NCBI GenBank assembly: GCA_029262235.1
Contig: JAJCZU010000004.1
Coordinates: 1,241,231-1,305,230 of the forward strand
Direction of reading: 5' to 3'
Source: Candidatus Eiseniibacteriota bacterium
Lineage (GTDB): Bacteria > Orphanbacterota > Orphanbacteria > Orphanbacterales > Orphanbacteraceae
Length of the DNA: 64,000 nt
Of the stretch, positions 1 through 64,000 are shown in pieces (the first letter of the stretch is position 1; every line of letters starts with the position of its first letter). The position numbers and the translations under genes are program-made. The notes beneath the pieces are model-generated. The model was not told the origin of the DNA. It searched no databases and saw nothing but the letters and a program-made list of their open reading frames with translations.

Positions 1-2
1 AC

Positions 3-446
3 GGCGGAACGGTCACGTGCGACGTCTGGATCATGGGCGTGGAAGATATCGTCGATGCTGACGTGACCGTATGCAATCCGGGTGGCGCGCTTGCGTATTC
101 TTCGACGTCATACGCCGGTCTGCCGGGGGGATGGCTCAGCAAGAGCCCGATCCCGAGCGGAAACTGCGTGAAGGTCGGCGCGTTCGACGGCGGCGAGAAC
201 CCGGGGTTCGCTCCGGCGGCGCCCCCGATCCTGCTCGCGACCATCAGCTGGACGGCGACGACCGACGACACTTGCGAAGACCTCGTGGCCGACATCAGCA
301 GCACGAGCCAGTCGAACTACACCCGCGCGGATTTCCAGTTCTTCGGATACTCGTCCGCGGTCGACGGTTCCGCCGCGATCGGCGCCGGTTGCCTGACCGG
401 TACGGAAGAAGCGACCTGGTCGGCGATCAAGAACCTGTTCCGGTAG
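3..446 (+). CDS. C-terminal fragment of a secreted or surface protein, unknown function
   Basis: The reading frame is open from the window edge to a TAG stop, so the 5' end is missing. About 147 residues are visible. They are rich in Gly, Ser, Thr and Ala and contain five spaced cysteines, as in exported, disulfide-bearing proteins. I recognise no domain. A strong intrinsic terminator follows 50 bases downstream, so this is the last gene of its transcript. An internal ATG at 33 exists, but nothing suggests it is the real start because the frame continues upstream. Confidence 0.6.
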   Translation, partial: GGTVTCDVWIMGVEDIVDADVTVCNPGGALAYSSTSYAGLPGGWLSKSPIPSGNCVKVGAFDGGENPGFAPAAPPILLATISWTATTDDTCEDLVADISSTSQSNYTRADFQFFGYSSAVDGSAAIGAGCLTGTEEATWSAIKNLFR

Positions 447-496
447 GCGGTTCGATTCTCGATCGCGCAGGCGATTTTCGACAAGGTTTCTATAGA

Positions 497-524
497 AGAG
501 CCCCTCACGCAGGGGCTCTTTTTT
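497..524 (+). terminator. Rho-independent terminator
   Basis: A 9-bp perfect stem (AGAGCCCCT / AGGGGCTCT) closes a 5-base loop and runs directly into six Ts. It ends the transcript of the partial gene and separates it from the glycosyltransferase starting at 553. Confidence 0.9.
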
Positions 525-552
525 ATGCACCGCGCTGCGCCCCGCCTTTACT

Positions 553-1851
553 ATGGAATGCATGACCGACGACACACGCCGCTATCCGTTCTTTCCGAAA
601 GCCGTTTTGTGGGCGCTGGTCCTCGCGGCAGCGGTTCGTCTTCTCTACTGCTTCATGATCTATCCCCAGATCGCCGACACGCTGCACTGGAAGGGTGTTG
701 ACGACGGCTATGATGAAATCGCGCGCCATCTTCACGCGGGCGAGGGGTACGTCAACAAGCCCGGCCAGGTGCCGAATCTGCTGACGCCCCCGGGCTACGT
801 CTTCTTCCTGTACGGCCTGTACGGAGTCGCGGGCTCAGAGATCGACGAAGGGCCCCGTGTTCAGGTCGCGCACATTCTGCTCGACTGTCTCACGCTCATT
901 CTGATCACGCGTCTCGCTCTGCTGCTTTTCGCGAGCCCGCTGCTGGCCGGCGCGTCCGCGTTCGCGTGGGCGCTCTACCCGCAGATCGTGGTCTACAACG
1001 CGCGCGTGGCCCCCGAGATTCTGTTCACGCTCATGACGACCGCCACGGTGTTCTGGTGGGTCCGCACAGTGCGCAGGGGAACGGCGCGCGACGCGATTCT
1101 GCTCGGGCTCTTCTGGGGGCTCGCGGTGCTGACGAAGGAAAAGCTCGTTCTGCTCCCGGCCGTGATCGCGCTGTCTGTCATGCTGCAGAGCCCGGGCACG
1201 ATTGCTGTCCGCGCGAAACGTACGGTGCTTGTCGTTGCCGTCATGATCATCACGATCTCGCCGTGGCTCGCGCGCGGCTATGCCGTAACGGGCGCGTTCG
1301 TGCCGATTACGATGCGGTCCGGGCGCGCGATCGATCAGGGGCTCGACGAAAACTTCGCCGGCGCGGACGACCACACGGTTCAGTTTCATACGGAGCAGAA
1401 GTTCCTGCCGCGGAACGAGCAGGAGGCGGGGCTGTCGGACGAAGAGCGTGCCGTCCGTGCGGCCGAAGGCGCCCGTCGCGAGAAGGCGCTCGTCGGCGAG
1501 TCGATCGCGCGGATTCTGGACGATCCCGTTTCTTTCGTGAAGGCGTTCTTCGTCAAGCTCGCGGCGTTCTGGTATTTCGGGCAGCCGCGCGTCATCGTGG
1601 GCAACATGCTCGTGCAGCTCCCGATTCTGCTGCTCGCGATTCCGGGATACGCGCTCGCGTTTCGCCGTTACTCCGTATCGCCCTTATTGTGGATGACTTT
1701 GTATTTTCTCTTCATCCATGCCGTCACGATCGTCAGAATGCGCTACTCCATACCGATCATGCCCGAAACGATACTGCTCGCTCTCTTCTTCCTACTGCGT
1801 TACGTCTATCCCCGCCGTCCGCTTCAGCGGGCCGTACCCGGAGCCGAATAA
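553..1851 (+). CDS. Polytopic membrane glycosyltransferase, GT39/ArnT-like
   Basis: This 432-residue integral membrane protein has about nine hydrophobic segments. An acidic pair at D50-D51 lies in the first periplasmic loop, followed by a PPGY motif near residue 80. This is the layout of GT39/ArnT/PMT-type enzymes, which transfer a sugar from a polyprenyl-phosphate donor on the periplasmic face of the inner membrane. The acceptor cannot be told from the sequence. Two ATGs (553 and 562) are possible starts, and neither has a strong ribosome binding site. It stands alone between a terminator and a separately initiated gene. The family call is from motif placement, so related C-class glycosyltransferases are possible. 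Confidence 0.75.
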   Translation: MECMTDDTRRYPFFPKAVLWALVLAAAVRLLYCFMIYPQIADTLHWKGVDDGYDEIARHLHAGEGYVNKPGQVPNLLTPPGYVFFLYGLYGVAGSEIDEGPRVQVAHILLDCLTLILITRLALLLFASPLLAGASAFAWALYPQIVVYNARVAPEILFTLMTTATVFWWVRTVRRGTARDAILLGLFWGLAVLTKEKLVLLPAVIALSVMLQSPGTIAVRAKRTVLVVAVMIITISPWLARGYAVTGAFVPITMRSGRAIDQGLDENFAGADDHTVQFHTEQKFLPRNEQEAGLSDEERAVRAAEGARREKALVGESIARILDDPVSFVKAFFVKLAAFWYFGQPRVIVGNMLVQLPILLLAIPGYALAFRRYSVSPLLWMTLYFLFIHAVTIVRMRYSIPIMPETILLALFFLLRYVYPRRPLQRAVPGAE

Positions 1852-1898
1852 TAACATAGCTCTTTCCTTACGCGGATTTCCGCGCCTGGAGAAAGAGC

Positions 1899-3155
1899 AT
1901 GCCGCTCCGAAGAGCCATTCTTGCCGTTCTGATCGCATCCGGCCCGATTCTCGCGAACTCTCCCGACTGGAACGCGCGGGGGATCGAGTACTTCCAGACC
2001 GGCGAACTCACGCAGGCGCTCCACTGCTTCGAGAGGGCGCGCACGACCACGCCCGATTCGCGAACCGTTCTCTATAATCTTGCCACGTGCCGCGCGAAGA
2101 TCGCGATCGAGTCGGTAAAGCAGGGGACCGGGCGCGCGCGTTTTCGTGTCGCGGAAGAGTATGCGAGCCAGGCCCTCGCCGGATTCGAGGACCAGCCGTA
2201 CTTCCACAAGGTGCTCGGTTTCGTGCTGCAGGAAGAGGGGCGTTACGAGGAAGCGCGCGCATCGTATCGCACGGCCGTCGCGCTCGAGCCGGAGGACGCT
2301 TCGACGAACTCGCTGCTCGGCAACATGGCGTATCACCTCGAGGATTACGACGAGGCTCTGACTCTCTGGGAGCGCTCGTACCAGCTCGACCCGTCCCAGA
2401 AGGAACTGCGCAAGCGGATTCACCGGGCGCGGCGCGAGAGCGCACTCTCCGAAGGCTTCGAATCGCTGACCGACCGCCATTTCCGTATTCAGTACGACCC
2501 GAGCATCGAGCAGGCGCGGAGCGAGGCGAACCGCGTTCTCGACATTCTCGAAAGCGCGCGCCGGGAAGTGGGGCGCGTGCTCGGACATCAGACCACGAAG
2601 GTCGTGCCGGTGGTGCTCTATTCGGACGAGAGTTTTCAGGCGTACATGGGCGAGCATCAGTGGGCCCGCGGTCTGTACGACGGGAAAATTCGTCTGCCCG
2701 ACTTCACCGATGAGAAGAGCGGCGTGGTGGAGCGGATCGCGAAGCACGAGTACGTCCACGCCGTGGTTTACGAGCTCACGAAGAGCCAGTGTCCGGCGTG
2801 GCTGAACGAAGGGCTCGCTCAGGTGCTCGCGGAGGAGTGGTGGCCGAATTCGGCGAACGTGGCGCGGGAACTCGCCTCGAGCGGCGCGGCGATTCCGCTC
2901 GTCGATCTCGAAGAGTCGTTCCTGAAGCTGCCGGAATCGCTTGTGGAAACGGCGTATGTCGAGGCGTACCTCGCGTCCGCGTATCTGCTCGAGCACTTTA
3001 CGAAGCGGCACCTGCACCGCCTGTTCGAGGCGCTGGCGCGCGGGGACTCACCCAATGACGCCGTGCGCGCGATCTATCATCGCGATCTCGACGACCTCAT
3101 GCGCGACGCGCTGCTCGAATGGGCCGGTGACTCAGAGGTTGCCGCCCGGCGGTAG
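1899..3155 (+). CDS. Exported TPR protein with gluzincin (peptidase MA-like) protease domain
   Basis: The protein has 418 residues with a signal peptide over the first ~20. TPR-like helices at about 25-175 are followed by a metalloprotease domain. That domain carries HEYVH at 283-287 and a downstream WLNEGLAQ with E304. This is the HExxH...E zinc site of gluzincins and is typical of the peptidase MA-like family found behind TPR domains. It probably acts in the periplasm or on the surface; its substrate is unknown. The last 24 bases overlap the convergent SDR gene, so the two genes share a 3' end. Confidence 0.8.
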   Translation: MPLRRAILAVLIASGPILANSPDWNARGIEYFQTGELTQALHCFERARTTTPDSRTVLYNLATCRAKIAIESVKQGTGRARFRVAEEYASQALAGFEDQPYFHKVLGFVLQEEGRYEEARASYRTAVALEPEDASTNSLLGNMAYHLEDYDEALTLWERSYQLDPSQKELRKRIHRARRESALSEGFESLTDRHFRIQYDPSIEQARSEANRVLDILESARREVGRVLGHQTTKVVPVVLYSDESFQAYMGEHQWARGLYDGKIRLPDFTDEKSGVVERIAKHEYVHAVVYELTKSQCPAWLNEGLAQVLAEEWWPNSANVARELASSGAAIPLVDLEESFLKLPESLVETAYVEAYLASAYLLEHFTKRHLHRLFEALARGDSPNDAVRAIYHRDLDDLMRDALLEWAGDSEVAARR

Positions 3156-3830
3156 GAGTACGATTTCTTCCAGCGTGCCGTCCGGGTCCTCGTTCAGGAC
3201 GCGCGCGATCTCGCGCGCGACACGCGCAACCGGGATCATCTTCCCGAAGTCCCACTCGCCCTCGATCCCTTCCCAGAATGTCGAAGCGACAGCGCCCGGG
3301 ATCACGACGTTCACACGGATCCCTGTCCCGCGCATCTCCTCGCGCACGGAATTCGCGAGCGCCACGACGCCGGCCTTCGACGCGCAGTACGCGGCCGATG
3401 ACGGAAACGCGACGCGCGCGCCGGCGACGGACCCGACCACGACGATTTTTCCTTCGCCGGCCGGGAGCATCGATCGCAGCGATTCTCTGATCGCAAGAAA
3501 CGCGCCGGTCAGGTTCGTTTCGATCATCTCGTTCCACACCGAGAGGGACTGATCGACCGTAGGGCCGAACGTACCCGTGCCCGCGCAGGCGACGAGCGCG
3601 TCGACAGCGCCGTCGAACTGCGCGCGCGCGTTCACCATTTCGTCTTCGTCGCGCACGTCGGCGCGGATCGCATGCGCTTCCGCGCCCGCCTCCCGGCACT
3701 GCCTCGCCACCTTCTCCAGTTCGGCGCCGTTTCGCGAAGTGAGGTAGAGGCGGTTCCCGGGAACCGCGAGCGTGAGCGCGGTCTCTCTCCCGATGCCTTT
3801 TCCGGCGCCCGTAATCCAGATATTTCGCAC
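3132..3830 (-). CDS. Short-chain dehydrogenase/reductase (SDR)
   Basis: This is a 232-residue classical SDR. It has the TGAGKGIG nucleotide-binding loop at 7-14, the conserved Asn in TNLTGA at N106, and the catalytic Ser134, Tyr148 and Lys152 (YxxxK). All four residues of the active-site tetrad are present, so it should be an active NAD(P)H-dependent oxidoreductase. Its substrate cannot be assigned. The start is GTG at 3830 with a GAGAGGG ribosome binding site. A perfect 19-base palindrome sits just upstream. The 3' end overlaps the convergent protease gene by 24 bases. Confidence 0.88.
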   Translation of the reverse strand: MRNIWITGAGKGIGRETALTLAVPGNRLYLTSRNGAELEKVARQCREAGAEAHAIRADVRDEDEMVNARAQFDGAVDALVACAGTGTFGPTVDQSLSVWNEMIETNLTGAFLAIRESLRSMLPAGEGKIVVVGSVAGARVAFPSSAAYCASKAGVVALANSVREEMRGTGIRVNVVIPGAVASTFWEGIEGEWDFGKMIPVARVAREIARVLNEDPDGTLEEIVLLPPGGNL

Positions 3831-3842
3831 TGCGCACCCTCT

Positions 3843-3861
3843 CTGACCACGCCGTGGTCAG
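3843..3861. promoter_or_regulatory. Perfect palindrome, candidate operator or enhancer site
   Basis: CTGACCACGCCGTGGTCAG is a 9-1-9 perfect inverted repeat. It lies 13 bases upstream of the SDR start on the minus strand, where a repressor could bind. It is also about 155 bases upstream of the predicted start of the plus-strand sigma54 promoter at 3981, which is normal enhancer distance. Which role applies, if either, is not decidable from sequence. Confidence 0.45.
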
Positions 3862-3980
3862 TTGATGACAATCGTTTAGACAGCCGGAGATCCGCGCTCG
3901 GATCCGGCGAAGGAAGTGAGGAGATCATACCGCATTTCGCCGCAAGCGTTTAGCGGCCGGACCGGCAGGTTGGCGCATTC

Positions 3981-3996
3981 TGGCACTCCGTTTGCA
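3981..3996 (+). promoter_or_regulatory. Sigma54 (-24/-12) promoter with no obvious gene behind it
   Basis: TGGCACTCCGTTTGCA fits the sigma54 consensus, with GG and GC exactly 10 bases apart. Predicted transcription would start near 4007 and run toward the 3' end of the minus-strand xdhC-like gene at 4223. Apart from the promoter and the palindrome, the 392-base gap 3831-4222 holds only short ORFs. The best is 25 codons from ATG 4040 to 4117, with a weak ribosome binding site. The product may be a small RNA, a short peptide or xdhC antisense RNA. Confidence 0.55.
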
Positions 3997-4222
3997 CTGG
4001 AGAAGAGGCGGCGGCAGGATCCGGGGAATCCACCGCTCGATGAACGAAAGAGAGAATGGAGAAGAGGAGGTGCCACCCCGACGTTTCGTCGAATCAGCAA
4101 AAGGAAATGACCAGTGATAGCGCGGGGGGTTGCCGAAGAAGATCCATAACACCCTAACGGTACGAGTCCCGTTGCCTCCCGCGCTTCTCTCGATTCGCCG
4201 CCTCAGGCAATCGGCGTTTCGC

Positions 4223-5332
4223 TCACCCCCTGGAAATGCGACGATGGGCGATCAGAGCCGAGGCAATGCTGACGGCAATCTCTTCCGGTGTTTCCGCGCC
4301 GATATCGATTCCGATCGGAGCATCGATGAAAGCGAGATCCGCGCGGGCCACACCTTCACTCTCCAGCGTCCGGAACACGGTCTCCACACGTCGACGGGAG
4401 CCGACCATGCCCACATAGCCGGGTCTGCAGGCAAGAATCGAGCGGAGGGCGCCGACGTCCGCGCGCCACCCGCGAGAAAGAAGCGCGTAGTCCGTGCCGG
4501 GCGGGTAACTCGATTCGGCAAGGACTTCACCGCAGTCCGCACCATAGCGTGCGTCCGTGCCCGGCACGGTATCGAGATCGGCGGCCGGCCGATCGTCGAC
4601 CACTGTCACGTCGTAACCGAGAGTACCTGTCAGGCGGGCGAGTGCCAGGCCGATGTGCCCGGCGCCTACGATCACGAGTCGACGCGCGGGCTCGACGCGT
4701 TCCCGGTGGTCCGATGCGGAGTCGGTGCGGGGCCCCGGGCGCGCGAGCCCGCCGCCGCCGGATGCGGCGCTCCATAGCGGGCGTTCCGCAGCGTCCTCTA
4801 CACTCGTGATCCCGCTGTTCGCATCCGGCGGTGCGCCGGTTCCCGCGTCCACGGTCGTCCCTGAGAACCGGCGCACGAGCACGGAGACCTGCCCACTCGC
4901 GTGCCTGTCAGCCAGGATTCGGATCCATCGGCCGTCGCGGGCGGGGGCAGGATCGACACGTTCGATCCAGACGTCCATGCGGCCGCCGCAGACCATGCCT
5001 TCGGAGGCCTCCGCGTCGGCCCACATTTCGACGGGAAACATGCGGGGCCCGCCGCGCGCGAGCACGTCAGCCGCCGCCACGATCACGTCGCGCTCGCCTG
5101 ATCCGCCCCCCACGGTGCCCCGGATGGAGGCGTCGGCCCGCACGATCATCCGTGCCCCGGGTCGCCGGGGCGTGGATCCACGCGCTTCGATGACCGTGCA
5201 GAGAGCAAAGGGCTGAGGCTCATGGAGCATATCGGACCAGATGGAAATCGGACGTTCTCCTGCTGATGGGGGAGCGGCACTTCGTGATGACCATGGTATG
5301 CTATCGATTCGGTTCTTTCCAAGAGGTGGCAT
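4223..5332 (-). CDS. XdhC/CoxI family protein (molybdenum-cofactor maturation factor)
   Basis: The core of this protein matches the XdhC/CoxI family, which binds and sulfurates molybdopterin cofactor for xanthine dehydrogenase-type enzymes. Visible marks are GSTPRRPG near the N-terminus, a GMVCGGRMDVW segment with the family cysteine, and a Rossmann motif (VIVGAGHIGLALARL) in the C-terminal half. No molybdo-hydroxylase genes lie nearby, so its client is encoded elsewhere. The start is uncertain. ATG 5332 lacks a clear ribosome binding site, ATG 5230 would cut into the first family helix, and an ATT between them has GGAG at proper spacing. The frame stays open upstream, but that stretch is antisense to the GT4 gene and is not coding. 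Confidence 0.82.
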   Translation of the reverse strand: MPPLGKNRIDSIPWSSRSAAPPSAGERPISIWSDMLHEPQPFALCTVIEARGSTPRRPGARMIVRADASIRGTVGGGSGERDVIVAAADVLARGGPRMFPVEMWADAEASEGMVCGGRMDVWIERVDPAPARDGRWIRILADRHASGQVSVLVRRFSGTTVDAGTGAPPDANSGITSVEDAAERPLWSAASGGGGLARPGPRTDSASDHRERVEPARRLVIVGAGHIGLALARLTGTLGYDVTVVDDRPAADLDTVPGTDARYGADCGEVLAESSYPPGTDYALLSRGWRADVGALRSILACRPGYVGMVGSRRRVETVFRTLESEGVARADLAFIDAPIGIDIGAETPEEIAVSIASALIAHRRISRG

Positions 5333-5335
5333 TGA

Positions 5336-6430
5336 TTGCGGGCTGTCTTTCTCTCTCACAATCGCAGTGACGCGGCGGACGCCTATAACTACCGCCTGCG
5401 CATGCTCGCGCGCCACCTGACCGCTGAGGGGATCGATTCCCGCATGGTCTATCTGGGCGATCCCCCGCTCGGAACCCCCACGATTCTTCATCCACTGAAA
5501 ATTGGCGGCGCATTCGGCGAAGCGGGCGCGATCGTCCACGCAGGGAGTGCGGCGTGCGCGTTTACCGCGTCGTGGCTCTCCCGCGGCCGGGCGCCGCACC
5601 GGATCTTCGACATGCACGGGGATACGGTTGCAGAACAACGACTGGCTGCTGCGGCGACCGGCGGCTGGAAGTCGGCTCTCCGTGTATCCCAGGAGCGATG
5701 GAAGGAACGTCGCGGCCTGCGCGCGTCGGATCGTGTTCTCGTGGTATCGGAGCCGCTTCGCGAACATGTGCTTTCGTCCGGACTCGTGACAAACGATCAG
5801 GTATGGATGGTCCGGAACGGGGTCGATCTCGATCGATTTCGGGAAACGGAGCCGTATCCCGCGCGTGAGGTCCCGCGGCTTCTTTATGCGGGCCGTTTCG
5901 ATCCGTGGCAGGGACTCGAGTTTCTCGAAGAACTGATCCGGGCGCGCGACGACTCGTTCGAGCTGCGCATCATCGGATTCGAGCCGGGGGATGCGTCGCT
6001 TCGCGGTCGATGGGGCACGATCGGCAATCCGCACCTGACGATGAAGGGGCGCATGACACAGGAAGAACTCGTTCGTGAGCTTTCGCGCGCGGATGCGCTT
6101 CTGCTGCCGCGGGCCGACGATCCGGTGACAAGGGTGGCGATGCCGACGAAATTTGCCGAGTATCTATCGGTCGGGAGGCCGATTCTCCTGACGGATGTCG
6201 GTGAGCCCGCGCGCTTCGTGCGCGAAAGCGGGTGCGGCATGGTGAGTGCACCCACTCCTCAGGACTTTGGAGCGCTAGTGCGGCAATTCACGGAACGACC
6301 GACTGCGGAGCGCGCGCGGATGGCGCAGCCCGGGCCGGAACTCGCGAGGCGTCATTTCGAATGGGACCGGATCGGCCGGGAGTATGCGTCGCGACTGCGT
6401 GAGGCGTTCGGGACGGGGGACGGAGTATGA
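5336..6430 (+). CDS. GT4-family glycosyltransferase
   Basis: This is a 364-residue GT-B fold enzyme. The N-terminal half is acceptor-binding. The C-terminal half starts at LLYAGRFDPWQGLEFL and contains the KFAEYLSVGRPIL segment that replaces the usual E-x7-E donor site, together with VRNGVDLDRF, typical of retaining GT4 transferases. The sugar and acceptor are unknown. The start is TTG at 5336: it is the first start after an in-frame TGA at 5333 and has AAGAGG nine bases upstream. It is divergent from the XdhC gene. The last 4 bases overlap the M50 protease gene, so the two are translationally coupled. Confidence 0.85.
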   Translation: MRAVFLSHNRSDAADAYNYRLRMLARHLTAEGIDSRMVYLGDPPLGTPTILHPLKIGGAFGEAGAIVHAGSAACAFTASWLSRGRAPHRIFDMHGDTVAEQRLAAAATGGWKSALRVSQERWKERRGLRASDRVLVVSEPLREHVLSSGLVTNDQVWMVRNGVDLDRFRETEPYPAREVPRLLYAGRFDPWQGLEFLEELIRARDDSFELRIIGFEPGDASLRGRWGTIGNPHLTMKGRMTQEELVRELSRADALLLPRADDPVTRVAMPTKFAEYLSVGRPILLTDVGEPARFVRESGCGMVSAPTPQDFGALVRQFTERPTAERARMAQPGPELARRHFEWDRIGREYASRLREAFGTGDGV

Positions 6431-7293
6431 GTTCTCATCCGGGCGGTCCCCCGTTCGAGTCGGAGACCGTTCTCACATTCGACGAACGGACCGGAGAGTA
6501 CGTCCCGCCGAAACGCCCGTTCCCGCTGCTTCCTGTCGTGCTCTTTCTGGCCACGATCGGAACGACGATTCTGACGGGGGGCGTGGCGTATTCGCTCATG
6601 ATCGTCGCCATTCTTCTCACGCACGAGATGGGGCACTACCTGTTCGCGCGGTATTACAGGATCCCGGCAACGCTTCCGTATTTCATTCCGTTCCCGTTCA
6701 ATTTTTTCGGCACGATGGGGGCCGTCATCCGGATGGACGGACGGTGGGCGACGCGGAAGCAGCTGTTCGATATCGGTATCGCGGGGCCGCTCGCGGGACT
6801 CGTGGTGGCGATTCCGGTCGCGCTCATCGGCATCGCGCGATCGCAGATCGTGCCGGACGTGCCGGTCGCCGGTCAGGTCATGCTGGGCGACTCGATCATC
6901 TTTCGCCTCTTCATCTTTCTCATGAAGGGCCCCATTCCCGAGGGCTCCACGCTTCTGCTCGATCCCGTGGCGCTGGCCGGGTGGGTGGGCCTGTTCGTGA
7001 CGGCTTTGAATCTGCTGCCGGTGGGTCAGCTCGACGGAGGGCACATTCTCTACGGGCTGTTCGGGGAGAGATCGGCGCGGATCTCGCTCTTTTTCCTGGT
7101 GGGAATCGGCGTGTTTGCGCTGTTTCAGTCGCCGGCTTATCTGCTCATCGTCGTGCTGCTGGCGGTGTTCGGACACCGCCATCCGCCCGCGCGGGAAGCG
7201 GTGGTCGGTCTCGACCCTTTCCGCCGCCGCCTCGGTTTCGCCACGCTCGGGTTCTTCCTGCTCGCGTTCACACCGGTACCGATTCAGTTCTGA
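6427..7293 (+). CDS. Site-2 protease family membrane metalloprotease (M50)
   Basis: This 288-residue polytopic membrane protein has the zinc site HEMGH at 66-70 within a hydrophobic helix. The second M50 motif, NLLPVGQLDGGH, has D203 near residue 200. This is the site-2 protease layout for cutting within membranes. No PDZ domain is present, and the N-terminal ~30 residues are hydrophilic, as in the subgroup that carries no regulatory PDZ. The substrate is unknown. The start ATG overlaps the stop of the upstream GT4 gene (ATGA). Confidence 0.88.
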   Translation: MSSHPGGPPFESETVLTFDERTGEYVPPKRPFPLLPVVLFLATIGTTILTGGVAYSLMIVAILLTHEMGHYLFARYYRIPATLPYFIPFPFNFFGTMGAVIRMDGRWATRKQLFDIGIAGPLAGLVVAIPVALIGIARSQIVPDVPVAGQVMLGDSIIFRLFIFLMKGPIPEGSTLLLDPVALAGWVGLFVTALNLLPVGQLDGGHILYGLFGERSARISLFFLVGIGVFALFQSPAYLLIVVLLAVFGHRHPPAREAVVGLDPFRRRLGFATLGFFLLAFTPVPIQF

Positions 7294-7324
7294 CCTGCGC
7301 CTGACCCGCCCAGCCGCGCCGTGA

Positions 7325-8197
7325 TCAGCGCCAGCCGACCTTCCCGCACGTGCCTGCCGCAAACGACGGACCGGACACGCGACCGTAGAGCTTCGCATCG
7401 TCGAACGTGAACTGTTCGGACCGGCTGTCGGTGTCGGGCAGTTTGACGCCATCATCGCCACCGAGGAACACGCCTTCGTTCCCCCAGTAGCCGTTGCAGG
7501 AAAACGTGGGTACGCACTTCGGCGTCATCAGATGGATCGTCGTTACGCCTGCCTGATCCACGAACACGTTGTTTTCGATGCGCGGGGAGGCGTCGTACAT
7601 GCCGATGGCGGATCCTGAGCGTGAAGCGACATTACCGACGAAGGTATTGGCGCGAACGCGCGGTTCCGCGTGCTGCATGTAGATCGCGCCACCCCAGCTG
7701 CGCGCGATATTGCCGATGAACAGGTTGTTCTCGATCGTGGGACTGCACTGCGGACTGATATAGATCGCGCCCGCGATGCCCGCCGAGTTCTCGCGGAAGA
7801 TGTTGTTGCGGATCGTGGGCGAAGACTGCTGGTTGATGGTGATCGCGCCGCCGAATCGTTCGGCGTCGTTCCCCTGGAACGTAAAGCCTTCCACGACGGT
7901 CTGATGATCGCCGCTCGAACGGATCTGCAGAATCGCGTTTTTCGCGTTCCCGGTCAGGATCGTTTCTTCCGGCCCCTTCACGCTTCGAATCGTGATCCCT
8001 TTGCTGTAAACCGCGCTGGCGAGCCCTTCGTACAGCCCCGGATGCACGAGAACGATGTCGCCGTCTGCCGCTTCCAGAATCGCGGTCTGCAGTTCGGCCG
8101 CTTCGGCGCCGCCCTTCCCCACTTCCACTGTGGCCGCGAGGATGCTCTGAGGCAGGATGCAGGTGAGGGCCAACAAGACAAGAACGCGAAATTTCAT
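7325..8197 (-). CDS. Secreted right-handed parallel beta-helix protein
   Basis: The protein has 290 residues and a clear signal peptide (hydrophobic stretch ending ILAA). The rest is built of short repeats such as IRNNIF, IENNLF, RANTFVGN and IENNVF. This is the Asn-rich turn pattern of right-handed beta-helices (NosD/pectate-lyase-like, DUF1565-type). Such proteins bind or cleave polysaccharides or are structural; no catalytic residues can be identified. The start is ATG 8197 with AGGAG eight bases upstream; the frame extends further, but without such a site. It is convergent with the M50 gene and divergent from the M64-like protease. Confidence 0.8.
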   Translation of the reverse strand: MKFRVLVLLALTCILPQSILAATVEVGKGGAEAAELQTAILEAADGDIVLVHPGLYEGLASAVYSKGITIRSVKGPEETILTGNAKNAILQIRSSGDHQTVVEGFTFQGNDAERFGGAITINQQSSPTIRNNIFRENSAGIAGAIYISPQCSPTIENNLFIGNIARSWGGAIYMQHAEPRVRANTFVGNVASRSGSAIGMYDASPRIENNVFVDQAGVTTIHLMTPKCVPTFSCNGYWGNEGVFLGGDDGVKLPDTDSRSEQFTFDDAKLYGRVSGPSFAAGTCGKVGWR

Positions 8198-8266
8198 AGC
8201 TGAACTCTCCTGTATGAAACAAATTCGTGCGAAAAGAACGAGCCGGCTCGTTCCCTTCCCACCGTT

Positions 8267-8280
8267 CATGGGTTACCGGA
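8267..8280 (-). promoter_or_regulatory. Single CGGTAA-type half-site in the beta-helix/protease spacer
   Basis: On the minus strand this reads TCCGGTAACCCATG. Its CGGTAA-N3-ATG core resembles the candidate enhancer elements at 47499-47531 and 51828-51846. It is about 238 bases upstream of the predicted start of the sigma54 promoter at 8486, which is rather far for an enhancer. The rest of the 334-base spacer 8198-8531 shows no gene. Confidence 0.3.
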
Positions 8281-8485
8281 TTTCGAACTCCTCATCAGAA
8301 TCGGCTCCATCATACACCCGGAAGAGGGGTGATCGTTCCGTTGCGATACGCGCTGCCGGCAGTGCAGGACGCGCCTCCGGCGCATCCCTTGCCGCGTCCG
8401 CTCACCTGTTCGAAAATCGACCCTCATAAGTCATTGATAAACAACGAATTACTGGCTGCGCAAAGATTGGCCAGGCCCCGGGTTC

Positions 8486-8501
8486 TGGCACCAACGTTGC
8501 A
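8486..8501 (+). promoter_or_regulatory. Sigma54 (-24/-12) promoter of the M64-like protease
   Basis: TGGCACCAACGTTGCA has GG and GC exactly 10 bases apart and near-consensus flanks. The predicted start, ~8512, leaves a 20-base leader to ATG 8532 that contains the AAAGGA ribosome binding site. This supports ATG 8532 over the GTG at 8514. Confidence 0.7.
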
Positions 8502-8531
8502 CCAGGGGAGGGCGTGAAAGGAAACACGTCC

Positions 8532-10412
8532 ATGCGTTTATCGACAATAAAAAGTCTTCTGTGCACGAGTGTGGGGGCCGCCCTGTTTCTGATCTCTCCA
8601 ACGAGCCTGATGGGCTCACCTCTCCTTCTATCGCGGCTGGCAGGTGCGGCTCCCTACACCAGTGCACAGAATGATGTCGAACGATATGGTGGTTCCGTGC
8701 GGCACCGCTTTCCGCCGGACCACCTGATCGTCGACGTCGACGACGCGCATGTAAATGATCTCGCCCGCAGCCTGGGCGATGGCTGGGTCATCGCGGATGG
8801 CCCGGTCAGCAATCCGTCCGGCGCGGCAGAGAACGCGTGGAACCGGATGTTCGAGCGGGAGGCGGCGCTTTCGAAAGTGCACAAGACGGGCACGCCGCTG
8901 AATCAGTGCGTTCATATGATGCCGCCGACGATCGAAGCTCCGGCGCAGGCGAAGGCGTCCTCCGGTGCGACGTACGGCGCGTACGGCGCCGGCTTCTGGG
9001 ACGGAAGCGAATACATGCTCGGCGATGTGGCCGTAGCCGTCATTCTGCCCGAGTCGAACGGCACGACCGACCCGAACCAGGAAGACTGGACGCCGGCGGA
9101 AGAAACGCACGTTACGAATCAGGTCGTCGAGGCGATGGACTGGTGGATCGACCAGACGCACCTCGGCCCGCTTACCTTTACGTATGAATATCATTATGAT
9201 GTGGACACGGACTACGAGCCGATCACGCATCCGCAGAGCGAAGAGAACATCTGGATCGAAGATGCGCTGAAGACTCTCGGATACGACGGGCCGGATCGCT
9301 TCACGATGGCGCAGCTGTTCGTGAACGATCTGAAGGACGCGTACGATACGGACTGGGCGTTTCTGATCTTCGTCGCGGACTCGGAAGTCGATGACGACGG
9401 ACTGTTCGCGAGCGGGCACTTTGCCTACGCGTATCTCGGCGGTCCGTTCATGGTGCTTACGCTCGACAACAACGGGTGGGGGCAGGCGAATTTCTCGGCC
9501 GTCTGTGCGCATGAAACGGGCCACATCTTCTACGCGCTCGACGAGTACTACAATGCCGGATCCGCATGCACCGACGAGTCGGGCTATCTGCTTTATCAGA
9601 ACCAGAACAGCCAGTACGGGTCGTGCGCCGAAGATGTGCCGACCTCGATCATGCGGAGCGTGCCGCTTTCTGTCGCGACGGTCAGTTCGTCGGCGCGCGG
9701 CATGATCGGCTGGGCGGATGCGGACGGCGATTCGGTTCCGGACGTGTTCGACACGAGCCCGACCGTGCAGATCACGTACGCGGCGAAGACGTCGGCCACC
9801 GCGAATTTCCGCGTGGAGGGAACGGCACACGTTTCTCCGATCGCGAACCTCAACACGCGCGGCTACGGAAACGATATCAGCGCCAACGAGATTCAGGCCG
9901 TGCAGTTTCGCGTGGACGGAGGCGCATGGGTGAATGCCGTTCCGGATGACGGCGTGTGGGACAGCGGTTCGGAAGGCTTCTCGTTCGAACCGACCGCGCC
10001 GTCGGAAGGGCAGCACGACCTGGAGGTGCGCGGGCTGAACAACCGCAACATCCAGAGCGCCGCCTACTACGAAGACAGCTTCGACTTCCTGGGCGTCACG
10101 AGCGTTACGCTGAGCGGCGGGGACGGCGTTCCGGTCGCCCTTCGCCTGCTCGGAAACCGCCCGAACCCGTTCAATCCGAAAACGTCGATCGCGCTCCGTG
10201 TCGACGGCGCTCTCCCCGCCTCCGTTGTGGTGTACGACGCGGCGGGTCGTCTCGTGCGCACGCTCTTTGCCGGCATCCTGCCCGAAGGGGACAATGTGAT
10301 CGTCTGGGACGGGGTCGACGACCGCGGGCGCCCGTCCGCGAGCGGCCGCTATCATTACAGGGTGGATGCGGGCGGCGGTTCCGCCGTCGGCTCGATGCTT
10401 CTCGTCCGCTGA
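8532..10412 (+). CDS. Secreted M64-like zinc metalloprotease with FlgD-like sorting domain
   Basis: This is a 626-residue protein with an N-terminal signal peptide. HETGH at 327-331 is followed by LDEYY, placing an Asp six residues after the second His. HE-x-GH...LDEY resembles the IgA-peptidase (M64) family, which uses a metzincin-like HExxHxxxxxD zinc site. A beta-rich linker follows. The C-terminus (GNRPNPFNPKTS, then AAGRLVRTL...DDRGRPSASGRYHYR) is the FlgD-Ig-like module that many FCB-group secreted proteins carry for export or anchoring. It is preceded by a sigma54 promoter and is probably made under specific conditions. Its substrate is unknown. Confidence 0.82.
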   Translation: MRLSTIKSLLCTSVGAALFLISPTSLMGSPLLLSRLAGAAPYTSAQNDVERYGGSVRHRFPPDHLIVDVDDAHVNDLARSLGDGWVIADGPVSNPSGAAENAWNRMFEREAALSKVHKTGTPLNQCVHMMPPTIEAPAQAKASSGATYGAYGAGFWDGSEYMLGDVAVAVILPESNGTTDPNQEDWTPAEETHVTNQVVEAMDWWIDQTHLGPLTFTYEYHYDVDTDYEPITHPQSEENIWIEDALKTLGYDGPDRFTMAQLFVNDLKDAYDTDWAFLIFVADSEVDDDGLFASGHFAYAYLGGPFMVLTLDNNGWGQANFSAVCAHETGHIFYALDEYYNAGSACTDESGYLLYQNQNSQYGSCAEDVPTSIMRSVPLSVATVSSSARGMIGWADADGDSVPDVFDTSPTVQITYAAKTSATANFRVEGTAHVSPIANLNTRGYGNDISANEIQAVQFRVDGGAWVNAVPDDGVWDSGSEGFSFEPTAPSEGQHDLEVRGLNNRNIQSAAYYEDSFDFLGVTSVTLSGGDGVPVALRLLGNRPNPFNPKTSIALRVDGALPASVVVYDAAGRLVRTLFAGILPEGDNVIVWDGVDDRGRPSASGRYHYRVDAGGGSAVGSMLLVR

Positions 10413-10501
10413 TCCGGCCTCTGAGACGTCATGAGCGCGCCGGCCTTCCGGCATGCGGTGAAACGCCTGCGGTTCCTCTATTACGCTCCAGGACAATTCA
10501 A

Positions 10502-10531
10502 TTGACACTTTTCGAGGCGGATTGCTACGCT
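10502..10531 (+). promoter_or_regulatory. Sigma70-type promoter
   Basis: TTGACA, an 18-base spacer, then TACGCT, upstream of the lipoprotein at 10596. The same TTGACA-N18-TAnnnT layout appears at 22625 and 42182. Confidence 0.55.
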
Positions 10532-10595
10532 TTCGGCTCGAACTCCGGGCGCTGTCCCGGCTCGTCCCCTCACTCCAGTAACTGGACAAGGTGTT

Positions 10596-11474
10596 ATGCG
10601 GATTGTACTTCCCGCCTTCGGGCTATTGTTACTCCTGTCGTCATGCAACCTGTTCGAAAAAGAAGAGACGTTCGTCGACGCGAGCGTGGCCGCGGCCGTG
10701 AACGGTACCGCGGTAAGCGAGACCAACACGTTTCGGCTTGCGGACTACGACATCCTCGCGGAGGGACAGGACCATCTGCTGCTCAAGGCGGGGAACGCGA
10801 TTCAGATCGTGGCCGCCACGGGGTATCAGGATTCCGTCGCCCGTTTCGGAAAGAAGCCGGACGCTCTTCTTGTAAAGAAGTGGACGAATCCGTATCCGCA
10901 TTTCCGCCTGCGCGGTTATGAGGTCGACGGGACGCGTCATGACGGTTCGTTCGTGATCGCCGCTTCGGAGCTTCCGATTCTGATGGATCGCAAGCTGTAC
11001 GACACGTCGTTCTTTCAGACGTACGAACTCGCCGCGTGGGAAGAAGAAATGCCCGACAAGCTGATGGGCAACATGATCGGTTTCGTCGGCTCGGTCGAGC
11101 GCGTCGTGATCGACTCGACGACGCTTGCGAAAGAGGCGGCTGCTGCCGAAAAGGCGGCGAAAGCAAAGCCGAAGGCGCCCGCAGCACCCGCAGCTGACGA
11201 GGCGCCGGCGCCGGGAACGGAAGCGCCCGCTCCGCCGAAAGAGACGGTCCGCTACTACATTAGTAGCGGCAACGTGCGCGTGCAGATCGAGAACACGACC
11301 GAACCCGGGGTCAGGCTTCTGCTCGACGGCATGATCTCCCAGGGGAAGAAGGGCGCGTTCTACGGTACGATCAATGAGGTTTCGCCCCCGAAGATCCGCA
11401 AGGACACGAAGATCTACGGCAAGTTTCAGCTCAGCGTGTTCGACTTCGCGAACAGGCTGTGCGTCCTGCGCTAA
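10596..11474 (+). CDS. Lipoprotein of unknown function
   Basis: The protein has 292 residues. The N-terminus ends in the lipobox LLSSC, with Cys at residue 17, so it should be lipid-anchored outside the inner membrane. Residues ~170-215 are an Ala/Pro/Lys-rich flexible linker between two compact regions. I do not recognise either region. ATG 10596 has AAGG upstream, and a TTGACA-N18-TACGCT promoter lies 65 bases before it. The gene is convergent with the PorV-like protein. Confidence 0.7.
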   Translation: MRIVLPAFGLLLLLSSCNLFEKEETFVDASVAAAVNGTAVSETNTFRLADYDILAEGQDHLLLKAGNAIQIVAATGYQDSVARFGKKPDALLVKKWTNPYPHFRLRGYEVDGTRHDGSFVIAASELPILMDRKLYDTSFFQTYELAAWEEEMPDKLMGNMIGFVGSVERVVIDSTTLAKEAAAAEKAAKAKPKAPAAPAADEAPAPGTEAPAPPKETVRYYISSGNVRVQIENTTEPGVRLLLDGMISQGKKGAFYGTINEVSPPKIRKDTKIYGKFQLSVFDFANRLCVLR

Positions 11475-11505
11475 AAAACCGCGTGGTCGTTTCGAGCGAG
11501 TCGGA

Positions 11506-12570
11506 TTATTGAGAGAGCCCGAGTCCGGGCACGTAATAGAGGCGGACCCCGAAGTGGTCCGCCGAATCGTTTGCGGTAGGAGAGGGAGAGCGGCCGTATT
11601 CGAACATGCCGCCGATGCCCCGGAAGATTTCGTGACCGATCCCGAACCCGAACGTGCCGCCTTCGCGACCGCCGAGCAGGATGTCGTCGTCTGACTGATA
11701 GCCGAACCTGATCGCCACCACACCGCTCACGCGAATCTCCGTCCCCACGGACCATCCCAGCCTGTCGACCGTTGTCGTGTTCTCGTCACCGCCGAGATCC
11801 ACCGTGCGGTCGCGCAGCAGATTGTAAATGTCGGCCGCCAGCGTGATCGTGTTGTTGCGATCCTTCTCGTAACGCGACGAGTACCCGAACCGTGCGTACA
11901 GAGGTAGATCCGCCTCGCGATTGCCGATCATGAACGACGGCCCCAGATTCGCGACGGAAACGCCGACGCGTGACGTCACGGGCAGATCGCCGAGCGTGTG
12001 GCCCTGCTTGAACAGCACGCCGAACGTGGCGGCGAAGGTCGCCTCCCCGTCGAGAGAATCGTGATCGGCGCTGTGCTGGTAGCTGATCCCCGTCACGCCC
12101 GCCGACCAGTTCGCCCCGATCTGCCTCGCGTACGAAAGCATCAACACCTTTTCGAGAATGTCGGTGCGGACCAGCGTGACTTCGTTTCCGTCAACGAACT
12201 GAAACTGACGGTCCCCTCCATCGCGCAGGATGACCGCGGCGCCCACCGTGTTGTTCTTCGAAAGCTTTGCGCTCGTCATGAACACGCGGTCGCGGCGCGA
12301 GTCCTGGAAGTCGTTCACTTCATCGTTCGGCGCTGCGTAAAACAGGTAACCCTTCGAGTAGGAGAGCCCCGCCGGATTGATCCAGACATTGGACGGTGTT
12401 CCGGGAATGGACCCCACGGCGTTCCCCATCCCCTGACCCATAGCGGTATACGACAGGAACGGATGAAGTGCGAGGTCGTTCTCTTCCGCGATCGCCCAGG
12501 CGGCGGGCGCAGCGACGAGAATTCCGAGTAGAAGAGATAAGATGGCAAACATCTTCCGGAACATACCCAT
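11506..12570 (-). CDS. PorV/UPF0164-type outer-membrane beta-barrel protein
   Basis: About 354 residues with a signal peptide (MGMFRKMF... to AWA). The mature N-terminus carries NVWINPAGLSY, the 'N-P-A-G' signature of FadL/PorV/UPF0164-type outer-membrane proteins. Alternating hydrophobic beta strands follow, ending GVRLYYVPGLGLSQ. Relatives in FCB bacteria are porin-like or serve type IX-type secretion; which applies here is unknown. The start is unsettled: TTG 12588, ATG 12570 and ATG 12564 all lack a good ribosome binding site. A TTGACA-N17-TATGTT box overlaps this very region and would favour an even later start. Confidence 0.75.
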   Translation of the reverse strand: MGMFRKMFAILSLLLGILVAAPAAWAIAEENDLALHPFLSYTAMGQGMGNAVGSIPGTPSNVWINPAGLSYSKGYLFYAAPNDEVNDFQDSRRDRVFMTSAKLSKNNTVGAAVILRDGGDRQFQFVDGNEVTLVRTDILEKVLMLSYARQIGANWSAGVTGISYQHSADHDSLDGEATFAATFGVLFKQGHTLGDLPVTSRVGVSVANLGPSFMIGNREADLPLYARFGYSSRYEKDRNNTITLAADIYNLLRDRTVDLGGDENTTTVDRLGWSVGTEIRVSGVVAIRFGYQSDDDILLGGREGGTFGFGIGHEIFRGIGGMFEYGRSPSPTANDSADHFGVRLYYVPGLGLSQ

Positions 12571-12637
12571 GGAAATGAAACGTGTCAACCAGAGGGGCAG
12601 TTGTCGATTCGCCCCGATTCTCGTACGATCGCACTAA

Positions 12638-13489
12638 ATGAAGTGTGAAAAATGGCATGCCCTGGCGAACGACTTCCTGATCGCCGACCGGAGAGACGAG
12701 CGCGAGCGGAACCCGGCGCGCTTCGCGGCGCCCCTCTGCGACCGCCATCGCGGCGCCGGGGGCGACGGTTTTCTCGCGATCGAGCCGTCGGGTGACCACA
12801 GCGACGCAATGGTTTCGATCTGGAACGCCGACGGGAGCCGGGCCGAGATCAGCGGGAACGGGCTGCGGTGCGCCGCCGGTTTCCTGCTGCAGCACGGGGC
12901 CGTGGACCGCTGTTCGATCCGAACACAGGCCGGAGTCTCCGCACACAGGGTGATCGAACGCGCGCCGCCCGGTTTTCGGATCGAATCGCACTTTCCCGCC
13001 CCCTCGTTCGCCTCCCGGGTGATCGGGCTCGCGGAAAGCGTGCCGGAAGGGGAGCCGTTCGAGCGCTCCTGGAGCGGCGGGGTCGTCCGCGGCACGGCCG
13101 TGTCGGTCGGGAACCCGCATTACGTCGTGTTCGAAGGATGGACCGAAGACAACTGGCGCGCGATCGGGGCCGAGCTCGAGAGCGATCCGTTCTTCCTGCA
13201 TCGCGTGAACGTCGAATTCGCCCGCGTGATCGATCGCGCCGCGCTGCAGGTCTTCGTGTTCGAACGCGGCGTCGGGGAGACGGCGTCTTCGGGCACGGGC
13301 GCGTCGGCGTCGTTCGCGGCCGCGCGTCGCGCCGGCATGGTCGACCCTGCAATCGACGTGCGCCTCGCCGGCGGCACGTTATCTTTACGGGAAGAGCCCG
13401 AGGGCTTCTCGCTCACCGGATCGTGCGAACGAATCGGCGTTTTCGAAACCGACCCCTCATGGTGGGAGCGCATCAATGACTCCGAGTAA
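12638..13489 (+). CDS. dapF: Diaminopimelate epimerase-like protein, second catalytic Cys replaced by Ser
   Basis: This is a 283-residue member of the DapF fold, which interconverts LL- and meso-diaminopimelate for lysine and peptidoglycan. The first catalytic cysteine is present in SGNGLRC (C78), as are NDF near residue 11 and GNPHYVVF. The second site reads ERGVGETASSGTGA, where the family normally has ET-x-ACGTGA. The base cysteine is therefore Ser218, encoded by TCG at 13289. The N-terminal HALANDF also departs from the usual H-G-x-GNDF. It may be a slow or altered epimerase, or a natural Cys/Ser variant. Its stop overlaps the start of the FG-GAP gene by 14 bases. Confidence 0.8.
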   Translation: MKCEKWHALANDFLIADRRDERERNPARFAAPLCDRHRGAGGDGFLAIEPSGDHSDAMVSIWNADGSRAEISGNGLRCAAGFLLQHGAVDRCSIRTQAGVSAHRVIERAPPGFRIESHFPAPSFASRVIGLAESVPEGEPFERSWSGGVVRGTAVSVGNPHYVVFEGWTEDNWRAIGAELESDPFFLHRVNVEFARVIDRAALQVFVFERGVGETASSGTGASASFAAARRAGMVDPAIDVRLAGGTLSLREEPEGFSLTGSCERIGVFETDPSWWERINDSE

Positions 13490-15110
13490 ACGTCACCCTC
13501 ATCTGTTTCCCGCCCTATTCGCGGGCGTGCTTCTGGCGGGCTCCTTCCTGCCAGGCTTCTTCCTGGCAGGCATGGTGTTTCCGTGCGCGGCCGCGGCGCA
13601 AAACGATTCGCTCACGCCGGAACCGGCCGAGCGCCCTTCGATGAACGTGCGGCGTCATCACGACGTGCGCTTTCTCGGCGCGGATCCGTGGGACGAACTC
13701 GGCGTGCAGGCGTGCTTCGCGGATCTGAACGGCGACGGCTTCGACGAAGTGATTCTGGGCGCATGGCTCGCAGACGGCCCGCGCAACGAGCGTTCGCGGG
13801 CGGGCGAAGTGTACATCTTCTTCGGGCGCGCTCTCGAAGACTGGGAGCGGGGGACGCTCGACCCGTCCGTCATCTATGGAGGGCGCGCCGGGGACCGCAT
13901 CGGATCGTCGCTCGACTCGGGCGACTTCAACGGCGACGGCATCCCGGACCTGCTGATCGGCGCGCGCTACGCCAACGGCCCGAGCGACTCGCTTCGCGCC
14001 CGATGCGGCGAAGCGTTTCTCGTGCTCGGCGGCTCGGCCGGGGAGCGTCACGAAGTCGTGGACCTGCGCGAGAAACCGGACATTCACATTATCGGGCTGG
14101 ACGAGGGCGATCGCTTCGGGCGCAGAATCCACGTGCAGGATCTCGATCGCGACGGGCGGGAGGACCTGCTGATGGCGGCGATCGGATCGGACGGCCGGTA
14201 CGACGAAGACGCGGACGCCGGCGCCGTTTACGTTCTCTACGGAAGGCCGCGTGATGATTTCGAGAAGGTGATCGATCTCGGCGATCGCGAACTTCCCGTG
14301 CTGCACGGGTCGGACGAGTCGGACGGACTCGGCGGCGCGATGGCGACCGGCGACTGGGACGGCGACGGCCAGATCGACATCGTTCTCGGGTGCGGGTTCG
14401 CGGACGGTCCGGCGAACGGGCGAACGAATGCCGGCGAGGCCTATGTGCTGTTCGGTACGGGGAAACGTTTCGAGGGGGAGACGGTGCTTACCGAAGGCGG
14501 CGTGTTCACGATTTACGGCGCGGACTCCTACGACGGCGCGGGCATCGCGGTTGCGTGCGCCGACTTCGACGGTGACGGTGTCGACGACATCGCGCTCGGC
14601 GCGAACCTCGCCGACGGCCCGAAGAACCATCGAGACAAGTGCGGCGAGGCGTACGTGTTACTCGGAAGCCCTTCGGTCAAGAGCGACAGGATCTTCGATC
14701 TCACGTACGCTCCGGATCTCACGATCTACGGTGCCCGCGAGGGCGATCAGTTCGGCGCCATCTTGAATCTGCAGGACTGGAACGACGACGGGTTCAGCGA
14801 TCTTCTCGTGGCCTCCCTGCTCAGCGACGGTCCGGGCGCGCAGCGGGAGGACGCCGGCATGCTCTACGTGATCCTCGGCGCGGCGCAGACGGACCTCGAA
14901 CCGCGCGTCGATCTGGCTACGGGCTCCGGCGACCTGTTCCTGCTCGGCCCTTCGGCGCAGGACAAGATTGCGACGGCTTTCACGATGGGCCGCATGGCGA
15001 ATGAAGACGTGCTCTTCGCCGCCACGATGCTCGGGGACGGGCCGCACGATGAAAAGAACGATACCGGCGAGGTGTATGTCCTTCGATGGCGCGCTCTGAC
15101 AGGACAATAG
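13476..15110 (+). CDS. Secreted FG-GAP / integrin-alpha-like beta-propeller protein
   Basis: The protein has 544 residues and a signal peptide ending near AAAAQ. The body is a run of ~65-residue repeats. Each has a calcium-loop core: DLNGDGFDE, DFNGDGIPD, DLDRDGRED, DWDGDGQID, DFDGDGVDD, DWNDDGFSD and a degenerate seventh. After each loop come a G-A/ADGP segment and GE-A/V-Y-VLxG. This gives a seven-bladed propeller like the integrin alpha head. Such proteins usually mediate adhesion or binding at the cell surface. There is no C-terminal sorting module. It overlaps dapF (14 bases) and recG (25 bases), so the three are likely cotranscribed despite unrelated roles. Confidence 0.85.
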   Translation: MTPSKRHPHLFPALFAGVLLAGSFLPGFFLAGMVFPCAAAAQNDSLTPEPAERPSMNVRRHHDVRFLGADPWDELGVQACFADLNGDGFDEVILGAWLADGPRNERSRAGEVYIFFGRALEDWERGTLDPSVIYGGRAGDRIGSSLDSGDFNGDGIPDLLIGARYANGPSDSLRARCGEAFLVLGGSAGERHEVVDLREKPDIHIIGLDEGDRFGRRIHVQDLDRDGREDLLMAAIGSDGRYDEDADAGAVYVLYGRPRDDFEKVIDLGDRELPVLHGSDESDGLGGAMATGDWDGDGQIDIVLGCGFADGPANGRTNAGEAYVLFGTGKRFEGETVLTEGGVFTIYGADSYDGAGIAVACADFDGDGVDDIALGANLADGPKNHRDKCGEAYVLLGSPSVKSDRIFDLTYAPDLTIYGAREGDQFGAILNLQDWNDDGFSDLLVASLLSDGPGAQREDAGMLYVILGAAQTDLEPRVDLATGSGDLFLLGPSAQDKIATAFTMGRMANEDVLFAATMLGDGPHDEKNDTGEVYVLRWRALTGQ

Positions 15111-17113
15111 AACCGGCGGCCGACGACCCGGTCGACGTACTCCCCGGAATCGGGCCCTCCCGCGCCGCGGATCTCGTGGCGCTCGGAATCGCGAACGTGG
15201 GCGATTTCCTGCACTACTTTCCCGCGGACTATCTTTCGCCGGCACGCCGCATTCGCGTGGCGGATGCCGTGGCGGAAGAGCCCGCCGTGTTCGCGGGCGA
15301 GCTCACTTCGATCCGCCTGATCCGTCGCGGGTGGGGGCGTTCGATCGTCGAGGGCGTTCTCGACGACGGGACGGGCACGATCCGCATGAGCTGGTTTCGC
15401 GCCGGGTACCTCGCGAAGAGCCTGAAGCCCGGCATGAAACTCGTGATCAAGGGAAAGCCGACTGGCAAGCCTCTCCGCATGCAGCATCCCGCGTTCGAAA
15501 CGCTCGTTCCCGCTGAGGGCGAATCCGATTTCGAACGCATTCTTCCCCGCTACCGCAGTCTCGGCGGGCTCCCGCAGAAAACGATTCGCAAGGCCATGGC
15601 GGTCGCGCTTCACGCCATTCCCGAAACGGAGCCGCTCTCCGACCGCATTCGCCACGCGCTCGATCTTCCCGGCCGCGCGGATGCTTATCACTTCGTGCAT
15701 CGTCCCGAATCCGAAGACGAGATCATTCGGGCGCGCCGGCGCTTTCTGTTCGAGGAACTCTTTCGTACGCAGTGCCGTTTCGCCGAAACGCATCGCGCGC
15801 GCATGGCGTCACGTTCGAAGAAGCGCGTGTTCGAGAAGACGGCCGTCGTCGAACAGCTCATCGCGTCGCTCCCGTTTACGCTCACGCGGGATCAGGCGCG
15901 GGTGCTCGAGCAGATTCAGAAGGATCTGCGTTCCGGGTGCCCGATGGAGCGTCTCGTGCTCGGCGATGTCGGTTCGGGAAAGACGATCGTGGCCGCCGCG
16001 GCCATTGCGCAGGTGGCGAAGCAGGGAGGGCAGGCGGCGCTTCTCGTGCCGACCGAAATCCTCGCCCGGCAGCATGCGCGTTCGCTCGCGGAGCTGTTCG
16101 AGCCGCTCGGGCTTCCCGTGCGACTGCTCGTGAGCGACCTTCCCGCGCCCGAGAAACGCGAAGCGCTCGCGGGTCTCGCGGACGGCTCGATCGGGATCGT
16201 GGTCGGGACGCACGCTCTGATTCAAAGCGCGGTGAAGTTCGACTCGCTCGCGCTTTGTGTGATTGACGAACAGCATCGTTTCGGCGTGCGCCAGCGCGCG
16301 TCGCTCACGGCGAAGGGGAAGAACGTGCATTTCCTGCTTCTTTCCGCCACGCCGATTCCGCGCACGCTTGCGCTCACGCTGCACGGCGATCTCGACCTCT
16401 CCGTGATTCGCACCATGCCGCCCGGGCGCATTCCGGTCGCTACGAAGCACGTCGCGGGCGAAGCGCGCAAGAAGGCTTATCATCATATGCGCGACCGCCT
16501 GCGCGAAGGGGAACAGGCGTTCATTCTGTTTCCGCTCGTCGAAGAGTCGGAGAAGGCGGACTGGAAGGCCGCGGTCGAAGCGGAGAAGAAACTCGCGAAG
16601 ACGTTCCTGCGCGAGTTCTCACTCGGCCTCCTGCACGGAAGGCTTCCGTCGCGCGAAAGGGAGGAGACGCTGCAGCGATTCCGGACGGGCGAACTGCACG
16701 CGCTGATCTGTACGACCGTGGTCGAGGTCGGCGTCGATCTTCCGCGTGCCACCGTGATGATTATCGAAGACGCCGATCGCTTCGGCCTCTCCCAGCTGCA
16801 TCAGATCCGCGGCCGCGTGGGGCGGAGCAGGCTGGCGAGCTACTGCTACCTTTCGACCCACGGGTCCGTCGGAGGGACCGCGCGGGAACGCCTGGGCGTG
16901 CTGGAGCGGGAAAACGACGGCTTCGCGATCGCCGAGGCCGATCTGGCCATTCGCGGGCCCGGCGACCTGCTCGGACTCGACCAGAGCGGCCACGGGCCCC
17001 TTCGCCTCGCGCTTCAGGAGTTTGACCCGCAACTGGTCGAATGGGCCCGCAAAGAGGCGTGGGAGAGCTCTCAGGCCCCCTCAGACGGAGCACGCCCGCT
17101 GCGCGCCGGATGA
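15086..17113 (+). CDS. recG: ATP-dependent DNA helicase RecG
   Basis: This 675-residue protein has the full RecG architecture. An N-terminal helix-hairpin region (VLPGIGPSRAADL) and wedge/OB domain bind the branched DNA. The helicase motor follows, with Walker A GDVGSGKT, motif II DEQH (followed by RFGV), motif III LLSATPIPRTLA and motif VI HQIRGRVGRS. The TRG-type C-terminal segment is also present. RecG remodels stalled forks and R-loops. The start ATG lies inside the FG-GAP gene, overlapping by 25 bases. Length is normal for the family. Confidence 0.95.
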   Translation: MARSDRTIEPAADDPVDVLPGIGPSRAADLVALGIANVGDFLHYFPADYLSPARRIRVADAVAEEPAVFAGELTSIRLIRRGWGRSIVEGVLDDGTGTIRMSWFRAGYLAKSLKPGMKLVIKGKPTGKPLRMQHPAFETLVPAEGESDFERILPRYRSLGGLPQKTIRKAMAVALHAIPETEPLSDRIRHALDLPGRADAYHFVHRPESEDEIIRARRRFLFEELFRTQCRFAETHRARMASRSKKRVFEKTAVVEQLIASLPFTLTRDQARVLEQIQKDLRSGCPMERLVLGDVGSGKTIVAAAAIAQVAKQGGQAALLVPTEILARQHARSLAELFEPLGLPVRLLVSDLPAPEKREALAGLADGSIGIVVGTHALIQSAVKFDSLALCVIDEQHRFGVRQRASLTAKGKNVHFLLLSATPIPRTLALTLHGDLDLSVIRTMPPGRIPVATKHVAGEARKKAYHHMRDRLREGEQAFILFPLVEESEKADWKAAVEAEKKLAKTFLREFSLGLLHGRLPSREREETLQRFRTGELHALICTTVVEVGVDLPRATVMIIEDADRFGLSQLHQIRGRVGRSRLASYCYLSTHGSVGGTARERLGVLERENDGFAIAEADLAIRGPGDLLGLDQSGHGPLRLALQEFDPQLVEWARKEAWESSQAPSDGARPLRAG

Positions 17114-17267
17114 CCCGGTTCCGTATCCCCTTGTCCTGCAGAAATTTAGCCTCCCGAGAAATCCTGGAAAAGTTCTAATCACTCGTCCGCCCCCTGCCGA
17201 TCCTTGGATGGAATCGAAAAATGTTCAATTGGTGACATCCGACCCGTTTGGGAGAGGTACAGATTCG

Positions 17268-18512
17268 ATGGTCGTATTCAATTACAGCGGACGCGAGATC
17301 AACGCCAAGATCGTTTACTACGGTCCGGGGCTTTCCGGGAAGACGACGAACCTGGAGCGAATTTACGGACAGGTTCCCGAGCAGCGCCGAGGCAAGATGG
17401 TCTCGATGAAGACGCGTTCCGATCGAACGCTCTTCTTCGACTTCCTCCCGGTATCGGGCGGCGAGATCAAGGGATTCCGCACGCGCTATCTCCTTTATAC
17501 CGTTCCCGGTCAGGTCCACTACAACGCGACGCGAAAACTCGTGCTGAAAGGGACCGACGCGATCATCTTCGTCGCCGATTCCGATCCCGTGCTGCGCGAC
17601 GCGAACATCGAAAGCATGGCGAACCTCGAAGAGAACCTCGCCGAATACGGGCTCTCGACGGACAAGATTCCGATCATCATCCAGTACAACAAGCGCGACG
17701 TGCCGAACCCGATGTCGATCGAGCAGCTGAACGCGGACATCAATCCGCGCGGCTGGCCGTGGTTCGAGGGTGTGGCGATCGAAGACAAAGGCGTATGGGA
17801 AACGTTCCGCGCCGCGGTCGACGCGCTGTTCAAGACACTCGAGGAGAACCTGGGCGGCGATGACTCGTCCTCCAAAAAGGCGGCCGCTTCGCAGGAAGAC
17901 CAGGCCGAGCCCGCGCTCGTCGCGCCTCCCGAGACGGAAGGCGGCATCACGCTTTCGGGCGATGTCACTCATGGCGATGGCGCCGATTCCGGCGGCGGCG
18001 ACAGTACTTATAATGTGGATGAAAGCATCAAGGGAGATGCCCCGGTCAAGCTGAGCGATCCGGGCGAAGTTACCCAGTCGGCACCCGGGCATCAGCAGGA
18101 AGCTGCGTCCGCGGAGCAGCCCTCCCCGTCCCGTGGCACGCAGAACGGCCAGAATATCGACTGGCGCGAGAACTACATTCCGCCGGGAGCCAAGCAGAGA
18201 ACGCAGGCTTCGACCGCGACGCAGAGTCCCGCGGCAACGCAGGAGCCGGCTCCGCACACGGAACCGGAACCGCAGGAAGCCGTGGCCACCGGATCGCCCG
18301 AAGTGGGGCACGTGGACCAGGCGGGGCACGTGCCAGAGCCGCAGCCGGCTGCCACTGCTGCGGCGACTGTGTCCGCGACCGACGGCGTCGTGCAGGTCCC
18401 GATCAAAGTGGAAACGGAACATGGCGTACTGCGCCTCGAGATCTCGATCAACCTGCAGCTCAAAGAGGGCGCGACCCCGGCCGTCGTTGACAGCGGCGGC
18501 GACTGGAAGTAA
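17268..18512 (+). CDS. MglA-type small GTPase with long C-terminal tail
   Basis: This protein has 414 residues. The first ~200 are an MglA/Rab-like GTPase with P-loop GPGLSGKTTN, switch region TVPGQ and base-specificity motif NKRD. MglA switches set the pole and polarity of motility and secretion machines. The family is normally ~195 residues. Here ~215 more follow: a Pro/Ala/Gln/Glu-rich disordered linker and a short beta-rich end (VPIKVETEHGVLRLEISI). No mglB-type roadblock partner is adjacent. The start ATG 17268 has GGGAGAGG ten bases upstream. The frame is open further 5', but that part overlaps recG in another frame and is not coding. Confidence 0.85.
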   Translation: MVVFNYSGREINAKIVYYGPGLSGKTTNLERIYGQVPEQRRGKMVSMKTRSDRTLFFDFLPVSGGEIKGFRTRYLLYTVPGQVHYNATRKLVLKGTDAIIFVADSDPVLRDANIESMANLEENLAEYGLSTDKIPIIIQYNKRDVPNPMSIEQLNADINPRGWPWFEGVAIEDKGVWETFRAAVDALFKTLEENLGGDDSSSKKAAASQEDQAEPALVAPPETEGGITLSGDVTHGDGADSGGGDSTYNVDESIKGDAPVKLSDPGEVTQSAPGHQQEAASAEQPSPSRGTQNGQNIDWRENYIPPGAKQRTQASTATQSPAATQEPAPHTEPEPQEAVATGSPEVGHVDQAGHVPEPQPAATAAATVSATDGVVQVPIKVETEHGVLRLEISINLQLKEGATPAVVDSGGDWK

Positions 18513-18547
18513 ATTCGAACGGACGTTCCCCCTGTTCGGAGGCTCGC

Positions 18548-19033
18548 TTGTCTCGAATTCCGGTCCTCGCGCTGATGCTCAGTCTGGCCTCGTTCTCCGC
18601 GCCGGCCCTGGCGGGCGAACTGCCTCCGTTCGTGCTTGCCGACGACGCCGTCTCTCCGGGATACGGCTACGGCCTGGAACAGGAACCTTCGCACGGTCTT
18701 CTCGGCATTCTCGACCCCGCAAAACTCAAGATGTCGCACACCATGACGTTCGGTTATCAGTCGGGAAGCGGCGCCGCGCCGTCGGGCGGATCCGGCTTCT
18801 ATGAGAACCGGCTCAGCTATCAACTGCACGAACGACTGAACGCCACGGTCTATCTCGGCTACGAAATCGCCTCGCCGTATCGCCAGAGCGAGGACGAGAG
18901 CCGCATCGTTCCCGGGCTGTCGCTGACCTATACGCCGAGCGACAACACGCTGATCCACTTCTCGTATCGCAAGCTGAACGGCGGTCACGGGCGCTACGGC
19001 GCGCTTTCTCCCTATCCGTTTCTTCTCGAATAG
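18548..19033 (+). CDS. Small exported protein, probable outer-membrane beta strands
   Basis: The protein has 161 residues with a signal peptide ending APALA. The mature part has alternating strand patterns (NATVYLGYEI, GLSLTYTPSD, TLIHFSYRKL) suggesting a small barrel or half-barrel. The N-terminal third is loop-like and includes LLGILDPAKLKMSHTMTFGY. I know no family. The start is TTG 18548, because GGAGG lies five bases upstream and the next in-frame ATG would remove part of the signal peptide. It follows the MglA-like gene by 35 bases and may be cotranscribed with it. Confidence 0.65.
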   Translation: MSRIPVLALMLSLASFSAPALAGELPPFVLADDAVSPGYGYGLEQEPSHGLLGILDPAKLKMSHTMTFGYQSGSGAAPSGGSGFYENRLSYQLHERLNATVYLGYEIASPYRQSEDESRIVPGLSLTYTPSDNTLIHFSYRKLNGGHGRYGALSPYPFLLE

Positions 19034-19121
19034 TTCATCTAGACATCCTCTCTCCGGTTCACTACACTACGGCTCCGTAGTGCGAGTCCTTCAGGTGCGG
19101 ACCTGATACAGGGGGGGAAAT

Positions 19122-20228
19122 ATGCTCGGTCGGTTCCTCAAGAGGAAACGCGACGACGAGTTTACGGAACTGCTGCGCAGGCACGAGCAGGAGCCGGACG
19201 ACGCGTCGACGCTTCGGGAAATTGCAGGTCGATACGAACGGGAGCGTTCGTACGAGCGCGCGGTGCACTATCTCGAACAGCTTCATGCGCACAATCCCGG
19301 CGACATCTCCGTCCTGATCCGCCTCAGCAAACTGCTCCGGAAGACCGGCCAGACGGACGAATCGCTCGAGCGAATGGCCGCGGCGTTCCGCGCCGATCCT
19401 GAGGATCTCGAGGTCGTGCTCGGACTCGTCAAAGCCTATGTGGCCTCCCGCAACTACGACAAGGCGGAGCGCACGCTCCTTCCGGTCATCCAGAAGCATC
19501 CCGACTCGCCCCGCGTCTACTACACGCTCGGCATCATGCGCACCGCCCAGGGAAAGACGCGTGGAGCCGTAGAGGCGTATCGAAAAGCGATCGGGCTCGA
19601 CCCGGCGTTTGCGCGGGCTCACTCGAACCTCGGGCTGCTGCTCGAGGGGATCGGCGATCCCGACGAGGCGCTGACACACTTCCGCCGCGCTATTCGCTGC
19701 GAGCCGGACCGCGCGGAGTGGCACTTGAACCTCGGCGCCGTATACGGCGAGAAGAGGATGCTGCGGGAGGCGAAGATCGAGTTTCGCGAAGCGCTGAAGC
19801 TCGACCCGCACAACGTGGAAGCGCACTTCAATCTGGGCATGATCGCCCACGATCAGGGGCAGTACGACGAAGCCATTCATGAGTTCGAAGTGGCGCTGCG
19901 GGCCGAACCCGACAATATCAAAGCACACTACCTGCTCGGACAGTCCTATATCCGTCGCGGTCTCTACGATCTGGCACGCAAGGAGATGAACAAGATTCTC
20001 GCGCTGGATCCGGAGAACGCGAAGGCGTATTACTACGTCGGCGTCGCGGAGAACAAGCGCGAGAATATCGACGAGGCGATCGAAGCTCTCGAGAGATCGA
20101 TTGCAATCGACCCCGAGGACGATCGTCCTTACTGGTTCCTCGGCATCGCCTACGACAAGAAGGGGATCGGCGACAAGGCACGTGATGCGTATCAGGCGCA
20201 CGAGCGACTGGCGCAGGCAAAGCGGTGA
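19122..20228 (+). CDS. TPR-repeat protein, cytoplasmic
   Basis: The 368 residues consist almost entirely of ~34-residue TPR units, about nine in tandem from residue ~40 (for example AHSNLGLLLEGIGDPDEAL and AHFNLGMIAHDQGQYDEAI). There is no signal peptide; the N-terminus is basic (MLGRFLKRKRDDE). It is a protein-protein interaction scaffold, and its partner is unknown. ATG 19122 has a GGGGGGGA ribosome binding site. The last 4 bases overlap trpA (GTGA), coupling this gene to the trpA-ubiA-uppP run. Confidence 0.85.
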   Translation: MLGRFLKRKRDDEFTELLRRHEQEPDDASTLREIAGRYERERSYERAVHYLEQLHAHNPGDISVLIRLSKLLRKTGQTDESLERMAAAFRADPEDLEVVLGLVKAYVASRNYDKAERTLLPVIQKHPDSPRVYYTLGIMRTAQGKTRGAVEAYRKAIGLDPAFARAHSNLGLLLEGIGDPDEALTHFRRAIRCEPDRAEWHLNLGAVYGEKRMLREAKIEFREALKLDPHNVEAHFNLGMIAHDQGQYDEAIHEFEVALRAEPDNIKAHYLLGQSYIRRGLYDLARKEMNKILALDPENAKAYYYVGVAENKRENIDEAIEALERSIAIDPEDDRPYWFLGIAYDKKGIGDKARDAYQAHERLAQAKR

Positions 20229-21040
20229 AACGCGTGTCCGAGTTCCGGTCCCGCATGCTCTCTCTCCGCAAGGAGGGAAAGGCGGGGCTGCTTCCCTTCA
20301 TTACGGCCGGTGATCCTTCTCTCGCATTCACGGAAAAAGCGATGCGCGCGATGGATCGCCAGGAGGTCGTCGGCCTCGAAATCGGTGTACCGTTCTCGGA
20401 TCCTCTCGCCGACGGCCCTACGATTCAGCGCTCTTCCGAACGCGCGCTTGCGCGCGGCACCACGCTTCGTGACACACTCGATCTGATCGAAAAGATGCGG
20501 CCGAAAGTGTCGTACCCCGTTCTCGTGATGTCGTACTTCAATCCGATGCATGCCTACGGTCTCGAGCGCTTCGTGAAGCGGTGCGCGAGCGCCGGGGTCG
20601 ACGCGGTGCTCCCGACGGATCTGCCGGTCGAGGAAGCGGCGCCCTTTCGCAGGGCGCTCAGCGCAGGCGGGATCGGTTCCGTGTTTCTTGCCGCGCCGAC
20701 GAGCGAAAACGACAGGATCGAACGCATTGCGCGCGCCTCGAGCGCCTTCCTCTATTATGTGAGCCTCACGGGAGTCACCGGGGCGCGCACCGAACTTCCG
20801 CCGGGACTTCTGCGGCGCCTGAAAGAAGTGCGCCGGCTGGTTACGAAGCCGCTTGCCGTCGGCTTCGGCGTTTCGAAAGGAAAGCACGTGAAAGCGCTGG
20901 CCCCGCATTGCGATGCCGTCGTGGTCGGGAGCGCGATCGTGCGCGCGATCGAAAAGGGAAAGAACGATCGCGAACGTCTGGACTCGTTGCACGTTCTTCT
21001 CGACGACCTCGTGCGGCCGCTTAGAAAACCGGTGCGATGA
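20225..21040 (+). CDS. trpA: Tryptophan synthase alpha chain
   Basis: TrpA cleaves indole-3-glycerol phosphate and passes indole to TrpB. The 271 residues carry LLPFITAGDPS, the active-site strand LEIGVPFSDPLADGP (catalytic Glu and Asp both present), VMSYFNPMHAYG, and the phosphate-binding end VGFGVSKGKH...VVVGSAIV. Length and motifs are normal, so it should be active. No trpB or other trp gene lies next to it; it is embedded between a TPR gene and a prenyltransferase. The start is GTG, overlapping the upstream stop by 4 bases. Confidence 0.93.
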   Translation: MKRVSEFRSRMLSLRKEGKAGLLPFITAGDPSLAFTEKAMRAMDRQEVVGLEIGVPFSDPLADGPTIQRSSERALARGTTLRDTLDLIEKMRPKVSYPVLVMSYFNPMHAYGLERFVKRCASAGVDAVLPTDLPVEEAAPFRRALSAGGIGSVFLAAPTSENDRIERIARASSAFLYYVSLTGVTGARTELPPGLLRRLKEVRRLVTKPLAVGFGVSKGKHVKALAPHCDAVVVGSAIVRAIEKGKNDRERLDSLHVLLDDLVRPLRKPVR

Positions 21041-21867
21041 TGCGCCCCTGGTTCACGCTCGTGCGGTTCCCGAACCTCCTGATCCTGGCCGTGGCACTCC
21101 TGTTCGCGTGGTTTCATGCGGGAGGAGGGGCGGAAGTTGCGGCGCTGATTCCCGCCATCCTGGCCGCCGTCGCAATCGTGGCCGCGTTCTACATCGAAAA
21201 CGATCGCCGTGACGTGAAGGTCGACGCGGTGAACGCCGCGAACCGCCCGCTGGTAACGGGCGCCGTTTCGGAGAAGGCGGCGCGCGGTGCGGGGCTCGTG
21301 CTGTTTGCGATCGGCTGGGCCGCCGCCTGGTTCGCGGGCCCTCTCGTTCTCGGTTTCGCCGCGTTCTGGACGGCTGCTCTCGCTCTTTATGAAACGGCGC
21401 TCAAACGCACGGGGCTGCCGGGGAACATTCTGGTGGCGGTTGTCGCTTCCTCGCCGCTGATTCTGGGCGCATGGCTCGCGGGGGAGAGGGCGGCCGGTAT
21501 TGTTCCGTTCGCGTTCGGCTTCGTGCTGCATCTGTCGCGTGAGATCGCGAAGGATATCGCCGATCAGGACGGCGATCGGACCTCCCGCCGCACACTCGTC
21601 GAGTCGTTCGGGGAAGAGGGTGCCTGGAATGTGCTCACGATCTGCGCGGCCGCCCTGATTCTCTGGATACCGTTTCCCTATCTGACCGCCGGCTATGATC
21701 TGCTCTACCTGCTTCCGGCCCTGGCACTGGCGTTTGTTCTCATGACCGTGCTGCTCTTTGCCCGCGCGGGCGAAACACGCAACCCGCGCGCCGTTTCCGG
21801 CACGCTCAAATGGGCGATGCTTCTCATCCTGCTTATCCTCGGCGCGGGACGGGGGGGAGTGGTTTGA
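21037..21867 (+). CDS. UbiA-family prenyltransferase
   Basis: This 276-residue polytopic membrane enzyme belongs to the UbiA superfamily, which attaches polyprenyl chains to aromatic or glycerol-phosphate acceptors. The first Asp-rich motif is ENDRRDVKVD and the second is KDIADQDGDR. Their form and the short length resemble the (S)-2,3-di-O-geranylgeranylglyceryl-phosphate synthase/bacterial homologue branch more than menaquinone MenA, but this is not certain. It overlaps trpA (ATGA) and uppP (TTGA). The pairing with uppP suggests isoprenoid-lipid metabolism. Confidence 0.85.
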   Translation: MMRPWFTLVRFPNLLILAVALLFAWFHAGGGAEVAALIPAILAAVAIVAAFYIENDRRDVKVDAVNAANRPLVTGAVSEKAARGAGLVLFAIGWAAAWFAGPLVLGFAAFWTAALALYETALKRTGLPGNILVAVVASSPLILGAWLAGERAAGIVPFAFGFVLHLSREIAKDIADQDGDRTSRRTLVESFGEEGAWNVLTICAAALILWIPFPYLTAGYDLLYLLPALALAFVLMTVLLFARAGETRNPRAVSGTLKWAMLLILLILGAGRGGVV

Positions 21868-22628
21868 GTATCTGGGAATCGATCCTGCTCGGCCTGGTGC
21901 AGGGGCTCACGGAGTTCTTCCCGGTTTCGAGTTCCGGTCATCTCGTTCTCGTACAGGCGCTGCTCGGAGTTTATGAAGAAGGCATCCTGTTCGAAGTGCT
22001 TCTGCACGTCGCGACTCTGGTCGTGGTGCTCGGTTTCTATCGCCGCGATGTGGCGTCGTTGCTGGCGCCCCGTTTCGATGCCGTTACGAACCGGAACCGT
22101 CTGCTCCTTTTCGTCGGACTGCTGCCGACCGTAGTCGCGGGATTGTTTTTCAAAGACCAGCTCGAGAGTGCCTACGGGAGTCCGCGCGCGGTGCTTGCGG
22201 CGCTCGCGTTTACGGGTATTTTCCTGCTCTCGACCCGGTTCGCGAAGGAGCGGGGAGTCCGGATCACGATTCTGTTCGCCCTCCTGATCGGTCTTGCCCA
22301 GGCGTTCGCGATCCTCCCCGGAATCTCACGATCGGGTGCCACGATCGCCATGGCCCTCTTTCTCGGCATCGGGCGCGCGGAAGCGGCTCGCTTTTCGTTC
22401 CTGCTCTCGGCGCCGGCGATCGCGGGAGCCGCGATTCTGGCCCTCAAGGACGGCGTGCCGCCCGGCGGGTTCGCCTGGGGGCCGGGCATCCTCGGCATGC
22501 TCACAGCCGCTCTGGCGGGGTGGGTCGCGATCCGGCTCCTCGTCCGTATGGTCATTTCCGGCCGGTTCGACCGATGGGGCTACTACTGCCTCGGGGCCGC
22601 TCTGGCAGGCTGGTTCGTTCTCGCTTGA
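21864..22628 (+). CDS. uppP: Undecaprenyl-diphosphatase
   Basis: UppP/BacA dephosphorylates undecaprenyl diphosphate to recycle the lipid carrier for peptidoglycan and surface polysaccharides. The 254 residues form about eight membrane segments. The two family motifs are GLTEFFPVSSSGHL near the N-terminus and GISRSGAT in the middle. The start is TTG 21864, overlapping the UbiA stop (TTGA), with GGGGGGGAG upstream. The frame continues 5' within the UbiA gene, but that part does not match the family. It is the last gene of the 19122-22628 run. Confidence 0.93.
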   Translation: MSIWESILLGLVQGLTEFFPVSSSGHLVLVQALLGVYEEGILFEVLLHVATLVVVLGFYRRDVASLLAPRFDAVTNRNRLLLFVGLLPTVVAGLFFKDQLESAYGSPRAVLAALAFTGIFLLSTRFAKERGVRITILFALLIGLAQAFAILPGISRSGATIAMALFLGIGRAEAARFSFLLSAPAIAGAAILALKDGVPPGGFAWGPGILGMLTAALAGWVAIRLLVRMVISGRFDRWGYYCLGAALAGWFVLA

Positions 22629-22654
22629 CAGGGCAGACGGGAACTCGCTAGCCT
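22625..22654 (+). promoter_or_regulatory. Sigma70-type promoter
   Basis: TTGACA, 18-base spacer, TAGCCT. The -35 box begins inside the uppP stop region. It would give a ~50-base leader to the TPR gene at 22712. Confidence 0.55.
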
Positions 22655-22711
22655 GATTAGCTGTACTATTCAACAGCTACTGTCCCCAGACGTACTCAAG
22701 GAAACTGACCC

Positions 22712-23353
22712 GTGAAGCGAAAGCACTTCTTCGCCGCCGCCGCTCTGCTTGCCTTCTTTCTGATGGCGGGAGCCACTGCGGCGGAGTCTCCTTATAATGA
22801 GATTCTGAAGCTCGATCCGGAACTTCGGATCGCGTCTCTCGAGAAGCTTCGCGACGAGGGGGACGAATCGTGGGAGATCGATTTTCGGATCGGGAACGCC
22901 TTTCAGGACATGGAACTGTACGGCGACGCCGTGACGAACTATCGGGAGTCGCTTCGCAGGGGCGGTCCGGACATGGTCTTCTACAACATGGTGTTCGCTC
23001 TGACCGCGCTCGGGAATCGGGAAGAAGCGGATCAGGAGTTTCGGAATCGGACGAAGGTCCGGGAGAAGGACGCGCTCTTCCATGCCATGTACGGCGATTT
23101 TCTCGCGGAAGGGCCGGATACGACGGCTGCGATCACGGCGGCGGTAGCCGAGTACAGGAAAGCGCTCGCGATCGACGAGAATCAGAACGAGGCGCGCTTC
23201 GGCCTCGGCGTTCTCTTTGCGCGACTCGGTATGTACGAGGAAGCGAAGCGCGAGTGGGGGTGGCTGACGATCAAGGGCGAGTCCCCGGGGGCCGTGCGCA
23301 ATGCGCGGTATTCCCTGACGCGGCTTCGCCAGCAACTCGGATTTGACGACTAA
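22712..23353 (+). CDS. Exported TPR protein
   Basis: The protein has 213 residues with a signal peptide (FFAAAALLAFFLMAGATAAE). Three to four TPR-like helical repeats follow, the clearest being FRIGNAFQDMELYGDAVTNY and ARFGLGVLFARLGMYEEAKR. It is probably a periplasmic scaffold. The start is GTG 22712 with AAGGA upstream, and a sigma70-type promoter lies just before it. A second TPR lipoprotein-like gene follows 78 bases downstream. Confidence 0.78.
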   Translation: MKRKHFFAAAALLAFFLMAGATAAESPYNEILKLDPELRIASLEKLRDEGDESWEIDFRIGNAFQDMELYGDAVTNYRESLRRGGPDMVFYNMVFALTALGNREEADQEFRNRTKVREKDALFHAMYGDFLAEGPDTTAAITAAVAEYRKALAIDENQNEARFGLGVLFARLGMYEEAKREWGWLTIKGESPGAVRNARYSLTRLRQQLGFDD

Positions 23354-23431
23354 TCCTTTCGTTCGTAGAGTGGCCTCGCGAACGGACCCACCGGCGGGCC
23401 TGCCGGCATGATATCAGGAGGAACGAACAGA

Positions 23432-24622
23432 ATGATGGCTTCAATCCGCAGGATGAGGGGCACGCTTCTCATAGCATCGCTCGTTGCGCTGGCCGGCTTT
23501 GCCTGCCAGGCGGTCAACGACGAGGTAATCGAATTCGAACGGGACGTCACGATAGACGAGGACGACCAGGTCAGCCGGTTGCTCGGCAGCGGCGCGCAGT
23601 ATCTCGACAGCGATCTTTACGACAAGGCCGAAGAGGTCTATCGCAAAGTCCTTCGCATCGACGAAAACAACAAGACGGCGATGCAGAACCTTTCCTATAC
23701 ATATCGCCAGCAGGGCCGCATGGCCGACGCGATCTCGATGGATCAGCGCTACGTGGCGAAGTTCCCGGACGATCCGAACGGATACGCGCGCCTCGCCGCC
23801 GTGGAAGCGGAGGAGAGCCTCGATTACGACGGCGCGATCGCGCACATCGACAAGGCGATCGAACTGAACCCGGATGACGACACGTACTTTGCCGACCGCG
23901 GATTTTACGCGTACAGCAAGACGGACGATGACGGCGCCCGCACCGATCTCGCTCTGGCGCTTGCCAGTTACCAGAAGGCCGAAGAGCTCGACCCCGAGAA
24001 CGAGAGCTACGGCAAGTACATCAAGAAGATCATTATCGAAATGGGCGACACCGGCATGATCGCCGACAACGCGCTCGAAGAGCTGGAAGCGGATCCCGAA
24101 AATCCGCGCCTCCTGCGCCAGGTCGCGAAGATGTATCAGGATCAGCAGGACTGGTCGTCGGCCGCGATTTACTACGAGCGCCTGAGCAACGTCGATACGG
24201 GGAACGCCGGCGTTCTGCAGAACCTCGCGCTGATTTATCTTCAGATCCCGGATACAACGAGCGCGGTCCGTTCCTACGACCGCCTGGTCGCGGTCGACCC
24301 GACGAATGTCGACGGACTCGTCCGGCTCGCCGAACTGCAGTCTTCCAAGTCGCAGCGGAACTATCGGGACGGGATCACGACCGTCAAGAAGGCCATCGAC
24401 ATCGATCCGGAAAACGCGCGGGCCTGGAGCGCCTGGGGCAAGGCCCTCGAGTACCTCGAACAGTACGAGGAAGCCAGGGCGAAGTTCGTCAAGGCATCGA
24501 GCTTGAAGGACCCGGTCTGGTCGAGCTATGCTCAACAGGAAATCGGGCGCCAGGATCAGCTGATCGAGCGTCGCGAGAAACTGAAGGAAAAAGCCCAGTA
24601 CGAAGCGAAAACGGGCAACTGA
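23432..24622 (+). CDS. TPR-repeat protein, probable lipoprotein
   Basis: The protein has 396 residues. The N-terminus is basic, then hydrophobic, ending LAGFAC. That is a Cys after a signal-like stretch but with a poor lipobox, so lipidation is likely rather than certain. The rest is seven or more TPR-type repeats spanning about 50-380. The start is ATG 23432 because AGGAGG lies ten bases upstream; ATG 23408 would put that site inside the gene. A strong terminator follows. Confidence 0.8.
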   Translation: MMASIRRMRGTLLIASLVALAGFACQAVNDEVIEFERDVTIDEDDQVSRLLGSGAQYLDSDLYDKAEEVYRKVLRIDENNKTAMQNLSYTYRQQGRMADAISMDQRYVAKFPDDPNGYARLAAVEAEESLDYDGAIAHIDKAIELNPDDDTYFADRGFYAYSKTDDDGARTDLALALASYQKAEELDPENESYGKYIKKIIIEMGDTGMIADNALEELEADPENPRLLRQVAKMYQDQQDWSSAAIYYERLSNVDTGNAGVLQNLALIYLQIPDTTSAVRSYDRLVAVDPTNVDGLVRLAELQSSKSQRNYRDGITTVKKAIDIDPENARAWSAWGKALEYLEQYEEARAKFVKASSLKDPVWSSYAQQEIGRQDQLIERREKLKEKAQYEAKTGN

Positions 24623-24643
24623 TTTCGCGCATACGGTGATTCG

Positions 24644-24677
24644 GCCCGCGCTCTCGCCGAGCGCGGGCTGTTTTTTT
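24644..24677 (+). terminator. Rho-independent terminator
   Basis: A 10-bp perfect stem (GCCCGCGCTC / GAGCGCGGGC) closes a TCGCC loop and is followed by TG and seven Ts. It ends the TPR transcript just before the cysteine desulfurase. Confidence 0.92.
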
Positions 24678-24702
24678 GAGACCACCTGTCGCAGGACACG
24701 CC

Positions 24703-25872
24703 ATGGACCGGATCTACCTCGACCACAATGCGACGACACCCGTTGACCCGGATGTCGTTGCACTGGTCGCGAAAACACTGACCGAATTCGCCGGTAACCC
24801 ATCGAGCGCCCATGCCTCGGGGCGCGCCGCGAAAGCCCGCCTCGAAGAGGCGCGTGCGGATATCGCCGGCGTGCTTGCGTGCAAGCCGTCGGAAATCCGC
24901 TTCACTTCGACCGGGAGCGAAGCCGACAACCTGGCCGTGTACGGCCTTGCCGTCGCGCGCGGGGGACGGATCGTGACTTCGAATGTGGAGCACCCGGCGA
25001 TTGCGCGTCCGTGCCGTGCCGCGGGAGCCTCGCTCACGCAGCTCGACGAGCTTCCCGTAGACAAGAGCGGGCGAGTTACGAAGGAGAGCGTGGCTTCGGC
25101 GCTGGATCGCGAAGGGGCACCCGCGATTGCGCTCGTTACGATGATTCACGCTCAGAACGAAACGGGAATACTTCAGCCCATTCATGATATCGGCGTACTC
25201 TGCCGCGAGCACGACGTGCCGTTTCATACGGACTCCGCGCAGTCGTTCGGCAAGGTTCCGATTGACCTCTCGCACGACCCGGTCGATCTCATGACGATTG
25301 TCGGTCACAAATGCTACGCCCCGAAGGGGATCAGCATCCTTTATGTGCGAAGCGGGATCGAGATGAAGCCGGTCATTCTGGGAGGGGGTCAGGAGGGCGG
25401 CATGCGCCCCGGCACCGAGAACGTCGCCATGGCGGCGGGGCTTGCCCTTGCGATGAAGAAGGCCGCGGACAATCTGCCGGAAGAAAGCAAACGGCTTCGT
25501 GAAGTGCGTGATACGTTTGAAGCCGGCCTGGTCAGGAAGGTGGGCGGCGTGCATGTCGTCGGCCGCGATGTCGACCGTCTGCCCGGCACGAGCTGCGTTC
25601 TGTTCGAGGGCGTCATGGGTTTCGAGCTGGGGACGGCGCTCGATGAACGCGGGTACGAAGTTTCGACCGGATCCGCGTGCCACTCCGGGTCGCCCGCACC
25701 GTCCTCCACGCTGATCGCGATGGGCGTCGACCCGTTGCTGGCCCTCGGCATGGTGCGTGTGGGCTTCGGGCACGCGAACACGCAGGACCATGCGAACGGT
25801 CTCGTGGATGCCGTAGCCGACTCCGTCAAACAACTGCGCGCCCTCGGCGCTCCGCGCGAGGTGAACCGATGA
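24703..25872 (+). CDS. Cysteine desulfurase, NifS/IscS family
   Basis: This PLP enzyme takes sulfur from cysteine to form a protein persulfide. The 389 residues start MDRIYLDHNATTP and include TSNVEHPAI, the substrate-side DSAQSFGK, the PLP lysine in VGHKCYAPKG and the persulfide Cys in TGSACHSG. The start is ATG 24703 with AGGA eight bases upstream. The stop overlaps mnmA (ATGA). The coupling suggests that its main role here is to feed sulfur to tRNA 2-thiolation; service to Fe-S assembly is also possible. Confidence 0.93.
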   Translation: MDRIYLDHNATTPVDPDVVALVAKTLTEFAGNPSSAHASGRAAKARLEEARADIAGVLACKPSEIRFTSTGSEADNLAVYGLAVARGGRIVTSNVEHPAIARPCRAAGASLTQLDELPVDKSGRVTKESVASALDREGAPAIALVTMIHAQNETGILQPIHDIGVLCREHDVPFHTDSAQSFGKVPIDLSHDPVDLMTIVGHKCYAPKGISILYVRSGIEMKPVILGGGQEGGMRPGTENVAMAAGLALAMKKAADNLPEESKRLREVRDTFEAGLVRKVGGVHVVGRDVDRLPGTSCVLFEGVMGFELGTALDERGYEVSTGSACHSGSPAPSSTLIAMGVDPLLALGMVRVGFGHANTQDHANGLVDAVADSVKQLRALGAPREVNR

Positions 25873-27011
25873 TCCCGATCTCCGGAAAGAATTTCATGCC
25901 ACCGACCGGCGCCCGCGTTGCCGTTGCGATGAGCGGCGGTGTCGACAGCGCGGTGGCGGCGCTTCTGATGGTGAGAGCGGGCCACAAGGTCACGGGCGTC
26001 ACGCTGAAGCTCTGGTGTTCCGACACGCACCCCGAGCGCGAAACGGAAAAAGCGTGCTGTTCGCGTGAAGCGATCGACGACGCGGCTTCGACCGCGGCAC
26101 GGCTCGGGTTTCCGCATCATGTGTGGGATTTCAGCGCCGAGTTTCAGAAAGCGGTCATCACGCCGTTCCGTGAAACGTATTTCTCGGGGCGGACGCCGAA
26201 CCCGTGTGTGGACTGCAATCGCAACGTTCGCTTTACTACTTTATACGACAAGCTGCGCGCCGCCGGATTCGACTACCTCGTTACCGGACACTACGCGCGC
26301 GTGCTCTACCAGGACGGAGAGCCGCAGCTTTTCAACGGTGTCGATCCGAAGAAAGATCAGAGCTACGTGCTCTGGGGAATCGGCCCCGATGCGCTCGCCC
26401 ATACGTGTTTTCCGCTCGGAGACCTCGTGAAGAGCGAGGTGCGCGCGCTGGCGGCCGAAGCCGGCATCCCGGTTGCGGACAAGGAAGAGAGCCAGGACAT
26501 CTGCTTCATTCCCGACAACAACCTCGGCGGGTTTCTCGGCGTTCTCGAGCAGGGCGACATTCTGCTGACGGACGGTACGAAGGTCGGCACGCATACCGGC
26601 GCTGCCCAGTTCACGATCGGGCAGCGGCGCGGACTCGGTGTCGGCGGCGGCGACGAGCCGCTTTACGTGACGCGGATCGACGCGATTCGGAATCTTGTCT
26701 ATATCGGGCCGGAGGAAGAGCTTTACGCTTCGGGCGCGGTTCTCGGCGAAGTGTCGCTTCTCGTGGATCCGGCGACTCTTGCGAGCTACGACCTCGACGT
26801 CAAGATCCGCTACAAGCACAATGCCGCGGCGGGGCATGCCGCGATCGACGCCGACGGGCGCGCCAGGGTCCGGTTCACGGAGCCGCAGAAGGCAATCACG
26901 CCCGGGCAGTCGGCCGTTTTCTTCGACGGGGACCGGCTTCTGGGCGGCGGCGTGATCGACGAGGCCATTCCGCTCGTTCCGGCCGCCGCAGCGCCCCTCG
27001 AAGGGGCGTAA
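25869..27011 (+). CDS. mnmA: tRNA-specific 2-thiouridylase MnmA
   Basis: MnmA activates U34 of Lys, Glu and Gln tRNAs with ATP and inserts sulfur. The 380 residues show the PP-loop AMSGGVDSAV, the catalytic Cys in NPCVDCNRNV, the second Cys motif EESQDICFIPD, the FTIGQRRGLG segment and a C-terminal beta domain. The start is ATG 25869, which overlaps the cysteine desulfurase stop; ATG 25896 with GGAAAG upstream is an alternative. The upstream enzyme is its likely sulfur donor. Confidence 0.94.
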   Translation: MIPISGKNFMPPTGARVAVAMSGGVDSAVAALLMVRAGHKVTGVTLKLWCSDTHPERETEKACCSREAIDDAASTAARLGFPHHVWDFSAEFQKAVITPFRETYFSGRTPNPCVDCNRNVRFTTLYDKLRAAGFDYLVTGHYARVLYQDGEPQLFNGVDPKKDQSYVLWGIGPDALAHTCFPLGDLVKSEVRALAAEAGIPVADKEESQDICFIPDNNLGGFLGVLEQGDILLTDGTKVGTHTGAAQFTIGQRRGLGVGGGDEPLYVTRIDAIRNLVYIGPEEELYASGAVLGEVSLLVDPATLASYDLDVKIRYKHNAAAGHAAIDADGRARVRFTEPQKAITPGQSAVFFDGDRLLGGGVIDEAIPLVPAAAAPLEGA

Positions 27012-27203
27012 GGCCTCTTCATCGGCCCCTTCCGTCGGCCCCGATCGACTTTATCTTCAATAAGCTGAACTATTTCGTGCAACCTTTCGCCGATTCACCG
27101 TCACTCATATAGGTGAATGGAGCAGCGGGAGAGGCACCATCCCCCCGCTCGCCCGTCGCAGCGCCGACTGCGATCACCTCAATCACTGCTGAAGGAGAGA
27201 CAA

Positions 27204-28397
27204 ATGCGCAAAAGAAGCACCGGGGGCCTCCTGGTCGCGATGCTGGCCGTCACGGCCCTGAGCACCACGGCCCCGGCCGGGACGATTACGGACCTCGATC
27301 AGGCGCTGCGTGAAGCCGAAGCGCAGGGCAAGCCGGTCCTCATGAAGGTAGGCGCCGACTGGTGCAGCGCCTGTAATGCATTCGACAAAGCCACCTACGA
27401 AAACGATATCGTGAAGTCCGCGCTCGGCGACAACGTCGTGCTCTGCAAGATCGATGCGGAAAAGGGCAAGGGAATCGGCGTCGCACGCCAGTACTCCGTG
27501 CGCAACTTCCCGACGTTCATTCTGGTGAATGCCGAAGGCGAAACGATGGATCGCTGGCTCGGGTATCAGGAAGAGGAAGGCTTCGCGACCTCGCTCGCCT
27601 CGTCGCTCGAAGATCCCAAAACGGTAGCGGACCGCCTTGCGCAGTTCCAGAAATCGCCGGCGGAAACCGACGCGCTGACGCTCGGCAAAATCCGTTTTCA
27701 CGAAGGCATGTTCGCGGAAGCCGCGGCGTTTTACCGCCGCGCTTCGGAACTGAACCCGCAGACGGAATTGCCTTACGAGTCGTACATCTTCAATGCGATG
27801 GCCTACGGGAACTACTTCCAGGTGTTCAGCGCTGACCAGGTGAAGGCACAGGCCGACGCCGTGTTCGCTTCGAGCAACAGCAGCGCCAAGGACATCATGA
27901 AGGCGACGTACTCGATGCACAAGGTTGCGTCGCGGTCGCACGACATGGACTATTATCTGCCGTACCTCAAGAAGGCCATGGCCCGCACGGCGAACTCGAC
28001 GGACGAGAAGGTTTCCTCGATGCGCGCCAGTCTTCTCCCGGACTACGCCATGCACATCGAGAAAGATGTCGCGAAGGCGGTCGAATACAAACTGGCGGCA
28101 CAGCCCGAAGGGTGGCAGGAAGACGCGAACCTTCTGAACAACTACGCGTGGTGGTGCTTCGAAAACCGGGTCAATCTCGAAGAAGCGGCCGACTTTGCGC
28201 GCAAGGGAATCGAACTGGCGGAAGCCGGCAAGATGAAGGCCAACATTCTCGACACGCTCGCGGAAATCTGCAACGCCTCCGGCGATTGCGAAAATTCCGT
28301 GGAATACATTCGCCTCGCGGTCAAGGAAGACCCGAAAAACGAATACTTCCAGAGCCAGCTCACGCGGTTCGAGGAGATTCTGGCGGCTCAGCGATAG
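27204..28397 (+). CDS. Exported thioredoxin-fold protein with C-terminal TPR-like region
   Basis: The protein has 397 residues: a signal peptide (LLVAMLAVTALSTTAPAG), a thioredoxin-like domain at about 30-150 and a helical TPR-like region to the end. The active-site motif is WCSACN (CxxC) and the cis-Pro is in RNFPTF, so redox activity is plausible in the periplasm. The TPR part probably docks a client. The start is ATG 27204 with GAAGGAGA upstream. The gene stands alone; the hairpin at 28418 may end its transcript. Confidence 0.83.
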   Translation: MRKRSTGGLLVAMLAVTALSTTAPAGTITDLDQALREAEAQGKPVLMKVGADWCSACNAFDKATYENDIVKSALGDNVVLCKIDAEKGKGIGVARQYSVRNFPTFILVNAEGETMDRWLGYQEEEGFATSLASSLEDPKTVADRLAQFQKSPAETDALTLGKIRFHEGMFAEAAAFYRRASELNPQTELPYESYIFNAMAYGNYFQVFSADQVKAQADAVFASSNSSAKDIMKATYSMHKVASRSHDMDYYLPYLKKAMARTANSTDEKVSSMRASLLPDYAMHIEKDVAKAVEYKLAAQPEGWQEDANLLNNYAWWCFENRVNLEEAADFARKGIELAEAGKMKANILDTLAEICNASGDCENSVEYIRLAVKEDPKNEYFQSQLTRFEEILAAQR

Positions 28398-28417
28398 GGT
28401 AGCAAGGGCCTGAGCAG

Positions 28418-28462
28418 GGCCGGGCGCGGGAGAAGGGACCCCCCTCAATCCGGCGCCCGGCC
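28418..28462. terminator. GC-rich hairpin without T tract
   Basis: A 10-bp perfect inverted repeat (GGCCGGGCGC / GCGCCCGGCC) with a 25-base loop lies between the thioredoxin-TPR gene and the sigma factor gene. No T run follows, so it could be a weak terminator, an mRNA-end stabiliser or a leader structure of the sigma gene. Confidence 0.4.
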
Positions 28463-28498
28463 GCTCGGTCAATTCTTCTGGAAGAAGCGGGACGAAGC

Positions 28499-29119
28499 AT
28501 GGCAGCAGCGCGAAACGGACAAGCCTCGGATCACGAACTCGTGATTCACTTCCTGACGAACCGGGAAGAGAAGGCCTTTCGCGAACTTTACCGGCGGCAC
28601 GGACCGAAACTCCATCAGCTCGTGGTCCGGCTGGTCGGTAGCGAGAACGGCGATGCCGACGACGTGATTCAGGCGACATGGACGCGCGTGGTGGAACGCC
28701 TCCCCGGTTTTCGATGGGAGTCGAGCCTCCGCACGTGGCTGACGGGAATCGCGCTGAACTGCACGCGCGAACACAGGCGAAAGGCGGGGCGCCGCGACGC
28801 CCCCGGTTTTGACGGCGACGCCCTTGACGCCATCCCGGGGAAAGAAGGTCCGAACCGCGTGAACAGGGCGATCGAGAGAATCGACCTGGAGCGCGCGATC
28901 GCTTCGCTTCCGGCGGGGTATCGGGACGTGCTCGTCCTGCACGACGTCGAAGGCTACACGCATCGCGAGATCGGCGGATTTCTGGGGATCGAGAGCGGAA
29001 CATCGAAGAGCCAGCTGGCGCGGGCGAGAAACGCCATGCGCATGAGACTGAACGGACATGGAGCGAACGGAAATGGAAGAGATGAACAGGGAAGCGAAGA
29101 ACGATCTCACACCTTGTGA
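28499..29119 (+). CDS. ECF-type RNA polymerase sigma factor
   Basis: This is a 206-residue group IV sigma factor. Region 2 (EEKAFRELYRRHGPKLHQLV ... DADDVIQATWTRV) and region 4 (ASLPAGYRDVLVLHDVEGYTH ... TSKSQLARARNAM) are both complete. It should direct RNA polymerase to a small stress regulon. The gene directly downstream, overlapping by 62 bases or less, encodes a one-span membrane protein that is the likely anti-sigma factor. The C-terminal tail is Gly/Asn-rich and dispensable-looking. Confidence 0.9.
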   Translation: MAAARNGQASDHELVIHFLTNREEKAFRELYRRHGPKLHQLVVRLVGSENGDADDVIQATWTRVVERLPGFRWESSLRTWLTGIALNCTREHRRKAGRRDAPGFDGDALDAIPGKEGPNRVNRAIERIDLERAIASLPAGYRDVLVLHDVEGYTHREIGGFLGIESGTSKSQLARARNAMRMRLNGHGANGNGRDEQGSEERSHTL

Positions 29120-29504
29120 GAAGCAGGCGCTCCGGTCGCTCGGCACGGTGGACCTTTACTCGCGCCGGGAAGAGGATCGCGTCGCAAGATCTTTACGGGA
29201 ACAGGGACTCCTCCGCAGGACACCTTCATTGGGATGGAATCGGTTCGTAAAACTGACCGCCGCGGCGGCCGCGTTGATCGTCTCGTTCTATCTGGGTGCA
29301 CAATTCGGAGGTCGATCGGGGAGTGAGTCCGTTCCCGTAGTTAATCCCGCAGAGGACCGCCAGGATTCCCTGGCGCCCTCCTCGGATATTCTGCTTACGA
29401 AGTCGACGACGGGCCAGGACCGGGTTCTCTTCCCGTACTACCGGGACGAGCCGGACCACCCGGCGGCCGAAACCGCGATTCTGGCGAAGGAGATCGATCG
29501 CTAG
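29058..29504 (+). CDS. Probable membrane anti-sigma factor
   Basis: This 148-residue protein overlaps the end of the sigma factor gene. It has a ~70-residue charged cytoplasmic part, one membrane helix (LTAAAAALIVSFYLGAQFGG) and a ~55-residue periplasmic tail. That topology and position fit an anti-sigma factor. It lacks the HxxxCxxC zinc motif, so it is not of the ZAS class. Several starts are possible (ATG 29058, 29073 and 29082, the last with GGAAGAG upstream). It is convergent with the TPR gene, sharing 4 bases. Confidence 0.65.
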   Translation: MERTEMEEMNREAKNDLTPCEKQALRSLGTVDLYSRREEDRVARSLREQGLLRRTPSLGWNRFVKLTAAAAALIVSFYLGAQFGGRSGSESVPVVNPAEDRQDSLAPSSDILLTKSTTGQDRVLFPYYRDEPDHPAAETAILAKEIDR

Positions 29505-30445
29505 TCGGAGAGCCCCGCGAGCTCGCGAATGCGGGCTACGCGTTCCGCTTCGGAGTCGAGCACCCATTGGTACTGCTCGTCACCGTGAAGCGCTTCATGT
29601 GTCAATAGAAAGTAGCGGCGGGCCTCTTCCCCGGCCCCGAGAGCCAGGTGGCATTCCGCGATTTCTTCGAGCGTGAACGCGCCGGCCTTCCCCGCCTTCT
29701 CTTCCGCCGCGAGCAGTTCCTGCTGAAGCGCGAGCGCCTTCTCCGTCTTTCCCTGCAACCGGTACGTCTTGCCCATGAACCAGCGCGCGATCGCGCCGAA
29801 AGAATCGTTCCCCGTCTCCGCGCAGAACTCTTCGAGCTTGCGGAAGTTTACGAGCGCGAGTTCGTACTCACCCTGCTCCAGGTACGTGTAGCCGATATTG
29901 TTGTAGAGGGAGCCGATCCATTTGCGCGCGACCGGGTTGTCGGACGCGCCCGCCATTGCGAGCGCACGTTCGTTCCAGACGAGCTGCTCCCCGGGGGGCG
30001 CCACGATGCCCATCATGTGCGCCGCGTCGATCGCGTAAAACTCTTCGTCGCTCTCTTCCGCCATCACGAGGGCCCGCTCGAAATGCACGCGGCTCTTCTC
30101 GGCGTTGCCTGACGAATTCACCATGCGGCCCTTCTCGAGTTCATAGCGAATGCGCGCGCGGGGGGAGAGCGCCCCTCCGATCGCAAGCACGCGTTTGAGC
30201 GTCTCGTCCGCTTCGTCGAACTTCGACTGCAGCCCTTCCGCACGCGCGATCTGCGTCAAGAGCTCGGCATAAAGCGCCGGGTGGTTCTTCTGCACGGATT
30301 CTTCGATCGACCGGAAACGAGCTTCGCTTTCGGACGGGTGCCCATAGTCCCAGAGCTCCTGGAATACGGGAATGGCATGCGGGTCCCATGCGGGCGGGTT
30401 CATGACGGTTCCTCCAGTAAGAATCAAGGCGAACAGCAGATTCAT
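29501..30445 (-). CDS. TPR protein downstream of the CstB-like gene
   Basis: A 314-residue protein of tandem TPR-like helices (for example LYNNIGYTYLEQGEYELAL and ARWFMGKTYRLQGKTEKAL). It has no catalytic motif. It follows the CstB-like gene by 31 bases and is likely cotranscribed. Two starts each have a strong ribosome binding site: ATG 30445 (AGGAG, 5 bases) and ATG 30403 (GGAGG, 7 bases). The longer form adds a short hydrophobic N-terminus without a positive charge. I use the longer form because it is closer to the upstream gene. Confidence 0.75.
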   Translation of the reverse strand: MNLLFALILTGGTVMNPPAWDPHAIPVFQELWDYGHPSESEARFRSIEESVQKNHPALYAELLTQIARAEGLQSKFDEADETLKRVLAIGGALSPRARIRYELEKGRMVNSSGNAEKSRVHFERALVMAEESDEEFYAIDAAHMMGIVAPPGEQLVWNERALAMAGASDNPVARKWIGSLYNNIGYTYLEQGEYELALVNFRKLEEFCAETGNDSFGAIARWFMGKTYRLQGKTEKALALQQELLAAEEKAGKAGAFTLEEIAECHLALGAGEEARRYFLLTHEALHGDEQYQWVLDSEAERVARIRELAGLSD

Positions 30446-30476
30446 GTGAACTCCTGTCAAAAAGTCGCAATGACGG

Positions 30477-31907
30477 TCAGCGCGACACTCGATCGCGCAC
30501 GTGTTCATCGGCCCCCGGCTCGACGGCGCCCCCGTGCTTCATCCAGGCGTCGATTCCGCCCGAGACGTTGCGCACGCTTTCGTATCCCTCGCTCTGCAGA
30601 ATGCTGCATGCGAGAAGCGAGCGTCCGCCGGCTTTGCAGTGGACGGCCAGCGGCCGGTCTTTCGGCAGTTCGTCGAGATGCCTGCGCAGATTGCCGAAGT
30701 GCACGCGCTTCGAGCCCGCGATGCGGGCTTCCGCAAATTCCGCCGCGCCGCGTACGTCGAGAATCATGGCGCCGGTCTGCTGCGCGTGATGCGCGAGATC
30801 CGAAGCTTCGACCGAGTCGACCAGCGCGAGCCTGCGCCCCGACTGCTCCCAGGTGTCGACGTCGGGCGCGAGTGCGACCACTTTGTCGAGACCGATCCGC
30901 GACAGCGCCACGACCGCTTCGTCCGCCATGCGCGCGTCGACGCTGAGAATGATGGGGCGGTCGTACGGAATCACCCAGCCCGCCCAGGTCGTAAACGCGT
31001 TCGAAAACGGCAGGAAGAGCGCGCCGGGAATATGGCCGCCGAGAAACGCCTGCTTGCTGCGGAGATCGGCGAGAACGGCGCCCTTCCGCATGCGCGCTTC
31101 GAGTTCTTCCGGCTCGAGAACGGCGAGCGTCTTCTTCTCGAAGAGCGGGCGCTCGACCCGGTTCAGTCGTTTCATCATCGCGAAATAGGTCGGCGGTTCC
31201 GGCTGCCCGTCGAGAATGGTGGCGACAAACGAGGCTTCGTCCTTCGCCTGGAACGCCCAGTTTACGAGTTTTTCGTATCCCACCGTGCTGCCGGGGACCG
31301 CGCCGAGCGCCTTCCCGCATGCGCTCCCGGCGCCGTGCCCGGGCCACATCTGGAGATGATCGGGGAGCGCGCGGAAAAGCGCGAGCGACCGCCAGAGTGA
31401 CTGCGCGCTTTCCGTCATCGTACCGGCGATTCCCGCGGCCTTTTCGAGAAGGTCGGGTCGTCCCACGTCTCCCACGAAGACGAAATCCCCGGTAAAGAGC
31501 ATGACGGGGTCGGTGCCGGCCGGCGTGTCGGTGAGCAGAAAGCAGATGTGTTCGGGGGTGTGCCCCGGCGTATGAAGGACTTCGAACTTCAGGTTCCCGA
31601 CCATGAAATGCTCGCCGCGACGAAGGGAGGTGTGCGGGAACTCGTACTGCCAGTCCGCGCCCCCCTCGTCGCTCAGGAGCAGCTCGGCGCCCGTGGCTGC
31701 CGCGAGCTCCCGGGAACCGCTCAGAAAATCGGCATGGATGTGGGTTTCGGTCACTTTCCGGATGCGGAGCCCCTCGCGCCGTGCGAGCGTCACATAGTCG
31801 TCGATATCCCGCTTCGGATCGATAACGATCGCTTCTCCCGTCGCCTGACAGCCGACGAGATAGCTCGCCTGGGCGAGGCCGCGCTCGTAAATGCGTTCAA
31901 AGAACAT
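30477..31907 (-). CDS. CstB-like persulfide dioxygenase / rhodanese fusion
   Basis: The protein has 476 residues. Residues 1-~250 are a metallo-beta-lactamase-fold persulfide dioxygenase with THIHADFLSG, TPGHTPEH, GDFVFVGDVGRPDL and PGHGAGSACG. A first rhodanese domain (~265-355) has lost its cysteine (ILSVDARM at the active loop). A second (~370-476) keeps it (AVHCKAGGRS). This dioxygenase / pseudo-rhodanese / rhodanese order is that of CstB, which oxidises low-molecular-weight persulfides to thiosulfate for sulfide detoxification. ATG 31907 has AGGAGG upstream. The TPR gene follows in the same direction. Confidence 0.87.
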   Translation of the reverse strand: MFFERIYERGLAQASYLVGCQATGEAIVIDPKRDIDDYVTLARREGLRIRKVTETHIHADFLSGSRELAAATGAELLLSDEGGADWQYEFPHTSLRRGEHFMVGNLKFEVLHTPGHTPEHICFLLTDTPAGTDPVMLFTGDFVFVGDVGRPDLLEKAAGIAGTMTESAQSLWRSLALFRALPDHLQMWPGHGAGSACGKALGAVPGSTVGYEKLVNWAFQAKDEASFVATILDGQPEPPTYFAMMKRLNRVERPLFEKKTLAVLEPEELEARMRKGAVLADLRSKQAFLGGHIPGALFLPFSNAFTTWAGWVIPYDRPIILSVDARMADEAVVALSRIGLDKVVALAPDVDTWEQSGRRLALVDSVEASDLAHHAQQTGAMILDVRGAAEFAEARIAGSKRVHFGNLRRHLDELPKDRPLAVHCKAGGRSLLACSILQSEGYESVRNVSGGIDAWMKHGGAVEPGADEHVRDRVSR

Positions 31908-32066
31908 GACTTCCTCCTGTGCCTCCAGTGTAACGCGAGGCGTGCGTCGGATGCGAGTCCGGATTGGGGCCGGGCGCGGCCTCGGCGGGCGGTTGCGGAA
32001 ACCGAAGGGAAATCCTGCTACTGTTTCCCCGATTCACGCCGATCTTTCGATATAGAGGAGTCTCTC

Positions 32067-35000
32067 GTGGGAAGTGTCCGACAGCAGAGAAGAATGCGAA
32101 CGAGTCCCTGCGCCGCAGGCGCCGTCCGCACAGGCGGCGTGGCCTGCGCGATCGCGTTCCTCTGCGCGCTGGCACTGGTCTCGTGCGCGGATCACGGCGA
32201 GTACGAACCGGATGTCGGCTGGGACTATATCCATCGTCAGCACGAGAAGAGCCCCGCCCCCGACTGGCTCGCGGGCGCCCGGTTCGGATCCGTGTTCACG
32301 GCACGCGATCTGCGCGAAAGCGTGATCGACTCGCTGCTCGGCGTGCGCGCGCTCGAGAACTGCTCGGTGGCCCTGATCGACGACACTCTTTCGTATGACA
32401 TGGACGAGGCGGGATTTGCGGCGGCGTGTGAACGCGTGCAGAGGGCCGCCGATGCGGCGCACGCGCGCGGCATGAAAGCCGTCCTCTACGTTCCCGCGCT
32501 GGAAATGCTCTCAATAATAGACGAATCGGGGGCATCGTTCGGTTCCCGTCACAAGGACTGGCTGCAGCGGGGCCTCGACGGCACGCCGAACGTGTTTCGC
32601 GGAAGCGAGGTGTGGGTCGGAGAGGGAACGGAGAGCGCGTGGCTCTCGCCGAACAGCGGATTCCGGGCGTTCTTCCTCGACCGCGTGCGTACGCTGGCCC
32701 GCCTGCCGATCGACGCATTCTGGCTGGACGTTCCCCTCTATCTCGAAACGGGGGCGGAATGGGCGGATGCCTCGAAGCCCGCAGTGCTGGCGTACCGCTC
32801 GTGGGCAGACGCGCGGAACGTGGCCGACGGTTCGCTGCCGGCCGCGGCGGACGTTTCCGACGCGCGCTTTCACGACTGGGTCCGTTTCCGCCACGAGAAT
32901 CTCGCAGGGTACGTGGCGGACGTGCAGCGCGCCGCCCGCACGGTGAAGCCCGCACTGTTTACGATTGTCGAAGTCTATCCGATGGACTACATGGACGCGA
33001 TGACGACCGGCCTCGACGCGACCTGTCTCGCCCACCTTCCCGGGCTCGCGTTCGCGTGGGAGATCGACGCCGTTTCGAATCGTGACGGGATGCAGTACGC
33101 GTCGATGCGCGACATGCATGCCCAGATCGCGATGCTCAAGTGGGGGGCGGCGGTCGGTCGCGACTGGCCCGGTGTCGGGTTCTCGTACGGTGCGGCCGAA
33201 ACGGACGCGGCTCTTGTCATCGGCGCCGTGATGGCGTCCGGACTCGCGCCGCTCGAGTGCCGGATTCCGGACATGACCGCGAGCGTGGGCTCGGCGTTTC
33301 GGGCGCGCTCGTATTCGTTTCTCGAGGACCATGCGCAGGAAATCGCGGGCGAGCGAACGGCGAACGTGGGCGTCTGGTACAGCTCGTCCACGCGCGACCG
33401 GTTCGATTTCGAAGCGGGCGGCTATTACGGCAAGTACGTCGAACTCGAGCCCGTGATCGACGACCCGGAATGGTGGGCCGAGCATCCGGACGATTCGCCG
33501 CTCAAGAAACCGCACCTCGGCGGCTGGCGCGCGGCGGCTCACTTTCTGCTCGGTGCGAAGGTGCCGTTTCGTCCGTTGATCGAGCGGCCGGAGGGCGCCG
33601 GGCCCGATTCGTTCGACGGTCTCGACTGGATCTGGCTTCCTTCTGTGCGCGCGATGAGTGAAAGCGATGCGAAACGCCTGCGACGGTTCGTGGAGGATGG
33701 TGGACGCGTTCTCGCCACCGGAGACGAACCCGCCACGCATGATCGTGCGGGAAAGCGGCACGCCGCCGGCCCGCTTCTCGCGGACCTCTTCCCTGATGGT
33801 GCCGCGCGCGATCGCGCTGCATATGTCGGCGACGGTCTTGCGCTCGCCCGTCCCGGGATTACGCCGGACGCGCTGTTCGACACGGGGGCCCGCGGCGACT
33901 CGATTCGTACTGCGCTCGGCAAGAACGTCCTGCCGCACGTCGATCCCGTCGTTCGCGTGGAGCAGGATCGCGTGTACCTCGAGATCATCGAGCCGGTCGA
34001 AGGGGAGAACAGGCAGAGCATCGCCCTCGTCGATCTGATCGGTCTGCAGCGTCCGGTGGCCCCGCCCGACCGGCTTCTGACGGTTCATTTTCGTCCGCCC
34101 GCGCATGCGCGACGTATCACGGCCCATGTTTCGGGACCGGGCCGTGCCGCGCGGCGCGTTCCGGTCGAACGCGGCGGAACGGTGCTGAGCCGCGACGAGT
34201 TCGTGTCGCTCTCGCTCCGCGCCACTCCCATGGCGCTCGTTACGTTTCGCTGGGAGATTGCAGAGGCCGATCCGCCCGTTCTCTCAGCGGGAAGGGCCGA
34301 GGCGCCCGACTGGCTTGCGGAACCGATCGAAAGCGCGATGGCGTTCGTGAAGAATTCGATGCGAAACGCGGAGCTTCCGGAGCCGTGGCGGTTCGGCGTG
34401 CACACGAATCTCGCGCACTACTCCGAGCGCGAGGACGACACGTATGTGTACGGCGATTACGTTACGACCGAGCATATGGGGCTGGCGCTTCGCGCGGCGG
34501 CGCGAACGGGTGATCGTGCGCTGTTCGATGAGAGTGCGCGTTTCGTGCGCGAGGTCATGATGTCGCGTGTGTTCGGTGTACTGAACTGGGCGACGGACGA
34601 AAACGTGCGCGCGCCCCACACGGAAGAAGCGGATTTCGGTTGGATTCAGGCGAACGCGCCGTTCGATGATCTGCGGATCGTGCGTGGGCTCCGGGAAGGC
34701 GCGGAAACGTTCGGGGATCGCGCCCCGGCCGCGTTTTCGGATCGCGTCGCCCGCGCTCTTTACGAAACGTCGGTCGTGAGCGTGCCGGTGGAAGGCGTGC
34801 CGCGCGCCCTGATCGCGTACGCGTTCGACTTCCTCGAACTCGGCGCTGATTCCGTTGCGGAAGAAGGCCGGAGCGGCTTCGGGTACACGAACGGCGACCC
34901 CGCACCCGGGAGCTATCAGGATCTCTACACGATCGGGGGCATGGCGCGAAAGGATCCGCGCTGGCGCCGCGTGCTGCGTGACGCGACCGACTTCCTTCTT

Positions 35001-35624
35001 GCGGCCGAGATCGGGACGAGCGGTCTCTTCTGGGGCGGATGGAGCGCCGGGGATGACAGCTGGATCGGAGACTTCGAGTACCGCGACAGTCCGCGCGGAT
35101 CCTACCTGAAAACGATACAGGTCGTCTGGTCGGCGATTCATCTTGCCGAAGCGGCGAACGCGCATGCGGATCTGATCGGTCCCGAACGGACGGGGGAGGC
35201 TCTTTTCGCGGCGCACAGAACGCTCCGGTTTTTTCAGGACTATTACGAAACGCACGGGCGCGTTCCGGAGTATCTCACGGTAGGCGGTGGCGATGTCGTC
35301 GACTGTCCGGACGATCGGGGCGCGGGGAACGGTTCCGGAGCCCTCGCCCAGCCATGCCTTCGTGCCGGCGAAGAGAATCTGACGGACGGGGACGCGAGAA
35401 TCGACGCGCTCCTCGCGCGGCTTGCGCTCATTCTCGAAGAACGACGATGGGCCGCGCGCATCGTCAGGGAGAGAATTCTGCCGGATCGTGTGTCCGGGAA
35501 AGAAGATCCCCGTTACGGCTTGATCGGAAAGCGTTCGGTGGACCCGGGCGACGCGGCGGCGTGGAACGTTCTCGAAAGCGTGATCACATTGCAGATGCTT
35601 GCGGAAGAGGCGGGAGACCGTTGA
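32067..35624 (+). CDS. Large lipoprotein, glycoside-hydrolase-like
   Basis: The protein has 1185 residues with a lipobox LVSC at C40. Residues ~45-400 look like a TIM-barrel glycoside hydrolase (HARGMKAVLYVPALEML, then AFWLDVPLYLE). Next is a flavodoxin/GATase-like domain of the GH42-trimerisation type (LIERPEGAG ... DWIWLPSVRAMSE ... FVEDGGRVLATGDEP). Residues ~740 to the end look like an alpha/alpha-toroid of the kind found in polysaccharide-degrading enzymes. Specific catalytic acids cannot be assigned. The start is GTG 32067 with GAGGAG six bases upstream; the upstream open frame is antisense to the CstB-like gene. The stop overlaps the next gene (TTGA). Confidence 0.7.
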   Translation: MGSVRQQRRMRTSPCAAGAVRTGGVACAIAFLCALALVSCADHGEYEPDVGWDYIHRQHEKSPAPDWLAGARFGSVFTARDLRESVIDSLLGVRALENCSVALIDDTLSYDMDEAGFAAACERVQRAADAAHARGMKAVLYVPALEMLSIIDESGASFGSRHKDWLQRGLDGTPNVFRGSEVWVGEGTESAWLSPNSGFRAFFLDRVRTLARLPIDAFWLDVPLYLETGAEWADASKPAVLAYRSWADARNVADGSLPAAADVSDARFHDWVRFRHENLAGYVADVQRAARTVKPALFTIVEVYPMDYMDAMTTGLDATCLAHLPGLAFAWEIDAVSNRDGMQYASMRDMHAQIAMLKWGAAVGRDWPGVGFSYGAAETDAALVIGAVMASGLAPLECRIPDMTASVGSAFRARSYSFLEDHAQEIAGERTANVGVWYSSSTRDRFDFEAGGYYGKYVELEPVIDDPEWWAEHPDDSPLKKPHLGGWRAAAHFLLGAKVPFRPLIERPEGAGPDSFDGLDWIWLPSVRAMSESDAKRLRRFVEDGGRVLATGDEPATHDRAGKRHAAGPLLADLFPDGAARDRAAYVGDGLALARPGITPDALFDTGARGDSIRTALGKNVLPHVDPVVRVEQDRVYLEIIEPVEGENRQSIALVDLIGLQRPVAPPDRLLTVHFRPPAHARRITAHVSGPGRAARRVPVERGGTVLSRDEFVSLSLRATPMALVTFRWEIAEADPPVLSAGRAEAPDWLAEPIESAMAFVKNSMRNAELPEPWRFGVHTNLAHYSEREDDTYVYGDYVTTEHMGLALRAAARTGDRALFDESARFVREVMMSRVFGVLNWATDENVRAPHTEEADFGWIQANAPFDDLRIVRGLREGAETFGDRAPAAFSDRVARALYETSVVSVPVEGVPRALIAYAFDFLELGADSVAEEGRSGFGYTNGDPAPGSYQDLYTIGGMARKDPRWRRVLRDATDFLLAAEIGTSGLFWGGWSAGDDSWIGDFEYRDSPRGSYLKTIQVVWSAIHLAEAANAHADLIGPERTGEALFAAHRTLRFFQDYYETHGRVPEYLTVGGGDVVDCPDDRGAGNGSGALAQPCLRAGEENLTDGDARIDALLARLALILEERRWAARIVRERILPDRVSGKEDPRYGLIGKRSVDPGDAAAWNVLESVITLQMLAEEAGDR

Positions 35625-38113
35625 GAATCTCTGCGCGATACGCGCGAATGCGCGCCCGATTCGGCCCCCGGATCGTGGCTCTGGCCCTGGTGTCGATCGC
35701 GGTCTCGATCGCGGCGTCAGACGCCCGGGCCGTGTTCGCGCCCCGTATCGCCGTGGTGCTGAGCCGCGAAGGCGTGGCGCTTTCGTCGTATATCCCGCAG
35801 CGGACAGGGCATGGATGGCTCGGCGTCGCCGCGCTTGCGGGCGTTCCGTACGCGACCCTGTTCGTCGACGAACTCGAAGAAGACGGCGCGGCGCTGGCAG
35901 GTGAGTACGGCGCGCTCGTTCTGCCCGAACTGCATGCGCTTTCCGACGGGAACTACGAACGCCTGACACAGACTCTGATCGCCTATCGTGCGGCGGGAGG
36001 CGCGGTGCTGCTCGACGGTCCCCCCGGAATCTGGGACGAAGCGGGCGGGTGGCGCGGGGACGGGCCGCTGCACGCCGCGCTCGACTGCGCGCTCGGCGGG
36101 TTCGTCGGTGACAGCCGATGCCATGTCACGATCGCGGACGCTGCGGGCGGTGCGCATTTCATTACGCGGGGATGGAGCGAGGGCGAAGCGGTGACGCCTC
36201 CGTTTACGATCGGTTTCAACGCGCTGATCGCAAAACCGCGCGCCGGAATCGACGCCGGCGTGCTGCTCGAGGCGCGCGGCGCCGGGAAATCGCATCCGTG
36301 GCTCTCGTACGTGCAGAGCGGCGCGTCGCGCGTGGTCCTGATCGGGGGCGTATTCGGCGCGGGGGATGCCGCGTCGATCTTTCGAAACGGCGCGGATCGA
36401 GTGCCGGATCCCCCGAACCGCGTGTACGACATTCTGGTCGCGGCGTTGCAGTGGGCACTCTACGGGGACGCACCCGGGCCGATTCCCGCGCTCCAGTTCT
36501 GCGCCGCGGACGCGGCCGTCCTGATTCGCCTCGACGGCGATCACAGCAATCGATCCGAAGACGTGGCCCATACGTTTTCGTATCTCACGGACATCGCGGA
36601 AGAGAGCGGGGTCGCGGCCGCATACGGCATCGTGACAGGGCGCGCGGCGGAAACGGGGTGGGCCGGGTTCGCTCCGCTTGCGAAGCGACTCGAAGAGCGT
36701 GGCGGCGAGATCGGAACGCATACGCATTCGCACGACATCTATCGCGTGCTTGACGAAGAGATTGCATTTCGCGAGCTCGACGAATCGGTCCGCGCGATCG
36801 ATCACGATCTCACGGCCGCGGGCTATGACGCGGAAGGCGTGCCCTTCCTGATCAATCCGAACGGCATGATCCCGATGACCGCTTACCCCATTATCGCGTC
36901 GCGCTTCCCGCTGTTCCTGACGCACGGAATCTCATCCTCGGTGCCCGTTGCTTACGGAGTCAGTACGTGGTTCGCGCGATCAGATCCGCCATTCACGGTG
37001 ATATACGATTCGCCGGTGCCCGACTTCCAATGGCTTTACGAGCGCAACTGGAGCTATACGGCGGAAGAGGCCGCGGACCTGCAGTGCGCGATCCTGAATC
37101 ACTATGCCCGTTCGATCCGGCGCGGCGTATTGTTCGACATGATGTGGCACGATTACGGCATCGCTTCGTCCGGAGAGGATCAGGCACGCCTTCATTTTCG
37201 CTGGGCGGATCTCTTCAAGCCGGCACGCAAGAAGAGCGCGTCGAACCTGCCGCTCTTCGACGCGATGCGCGCGATGTTTCGCGCGCTGCCGATCTACTGC
37301 CCGGAGCCGCTCGAGGCCGCAGACAAGCTGCGCATCATGCAGCGGGCGGAGTACTCGTGGACCGCGGGCGAACATGCGATGGAGATGACGCTCGACCTCA
37401 CCGGCTTTGACGAGGAAACAGTGCGGAGCATGGCGGGTATGGGGATCCGTATCGACAGGACATCCGCGCCGATCGAGTCCGTTGCGATCGACGGAAGGCC
37501 GCACGCCGCATTCCGCATTCCCGGCGACGGGGGCGATGACAATGTCGTGATCGTGCCCGCTCTTTCCGCCGGGAAGCATGTGATCGAGGTCACGTTCGGC
37601 GATCATCCCGGGCGACCGCGTCTTACGCATGTTTCGAAACCGCTTCTATCGATCGAACAAAACCTGCACGGCGGAGAACTGCAGTTCTCGATCGACTCGG
37701 AGAGTCTCGTTCGACTCGATCTCGAAGCGGATGGCAGCTGGCCCTACCTCGTCGGCGCGGACGGGTTCCGTACGCGGGGCCGGCCCGGCGCCTGCGCACT
37801 GTCTGGCACGAAGCTGGGCGGGGGCACGTTCACCCTGCGAACGATTCCGCCTGGATTTCCCCGGATCGTCCGCGCGGAGGGTCCCGTTCTCGCGTGCGAT
37901 CGCACGGGGAACGACGTCTATTCGATTACGTTCGGCAGCCACGCCGGTGGCGACATGGCAGTGGAGTTTCAGGATGAGCGGGCGCTGCGCCTTCGTGGAC
38001 CGGACGGGCAAACCTTGACGGCGGTTCGACAGGCGGACTTCCGCCAGACATTCATGGTACCGGGGTCGGCGCGCGAAACGCGCTTCACTCTGACGCGGGA
38101 GGATGGACCATGA
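35621..38113 (+). CDS. Secreted polysaccharide-deacetylase-like protein
   Basis: 830 residues with a signal peptide (LALVSIAVSIAASDARA). The first ~250 mature residues look like a GATase/ThuA-type domain (VLLDGPPGIWDEAGG). A NodB-like deacetylase region follows, with RLDGDHS near 305 and GTHTHSHDIYR near 365. These resemble the metal-binding Asp and HxxxH-type motifs of CE4 enzymes but diverge from them. The C-terminal ~250 residues are beta-rich. It may trim or modify a surface glycan together with the preceding lipoprotein, whose stop it overlaps. The start is TTG 35621; ATG 35648 is an alternative. Confidence 0.65.
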   Translation: MRISARYARMRARFGPRIVALALVSIAVSIAASDARAVFAPRIAVVLSREGVALSSYIPQRTGHGWLGVAALAGVPYATLFVDELEEDGAALAGEYGALVLPELHALSDGNYERLTQTLIAYRAAGGAVLLDGPPGIWDEAGGWRGDGPLHAALDCALGGFVGDSRCHVTIADAAGGAHFITRGWSEGEAVTPPFTIGFNALIAKPRAGIDAGVLLEARGAGKSHPWLSYVQSGASRVVLIGGVFGAGDAASIFRNGADRVPDPPNRVYDILVAALQWALYGDAPGPIPALQFCAADAAVLIRLDGDHSNRSEDVAHTFSYLTDIAEESGVAAAYGIVTGRAAETGWAGFAPLAKRLEERGGEIGTHTHSHDIYRVLDEEIAFRELDESVRAIDHDLTAAGYDAEGVPFLINPNGMIPMTAYPIIASRFPLFLTHGISSSVPVAYGVSTWFARSDPPFTVIYDSPVPDFQWLYERNWSYTAEEAADLQCAILNHYARSIRRGVLFDMMWHDYGIASSGEDQARLHFRWADLFKPARKKSASNLPLFDAMRAMFRALPIYCPEPLEAADKLRIMQRAEYSWTAGEHAMEMTLDLTGFDEETVRSMAGMGIRIDRTSAPIESVAIDGRPHAAFRIPGDGGDDNVVIVPALSAGKHVIEVTFGDHPGRPRLTHVSKPLLSIEQNLHGGELQFSIDSESLVRLDLEADGSWPYLVGADGFRTRGRPGACALSGTKLGGGTFTLRTIPPGFPRIVRAEGPVLACDRTGNDVYSITFGSHAGGDMAVEFQDERALRLRGPDGQTLTAVRQADFRQTFMVPGSARETRFTLTREDGP

Positions 38114-39489
38114 CGCCACCCGCGCGAACGAAAGTGCTCTTCTTCGCGCCGACGCTCGAAATGGGCGGCGCCGAGCGCGTGATCGTGGAGTACGTGAACC
38201 ATGCCGTGCGGATCGAGCCCGTTCTGGCGCTGCAGTACAAACGCGGTCCGCTTCTGGCCGAGATCGACCCGCGTACGAAGATCGTGCGCATCGAGAAGAA
38301 ACCGCGTTCGCTGAGCCGTCTGCACAGGTGGGCAAGACGCCACCGTCGCCGCATGCGGGTTCGCACGCGCGCCTGTTCCCGTGCGATCCGCGAGCACATC
38401 AAGGGATACATGACGGAAGAACGGATCGCCGCGATTCAGGAGTGGGAATTTGCGGTGCGCGACTTTCTGCGTCTCACGCCGCCGGATGCCGCAGCGGAAG
38501 GCGCGGAGTGGGCGCCGCGTTCGGGATGGAGAGTATGGCTCGACCTGCCCTCGTGGACCCTCTTCCTGTTTCATCAGGCCAGAATGCTTGCCGAGGAATC
38601 GCGGGAGCGAGGCGCCGACACGATTGTCAGCTTCCTTCCGTTCACGAACGCGATCGCCGTGCTCGCGAAGGTTCGATACCGGCGTGACCTCCGCGTCGTG
38701 ATTAACGTACACAGCAACAAGTCGCGTCTGCTCGCGACGCTGGGCTCTTACGAGCGCTTCTGCATCGGAAACGCGATGAAGCTGCTCTACCATCGCGCGG
38801 ACAGCGTGATCGCAGTGTCGGGCGGGATTCGCGACGATCTTGTCGCCCGCTATCGGGTGCCCGCGGAACTTATCGAGGTCGTTCACAATCCCGTTCCGGT
38901 GGAGCGGATTCAGGAGCGCAGCGCCGAAATCGTAACGGATTGCTTCTCACAGGAAGGGTACACGGTCATTGCCGTAGGCCGGCTCGTCAGGCTGAAAGCG
39001 TATGACCGGTTGATCGAAGCGATTGCCGCGCTCGATGATCTTCCTGTCCGGCTCCTCATTATCGGAGACGGTCCGGAGCGGGACCGCCTTCGCAGGCAGG
39101 CGGCCGATGCGGGTCTTTCCGAGCGCGTGCATTTTTTCGGCTATCAGAAGAATCCGTGGAAGTATATGCGCATGGCCGACGCGCTCGTGCTCGCGAGCGA
39201 CGTCGAAGGCCTGCCGAATGTGATCGGCGAAGCGCTCGCGCTGCAGGTGCCAGTGGTGGCGACGGACTGCTGCCGGGGCGTGAGCGAGTATCTGGGCGAC
39301 TCGGAATACGGCCTGGTCGTTCCGCCCGGGGACGCGGCGGCGCTTGCTGCCGGAATTCGCACCGTGCTCACGGATCGCGCCATGAGCGAAGGATTTCGTG
39401 CGCGGGCCGCGGCGCGCATCGCGCGTTTCGACCTGGCCCCGACCGTGCGCCAGTTCGAAAGCGTCGTGCTGGGTGAGGGAGCGCCATGA
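38110..39489 (+). CDS. GT4-family glycosyltransferase
   Basis: A 459-residue GT-B enzyme. The N-terminus LFFAPTLEMGGAERVIVEY is the GT4 acceptor-domain signature. The donor domain starts AVGRLVRLKAYDRLIEAI and has LASDVEGLPNVIGEALAL, the E-x7-E donor site. An insert of ~90 residues (about 75-165), basic at first, separates the first strands. It may mediate membrane contact. It overlaps its neighbours by 4 bases on both sides and is part of the polysaccharide assembly and export operon. Confidence 0.87.
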   Translation: MTPPARTKVLFFAPTLEMGGAERVIVEYVNHAVRIEPVLALQYKRGPLLAEIDPRTKIVRIEKKPRSLSRLHRWARRHRRRMRVRTRACSRAIREHIKGYMTEERIAAIQEWEFAVRDFLRLTPPDAAAEGAEWAPRSGWRVWLDLPSWTLFLFHQARMLAEESRERGADTIVSFLPFTNAIAVLAKVRYRRDLRVVINVHSNKSRLLATLGSYERFCIGNAMKLLYHRADSVIAVSGGIRDDLVARYRVPAELIEVVHNPVPVERIQERSAEIVTDCFSQEGYTVIAVGRLVRLKAYDRLIEAIAALDDLPVRLLIIGDGPERDRLRRQAADAGLSERVHFFGYQKNPWKYMRMADALVLASDVEGLPNVIGEALALQVPVVATDCCRGVSEYLGDSEYGLVVPPGDAAALAAGIRTVLTDRAMSEGFRARAAARIARFDLAPTVRQFESVVLGEGAP

Positions 39490-40631
39490 AAACGATCTTT
39501 CTGATTCGAAGTCTGGAGGCAGGCGGAGCGGAGCGCGTGTTTGCGACGTACGTCGACTCCCTGCGCGCGTACGAACCGCTCGTCGTATTGCACGATCCGA
39601 TCATCGACCGCGGCTTCGAAGTTTCGCCCCGGGTCACAATTCGCCCCATTATCGAGAACAGCCGGTTGCGCCGTGCGCTGGCGCTGGTGCCTCCGGTCGC
39701 CAAGGTCGTCGAGGCGTGGCTGCTCGCGCGGATTGCGCGGCAGTCCGGTGCGCGCGTCATCGTCAGTTTTCTGTTCAAATCGAATCGCGTGGCGATCTTG
39801 ACGAAGCGTCTCTTCGCGCGCGATCTGCACATCGTGCTCACCGCGCACGAGCACCTCTCGCAGCACATCGTGAATGCTCATGCGTACGGATGGGAGCGCG
39901 CGCTGCAGCGACGGATCGCGCGTTCACTCTGGGCGCACGCGGATCGCGTCATTGCGGTTTCAAACGGCGTCAAGGACGATCTGGTGCGCGAGTTCGGAGC
40001 GGCGCCCGCGAAGGTGGAGGTCGTGTCGAATCCGATCGACGCCGCACGCATCCGGGCGCGAGGGGCCGAGAGGGTGGAGTACCCGTTCGAAGGCAGCGGG
40101 CGGTGTCATCTGATTACGGTCGGGCGGCTGTCGCCCGAAAAGGGTCTGGACTTTCTGGCTCGATCTCTGGCAGGAGTAGATACGAACGCGTTCGACTGGG
40201 TGGTCGTGGGGGACGGACCGGAGCGCGAACGGATCCGCACCCTCGTTCAGGAAGCCGGGATGGAGGAGCGTGTTCACTTCGCGGGAATGTGCGAGAATCC
40301 CTGGTCTCTGATGAGGCATGCCGACATCCTCGTACATCCGTCGCGCAGCGAGGCGTTTCCGAACGTGTTCGGCGAGGCGTTTGCGCTGGGCCTGCCCGTG
40401 ATCGCGTCGGATTGTTCTCCCGGCGTGCGCGAGTATCTGCGTGACGGCGCATGCGGCATTCTGGTACCGGTAGGGGATGAGGCGGCCATGGCGGGCGCGA
40501 TTTCGTCGCTCGCCGCGGACGCTGCGATGAGAGAGCAACTCGGCCGGGCCGGACTCAAGCGGGTTGTCGAACTGAATCCGGAGGCTTCGGTGGCCCATTT
40601 CGAAGAGATCCTGCGAGAGGCAAGCGGATAG
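39486..40631 (+). CDS. GT4-family glycosyltransferase
   Basis: A 381-residue GT-B enzyme and a close structural relative of the preceding one. Its N-terminal motif is FLIRSLEAGGAERVFATYVD. The donor domain has TVGRLSPEKGLDFLARSL and VHPSRSEAFPNVFGEAFAL with both acidic donor-site residues. The start overlaps the previous stop (ATGA). The two tandem GT4 genes suggest at least two sugars are added by this cluster; the sugars are unknown. Confidence 0.88.
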   Translation: MKTIFLIRSLEAGGAERVFATYVDSLRAYEPLVVLHDPIIDRGFEVSPRVTIRPIIENSRLRRALALVPPVAKVVEAWLLARIARQSGARVIVSFLFKSNRVAILTKRLFARDLHIVLTAHEHLSQHIVNAHAYGWERALQRRIARSLWAHADRVIAVSNGVKDDLVREFGAAPAKVEVVSNPIDAARIRARGAERVEYPFEGSGRCHLITVGRLSPEKGLDFLARSLAGVDTNAFDWVVVGDGPERERIRTLVQEAGMEERVHFAGMCENPWSLMRHADILVHPSRSEAFPNVFGEAFALGLPVIASDCSPGVREYLRDGACGILVPVGDEAAMAGAISSLAADAAMREQLGRAGLKRVVELNPEASVAHFEEILREASG

Positions 40632-41408
40632 ATGCTCGACTGGCGCGAAATCTGGAAGTTCCGGTACTTTCTGCAGAACCTCGTAGCCCGGGATCTGAAG
40701 GTCAAGTACAAGCGTTCCGTGCTCGGTTTTCTCTGGACGTTCATCAACCCCCTTCTGATGGTCACGATTCTCGTGATGGTTTTCCGGCTCGTGGTCCGGA
40801 TCCAGATGGAAGGGTACTGGGCGTTCATACTGAGCGGATACTTCGTCTGGAACACGATATCGACAACGATTTACGCGTCAACGTACACGCTGCAGGAGCA
40901 CGGGCCGATCGCGCGGAACGTTGCGTTTCCGAAGGAGATCGTTCTTCTTTCGGCCGTCATGACGCGCATGATCGAATTCTCACTCGAAATCACGCTCGTG
41001 ACGGCGGCGCTGCTGATCATGCATCACGGCGGCGTCCCGGCGCCGATCGTGCTCCTCCCTGTGCTTCTTCTGGTGCAGTTCGTCTTGAGCCTCGGGATTG
41101 CGCTGCCCGTCAGCATTCTCTCCGTACTCTTCAGCGACGTGCAGCACGCGCTTCCCGTGATCCTGACGGGGCTCTTCTACTTTACGCCGATCTTTTACCC
41201 CGTGAGCTTCGTTCCGGAAGGGTGGCGGAATCTCTGGTATTTGAATCCGTTCGCGCCGCTGCTGACTTCGTATCAGGCCGTGCTGTACCACGGCATCTGG
41301 CCGGCGCGCGGCGACCTGATCGCGCTCGGAGTGCATGCGGTTTTCTGGCTCCTGGTCGGCGGCATTGTCTTTCGCAGCAGGCGGGAGGTGATCAGTGAAC
41401 TCGTCTGA
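40632..41408 (+). CDS. ABC-2 type polysaccharide export permease (Wzm/KpsM/TagG-like)
   Basis: 258 residues. The first 25 are amphipathic (REIWKFRYFLQNLVARDLKV), then KYKRSVLGFLWTFINPLLMV leads into six membrane helices, as in Wzm, KpsM and TagG. It pairs with the ATP-binding protein that overlaps its 3' end by 14 bases. The complex exports lipid-linked polysaccharide across the inner membrane. It starts directly after the GT4 stop. Confidence 0.92.
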   Translation: MLDWREIWKFRYFLQNLVARDLKVKYKRSVLGFLWTFINPLLMVTILVMVFRLVVRIQMEGYWAFILSGYFVWNTISTTIYASTYTLQEHGPIARNVAFPKEIVLLSAVMTRMIEFSLEITLVTAALLIMHHGGVPAPIVLLPVLLLVQFVLSLGIALPVSILSVLFSDVQHALPVILTGLFYFTPIFYPVSFVPEGWRNLWYLNPFAPLLTSYQAVLYHGIWPARGDLIALGVHAVFWLLVGGIVFRSRREVISELV

Positions 41409-42150
41409 TCGTATCGCCGTCGAATGCCGTGACGTCGTAAAGCGCTTCTACTATTACGAACATCGAGACGGATCGCTCCGCGAGTGGTTCGTGCGCACGC
41501 TCCGCGGTCGGCCGCGAACGAAAGCGAGCCACGGATTTCATCTCGACCATCTCAGCATCACGGTTCCCGTGGGCGAATCGGTCGCGTTGATCGGTTCGAA
41601 CGGGTCGGGAAAGAGCACCGCGCTTCGGATCATGGCGGGCATCTACTCGCCGACATCGGGGAGCGTCCGTGTGAACGGGCGTATGACGGCCGTGATCGAA
41701 CTCGGCGCCGGGTTCCATCCGGAGCTTTCGGGGCGCGAGAATGTTTCGCTTTCGGGGGCCGTGCTCGGCATGCGGCCGGGCGAAATGGAATCGAAGCTCG
41801 AGAGCATCATTGCGTTTGCGGAACTCGGCGAGTTCATCGACACTCCGGTCAAGTACTACTCCTCGGGCATGCGTTCGCGCCTCGCGTTTGCCGTTTCCAC
41901 CGCCGTCAATCCTGACGTCGCCCTTCTCGACGAAATTCTGGCCGTGGGGGACGCGACGTTCCGGAAGCGCTGCCTCGACTGGATCGATGCGTTCCGTGCG
42001 CGCGGCGGCACGCTCGTGTTCGTGAGCCACGATCTCGACTCGGTACTTCGGCTGGCAGACCGTGTGATCTGGATGGACGCGGGAAAAGTGCGCGCGGAAG
42101 GGAATCCGCGTGAAGTCGTCGATGCGTATCTCGCTTCGGTCGCCTCCTGA
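41395..42150 (+). CDS. ABC transporter ATP-binding protein for polysaccharide export (Wzt/TagH-like)
   Basis: 251 residues with Walker A GSNGSGKST, signature YSSGMRSRLAF and Walker B VALLDEILAVGD. All are in the form typical of Wzt/TagH/KpsT exporters. It ends after the nucleotide-binding domain. The C-terminal carbohydrate-binding domain that gives some Wzt proteins their chain-end specificity is missing, so export is probably not gated on a terminal sugar modification. The start is GTG 41395 inside the permease gene. Confidence 0.93.
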   Translation: MNSSDRIAVECRDVVKRFYYYEHRDGSLREWFVRTLRGRPRTKASHGFHLDHLSITVPVGESVALIGSNGSGKSTALRIMAGIYSPTSGSVRVNGRMTAVIELGAGFHPELSGRENVSLSGAVLGMRPGEMESKLESIIAFAELGEFIDTPVKYYSSGMRSRLAFAVSTAVNPDVALLDEILAVGDATFRKRCLDWIDAFRARGGTLVFVSHDLDSVLRLADRVIWMDAGKVRAEGNPREVVDAYLASVAS

Positions 42151-42181
42151 GTCCTTACGGTTTTCCGGAAATGACCTTCAG

Positions 42182-42211
42182 TGGACACACAGCCTCGCGA
42201 AATAGTACAAT
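42182..42211 (+). promoter_or_regulatory. Sigma70-type promoter
   Basis: TGGACA, an 18-base spacer and a consensus-like TACAAT, giving a ~55-base leader to the BNR protein at 42271. Confidence 0.65.
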
Positions 42212-42270
42212 AGACGCACATTGCGCGCCTCGCTCAGCGCGCTTTTCCACTCAAAGCCGGGAGGCCCCAG

Positions 42271-44868
42271 ATGAAACGGATGTTTCCGTTGACCCCCCAG
42301 CTCCCCCGATTCGTGTATCGCATTACTTTTCTATCGCTGTTGCTGTCTCCGATGGCGTTGTTCGCCCAGTCGCCCGTGAATGCGCAGTCCGATCCACGGC
42401 CGGAACGGCAGATCGACTACGCCACGGAGTGGCTGGATCGCATGGCGCGGTACTTCGACGAGAACCCCGATTTGAAGGAGACGCGAAGCAGCGGCTGGAA
42501 ACCGTACAACCGCGCGAAGTGGTTTTACGAGCCGCGCCTCGAAGACGAAATCCCGTCGCTCGCGGCCGCACGCTGGAACGTGTGGCGCGAGAAAAACCAA
42601 CGTGCGCGTGCACTGGCGGCACAGGGCAAGACGGCCGCCGCGAACTGGTTCCTCGTCGGGCCCGCCAACATGTCGGGCCGGATCCTGAGCCTCGCATTTC
42701 ATCCCGCGAACGCGGACATCGTTTATGTGGGAAGCGCGAGCGGCGGTCTCTGGAAGTCGACGGATGGCGGCGACAACTGGACGACATCGACGGACGAACT
42801 GCCTTCGCTTTCGATCGGCGCAGTCGCCGTACTTCCCGGCAACCCGGACATCGTGCTGATCGGCACGGGCGAAGGGACAACCGCGGGCGCGGGCGATGAC
42901 GGAGTCGGGATTCTGAAATCGACCGACGCCGGACAGACCTGGAACACGACGAGCCTCGTGAAATCGCTTACGCAGGGACACGGCTTTCACATCATGGAAG
43001 CGAACCCTGTCACCGGCACGATCATCGCGGGCGCGAACGACGGCCTTTATCGGTCGACGGACGACGGCGACACATGGACACAGATCGGATTCGGCGGGCA
43101 TTACTACGACGTGAAGTTCCACCCGACCGATTCCCTGACCGTGTATGCGGCGAAGGGATTCGGCGCGAGCGGGAACAACGTCAAGGTCTCGCTCAACGAC
43201 GGACTGACGTGGGCGAAACTCGGAACCGGCTATCCGGCGTCGAATACCGTAGGGAAGACGAAGATCGACATCAGCCGGTCGAATCCGAACGTCATTTACG
43301 CGAACATCGTGAACTCGAGCAATCATCAAACACTCGGGATCTATCGAAGCGACGACGCGGGCGCCACCTGGAACAACGTGTACTCGAGCCCGAACATGAC
43401 GAATGCCCAGGGCTGGTACAACCTGTCCCTCGCGGTCGATCCGAATGACCCCGATGTCGTGATCGCCGGCGGCGTGAGTCTCTATCGTTCGACGAACGCG
43501 GGGTCGACGTTCGTGAAAACGGGCGAGGGTTTTATTCTCGGCAACGAAACCGACGTGCACTGGGACCATCATGTGGCCGTGTACGAGCCCGGCTCGAACG
43601 CGAATATCTGGGTCGGAAACGACGGAGGTGTGTGGCGCTCGACGAACGACGGCCAGACCTGGTCTTCGCGGCGCGAAGGGATCAGCACCTACCAGTTTTA
43701 TGATATCGGCGTGGCGCAGTCGGACCCGCTCTTCGCGCTCGGCGGCGCGCAGGACAACGGCATACCCGGCCATCTGACGGCCGACCAGTGGTTCGTGTCG
43801 AATCTTCTTGCTGACGGGTTCGTCTGCAATATTCACCCGAACAACCCCGATCGTGTCTACGCGGAGTGGCAGTTCGGGAATCACGTGAAGAGCCTCGACG
43901 GCGGCCAGACCTGGCTCGGGGCGATGACGGGGATCACGGGCTCGGGCGCGTGGCTCGCCCCGGTTGCGATGGACATGAACGATCCGAAGCAGCTCTTTAC
44001 TTCGACGAGCGCCGGTATTTTCCGCACGAACAATCGCATGAATCAGTGGACCCAGGTCGGCAATCAGACCGCGATCTGGATCGACGCGAGTCAGGCGAGC
44101 ACGGATATCGTCTGGACCGTCAACGCGAGCGGGCCATGGGTTTCGATCGACGACGGGGACTCATGGGCGCCGGCGGGACCATACGGATTCGCAACGGGTG
44201 CCGAAACGAAAGTGGCGGCGCATCCGACCGACGGGAACACGGCGTTCGTGACGTTTTCGGGATACAGCGCAACGGCCAAGATCGCGATGACGAACGATCA
44301 GGGCGCAACGTGGACGAACGTGACAGGCGACCTTCCGTTCCAGCCCGTGAATACGATGATCGTCGATCCGAACGACACGGACGCGTGGTACATCGGAACG
44401 GATGTCGGCGTCTGGACGAGCACGAACGGCGGTGTGAACTGGACGCCGTACGATACGGGCCTGCCGAATGCGGTCGTGACGGATCTCGAGATCCGGACGG
44501 CGTACGGGAAACTGGCGGCGGGCACCTATGGCCGCGGCCTCTGGGAGACGAATCTTCCGACCGTTCCGACAGACGTGGCCGGGGCAAGCGAGGAACGGTC
44601 GCTCAATCTGATGCTGGACCCGCCCTACCCGAACCCGGTCGGGCAGCGCGCCGTCTTCCGTTTCGCTGCGCGGTTCGAGGGACCGGTGGCGCTCGAGATC
44701 TTCGACATTCGCGGGAGGCGCGTCCAGGAAGTCACGCACCTCTCGCGCGGCGACGGCATCATTCGTAACGTCACCTGGGAACCGAACGGCATCGCGAGCG
44801 GCGTCTACTTCGCGCGGCTCACTGCCGGCAACGAAACGATCACGCGGCGGGTGGTGTTCACCCGCTGA
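42271..44868 (+). CDS. Secreted BNR/sortilin-like propeller with FlgD-like sorting domain
   Basis: The protein has 865 residues and a signal peptide. It is filled with BNR/Asp-box motifs (KSTDGGDNWTT, KSTDAGQTWN, RSTDDGDTWT, RSDDAGATWN, STNDGQTWSS, TSTNGGVNWT), as in VPS10/sortilin-like and glycosidase-like beta propellers. The C-terminus (PPYPNPVGQRAVFRF ... EIFDIRGRRVQEV ... WEPNGIASGVYFARL) is a type IX/FlgD-like sorting module. It is likely displayed or released outside the cell. It is expressed from its own promoter behind the polysaccharide operon. Confidence 0.88.
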   Translation: MKRMFPLTPQLPRFVYRITFLSLLLSPMALFAQSPVNAQSDPRPERQIDYATEWLDRMARYFDENPDLKETRSSGWKPYNRAKWFYEPRLEDEIPSLAAARWNVWREKNQRARALAAQGKTAAANWFLVGPANMSGRILSLAFHPANADIVYVGSASGGLWKSTDGGDNWTTSTDELPSLSIGAVAVLPGNPDIVLIGTGEGTTAGAGDDGVGILKSTDAGQTWNTTSLVKSLTQGHGFHIMEANPVTGTIIAGANDGLYRSTDDGDTWTQIGFGGHYYDVKFHPTDSLTVYAAKGFGASGNNVKVSLNDGLTWAKLGTGYPASNTVGKTKIDISRSNPNVIYANIVNSSNHQTLGIYRSDDAGATWNNVYSSPNMTNAQGWYNLSLAVDPNDPDVVIAGGVSLYRSTNAGSTFVKTGEGFILGNETDVHWDHHVAVYEPGSNANIWVGNDGGVWRSTNDGQTWSSRREGISTYQFYDIGVAQSDPLFALGGAQDNGIPGHLTADQWFVSNLLADGFVCNIHPNNPDRVYAEWQFGNHVKSLDGGQTWLGAMTGITGSGAWLAPVAMDMNDPKQLFTSTSAGIFRTNNRMNQWTQVGNQTAIWIDASQASTDIVWTVNASGPWVSIDDGDSWAPAGPYGFATGAETKVAAHPTDGNTAFVTFSGYSATAKIAMTNDQGATWTNVTGDLPFQPVNTMIVDPNDTDAWYIGTDVGVWTSTNGGVNWTPYDTGLPNAVVTDLEIRTAYGKLAAGTYGRGLWETNLPTVPTDVAGASEERSLNLMLDPPYPNPVGQRAVFRFAARFEGPVALEIFDIRGRRVQEVTHLSRGDGIIRNVTWEPNGIASGVYFARLTAGNETITRRVVFTR

Positions 44869-44917
44869 CGAAGGCGCGTTCCCCGCGAACGGCCATGAAC
44901 GAGGAGCGCCGTTCGTC

Positions 44918-45841
44918 TTGAGCAGCATTCGCAAGGTACTGTTCGTCGTCAACCCGGTTTCCGGTGAGGCTGCGGGGGAGGAACGTGCGGCCGAGGCCGT
45001 GAAAGCGCTGCGCGAAGGCGCCGTCGAAAGCGCAGTTCTGCTGACGGAAGAGGAGCGGCCCGCGTCGGTCGTAACCGCGGAAACAGACCTCGCGCCGTTC
45101 GACGCCGTCGTTGCTGTCGGCGGCGACGGCACGCTGCGTGAAGTCGTCGGCGCCGTGATCGATGCCGGCGCCGGTCTTCCCGTCGGCTTCCTTCCCTCGG
45201 GCACGGCGAACGTATGCGCGCTCGCGCTCGGACTTCCCACCGACCCGGCAGGGCTCGCGGCGCTCATTCTCGCGAACGAAACCGCCGACCTCGATGTCGC
45301 GCACCTCCCCGACCGCAACGAGTACTTCGTACTGATGCTGGGCGCCGGCCTCGCGGCCTCCGTGATCGAAGAATCTCCGCGCAGCGTCAAGAACGTGCTC
45401 GGATTCGGCGCCTACGTCATCGCAGCGTTCAAAGAGACTCTGCTGCGCAAACGCTCGCTGTATCGCATCACGCTCGACGACGACGTGGCCCTCTCCGTTC
45501 GCGGCAGCGCGCTGTTCGTCGTGAATCTGGGAAGACTGCCCGGGCGCGACATCGGGATCGCACCGGACGCCAGCGGTCGTGACGGACTGCTCGACGTGGT
45601 CGTGATCAAAACGAAAACGCTTTTTCATTCCGTGGCAGTCCTCGCACAGTTGCTGACCGGCCGTCGTCCGGCTTATCATCAGTACCAAAGTCATCGCACA
45701 GCGGAAGTGAGAGTGGAAAGCCGCCCGATCGAGTCGGTACAGCTCGACGGTGATCTGACAGGCGATACGCCGGTTACGGTGCGCGCTCTGCCCCGCGCGA
45801 TTCGACTGTTCATTCCCCGTGACTTGATCGCGGATCTATAG
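44918..45841 (+). CDS. Diacylglycerol-kinase-family lipid kinase (YegS/DgkB-like)
   Basis: 307 residues. The N-terminus KVLFVVNPVSG and the nucleotide-binding AVGGDGTLREVVG, then FLPSGTANVCALAL, define the DAGK catalytic family. A C-terminal beta-sandwich follows (ESVQLDGDL). It phosphorylates a lipid such as diacylglycerol or a sphingoid-like base; the true substrate is not visible. The start is TTG 44918 with GAGGAG upstream. That site lies in the loop of a possible 8-bp hairpin (44886-44915). An MgtC gene follows after 10 bases. Confidence 0.87.
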   Translation: MSSIRKVLFVVNPVSGEAAGEERAAEAVKALREGAVESAVLLTEEERPASVVTAETDLAPFDAVVAVGGDGTLREVVGAVIDAGAGLPVGFLPSGTANVCALALGLPTDPAGLAALILANETADLDVAHLPDRNEYFVLMLGAGLAASVIEESPRSVKNVLGFGAYVIAAFKETLLRKRSLYRITLDDDVALSVRGSALFVVNLGRLPGRDIGIAPDASGRDGLLDVVVIKTKTLFHSVAVLAQLLTGRRPAYHQYQSHRTAEVRVESRPIESVQLDGDLTGDTPVTVRALPRAIRLFIPRDLIADL

Positions 45842-45851
45842 GAGGGCTCGC

Positions 45852-46295
45852 ATGCCTGCGGTCGATTTCAGTGAGATCCTGGGGCACCTGCTGCATCTCG
45901 GGATCGCGTATCTGCTGGCGCTCCCGCTCGCGTTCGATCGCGAGAAGGAAAAGACAAGCGCCGGTCTGCGTACGTTCCCGCTTGTTGCGATCGGTTCGTG
46001 CGCCTTCATGTTGACGGGACTTTCCTTTTTCGAGGGCGAGGAGGCACGCGCGCGGCTGGCGCACGGGTTGTTGACGGGCATGGGCTTCATCGGCGGGGGA
46101 GCGATCCTGCGTCGCGACGACAGGGTCGCGGGTACGGCAACGGCTGCGAGCCTTTGGAATACGGGAGGCATCGGTATGGCGGTCGCCATGGACCGCTACG
46201 AAATCGGGATTGCGCTCGCCGTGGTCAGCTTCCTCACTCTCCGCTATGTGTCGCGCATCAAGAAGGAAGTGCCCGAAGAGAAGACGGAGACCTAG
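45852..46295 (+). CDS. MgtC/SapB-family membrane protein
   Basis: The protein has 147 residues and four hydrophobic segments. The family signatures are GIAYLLALPLAFDREKE, GLRTFPLVAIGSCAF, GMGFIGGGAIL and TATAASLWNTGGIGMAV. MgtC proteins are linked to Mg2+ limitation, acid stress and ATP synthase control. The C-terminal soluble domain of the long MgtC forms is absent, so this is the short SapB-like type. GGAGGG lies upstream of ATG 45852. It is convergent with the BON gene (4-base overlap). Confidence 0.9.
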   Translation: MPAVDFSEILGHLLHLGIAYLLALPLAFDREKEKTSAGLRTFPLVAIGSCAFMLTGLSFFEGEEARARLAHGLLTGMGFIGGGAILRRDDRVAGTATAASLWNTGGIGMAVAMDRYEIGIALAVVSFLTLRYVSRIKKEVPEEKTET

Positions 46296-46939
46296 CCTCC
46301 CGTGACTTCGATTTCATTGCGGAGGTGGAGCACCCGGGATTGACGGGCGATTTCCTCGGCCGCCTCCCTGCAGGCGGAATTCGGAACACGACCCGACAAA
46401 ACCACGGTGTCGTTGTTGACCGATACCTGAATCGGCAGATTCGCGAGATCGCGCCTTCGCAGGAATCTTCGTTTGATCGCGCGGGCAATTGTCTTGTCTG
46501 TCGTTTCCGCCACGTCGTCGATCAGGATCAGATTGCGAACGGAGCGGACCCCGCGCACACGCAGCGCCACTCTTTCGGCGGTCGCCCTTTCCTGATCGCG
46601 AGAGACGTTTCCATTCAGCGTGACTTCGCCGTTGCTGACAGAAACGGTGAGCGTCTCCTTCCGCAGATCGGCGTGCGCATCAAGCGCGGCCCGCACATAG
46701 TTCGCCACTTGCGCGTCGGGCGTGATCCGGGCCGGTTCCACTACGAGAGCGTTGACAACCCCCTGCACTCCCGGCAGCGATTGCGCGATCTCCTCGGCCG
46801 CCAGCTTGCGCGTGTAAGTCGTAACGGCGCCACGAAGGAACACGAACCCGCCGGTCGCCGAAACGCGGATCGCTTCTCCCGCGAGCTGCTCATCCTCACG
46901 AATCGCACGATGCGCCTGCTCACCCAGTTTTACATCCAT
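46292..46939 (-). CDS. Triple BON-domain protein
   Basis: 215 residues forming three successive BON domains (about 5-70, 75-145 and 150-215). Each has the GxVxLxGxV core (GGFVFLRGAVTT, GEVTLNGNVSR, DTVVLSGRVPN). BON domains bind membranes or hydrophobic ligands, and proteins such as OsmY are osmotic/envelope-stress chaperones. No signal peptide is visible, unlike OsmY, so it may act in the cytoplasm or leave by another route. It is the third gene of the DUF1328 - proline-rich - BON run driven by a sigma54 promoter. Confidence 0.87.
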   Translation of the reverse strand: MDVKLGEQAHRAIREDEQLAGEAIRVSATGGFVFLRGAVTTYTRKLAAEEIAQSLPGVQGVVNALVVEPARITPDAQVANYVRAALDAHADLRKETLTVSVSNGEVTLNGNVSRDQERATAERVALRVRGVRSVRNLILIDDVAETTDKTIARAIKRRFLRRRDLANLPIQVSVNNDTVVLSGRVPNSACREAAEEIARQSRVLHLRNEIEVTGG

Positions 46940-46947
46940 GGCATCCC

Positions 46948-47145
46948 TCAGCGCTGTCGGGGGACCGGGGAATCGTGCGGCCCTTTCCGCTTTTTCGGCG
47001 GAGGCCCGGGTATCGGCGGGTTCGGTTCACCCGGCACCGGTTTCGGCGGCTTGCGCGGCTCCCGCGGTTTCGGAGGAGCCTTGCGTGGCTTCGGCCGCTC
47101 CGGAGTTTTTGCGGTTGTTCGCATGTGGTTTCTGGTGTCTGACAT
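46948..47145 (-). CDS. Small proline/lysine/arginine-rich protein
   Basis: 65 residues, about one third proline, with many Lys and Arg (PKPRKAPPKPREPRKPP). It has no predicted fold and no signal or membrane segment. It probably binds nucleic acid, acidic lipids or SH3-like partners, but nothing proves this. ATG 47145 has GAAGGA upstream. It lies 20 bases after the DUF1328 stop and 8 bases before the BON start, so all three are in one transcript. Confidence 0.6.
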   Translation of the reverse strand: MSDTRNHMRTTAKTPERPKPRKAPPKPREPRKPPKPVPGEPNPPIPGPPPKKRKGPHDSPVPRQR

Positions 47146-47164
47146 CTTGATGTCCTTCCGTTCG

Positions 47165-47335
47165 TTACGAGGAGGCGTTTCCGAGTGTACGGAATACGAA
47201 CGACGCGATCAGCAGAATCATGAATACGAAGAACAGAATCTTCGCGATTCCGGCGAACGCGACGGCGAATCCGCCGAATCCGAAAACGGCCGATAGAAGT
47301 GCGAGTAGAAAGAAAGTAAGTGCCCAACCCAGCAT
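47165..47335 (-). CDS. DUF1328-family small membrane protein
   Basis: 56 residues with two membrane helices ([20 protein letters not shown] and [18 protein letters not shown]). This fits the DUF1328/YtjA family of short, stress-induced inner-membrane proteins, often sigma-factor-controlled. ATG 47335 has GGAG seven bases upstream; the frame is open further 5' but without a family match. It is the first gene behind a minus-strand sigma54 promoter. Confidence 0.83.
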
Positions 47336-47383
47336 GACGTTTCTCCTTTGTTCGAGAATGGAATTGCTGCCTGACCGTGAGAA

Positions 47384-47400
47384 TTGCAAGGGCCGTGCCG
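47384..47400 (-). promoter_or_regulatory. Sigma54 (-24/-12) promoter of the DUF1328-BON operon
   Basis: On the minus strand this reads CGGCACGGCCCTTGCAA, with GG and GC exactly 10 bases apart. Predicted transcription starts near 47374, 39 bases before the DUF1328 start codon. The CGGTAA elements at 47499-47531 lie ~140 bases upstream. Confidence 0.75.
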
Positions 47401-47497
47401 AAAAGTACAAAACACCGGAACGCGCTGCGGAAACGGGCGCATCGGTGGAATCCTGCCCGGCAGACAACCTGCGGAACCGGAGGGAAGAGCCGTGATC

Positions 47498-47535
47498 CCG
47501 GTAAGAAGTGCTGATGATCGGTAAGGAATGCCGGG
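47498..47535. promoter_or_regulatory. Tandem CGGTAA elements between divergent sigma54 promoters
   Basis: Two related 13-mers, CGGTAAGAAGTGC (47499) and CGGTAAGGAATGC (47519), match at 11 of 13 positions and start 20 bases apart, about two helical turns. The second continues CGG, forming an imperfect palindrome like the perfect one at 51828. They sit between the two divergent sigma54 promoters at enhancer distance from both. No gene is visible in the 413-base spacer 47336-47748. Confidence 0.55.
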
Positions 47536-47652
47536 GGCCAGGGGACGGCTGAGGGAGTCACGTACGGGTTCGGGAAACACGCCTGACGGGTCTACAGCTC
47601 TACCAGCTCTAATAGTAGAGCGCAGCCGGAGCGAGAGGACGCCAGGAGTGGA

Positions 47653-47668
47653 CGGCACGATTCCTGCA
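47653..47668 (+). promoter_or_regulatory. Sigma54 (-24/-12) promoter of the small membrane protein gene
   Basis: CGGCACGATTCCTGCA has GG-N10-GC spacing, with a C in place of the first T of the -12 TTGC box. The predicted start is near 47679, 70 bases before ATG 47749. Confidence 0.62.
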
Positions 47669-47748
47669 CCTGCTTACTTGCGGCGATCGAAGACTCGTTC
47701 GATCGACGGAGTCAGATCAACAGAAACCGTATCGTAAGGAGAACAATC

Positions 47749-47970
47749 ATGCGGACCCCTGTAATCGCCGGCATCGCGCTGCTCGTCATTGGCGTCGTCG
47801 GATTTACGCTCGGCGGCGTTTCGATTCCGACCGACAAAGACACGGCCGAAATCGGGCCGATGGAAATCTCGGTCACCCAGAAAGAAACGATTTCGCTTTC
47901 GCCGGTCTTGTCAGGCGTTTCGATTCTCGCCGGCGCGATTCTCGTGGGCGCGGGCTTCCGCAAATCGTAA
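47749..47970 (+). CDS. Small two-helix membrane protein, DUF3185-like
   Basis: The protein has 73 residues and two hydrophobic helices (AGIALLVIGVVGFTLGG and SILAGAILVGAGF). They flank a polar loop ending KETISLSPVLSGVS, a pattern resembling DUF3185 stress-type membrane proteins. The family assignment is tentative. AAGGAG lies upstream of ATG 47749, and a sigma54 promoter lies before that. It is divergent from the DUF1328 operon and convergent with the hybrid kinase. Confidence 0.72.
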   Translation: MRTPVIAGIALLVIGVVGFTLGGVSIPTDKDTAEIGPMEISVTQKETISLSPVLSGVSILAGAILVGAGFRKS

Positions 47971-48017
47971 CGGCAGCGCGATGGAAGGCGCGAATGAGCC
48001 GGTGGACGTCCGCGACG

Positions 48018-49709
48018 TTACTCCCGGACGGCGGCACGCAGCTTCGCGACGTCAACCGGCTTCGGAAAGATCGCGTCCGCACCCGGCAGTGAGGAGACGT
48101 GGTCGATTGCGGACGATCCGCTCAGAACGAAGATCCGGCACGCACTGACGGAAGGCGACGATCGCAGTCTTTCCATCACTTCGTATCCCGAGATGTCGGG
48201 GAGATCGAGGTCGCAGAGAATGATTTCCGGCTGAAACGATTCCCGGAGCGACAGCGCCGCATTCCCGTCGGGCGCGAGTTCGACGAGGTGCCCGTCGAGT
48301 TCGAGAATCTTCTTCAAGCCGCTCGCGGTCGCTTCATGATCCTCGACGATCAGGATACGCCGCACGACATCGGTTCGCTTTCGATCGACTTTCGCCTTTG
48401 TGCGGTCGATCGTATGATCCGGGCGTTCGTCGGTTCGCATCAGGAAGAAGCGGAATTCGGCCCCCGTGCCGAGGCCGTCACTGTAGACTTCAAAGCGGCC
48501 ACCATGCCTCTTCACGATCGCTTCCGAGATCGCGAGACCGAGGCCGAGACCCTGCTCTGATTTTCGCGCAGGAACCACTCCCTGGCGAAACGGCTGGAAC
48601 AGTGACGCGACCTCTTCCGGGCGGATCCCCATTCCCGTGTCTCTGACGAAAATCGCCAGTTCGGTCGGGTCCTGCGCGCGGTCGATCCCGACCGAGATTC
48701 GTCCGCCTTCGTCCGTGAACTTCGCGGCGTTGCGAATCAGATTACTGAGCACCTGCCTGATGCGCGTCGGATCCGCGCGCGTGTAGAAATCTTCATCGGT
48801 CGATTCGATCACCATCTCGAGACCCTTCTCCTCGACGGACCAGCGAAGGTCTTCCGCGATCGAGACAATCAGATCCCTGGCGCTTACGACTTCCGGCTCC
48901 ATCGTGAGAGTGTCGCTGCCGGCCGCGGACAGGTCGACAAGGTCATTGACGATCCGGGTCAGGTCGGTGAGCTGCCGTGACATGGCTTCTTCGACTTCAC
49001 GAAGCCAAGCCGGAAGCGTGCCGTCCATGCGGAGCTGCTCGACGTGCAGTGTGAGCGCGCCGAGCCCGTTTCGAAACTCGTGGCTCAAGACCCGAAGAAA
49101 GAGCTCTTTCGTTGCATTCGTTTCTTCGAGGTCGCGGTTCAGTTCGAGCAGCTGCAGGTTCCACGACTGCAGGCGTTCATGCGTGAGCAGCAGATCCTGA
49201 TTCTGCAGGATGATTTCGTGCGTAGGCGACGAGGGAAGTTCGACGCGGAGGTGCCGCCTCATCGCCGCGATGGCTGACGGGGTCAGATTCGGCCCCTGTG
49301 GCGGGAGCGGCTCCGTGATCGTGGCAATCGTTCCGCTGGAAGACGATTCGATCGCGAAGCCTCCCGATAGATTCGAAACGCCGCGCACGCCGAAGCCCGA
49401 CCGCGAAGGATGGATCTCCGCCTCGACGAGACTCGCGACGTCCAGGATGCCGGGGCCGCTGTCGCGCACGCGGATCCGGAGTTCCGTCGGCGACTCTGGC
49501 GGCGCGAGGCCGAAATCGATCGAGGCCTCTTTCGCGTGATGCTGCGCGTTCCATGCCAGTTCGGAAACGGCCGTCGCGATGCGAATCTGGTGGAGGTGTT
49601 CGAAGCCGAGCAGCCCCGTAATCTGGCGCGCGCGCTGGCGCGCGATGATGACATCGTCTTCTGAGTCGACGACGACATGGATCAGGGGAGTGCTGTCACG
49701 AGCGGTCAT
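48018..49709 (-). CDS. Hybrid histidine kinase with N-terminal anti-sigma-like ATPase domain and C-terminal receiver
   Basis: The protein has 563 residues. Residues ~1-130 resemble an RsbT/RsbW-type GHKL ATPase (IATAVSELAWNAQHH, VRDSGPGILD, GFGVRGVSNLSG). A HisKA domain follows with the phospho-His in VLSHEFRNGLGAL, then a full HATPase (NLIRNAAKF, DTGMGI, GLGLGLAI) and a REC domain with its Asp in ILCDLDLPDISG. There is no membrane or PAS sensor, so the input is cytoplasmic or arrives through the RsbT-like domain. The start overlaps the stop of the NtrC-type gene (ATGA). Confidence 0.88.
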   Translation of the reverse strand: MTARDSTPLIHVVVDSEDDVIIARQRARQITGLLGFEHLHQIRIATAVSELAWNAQHHAKEASIDFGLAPPESPTELRIRVRDSGPGILDVASLVEAEIHPSRSGFGVRGVSNLSGGFAIESSSSGTIATITEPLPPQGPNLTPSAIAAMRRHLRVELPSSPTHEIILQNQDLLLTHERLQSWNLQLLELNRDLEETNATKELFLRVLSHEFRNGLGALTLHVEQLRMDGTLPAWLREVEEAMSRQLTDLTRIVNDLVDLSAAGSDTLTMEPEVVSARDLIVSIAEDLRWSVEEKGLEMVIESTDEDFYTRADPTRIRQVLSNLIRNAAKFTDEGGRISVGIDRAQDPTELAIFVRDTGMGIRPEEVASLFQPFRQGVVPARKSEQGLGLGLAISEAIVKRHGGRFEVYSDGLGTGAEFRFFLMRTDERPDHTIDRTKAKVDRKRTDVVRRILIVEDHEATASGLKKILELDGHLVELAPDGNAALSLRESFQPEIILCDLDLPDISGYEVMERLRSSPSVSACRIFVLSGSSAIDHVSSLPGADAIFPKPVDVAKLRAAVRE

Positions 49710-51100
49710 GGCGCGCTCGATTCGTATTTCTGCAGTTTGTTGTAAAGCGTTTTCGGGCTGATGCCGAGCATGCGCGCCGCTTCCGTGCGGTTGCCGTCGC
49801 ACGATGCGAGAGTGGCGAGAATCAGTGAGCGCTCCATGTCGGCGATGGTGGCGCCCGGCGCGATCGCGGGTTCTGATGACGATGGCATGTCGGCCGCAGA
49901 CGGAGCCGCAGACGGAGCCGCAGACGCGGAGGGCAATCCGGCATCGCCTTCGATCGGAACGTGGGCTTCCGTGATCGTGTCGTCAGCCAGGATGCAGGCG
50001 CGCTGGACGATGTTCTTCAGTTCGCGTACGTTTCCGGGAAACGCGTGTTGTTCGAGTTTTCGAATCGCCGCCTCCGCAAACTTCTTTTTCTGTCCTGTCT
50101 CGGCGTTCAGCACGTTCAGAAAATGTTCGGCGATCGCATGCAGATCGTCGCCGCGTTCGCGCAGGGGGGGGAGTGCGATCGGGAATACGTTGAGCCGGTA
50201 ATAGAGGTCGGCTCTGAATTTTTCGTCGGCGACGGCCAGCGCCAGGTCGCGGTTCGTCGCGGAAACGATCCGGACATCCACCGTGACCGGCTCGCTCCCC
50301 CCGACGCGCGTGATCTGCCCGGTTTCGAGCACGCGCAGCAGTTTGACCTGCAGGTCGAACGGCATTTCCGTGATCTCGTCGAGAAACAGCGTTCCCTTGT
50401 CCGCGCGCTCGAAGACGCCCGCGTGGTCCGCGCTCGCGCCCGTGAAGCTCCCCTTCCTGTGCCCGAATAGTTCGCTTTCGATCAGTGTCGGGGGAATGGC
50501 GCCGCAGTTGATCGCGACGAAACCGGCGCCGGCGCGCTTGCTGAGCTGGTGCACGGTTTGCGCGGCCAGTTCCTTGCCCGTTCCGCTCTCGCCGAAGACG
50601 AGAACGGCAGCGTCCGTCGCGGCGACGCGTTCGATCATGTCGTATACGGCCTGCATCGGCGGCGACGATCCGATCATCGGACCGAACCGGCCGAGGTTCC
50701 GCAGTTCGGTGCGCAGGCTCTTGACTTCGTTCTGCAGTTCGCGCGTGCGGCGCACTCCCGCCAGCAGCGTTCGCAGCCGGGCCGCATCGATCGGCTTCGT
50801 GAGGTAGTCGGTCGCTCCGGCGCGCAGCGCTTCGATGACACTGTCGACCGTAGCCTGCCCCGTGATCAGAACGATCTCGGACGAAGCGGCCGTTTCTTCC
50901 GTCAGCAGATCGGTACCCTGACCGTCCGGCAGGGAGAGATCCGTCAGGATCACGTCAGGTACCGCGGTCTCGAGCGCCGTCCGCGCTTCCGCGAGATTCT
51001 CACAAGTGGTTACGGTGAAGTTTTCGCGCTCGACGAGTCTGGCGAGACCTTCCCGCGACGCGCGGTCGTCCTCGACGATCAGAGCGGTAAGGTTGCTCAC
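49706..51100 (-). CDS. NtrC-family sigma54-dependent response regulator
   Basis: 464 residues: an N-terminal REC domain (phospho-Asp in VILTDLSLPDG), a central AAA+ domain and a C-terminal Fis-type HTH. The AAA+ domain has Walker A GESGTGKE, the sigma54-contact loop GSFTGA, Walker B GTLFLDEI and the ALPPLRERGDD segment. The HTH reads GNRTEAARMLGISPKTLY. The linker before the HTH is an Ala/Pro/Ser run encoded by a short DNA repeat. It should melt sigma54 promoters, and the three flanking -24/-12 promoters are its obvious candidate targets. It is coupled by 4-base overlaps to both kinase genes. Confidence 0.95.
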   Translation of the reverse strand: MSNLTALIVEDDRASREGLARLVERENFTVTTCENLAEARTALETAVPDVILTDLSLPDGQGTDLLTEETAASSEIVLITGQATVDSVIEALRAGATDYLTKPIDAARLRTLLAGVRRTRELQNEVKSLRTELRNLGRFGPMIGSSPPMQAVYDMIERVAATDAAVLVFGESGTGKELAAQTVHQLSKRAGAGFVAINCGAIPPTLIESELFGHRKGSFTGASADHAGVFERADKGTLFLDEITEMPFDLQVKLLRVLETGQITRVGGSEPVTVDVRIVSATNRDLALAVADEKFRADLYYRLNVFPIALPPLRERGDDLHAIAEHFLNVLNAETGQKKKFAEAAIRKLEQHAFPGNVRELKNIVQRACILADDTITEAHVPIEGDAGLPSASAAPSAAPSAADMPSSSEPAIAPGATIADMERSLILATLASCDGNRTEAARMLGISPKTLYNKLQKYESSAP

Positions 51101-51798
51101 GCGACTTCTCCTTTCGTCAGTACGATCACGATCCGCCGCTCAGAGTCACGGCTCTCGTGCCTGACATCCCAGCCGCTTGCCGCGAACGAAGCGGCGACGG
51201 GCCCGGTCTCGAGGGGGGCGCCCTCCCGGCTGTCGCCTTCGAGGCTGTCGCCCGCCCGGGTGTCGTCCGTCACTTGCCATGCGCATGTCAATGTGCAGCG
51301 GCCGGGTTCGTCCTTCCCGGCAACGGTGATCCCGGTGCCCGTGCCCGCACTTTCTATGATGCCGAACAGGATGTGGAGCAGCGGAATTGTCGGCGAACCC
51401 GCACCATCCCGCGCCGTCAACGGGCCGGTGATCGGATCGCCCGTGATCGCGAGCGGCGTTCCCCGTTTTCGCGCGAAGATTGCGGCGAGGCCGAGCGCGG
51501 CGTCCCACTCTTCCGCGAACCCCCCGCGCCCCTGTTCGCGCGCCCTTTCGTCCCGGGCGGCCCCGGCAACGCGTTCCATACTCTCGAGGGCGGACGTTAC
51601 GGCGGCGATTGCGGTCCGGATTTCCCTGGCGCCGTTTTCGATCTCGCGCGCGGCCGGCGTGCCCGGCTCGACCGTCGCCTGGATCAGTTCCAGATGGATT
51701 GCGGCCGTGTTAAGCGATCCGCGCACGTCGTGCGCCCATGACGGAGCGACGCGGGCCCAGATCCGCCCCAGGAGCGCTTCCTTCTGCTTCGGATTCAT
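51097..51798 (-). CDS. Degenerate histidine kinase, ChpT-like phosphotransfer protein
   Basis: The protein has 233 residues. The N-terminus has a HisKA/DHp-like helix with a candidate phospho-His in SWAHDVRGSLNTAAIHLEL, then a second long helix. The C-terminal ~130 residues have strand patterns of a GHKL fold but none of the N, G1 or G2 ATP-binding boxes. This matches the logic of ChpT-type histidine phosphotransferases, which evolved from kinases and relay phosphate between receivers. It is the first gene of the three-gene operon. ATG 51798 has GGGGGGAA upstream. The family call is an inference from layout. Confidence 0.65.
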   Translation of the reverse strand: MNPKQKEALLGRIWARVAPSWAHDVRGSLNTAAIHLELIQATVEPGTPAAREIENGAREIRTAIAAVTSALESMERVAGAARDERAREQGRGGFAEEWDAALGLAAIFARKRGTPLAITGDPITGPLTARDGAGSPTIPLLHILFGIIESAGTGTGITVAGKDEPGRCTLTCAWQVTDDTRAGDSLEGDSREGAPLETGPVAASFAASGWDVRHESRDSERRIVIVLTKGEVA

Positions 51799-51827
51799 GG
51801 CCGATTCCCCCCGGCATGGTGAGAGCC

Positions 51828-51846
51828 TCCGGTAAATGTTACCGGA
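51828..51846. promoter_or_regulatory. Perfect CGGTAA palindrome, candidate activator binding site
   Basis: TCCGGTAAATGTTACCGGA is an 8-3-8 perfect inverted repeat. It lies ~121 bases upstream of the predicted start of the ysc84-like sigma54 promoter and 30 bases upstream of the kinase operon start codon, so it could serve both activation and autoregulation. It shares CGGTAA-N4-T-R-C with the elements at 47499 and 47519. Confidence 0.65.
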
Positions 51847-51930
51847 ACATCGCGGGAACCGCCAGCCCCCATGTCGGGTGATGATCGACTAACCAGGTAC
51901 AGGAAGGGGCGTTAGCTCGCCGCGCCGTCG

Positions 51931-51947
51931 CTGGCACGCGCCTTGCA
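51931..51947 (+). promoter_or_regulatory. Consensus sigma54 (-24/-12) promoter of the YSC84/SYLF gene
   Basis: CTGGCACGCGCCTTGCA matches the sigma54 consensus at every key position, with GG and GC 10 bases apart. The predicted start is near 51958, giving a 51-base leader to ATG 52009. Confidence 0.88.
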
Positions 51948-52008
51948 ATTTACAGACGGTGTCCGGGGAGGTCACCCGATGAATTCACCAGCGAAAAGGA
52001 GTTTACAA

Positions 52009-52746
52009 ATGAAACGTTACCTCACGACAGCAGCCGGTCTGCTGATGATTGCAAGCCTTACTTCGGTCGCACCCGCGATGGCCGATTCCGAAACGAAGGC
52101 CGAGAAGAAGGCTGTGAAAGAAATGAGCGAGGACGCGGAACGCGCGATGAAGGCCGGTACCGTTCTCGATGAAGTCATGGCTCAGGAAGACAACGGGATT
52201 CCGGACGATCTTCTGGAGCGCGCGACGGGCATCGCGGTCATTCCGCACGTCGTAAAGGGCGCGATGGGGATCGGCGGGCGCTACGGCAAGGGCCTGATCG
52301 TGACTCGTGGCGAGAACGGAATCTGGCACGCTCCGTCGTACGTCCATGTGGGCGGCGCAAGCTGGGGACTTCAGTTCGGCGTGGAAGCGACCGACCTGAT
52401 TCTCGTGTTCACCGAAGTTGATGGTGTGAAGGCACTGATGGAAGACAAGCTCGAACTCGGCGGCAGCGCCGCCGTGGCAGCCGGGCCGGTCGGACGTCAT
52501 GCCGAGGTCGGTACGAATCTCACGATCGACTCCGGGATCTATTCGTATTCGCGAAGCAAGGGTCTGTTTGCCGGCGTCGCGATCGAGGGCGCTGTAGTGA
52601 CCATCGACGACGATGCGAACAACCGCGTTTACGGCAAGGATAAAACTTCCGAACAGATCATGGAAAGCCATGCGTACCCGGCTCCGGTGAAACCGTTCAT
52701 GGACGCCGTGAAGCGCCACGCTCCCGCGATCAAAATCCGAAGCTGA
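52009..52746 (+). CDS. Exported YSC84/SYLF lipid-binding protein
   Basis: The protein has 245 residues and a signal peptide ending APAMA. The rest is the SYLF/Ysc84 domain: GIAVIPHVVKGAMGIGGRYGKGL, then PSYVHVGGASWGLQFGVEATD and GVAIEGAVVTIDDDANNRVYG. SYLF domains bind phosphoinositides or other lipids. Bacterial secreted members are common stress-linked envelope proteins of unknown exact role. The start is ATG 52009 with AAAAGGAG upstream. It has a consensus sigma54 promoter next to a sigma54-activator operon and a strong terminator behind it. Confidence 0.9.
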   Translation: MKRYLTTAAGLLMIASLTSVAPAMADSETKAEKKAVKEMSEDAERAMKAGTVLDEVMAQEDNGIPDDLLERATGIAVIPHVVKGAMGIGGRYGKGLIVTRGENGIWHAPSYVHVGGASWGLQFGVEATDLILVFTEVDGVKALMEDKLELGGSAAVAAGPVGRHAEVGTNLTIDSGIYSYSRSKGLFAGVAIEGAVVTIDDDANNRVYGKDKTSEQIMESHAYPAPVKPFMDAVKRHAPAIKIRS

Positions 52747-52786
52747 TCGCGTAGTCGCGACGCTTGCGATCTGGGAGCACTCTCCC

Positions 52787-52818
52787 GCCCGGGCTCTTCG
52801 GAGCCCGGGCTTCTTTTT
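52787..52818 (+). terminator. Rho-independent terminator
   Basis: A 10-bp perfect stem GCCCGGGCTC / GAGCCCGGGC closed by a TTCG tetraloop is followed by TTCTTTTT. It ends the YSC84/SYLF transcript. Confidence 0.93.
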
Positions 52819-52848
52819 GCCCGGGAGTGACGCCCGGCCCGGTCGTTT

Positions 52849-53913
52849 TCAGTGGGAGTGCCCGGCCTGCGCCTGCGCGTGATGCCCGTTCTCGTGCGCC
52901 GGCTCATGCGCATGAGCATGGCCGTGCCCGTGCGTATGGTCGGTCGCGCCGTGCGCATGCACCGCGGCGGGGAACACGGCCGCCCAGCGCGCGTCGATCG
53001 CGTCGGCACGGCGCTCGTAGTTACGCGCCGATCGTTCGTCTCCCGCCAGTTTCGACAGAGCCGCCAGGCGACGTTCCAGTTCGGGGCGTTCCCGCCCGCT
53101 CGTCGCCTCGCGCAGCAACGCAATCGCCTCGTGTTGTTCCCCGCGCGCCGCCAGAACTTCCGCCCGTTCGACGTCCGTGATCCACCAGTTCGGAAACGCG
53201 CGTTCCGCCGCCTCACAGAGTGCGAGCGCGGAATCCGTGTCCCCGCGCATGCGGGCATTCCTCGCGCGTTGCAGCAGGAGCCAGGCGGTCGGGTACGTGC
53301 GCCCGCCGTGATAGGCGAGGGACGCTTCCCGGTAGAGACGTTCGGCCTCGTCCCATCGCTCCGTGCGGGTCATGAGCATGGCAAGGCGTGCGACGCTCTT
53401 CATGTCCTTTCGAAGAAGGATCGACCGGCGATAAAGCTCTTCGGCAAGTACGAAGTCGCCCGCCTGCATGGCCACGTCGCCGCGAAGGCCCGCGATCGCC
53501 GCGCGTTCCCGCGTGTTCAGGAGCAGTTTCGTTTCGAAGGCCGCGAGATCGGCTTCGACTTCGTCGAACCGATGCATGGTGTAATGAAGCGCCGCGCGTG
53601 TCAGAAACGGACCCGCGCCCGCCGGCGCCAGCTCGAATGCCCTCACGAGGAGGGACTCCGCCGACGCGTAGTCGGCGAAGCCTCCCGTGAGTCGCGCCCG
53701 CTCCTCAAAAGCAACCGATGCTTTCTCGTGATCCAGCGAGGAGCGAGGCGCAGTCTGAAGACGCTCTTCGATCGCAGCAATTTCGGCGTCGAGACGGGAT
53801 ACTTCGGTCTCATACCTCGGGAGCGAGGATACGCTCAAAGCGAAACTCGCTGTATCCGCCACGACAATCGATCCTGCCCCCGCGATCGCCCCTATAATTA
53901 AAAGCGTCTTCAT
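52849..53913 (-). CDS. Exported TPR protein with histidine-rich C-terminal tail
   Basis: 354 residues with a signal-like N-terminus (TLLIIGAIAGAGSIVVA). A coiled segment at ~35-60 is followed by TPR-like repeats to about 315. The last ~40 residues are His-rich (HAHGATDHTHGHGHAHAHEP and more), a typical metal-chelating tail for Zn, Ni, Co or Cu. It closes a run with two DUF4331 genes, 22 bases after the second. AAGGAG lies upstream of ATG 53913. A role in metal handling is an inference from the tail. Confidence 0.78.
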   Translation of the reverse strand: MKTLLIIGAIAGAGSIVVADTASFALSVSSLPRYETEVSRLDAEIAAIEERLQTAPRSSLDHEKASVAFEERARLTGGFADYASAESLLVRAFELAPAGAGPFLTRAALHYTMHRFDEVEADLAAFETKLLLNTRERAAIAGLRGDVAMQAGDFVLAEELYRRSILLRKDMKSVARLAMLMTRTERWDEAERLYREASLAYHGGRTYPTAWLLLQRARNARMRGDTDSALALCEAAERAFPNWWITDVERAEVLAARGEQHEAIALLREATSGRERPELERRLAALSKLAGDERSARNYERRADAIDARWAAVFPAAVHAHGATDHTHGHGHAHAHEPAHENGHHAQAQAGHSH

Positions 53914-53935
53914 TTCGTGTCTCCTTGTCCGATTT

Positions 53936-54520
53936 CTACGGCGTGTGCGGCGCGGCCAGGTACGGGAACGTGCCGGAGAACGCCTTGTCGTTTGCGGTGG
54001 GGTTCACGGGTACGCCTGCCAGCGTGGCTGCCGTGTGCGGACCGGCGCTGTTCCCGAGATCGATATCAAGCAGCACGAGCGCCAGCGTCACGTCGATGAC
54101 CGGGTCCGTAAGGCCGCGGCCGTTCGGGAAGCCGGCGGGTGCCGCCGTGTTGATCATGAGCACGTCGGGAACCACAAACGGCGCGGCCTGCGCCACCGCT
54201 TCCGCCGGCGTCGCCGGTGTGAGGCCGAGCCCGGCCAGGTCGTCGTCGAGCGCGTTATGCAGCCCGGTGACGTTCGCCGTGATCTCGCCGACCCAGTTGC
54301 CCGCGACATCCCCGGCCGGCGTGTCGCTGTTGTACATGTCCTTGCTCGTGATGACCGCGGTCGCGATCGCGGGCATCCCCATGCGGTCGACTTTCGTGAA
54401 GGTTTCCATCGTCGGCTGCATGCCGTTGTTGTTGTCATTGTTGTCGTCCCCGCAACCCGCGGCGACGAGCATGCATCCGGCCAGGGCCGCAAGCAGCGTG
54501 TTTCTCGTCAAGCGTTTCAT
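53936..54520 (-). CDS. DUF4331-related lipoprotein (C-terminal-half type)
   Basis: 194 residues with a lipobox (MLVAAGC at residue ~23) and an Asp/Asn-rich run after the cysteine. The body (NGRGLTDPVIDVTLALVLL near the end, FTKVDRMGMPAIATAVI near the start) matches the C-terminal half of DUF4331 proteins. The gene just upstream encodes the N-terminal half with its own signal peptide. The two together equal one normal DUF4331 protein. Function of the family is unknown. The genes are 2 bases apart. Confidence 0.75.
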   Translation of the reverse strand: MKRLTRNTLLAALAGCMLVAAGCGDDNNDNNNGMQPTMETFTKVDRMGMPAIATAVITSKDMYNSDTPAGDVAGNWVGEITANVTGLHNALDDDLAGLGLTPATPAEAVAQAAPFVVPDVLMINTAAPAGFPNGRGLTDPVIDVTLALVLLDIDLGNSAGPHTAATLAGVPVNPTANDKAFSGTFPYLAAPHTP

Positions 54521-54522
54521 GG

Positions 54523-55167
54523 TCAGCTGTCCTTTCTCGAAGTCGTCGCCCAGATGTAGAGGTTCGATCCGCCGCCTGCCGCGCTCGAAAGGTCCATTTC
54601 GAGAACGATGGCCGTGCAGTTCAGGCCGGCGACCGAGTCGCGCGTCGAGTCGAACATGAGCGTGCCGGTCGCGAGCGTGTTGTTGAACCCTTCGAGGTCG
54701 AAGAAGAAGGGATCGTCGCGGAGGCCGGCGTAAAGCTGCACTCCCTGATCGCTGATGACGGTGCCGACGGCCCCTGTCACGTCGCCGGTAGTGCCGGGCA
54801 CGTTGCTCGCGGTCACGGTCCAGTTGCCGTTCACTTTCGCGAAACGGACACCGATCTTGACGTCCGCCTCGTACGTGGCCGGGAAGCCACCGCCGTCGCG
54901 CCCGATGCGTACTTCATAAAGCACGTCTTCGTCGTACGCGCCGTCCTGCCCTGCGACCGGCGCCCGGAGCCCCGCAAACGTGATCGCCGCAACGAGCCGC
55001 CCGGCATCGTGCCACGCGTAAACGTCCGCGATGTCCGCGGCAGGATCCGCCTGCGTCCCCGGCGCTTCCATGTGATCCGCGGCACGCGTGAGCCCCGGCA
55101 TTCCCGCGAGCAGCGCGAGCGTGACTGCTGTCAGAAGCTTCGTGCTTCTGCTTCGATTCTGTTTCAT
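54523..55167 (-). CDS. DUF4331 family exported protein (N-terminal-half type)
   Basis: 214 residues with a signal peptide ending TRAA. It begins DHMEAPGTQADPAADIADVY, the hallmark of the DUF4331 N-terminus, and has DDPFFFDLEGFNN further on. It ends where the family's middle linker would be, and the following gene supplies the remaining half as a separate lipoprotein. The start is ATG 55167 with GAGGAGG upstream; the longer open frame has no such site. First gene of the 55167-52849 run. Confidence 0.82.
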   Translation of the reverse strand: MKQNRSRSTKLLTAVTLALLAGMPGLTRAADHMEAPGTQADPAADIADVYAWHDAGRLVAAITFAGLRAPVAGQDGAYDEDVLYEVRIGRDGGGFPATYEADVKIGVRFAKVNGNWTVTASNVPGTTGDVTGAVGTVISDQGVQLYAGLRDDPFFFDLEGFNNTLATGTLMFDSTRDSVAGLNCTAIVLEMDLSSAAGGGSNLYIWATTSRKDS

Positions 55168-55423
55168 TCCAAGCCTCCTCTGTTTTGCTGGATCGAATCG
55201 ACTGTTCACATGGATTACGCCGCGGCCCCCCGGGGTGGATGAGCCAATCGAGAACAATGTTGGTCGTTTCTTGCAGGATCTTGCGCGCCGTGACTCGAAA
55301 ACCGGGAGCGATCCACGATTTGAACCCAGACGCGGTTCGAGACCGCGTACAATTATGAAAGGAACACGAGCGGAAGCTGGACGGCGGTCGCTCCGCATTG
55401 CCTTTCACGCCGGCGGAACCAGG

Positions 55424-57580
55424 GTGTCTTTGCGAGAACAGTGGAAACTCTCATTCGCAGCCGTGCTGATCGCAGCGGCGGCTTCGCTGTGGGCGGGTTG
55501 TTCCGCGTCGGGCGGTCCCGATCGTGCCTCCCGACCGGCACCGCCGGCGTCCGAAGACAGCGCTTCCGTAACGCTGGACGGTACGGACTGGACCCTGGTG
55601 CGCGCGTGGGATTTCGCTCATGGACTCTTCCCCGGCGGGTGGGGATGGGGCACCTGGGAGATCCGCAACAAGACGCTGCAGGGCGAGAGCCGCGACGACG
55701 ATTTCTCCGTCTATTTCTTTCCTGTCGTGCACGGGGATGACGCTCTTCTCGAGACGAAAGTACGGTTCGAGAGCAGCGTTCCCGGGCACCGCGTGGAAGC
55801 GCAGCTGCTGACGCGGGACCAGGAATCCATTTGCCACGAAAGCGGACTCGTTCTCTTCGCCGATCGCGACAGCGTCGACGTGCGGCACATGGCCCACGCG
55901 CACGACTACGTCCGCGAAGGCGTTCCGCTGACGACCCGTGTGACGTACGGCGAGTGGCACGTCATGCGCTTCCTGATGCGCGGCGGAGAGATTCACGCGT
56001 ACATCGACGACGAGCACGTGTATTCGTCCGTCGCCTCGGCCGGCCGCGACGAAGCCGATCCTGAGCTCCGCGCGCTCGGCGGCGTCTTTCCTGTCGGCAT
56101 CTATGACGAGCCTCACCTCGCGGTCAAGTGGGGCACCGCTTCGTTCGAGTACGTGAAGTTGTATCTTGCCGGGGCCGAGGGGACGGCTGTCGCGTCGAAC
56201 ACAGGCGCGCGTCGCGAACACGCCCGCTCGCTCTCCACGTTCCGTGTCGACCGCAGGCACTGGGCGATCACGCTCATGCTGTACCTGTTCTATGCCGTCA
56301 TCTTCATCGTCTGCATCTATCTCGTCCGCCATTACGTTTTCACGGTGAATCGTCTGTTCGGGCGGCAGCGGCAGCCGTACATCGATATCGACACGGCCGA
56401 CTGGCCGCAGGTGACCATCGTGATCCCCGCGCATGACGAGGAAGTCGTGATCAGCGAGATTCTCGAGGCGCTGCTCGACGTCGATTATCCGCTGGATCGC
56501 ATGACGATCATGCCCGTCAACGACCGTTCGAAAGACAGGACGGGCGAGATCATCGACGAAATCGCCGCGCGGCATCCGAACACGATCGAGCCGTATCATC
56601 GCACGCGCGGCAGCGGGGGGAAGGCGGCCGCGCTCAAAGACGCCACCGCGCGCGTAAGGACCGAGATCATGCTCGTGTTCGACGCGGATTACATTCCGGG
56701 GCGCGGGCTCATCAAGCAGCTGGTGGCGCCGTTCTTCGATCCCGAAGTGGGCGCCGTGATGGGGCGCGTGGTCCCGTACAACGTCGACAGCAATCTGCTG
56801 ACGCGTCTGCTCGATCTCGAACGCGCCGGCGGATACCAGGTGGACCAGCAGGCGCGCATGAACATGAAGCTCGTGCCGCAGTACGGCGGAACCGTCGGCG
56901 GCGTCCGGCGCACCGCGCTCGAAAGCGTCGGCGGCTGGCAGACCGACTCGCTCGCGGAAGACACCGACGCGACGTACCGGCTCCTGCTTTCCGGATGGAA
57001 GACCGTGTATCAGAACCGGTCCGAGTGCTACGAGCAGGTGCCCGAGACATGGGCTTCGCGACTGCGCCAGATCACGCGATGGGCCAAAGGGCACAACCAG
57101 GTAACGAATCGTTATACGTGGGCGCTCATTCGCAATCGCCGCACGAGCCTTGTCGAAAAGATCGACGGCCTCCTGCTGCTCGGCGTGTACGTGATGTCGC
57201 CCGTGCTGCTGTTCGGCTGGACGCTCGGCATCATTCTCTGGTATCTGGGCGAACCGCGGTCGGGGCTGATCATTCTGCTTGCCGTTACCGCTTACAGCAC
57301 GCTCGGGAACTTCGCCGTGTTCTTCGAAATCACAGCGGCAACCTATCTCGACGGTACGCGTCTGCGGATCCGGCTCCTTCCGTTCGTGTTCCTGGGATTC
57401 CTCGTAAGCCTGCTTTCGATCACGCGCGCCACGTTCGTTGAAGTCACCATGAACGGGAACGGGAAGAACGGGGCGAAGCGCAAGGTCGTGTGGGACAAAA
57501 CCGAACGAAGCAACAGTTTCAACGGACACACGAACGGCCAGAACGGTTATCACTTTCATACCGCGCGGAACGAAGAATGA
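55424..57580 (+). CDS. Processive GT2 polysaccharide synthase fused to an extracytoplasmic lectin-like domain
   Basis: About 718 residues. After a signal/lipobox-like segment (ASLWAGCSAS) comes a ~210-residue beta-sandwich of LamG/DUF1080 style (FPGGWGWGTWEIRNKTLQGE ... DDEHVYSS). A membrane helix, a cytoplasmic GT2 domain and C-terminal membrane helices follow. The GT2 domain has DxD (VFDADY), EDTD and QITRW, the processive-synthase set of BcsA, chitin and PNAG synthases. I chose GTG 55424 because it places the signal peptide at the N-terminus; ATG 55355 gives a 23-residue extension and sits in a TACAAT box. The stop overlaps the next gene (ATGA). The 256-base spacer before it shows no other gene. 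Confidence 0.83.
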   Translation: MSLREQWKLSFAAVLIAAAASLWAGCSASGGPDRASRPAPPASEDSASVTLDGTDWTLVRAWDFAHGLFPGGWGWGTWEIRNKTLQGESRDDDFSVYFFPVVHGDDALLETKVRFESSVPGHRVEAQLLTRDQESICHESGLVLFADRDSVDVRHMAHAHDYVREGVPLTTRVTYGEWHVMRFLMRGGEIHAYIDDEHVYSSVASAGRDEADPELRALGGVFPVGIYDEPHLAVKWGTASFEYVKLYLAGAEGTAVASNTGARREHARSLSTFRVDRRHWAITLMLYLFYAVIFIVCIYLVRHYVFTVNRLFGRQRQPYIDIDTADWPQVTIVIPAHDEEVVISEILEALLDVDYPLDRMTIMPVNDRSKDRTGEIIDEIAARHPNTIEPYHRTRGSGGKAAALKDATARVRTEIMLVFDADYIPGRGLIKQLVAPFFDPEVGAVMGRVVPYNVDSNLLTRLLDLERAGGYQVDQQARMNMKLVPQYGGTVGGVRRTALESVGGWQTDSLAEDTDATYRLLLSGWKTVYQNRSECYEQVPETWASRLRQITRWAKGHNQVTNRYTWALIRNRRTSLVEKIDGLLLLGVYVMSPVLLFGWTLGIILWYLGEPRSGLIILLAVTAYSTLGNFAVFFEITAATYLDGTRLRIRLLPFVFLGFLVSLLSITRATFVEVTMNGNGKNGAKRKVVWDKTERSNSFNGHTNGQNGYHFHTARNEE

Positions 57581-58752
57581 GCTTCGCGATTGCCATTATC
57601 ATATTTTTCGGTTTCGTGCTCGGGCTTGCCGTGCTGCCGTTCGTTCCGGCTGTGGCCGAATGGCGTCAGAAGACTGATGCCGAGCCGCTCTCTGTTGCGT
57701 ACCGGTCCGAAGTCGACGTGCGCCACCTGGCGAAGGGGTTCAGGAAGTACGTGGCGGCTCATCTGGGCAAGCACCTCGAGCAATGTCGCGCGAGCGGTGC
57801 TGCGGAGCGGGGCACACTCGAAGACGGCACGCCGTTTCTCGTCGCGCCTGATCACGAACAGGACATTCTGCTGCCCGAGGAAATCCGGGATGGCGCCGCG
57901 CACCGACTGGTTCTGGCGTGCGGCGATCTGAAGCTCCCGGGTGAGACGATGTTCCTGCCTGAAGTGTTTGCCGAAGGTTCGATCGTCGGCGGGGAGAACA
58001 ACATCTATCGCGCCATGCTGGCGGGAAGCGATATCACACTCGGGCGCGGCAGCACGCTGCTTCGCTGGGTGCATGCGCGCGCCATACGCGTGCACGCGGA
58101 CGGCGTTCTGTTCGGGCGCGCTTCGGCCGACGAGTCGATCGTGCTCGAAGCCGGATGTCGTTTCCAGAGACTGCACGCGCCTCGCCTCGCGTTCGGCGAG
58201 ACACCAGGTACGTGCGACTCTGCCGGCGACGAACCGCGGGGCGTCTTCGACGGTCTCGAGCTGGCGCCGGACGACGTTCCGAACACGGTTGATGTGAAAG
58301 CGGGAAGATGGCTCGTGGACGGCGATCTGGAAATCCCGGCCGGAAAAACGGTGAAAGCCGATCTCGTGGTAACAGGGGGGATCGAAATACGCAAGGGCGC
58401 CCGTGTCGACGGGGCGATCAAGAGCCACAAGGACATTCGAATTGCGGAGGGCGCTGTGATCAACGGCAGCGTGATCAGCGGGCGCGATCTCGTTGTCGAA
58501 CGCAGGAGTCGCATCTACGGCCCCGTCCTCGCCGATCGCAGCATCGCGTGCGGGGAAGGCGTCGTTCTCGGCACGGCGGCGAAGCCGACCAGTGTGAGCG
58601 CGGAAGAGATCACGGTCGTGCGGGGCACGGTCGCGCACGGCACGGTATGGGCACACAGGAACGGCCGTGTTCTGGACTCCGCCGACACGCCCGACACCGT
58701 CCCGAACGGCTCGCGGGATCAGGGACGCCATCACAAACGGGCGGAAGCGTAG
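57577..58752 (+). CDS. Membrane-anchored bactofilin-like polymer-forming repeat protein
   Basis: 391 residues: an N-terminal membrane helix (IAIIIFFGFVLGLAVLPFV), a middle domain and a C-terminal stretch (about 265-370) of short beta-helix repeats such as GGIEIRKGARVDGAIKSHKD and GAVINGSVISGRDLVVE. These are the bactofilin/polymer-forming pattern, also seen in left-handed hexapeptide folds. It may form a scaffold around the GT2 synthase whose stop it overlaps. No acyltransferase motif is evident. Confidence 0.72.
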   Translation: MSFAIAIIIFFGFVLGLAVLPFVPAVAEWRQKTDAEPLSVAYRSEVDVRHLAKGFRKYVAAHLGKHLEQCRASGAAERGTLEDGTPFLVAPDHEQDILLPEEIRDGAAHRLVLACGDLKLPGETMFLPEVFAEGSIVGGENNIYRAMLAGSDITLGRGSTLLRWVHARAIRVHADGVLFGRASADESIVLEAGCRFQRLHAPRLAFGETPGTCDSAGDEPRGVFDGLELAPDDVPNTVDVKAGRWLVDGDLEIPAGKTVKADLVVTGGIEIRKGARVDGAIKSHKDIRIAEGAVINGSVISGRDLVVERRSRIYGPVLADRSIACGEGVVLGTAAKPTSVSAEEITVVRGTVAHGTVWAHRNGRVLDSADTPDTVPNGSRDQGRHHKRAEA

Positions 58753-58755
58753 ACG

Positions 58756-59634
58756 ATGCCGAACACGAACTTCTACAAGGTGTACCGCCACCCGGGCAGA
58801 ACCGATCCGAAGCTTCGCAAGTGGCTGGAGGATCTGAGCCGGCGCGGGTTCCGGGGCGGAACGATTCTGAACCATCGCGCCATGCTGACATCGCGTCACG
58901 GCCGGGCGAAGATTCTGTCGTCGTCCGCGCTCTCCATACTGCTTCTTTTCGGATGGCTGTCATCCGTCAGCGTGGTGAGCGGCGTATGGGCCCGCATGCT
59001 GTCGTTCTGGAACGAAGTCCTCGGAATCGGCGGGTACGTCACGCAGATCCACTATCAGATCGGCGGCTTTTACCATTTCCGCGCGCCGTACTTTCATGTC
59101 TCGTCGGCAACACCGGACGATCTGGTGATCATGATCGGCTGGGTGGTGACGGCGATTTTCTTCGTCGCGTCGTTTCTCATTCCGCGCATGCATCTGCCGC
59201 TGATTTATGTCGTGCGCGTCGTGCTGTTCTTTCAATTGTGCGCGCAGGTGTTCTTCACGTTCGTGCCGCTCCGGTTCCCGTACGGCGCGGCCGGGTATGT
59301 GCACGGGCTCTTGATCGCGGGTCTCGGCCTGATCGCGCTCGTTCCGATTCTGCTCGGATTCACGTACTTCATTTTCGACTTCAGTCTTCTGCGAAAAGTC
59401 GGCCTGGCGCTGCTCATCATCCTGTACATGGCGCTGTTCATACCGCTGCAGTTCGCGGCGCACGCGTTCATTCTGCATCATGCATCGCTGCTCGTACTGC
59501 CGCTTCTCTTCTTCGTATTCGGACTGCCGTTCAATGTGATGACGTTTATCGCGCTGTATTCATGGGGCGCGAGCTGGAAGAACGAACTGTACGAACGGGA
59601 TGTTCCGCGGAAGGTGAGGCGCCATGTACGCTAG
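58756..59634 (+). CDS. Polytopic membrane protein of the GT2 locus
   Basis: 292 residues: a basic ~50-residue cytoplasmic start, then about six membrane helices, one pair separated by a ~40-residue outside loop (YQIGGFYHFRAPYFHV). I do not recognise the family. Its position 3 bases after the bactofilin-like gene and overlapping the YaiO-like gene by 11 bases marks it as part of the same polysaccharide synthesis or export unit. Confidence 0.7.
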   Translation: MPNTNFYKVYRHPGRTDPKLRKWLEDLSRRGFRGGTILNHRAMLTSRHGRAKILSSSALSILLLFGWLSSVSVVSGVWARMLSFWNEVLGIGGYVTQIHYQIGGFYHFRAPYFHVSSATPDDLVIMIGWVVTAIFFVASFLIPRMHLPLIYVVRVVLFFQLCAQVFFTFVPLRFPYGAAGYVHGLLIAGLGLIALVPILLGFTYFIFDFSLLRKVGLALLIILYMALFIPLQFAAHAFILHHASLLVLPLLFFVFGLPFNVMTFIALYSWGASWKNELYERDVPRKVRRHVR

Positions 59635-60442
59635 AAACGGCAGGCGCGCTCTTCGTGCGACTCTCCGCGCGACTCTCCTGATGGCGGTCTTGTGCGGCGC
59701 GGCCGGACTCGGCTCGCGCGCGGCCGCGGATCCGCTCGTCTACTCGATCGAGGGGGGCGGTTCGTATACGCATTTCACGGAAGACTACGGCAGCGGCAAC
59801 ACGCAGTTCGCGGCATTCACACTGACGAGACCGTCCCGGTACGCGATCAGGATCGACGCGGGAAGGGCCGAACGGTTCGATGACGACGGTTACGGAATCG
59901 GCGCACTTCTCACAAAGTATCTCGCGCGTAACTGGAGCGCCGGCGTGGGAGCCGGCACGGGAACGGGGGACTTCATTCACCCTGAGTACCGCCTGGACGC
60001 TTTCGTAAGTAAAGGGCTTCTCGCGAACGGCAACCTGATTGCCACGCTCGGCTATGCGCACGAAGAGAGCAAGGCCGCGAACTACTACGACAGGGTTGCC
60101 GGCTCGCTGACCTGGTGGGCCGACGCGCACTGGATCTTCGGCGGGTTCTATCATTACGACATCGGATATCCGGGCGACACGCGAACGAAATCCGGCGGCG
60201 CGGGGATCACGTGGTACGACTGGCAGGAGCGTTCGCTCAGCGTGTCGGGTTCACTGGGCGACGTGAACTACACGCAGGTCGGCCCGACATCCTTCCTCGT
60301 CGGCTATGAAGAAGTGTCGGTATCCCTCGGCGTTACGGAGTACCTGAGCTCACGTGGGGGACTTCGGTTGAAGCTCGACTGGGGCAGCAACGACTTCTAC
60401 GATGCCTACGGAGTCACGGTCAGTCTGTTCAGGGAGAGGTAG
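59624..60442 (+). CDS. YaiO-like outer-membrane beta-barrel protein
   Basis: 272 residues with a signal peptide (ATLLMAVLCGAAGLGSRAAA). The mature protein is all strands with aromatic girdles (VYSIEGGGSYTHFTEDYGSG ... SVSLGVTEYLSSRGGLRLKL), ending in a hydrophobic strand with a C-terminal charged residue pair. The pattern fits YaiO-family barrels found in exopolysaccharide loci. It would be the outer-membrane exit or receptor of this locus. Confidence 0.75.
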   Translation: MYARNGRRALRATLRATLLMAVLCGAAGLGSRAAADPLVYSIEGGGSYTHFTEDYGSGNTQFAAFTLTRPSRYAIRIDAGRAERFDDDGYGIGALLTKYLARNWSAGVGAGTGTGDFIHPEYRLDAFVSKGLLANGNLIATLGYAHEESKAANYYDRVAGSLTWWADAHWIFGGFYHYDIGYPGDTRTKSGGAGITWYDWQERSLSVSGSLGDVNYTQVGPTSFLVGYEEVSVSLGVTEYLSSRGGLRLKLDWGSNDFYDAYGVTVSLFRER

Positions 60443-60447
60443 GCGCA

Positions 60448-62358
60448 TTGCTTCCGGACTCGTTACAGAATCACGATCATGAGAAGGGCGCCGATCACGC
60501 GCTCGCGGCGTTCGCGGGCGTTGTCGTCCTCCTCGCCCTTGTCCAGGTACTGACGATTTCCGTTTCGCTTGCGGGGCTCACTCTCGCCGGGCCCCTTGCC
60601 GTCGTGGTTCTCGTGGTCGCGCTCGGCGCGGCAGGCATGGTTGCATGGCGATACGCGCGTTCCGAAAGCGCGGCGGGAACAAGGCGTCCGGATCCCGCGC
60701 CCAGAAGCGATCGCAATGCGCTTACGATGCTGGGGACGCTGGCCGCCGCCGCCGCGGTCGCCTGGTTCGTCTGGGTCTGGGGGCAGCTGTGGCTTCTGGC
60801 CGGCGCGCGGCCGCCGTACGACTGGGACGGACTCTACTATCATCTGCCCGCCATTCACGAATGGGTCGCGAACGGGCGCATCGCGTTTATCGGCAACACC
60901 CCCGACATTCCGTTCGTCAACTTTCCGATGGGAGTGGAGCTGACCTCTTACTTCGTGCATCAATTGACGGGCACGAGCCGTTTCGTGAACGCGTGCAATC
61001 TCTGGTACTGGCCGCTCGCGTTTCTGTCGCTCGTCGTGATTGCGACGCGCCTCGGTGCCCGCGGCGCCTGGCGATGGGCGGCCGGTGCACTGCTCTTCGG
61101 CGCGCCGGTCTTCGTCTCCCAGAGCGTGACCTGCTACATCGATCCGGGGTTTGCGAGCGCGGTGATGGCCGCGATCGCGGCTTCGTGTGTGTTCGTGTTC
61201 GATCGGGACAGGGAACGTGCCCGGAACGCGCTGCTTCTCGGCGCCGCTGTGGGGCTCGTGCTGGGGAGCAAGGGCACAGGCGCGCCGTTTGCGGGCGTGA
61301 TTCTCGTCGCGGTCACGGCCGCGGCCCTGGCTCGAGGCGGCTTCGGGGGCGCGGGCAGAGTTCTCGCGTCCGCGGCGCTCACGCTCCTGGTCGCGTTTCT
61401 CGTCGGCGGATACTGGTATGCGCGCAACGCGTACCACACGGGGAACCCGATCCATCCGATTCAAATCGAATTCGGACAGAAAGTATTAATCGAGGGGTAT
61501 GATCCGGCGCTGTTTCTCTCGGCGAATCTCCCGACGTGGCTCGCGCCGTATCCCGCCTGGGCGCGGATGTTCGTGGCATGGTTTCAGCCCGACGCGCCCG
61601 TGTCGGGGTACGCGCCGGTCGGAGGCATGGGGTATATCTGGCTCGCGGCCGCGTTGCCGGCGCTCTTCTATCTGTTCGTTCTTGCTGCGCGCCGGCGTTA
61701 TCCCGGCCCTGCCCGCGAGTTTCTGTTCGTGTCATTTCTGGCGCTCATTCTGTTCGCCGTGCAGCCCGCGAGCTGGTGGTCGCGTCTCACGATCTGGTTT
61801 CTCGCGATCGGACTCCCGTGCATCGCCGTGGCGGCCTCGCACGCGGCTTCGACCTGGCGGGCGACTCCGCTGCGATCGATCGTGCTCGGCTGGGCGATCG
61901 GATCGATCGCGCTCGCGGTCTGGGAATCGAACGGGACGCTGCAGCTCGAGCGGGCGACCGGGCGGACGGTTGCGGACACGCGTTCGCAGGCCACGTACAT
62001 GTCGAGTCTCGACTACATACTTCCGGGAATGGCCGCGGCGCCCGGCTTCGAGGAATTCTTCCGCGCCCGCAGGATCGCGCGCAGCCCCTGGGAGCGGATC
62101 GGCACACTGCTCGGGGGCGTACTCGCCATGCCGCTCGACGCCAGAGAGATCACCGTACTGCCTCTCTATCCGGAGGAGGCCGACGTGGACGCGCTCGCGG
62201 ACGCCGGCGTCGAATGGATCATCTGGGACGTGCTCGGATCGGGAGAAGCGCCCGCTGTCATCACGAGCGCGGCCGATCGCCATCACGTCTTCCATCCCGC
62301 GCCGGACGTGAACTTCCACATATTCCGCCTCGAGAGCACCGCACGCGCCCGGCATTGA
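60448..62358 (+). CDS. Polytopic membrane glycosyltransferase, GT39-like
   Basis: 636 residues and about a dozen membrane helices. The first large loop has YDWDGLYYHLPAIHEWV, an Asp-rich motif in the place used by lipid-linked-sugar glycosyltransferases. It ends in a ~110-residue soluble domain (PGFEEFFRARR ... VEWIIWDVLG). It probably adds sugar from a polyprenyl donor to the polymer or a surface protein. The start is TTG 60448 with GGGAGAGG upstream. It follows the YaiO-like gene by 5 bases. Confidence 0.72.
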   Translation: MLPDSLQNHDHEKGADHALAAFAGVVVLLALVQVLTISVSLAGLTLAGPLAVVVLVVALGAAGMVAWRYARSESAAGTRRPDPAPRSDRNALTMLGTLAAAAAVAWFVWVWGQLWLLAGARPPYDWDGLYYHLPAIHEWVANGRIAFIGNTPDIPFVNFPMGVELTSYFVHQLTGTSRFVNACNLWYWPLAFLSLVVIATRLGARGAWRWAAGALLFGAPVFVSQSVTCYIDPGFASAVMAAIAASCVFVFDRDRERARNALLLGAAVGLVLGSKGTGAPFAGVILVAVTAAALARGGFGGAGRVLASAALTLLVAFLVGGYWYARNAYHTGNPIHPIQIEFGQKVLIEGYDPALFLSANLPTWLAPYPAWARMFVAWFQPDAPVSGYAPVGGMGYIWLAAALPALFYLFVLAARRRYPGPAREFLFVSFLALILFAVQPASWWSRLTIWFLAIGLPCIAVAASHAASTWRATPLRSIVLGWAIGSIALAVWESNGTLQLERATGRTVADTRSQATYMSSLDYILPGMAAAPGFEEFFRARRIARSPWERIGTLLGGVLAMPLDAREITVLPLYPEEADVDALADAGVEWIIWDVLGSGEAPAVITSAADRHHVFHPAPDVNFHIFRLESTARARH

Positions 62359-62551
62359 CCGCGGCGAAATCTCTTGTTCCCCCTCCGTTCCGGCTGCTAT
62401 GAAAGAGAAAGGGCGGGGTGGGTGTCTGCGGACGTGTGTCCCTGTCTGAATGGGAAGCAATCACAAACTCTTACGAATTCAGGGCGTCCAAAACGGGTAT
62501 GAGCGGCGTAACTACATTGAGGGGGCACGCGACAGCCGTGCAGGTGCGCCC

Positions 62552-63112
62552 ATGAACGACCGGCAGCGCGCCGCGGATATTCGTATGCTTGCAAGTGTGG
62601 CGAACGGCGATCGCGAAGCGCTGGGCGCGCTTTACGATCGGTTCACACCGCTTCTGTTTCCGGTGGCGCTTCGCATTGCGGGCGGTCATGCCGACGCCGA
62701 GGATGTGATGCAGGAGGTCTGGGTGCAGGTGTGGCGGCGCGCTTCGTCGTTCGATGCGGCGCGCGGCAGCGTGCCCGCCTGGCTCATGACGATTACGCGA
62801 TCGCGCGCGCTGGATCACATCAGGAGCCGCAGCGCACGGGCGAAGCGCGAAGAAACGGCAGAGCCGCCGAAGCAGCACGCGCCTGATCCGGCGGAGAGCG
62901 CGGAGAGCCGGAACGTGCGGGCAAAACTGCGCGCGGCGTTCGCGGAACTAGGGCCCGAGCGGACGCAGGTACTCGAACTCGCGTACTGGGAAGGGCTCTC
63001 CCAGAGCGAGATCGCGGAGCGAACCGGATCGCCGCTCGGCACGGTGAAGTCGTGGACGCGCCAGGGACTGGAACGCATGCGCAAACTTCTTCCCGATGGG
63101 GAATGGTGGTAA
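62552..63112 (+). CDS. ECF-type RNA polymerase sigma factor
   Basis: 186 residues with sigma region 2 (DREALGALYDRFTPLLFPV ... DVMQEVWVQVWRR) and region 4 (ELGPERTQVLELAYWEGLSQ ... SPLGTVKSWTRQGLERMR), as in the SigK-like ECF group. The next gene, sharing one base (TAATG), is its likely anti-sigma factor. The start is ATG 62552; the frame is open upstream, but the family begins here. Confidence 0.9.
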   Translation: MNDRQRAADIRMLASVANGDREALGALYDRFTPLLFPVALRIAGGHADAEDVMQEVWVQVWRRASSFDAARGSVPAWLMTITRSRALDHIRSRSARAKREETAEPPKQHAPDPAESAESRNVRAKLRAAFAELGPERTQVLELAYWEGLSQSEIAERTGSPLGTVKSWTRQGLERMRKLLPDGEWW

Positions 63113-64000
63113 TGGCAAAGCACGAGCGACATCCTGAACTCGACCTCGTCGCCGGGTACGTACTGCAGGCGCTCAGCCCGCGGGACGAAGCGCGCCTGCT
63201 CGCGCACCTCATGGAAGGGTGCGAAGAGTGTGAAGCGGCGATGCGTGACGCGAGCGATGCCACGGTTGCAATCGGGGGCGGCGCCCCCGCGGCCATGCCT
63301 TCGGATGCGCTGCGCTCGCGCGTGCTGAGCGATCCGCGGATCTCGGGAAGCGCCGGCGGCGCTGGGGCTGGTGGAGCTGGAACTGGTAGCGATGTCGGCC
63401 GTGACTCCGGCGCGGGCTCGGACGCGGAAACGAATGCGGATACGGATGCCGACGCGCGTTCGCCTCGCGCGCCCGGGCGCACGCCACTTCGACCGCGCGA
63501 CGGCGCGCGGGCCGGCGGCGGGAAAGCGATCGCCGGCATGCTCGCGGCCGCGTGCGTCGTTCTCATGTTCGGGAACTACTGGTTCTGGCAGAAAGCGGGC
63601 GAGTTCCGGGCCGAACGTGACGCCGTGCAGCGGACGCTGCGCGAAGTGGAAGCCGAGCTCAGCGCGAAAGAGTGGATCCCGAAGATGGTGACCGCGCCCG
63701 GCACTGACTGCTACGACCTGGCGCTGACAGGATCGATCGACGCCCCGCTGAACGGCACCGCCTGCTTCGCCAGGGAGAGCGGCGCTGCTGTCGTGCTCCT
63801 GGCCGAGCTTCGGCCGCCGAGCGGGCGCGACTACGAACTCTGGGTGCTCCGCGGCAGCGTCCCGACGAGCCTCGGCGTGATCCGTGCCGACGAAGAAGGG
63901 CGCGCGGCGATCAGGTTCGACGCCATACCCGACGCCGGCGCAATCACGGCGTTCGCCGTCTCTCTCGAACCGACCGGAGGTTCCCCCGGACCCGCGCCGA
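63112..64000 (+). CDS. Anti-sigma factor, zinc (ZAS) type with RskA-like C-terminal domain, truncated by window end
   Basis: The frame is open to the window edge (296+ residues). It starts with a zinc anti-sigma motif HLMEGCEEC (H-x3-C-x2-C). A Gly/Ala/Asp-rich linker follows, then one membrane helix (IAGMLAAACVVLMFGNYWFW), a coiled stretch and a periplasmic domain of the anti-sigma-K (RskA) C-terminal type (RPPSGRDYELWVLRG). It should hold the adjacent ECF factor inactive until an envelope or redox signal arrives. The 3' end lies outside the window. Confidence 0.85.
   Translation, partial: MAKHERHPELDLVAGYVLQALSPRDEARLLAHLMEGCEECEAAMRDASDATVAIGGGAPAAMPSDALRSRVLSDPRISGSAGGAGAGGAGTGSDVGRDSGAGSDAETNADTDADARSPRAPGRTPLRPRDGARAGGGKAIAGMLAAACVVLMFGNYWFWQKAGEFRAERDAVQRTLREVEAELSAKEWIPKMVTAPGTDCYDLALTGSIDAPLNGTACFARESGAAVVLLAELRPPSGRDYELWVLRGSVPTSLGVIRADEEGRAAIRFDAIPDAGAITAFAVSLEPTGGSPGPAP

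Follow-up and report, generated by a model that had tools for sequence, protein, structure and literature searches.

The list of synthase-dependent exopolysaccharide machines is short and comprises Bcs, Pga, Pel and Alg. Deacetylase and hydrolase genes are found in Pga-type systems. In Escherichia coli, the yai locus places a PIG-L deacetylase (yaiS), the GT2 enzyme YaiP, an LbetaH acetyltransferase and the outer-membrane protein YaiO in a row. In Gluconacetobacter, the BcsHD cortical belt lines up cellulose synthases (PMC7811197, PMC11470070).

Here we analyse a five-gene operon in a stretch of 64,000 nucleotides from a Candidatus Eiseniibacteriota bacterium (assembly GCA_029262235.1, contig JAJCZU010000004.1), referred to below as the window. 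In our view, the operon probably encodes a synthase-dependent exopolysaccharide secretion system, and this is the best explanation of the data; the class of system is apparently not yet described. A description of the operon was not found in the open literature searched, which comprised open-licence papers and in which absence is no proof of novelty, and to that extent the operon is apparently undescribed.

The GT2 synthase and its operon

The five genes lie on the forward strand at junctions of -4, +3, -11 and +5 nt, in line with the near-touching or overlapping arrangement given in a preliminary description of this DNA (largest overlap 11 nt). The first gene (55424..57580, +; 718 aa) encodes the GT2 synthase. 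Its product is predicted to begin with a signal or anchor segment (residues 9-27) that includes the lipobox-like stretch IAAAASLWAGC, followed by a periplasmic CBM66-like beta-sandwich (approximately residues 51-254), a single transmembrane (TM) segment (residues 282-300), a cytoplasmic GT2 domain matched by Pfam Glyco_tranf_2_3 (residues 328-556, 2.6e-32) and three more TM segments at the C-terminus. The proposed link of the extracytoplasmic domain to the GT2 domain by one helix is therefore borne out. The start codon was placed tentatively at the GTG at 55424, as no stop interrupts the frame as far back as 55088. A frameshift origin of the fusion, with the N-terminal domain in truth a separate gene, is rejected: the synthase and its periplasmic domain occupy one uninterrupted open reading frame without a stop (55424-57580), and five further homologues carry the same fusion.

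The synthase keeps intact the motifs DADY, EDT and QITRW that mark processive GT2 enzymes. The nearest NCBIfam model is PgaC/IcaA (134 bits against a cut-off of 422), the CelA model reaches 82 bits against 699, and all named synthase families examined, including PgaC, CelA, NodC, HpnI and others, stay far under their curated cut-offs; a PilZ domain had no Pfam match on the synthase. The earlier label of a BcsA-type GT2 was thus too specific. The suspected lack of a BcsB partner holds genome-wide, as BcsB (PF03170) was absent from the whole window genome assembly in a search that matched its positive controls, E. coli and B. subtilis. These observations support the operon as a synthase-type polysaccharide machine without BcsB.

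Downstream of the synthase follow genes for a membrane-anchored bactofilin-like protein (57577..58752, +; 391 aa), a 6-TM protein (58756..59634, +; 292 aa) and a YaiO-family outer-membrane beta-barrel with a signal peptide (59624..60442, +; 272 aa). The last gene (60448..62358, +; 636 aa) encodes a multi-TM protein that had been called GT39-like; a GT-C/GT39 resemblance can be seen by eye, but 60448-62358 gave no family match. A scan of the region found no promoters, and terminator-like sites occurred at chance level only.

Distribution of the GT2 subfamily and its neighbours

A profile of the GT2 was run over 386 genomes. Eight reached E 1e-151 or better, no genome fell between that value and the limit of 1e-60, and the enzyme represents a sharply separated and discrete subfamily. 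We propose the stretches GGYQVDQQ and QYGGTVGG as its markers, both of which the window synthase carries. The first distant match came through the 6-TM protein and led to a genome with genes for the 6-TM protein, GT2, bactofilin-like protein, two other proteins and YaiO in a row, the GT2 being 49% identical to that of the window. One scan of named genomes, using two short peptide patterns taken from the window-type GT2, found 375 relatives, of which the best 80, picked by GT2 alone, were taken as the loci compared here. These loci span Acidobacteriota, Gemmatimonadota, Eiseniibacteriota, Krumholzibacteriota, Rhodothermota/Bacteroidota and the alpha-, beta- and gammaproteobacteria, and cover at least six named phyla.

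Within its own phylum, the window copy stands isolated or patchy, because six same-phylum genomes examined lack this GT2; transfer and repeated loss are both candidate histories. Viral contigs yielded no relative. A family locus is carried by an IncI1/B/O conjugative plasmid of E. fergusonii, and the GT2 is present on the chromosomes of 3 of 5,426 complete E. coli genomes. The Escherichia loci (the plasmid and one E. coli chromosome) hold genes for a polymer-forming cytoskeletal protein, wecB, YaiO, a 6-TM protein, an acyltransferase, another hypothetical protein and the GT2, and a hypothetical protein on the E. fergusonii plasmid belongs to the 6-TM family (E 1.6e-19).

Since the loci were picked by GT2 alone, the conservation of neighbouring genes is an independent test. 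The search for the same gene order in other genomes, which the preliminary description had suggested, showed it to be conserved: the bactofilin-like gene lies directly downstream of the GT2 in all 75 loci whose sequence extends to 1.3 kb or more, with a gap of -4 nt in 47 of 76 (mostly an ATGA overlap), and among the loci with at least 6.5 kb present the 6-TM gene is found near the GT2 in 62 of 62 and YaiO in 61 of 62. Moreover, the 6-TM family occurs in 7 of the 386 sampled genomes, all of them among the eight with the GT2 (P about 3e-14); in the eighth, the contig with the GT2 is 3.4 kb long and breaks off within the GT2 gene. Judged by gene content, the bactofilin-like, 6-TM and YaiO genes, partners that the preliminary description had rightly named, form the near-universal core of the GT2 operon.

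Further neighbours bear on the polymer. A gene for a non-hydrolysing UDP-GlcNAc 2-epimerase is present in 42 of 56 loci flanked on both sides, hydrolase-like genes are frequent, and, with the window's clade set aside, 37 of 53 loci have a deacetylase-like gene (product of about 615 aa), an assignment that is weak in that the Pfam polysaccharide-deacetylase model scores above its cut-off in one member only. Together, the epimerase, deacetylase-like and hydrolase-like neighbours suggest that this GT2 makes a polymer of the N-acetylhexosamine type. The window operon itself holds neither the epimerase nor the deacetylase-like gene, and neither deacetylase-like nor hydrolase-like genes were seen in the window's 14-member clade. 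A search of the window genome, run without a positive control, did not find the deacetylase-like family. On another contig, the genome encodes a WecB-type epimerase about 50% identical to the operon copies, which could supply UDP-ManNAc.

The partner proteins and alternative explanations

The bactofilin-like product of 57577-58752 scores above the Pfam Bactofilin cut-off (31.9 versus 27.9 bits) and has an N-terminal TM, so that its earlier description as a membrane bactofilin-like partner stands. The N-terminal TM is followed by positive charges on its C-terminal side in 82 of 83 family members, which places the predicted beta-helix in the cytoplasm, under the membrane and beside the GT2 domain. 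Bactofilins such as CcmA and BacA share with this family the Pfam domain and a common association with membranes, whereas the present family is encoded with a polysaccharide synthase, carries an additional N-terminal portion and is anchored by a fixed N-terminal TM.

An alternative reading is that the beta-helix protein is an LbetaH enzyme, or a relative of one, which modifies the polymer or its precursor, and that the system is a divergent counterpart of E. coli yai and not coupled to the cytoskeleton. The best PDB sequence matches of the family profile are LbetaH acetyltransferases (3mqg, 2.4e-5), and the E. coli LbetaH acetyltransferase occupies the same place between GT2 and YaiO and matches the profile weakly (2e-5, 11 bits). 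We nevertheless regard this reading as unlikely, given that the window protein exceeds the Bactofilin cut-off, that the E. fergusonii and E. coli island copies are listed at NCBI as polymer-forming cytoskeletal proteins, and that the E. coli LbetaH protein and YaiP both fall far outside these families, at a locus with no annotated 6-TM gene.

The six-helix protein of 58756-59634 had been presented as one of no recognised family, and it indeed has no significant family match. Its family showed no shared Pfam match in 56 members and no PDB sequence match, and the structural model (pLDDT 91) had no fold relative in the PDB (best E 0.13, probability 0.11). This conserved membrane-protein family has a confidently predicted structure for which no relative is known. 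For the product of 59624-60442, the proposed YaiO-like barrel is confirmed by scores above cut-off for TIGR04390 (67 versus 32 bits) and YaiO PF19413 (40.7 versus 23.9 bits).

The YaiO barrel is without the periplasmic TPR part of BcsC/PgaA, a feature of known exporters, and its absence speaks for a second alternative, namely that the operon makes an envelope-bound or spore- or cyst-like coat glycan, or decorates another surface glycan, with YaiO acting as an anchor or modifying barrel. Consistent with such a role, the window's clade has no deacetylase-like (DAC) and hydrolase genes, and the multi-TM GT-C-like gene suggests lipid-linked sugar donors. However, the processive-type GT2 motifs are intact with flanking TM segments, and most members carry genes of the deacetylase-like and hydrolase-like kinds known from Pga-type systems. 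We therefore consider a coat glycan quite improbable and favour secretion of an exopolysaccharide.

The N-terminal domain of the synthase (55574..56185, +) is the feature to which the preliminary description had given most weight, as a LamG/DUF1080-like lectin. Its carbohydrate-binding-type fold and its predicted place in the periplasm hold; LamG does not, as Pfam Laminin_G_2 remains under its cut-off (13 versus 22.9 bits, E 0.15) and the predicted beta-sandwich (pLDDT 88) has a CBM66/GH16-like fold. The closest fold is CBM66 of B. subtilis (4b1m; Foldseek E 1.2e-8, probability 1.00, TM-score 0.56/0.68), with GH16 and galectin folds ranking after it, and the GH16 catalytic motif E-x-D-x-E is absent from all ten domains. 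Identity to CBM66 is 19%, and the setting differs: CBM66 goes with a hydrolase, whereas the window-type domain sits in or beside a polymer synthase.

The domain was found in ten loci, all in one clade of 14 members (support 100/98). It is fused to the synthase in six (the window, L024, L025, L026, L032 and L033), and in four (L028, L030, L039 and L091) a gene immediately upstream of the GT2 encodes it as a protein of its own with an N-terminal anchor. No such domain was found in the remaining four loci of the clade, one of which, L027, is truncated upstream by a contig end. A multi-TM gene like the last one of the window is common in this clade and follows YaiO in several loci. That the domain accompanies the same GT2 both as a fusion and as a separate protein is good evidence for joint action of domain and synthase, and in the window's clade the modelled domain probably holds on to the chain emerging from the synthase. 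Because most loci keep the rest of the operon without it, the domain is an accessory of one clade and not a general BcsB substitute. A role of the fused lectin as a stand-in for BcsB, guiding the growing polymer and so enabling a machine without BcsB, is very unlikely: a periplasmic CBM66-like domain is tied to the synthase by one TM in a genome without BcsB, but most core-operon loci, including relatives in the same clade, have no such domain, and BcsB is not necessarily to be expected beside a GT2 outside the CelA family. The idea of the fused lectin as the key feature is accordingly not supported.

Proposed mechanism and comparison with known systems

We propose that exopolysaccharide secretion by this operon would proceed as follows. 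The GT2 would build a chain of N-acetylhexosamine (GlcNAc/ManNAc) and act with the 6-TM protein to extrude it through the inner membrane. Under the membrane, the bactofilin-like beta-helix may arrange the synthases, much as the BcsHD belt orders those that make cellulose. Once in the periplasm, the chain could be modified, and at the YaiO barrel it would either exit or become anchored. The window's clade has, in place of the missing deacetylase-like and hydrolase-like genes, a CBM66-like domain in fused or separate form and the multi-TM GT-C-like protein. The analysis directly shows sequence families, gene order, co-occurrence and predicted folds, whereas we infer the scaffold role, an export function of the 6-TM protein and of YaiO, the guiding role of the beta-sandwich and the chemistry of the polymer. 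More tentatively, and with somewhat less than even confidence, we extend this scheme to a whole class that occurs in at least six named phyla, is in part mobile (through a conjugative plasmid and islands in Escherichia), and in which a bactofilin-type cytoskeletal protein would be a dedicated and obligatory component, the 6-TM protein would be an inner-membrane export partner of new fold, and the product would be a ManNAc/GlcNAc polymer. If true, this class would be a common and overlooked addition to the synthase-dependent machines, and bactofilin-like proteins would gain a direct part in polysaccharide secretion. The notion of a cytoskeletal element as a required part of a synthase is directly testable, because copies are present in cultured and tractable species of Cupriavidus, Duganella and Collimonas.

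Among known systems, the E. coli yai operon offers a parallel in its row of deacetylase, GT2, beta-helix protein and YaiO barrel. It differs in that YaiP reaches 59 bits (E 4e-20) against the GT2 profile, whereas family members score E 1e-100 or better, in that no 6-TM gene is annotated, and in that its deacetylase is PIG-L, of another family. Pga (PgaABCD) shares an outer-membrane barrel and includes the nearest named GT2, PgaC/IcaA, and most relatives of the window operon carry a deacetylase-like protein. Here, however, the GT2 remains at 134 of the 422 bits required, the 6-TM family stands in place of PgaD, a bactofilin-like gene is present, YaiO has no TPR part, and many relatives of the window operon include an epimerase gene. 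Bcs systems with BcsHD/BcsPD scaffolds likewise combine a membrane GT2 with a co-encoded cytoplasmic scaffold (PMC7811197, PMC11470070), and the BcsHD cortical belt is the best known analogue of the bactofilin-like partner. In contrast to Bcs, the window genome has no BcsB, the synthase is not CelA and has no PilZ match, and the scaffold is bactofilin-like and not BcsD/H. Taken together, sequence comparisons indicate that the operon works like a synthase-dependent exopolysaccharide system and lies outside Bcs and Pga by the criteria tested.

Operon copies in Escherichia

The synthase operon is mobile in Enterobacteriaceae, since a compact form of it lies both on a conjugative IncI1/B/O plasmid of E. 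fergusonii (NZ_CP057682.1; locus L115, 4581-11206) and on E. coli chromosomes, including that of AH19B041 (locus L117, 8669-15580). This compact Escherichia form has an acyltransferase gene as an extra component, and in the plasmid copy the bactofilin-like protein is short. In E. coli, the operon's GT2 was found in 3 of 5,426 complete genomes.

Joined and aberrant frames in related loci

In two related loci the inner-membrane 6-TM protein and the outer-membrane beta-barrel YaiO share a single open frame, at 11068-12756 in L039, a locus of the window's clade, and at 12036-13850 in L094. Both junctions carry a stretch that resembles a signal peptide within the frame and contains an AxA site. These frames may represent either a natural fusion of inner- and outer-membrane proteins, in which case cleavage would be required, or two errors of assembly. 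The 6-TM frame of L097, like that of L099, continues into a long repeat-like extracellular region. Locus L021 combines a bactofilin-like frame of merely 139 aa (8375-8794) with an aberrant GT2 C-terminus, possibly reflecting a frameshift or decay. In L018, from one distant AT-rich genome, a divergent GH12 glycoside hydrolase gene (13984-14841) stands beside the operon.

Genes flanking the operon in the window

On the minus strand at 53936-55398, two adjacent genes match Pfam DUF4331, one covering profile positions 157-238 and the other 249-421, so that each accounts for a different half. A lipoprotein-like signal sequence of its own stands at the start of the second gene. The two are read as a split DUF4331 pair whose transcription is directed away from the synthase operon. 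Immediately after the operon (62450-63999) lies an ECF-type sigma factor gene with Sigma70_r2 and r4 matches, overlapped by a frame that resembles an anti-sigma factor and extends beyond the window end.

Comparison with the E. coli yai locus

In K-12 MG1655, IS2 interrupts yaiX, the beta-helix gene of the yai locus, and no paper on the function of the yai operon was found in the open literature searched. The E. coli yaiS-yaiP-acetyltransferase-yaiO arrangement (L104 and L105) parallels that of the operon, but the two are unrelated by subfamily.
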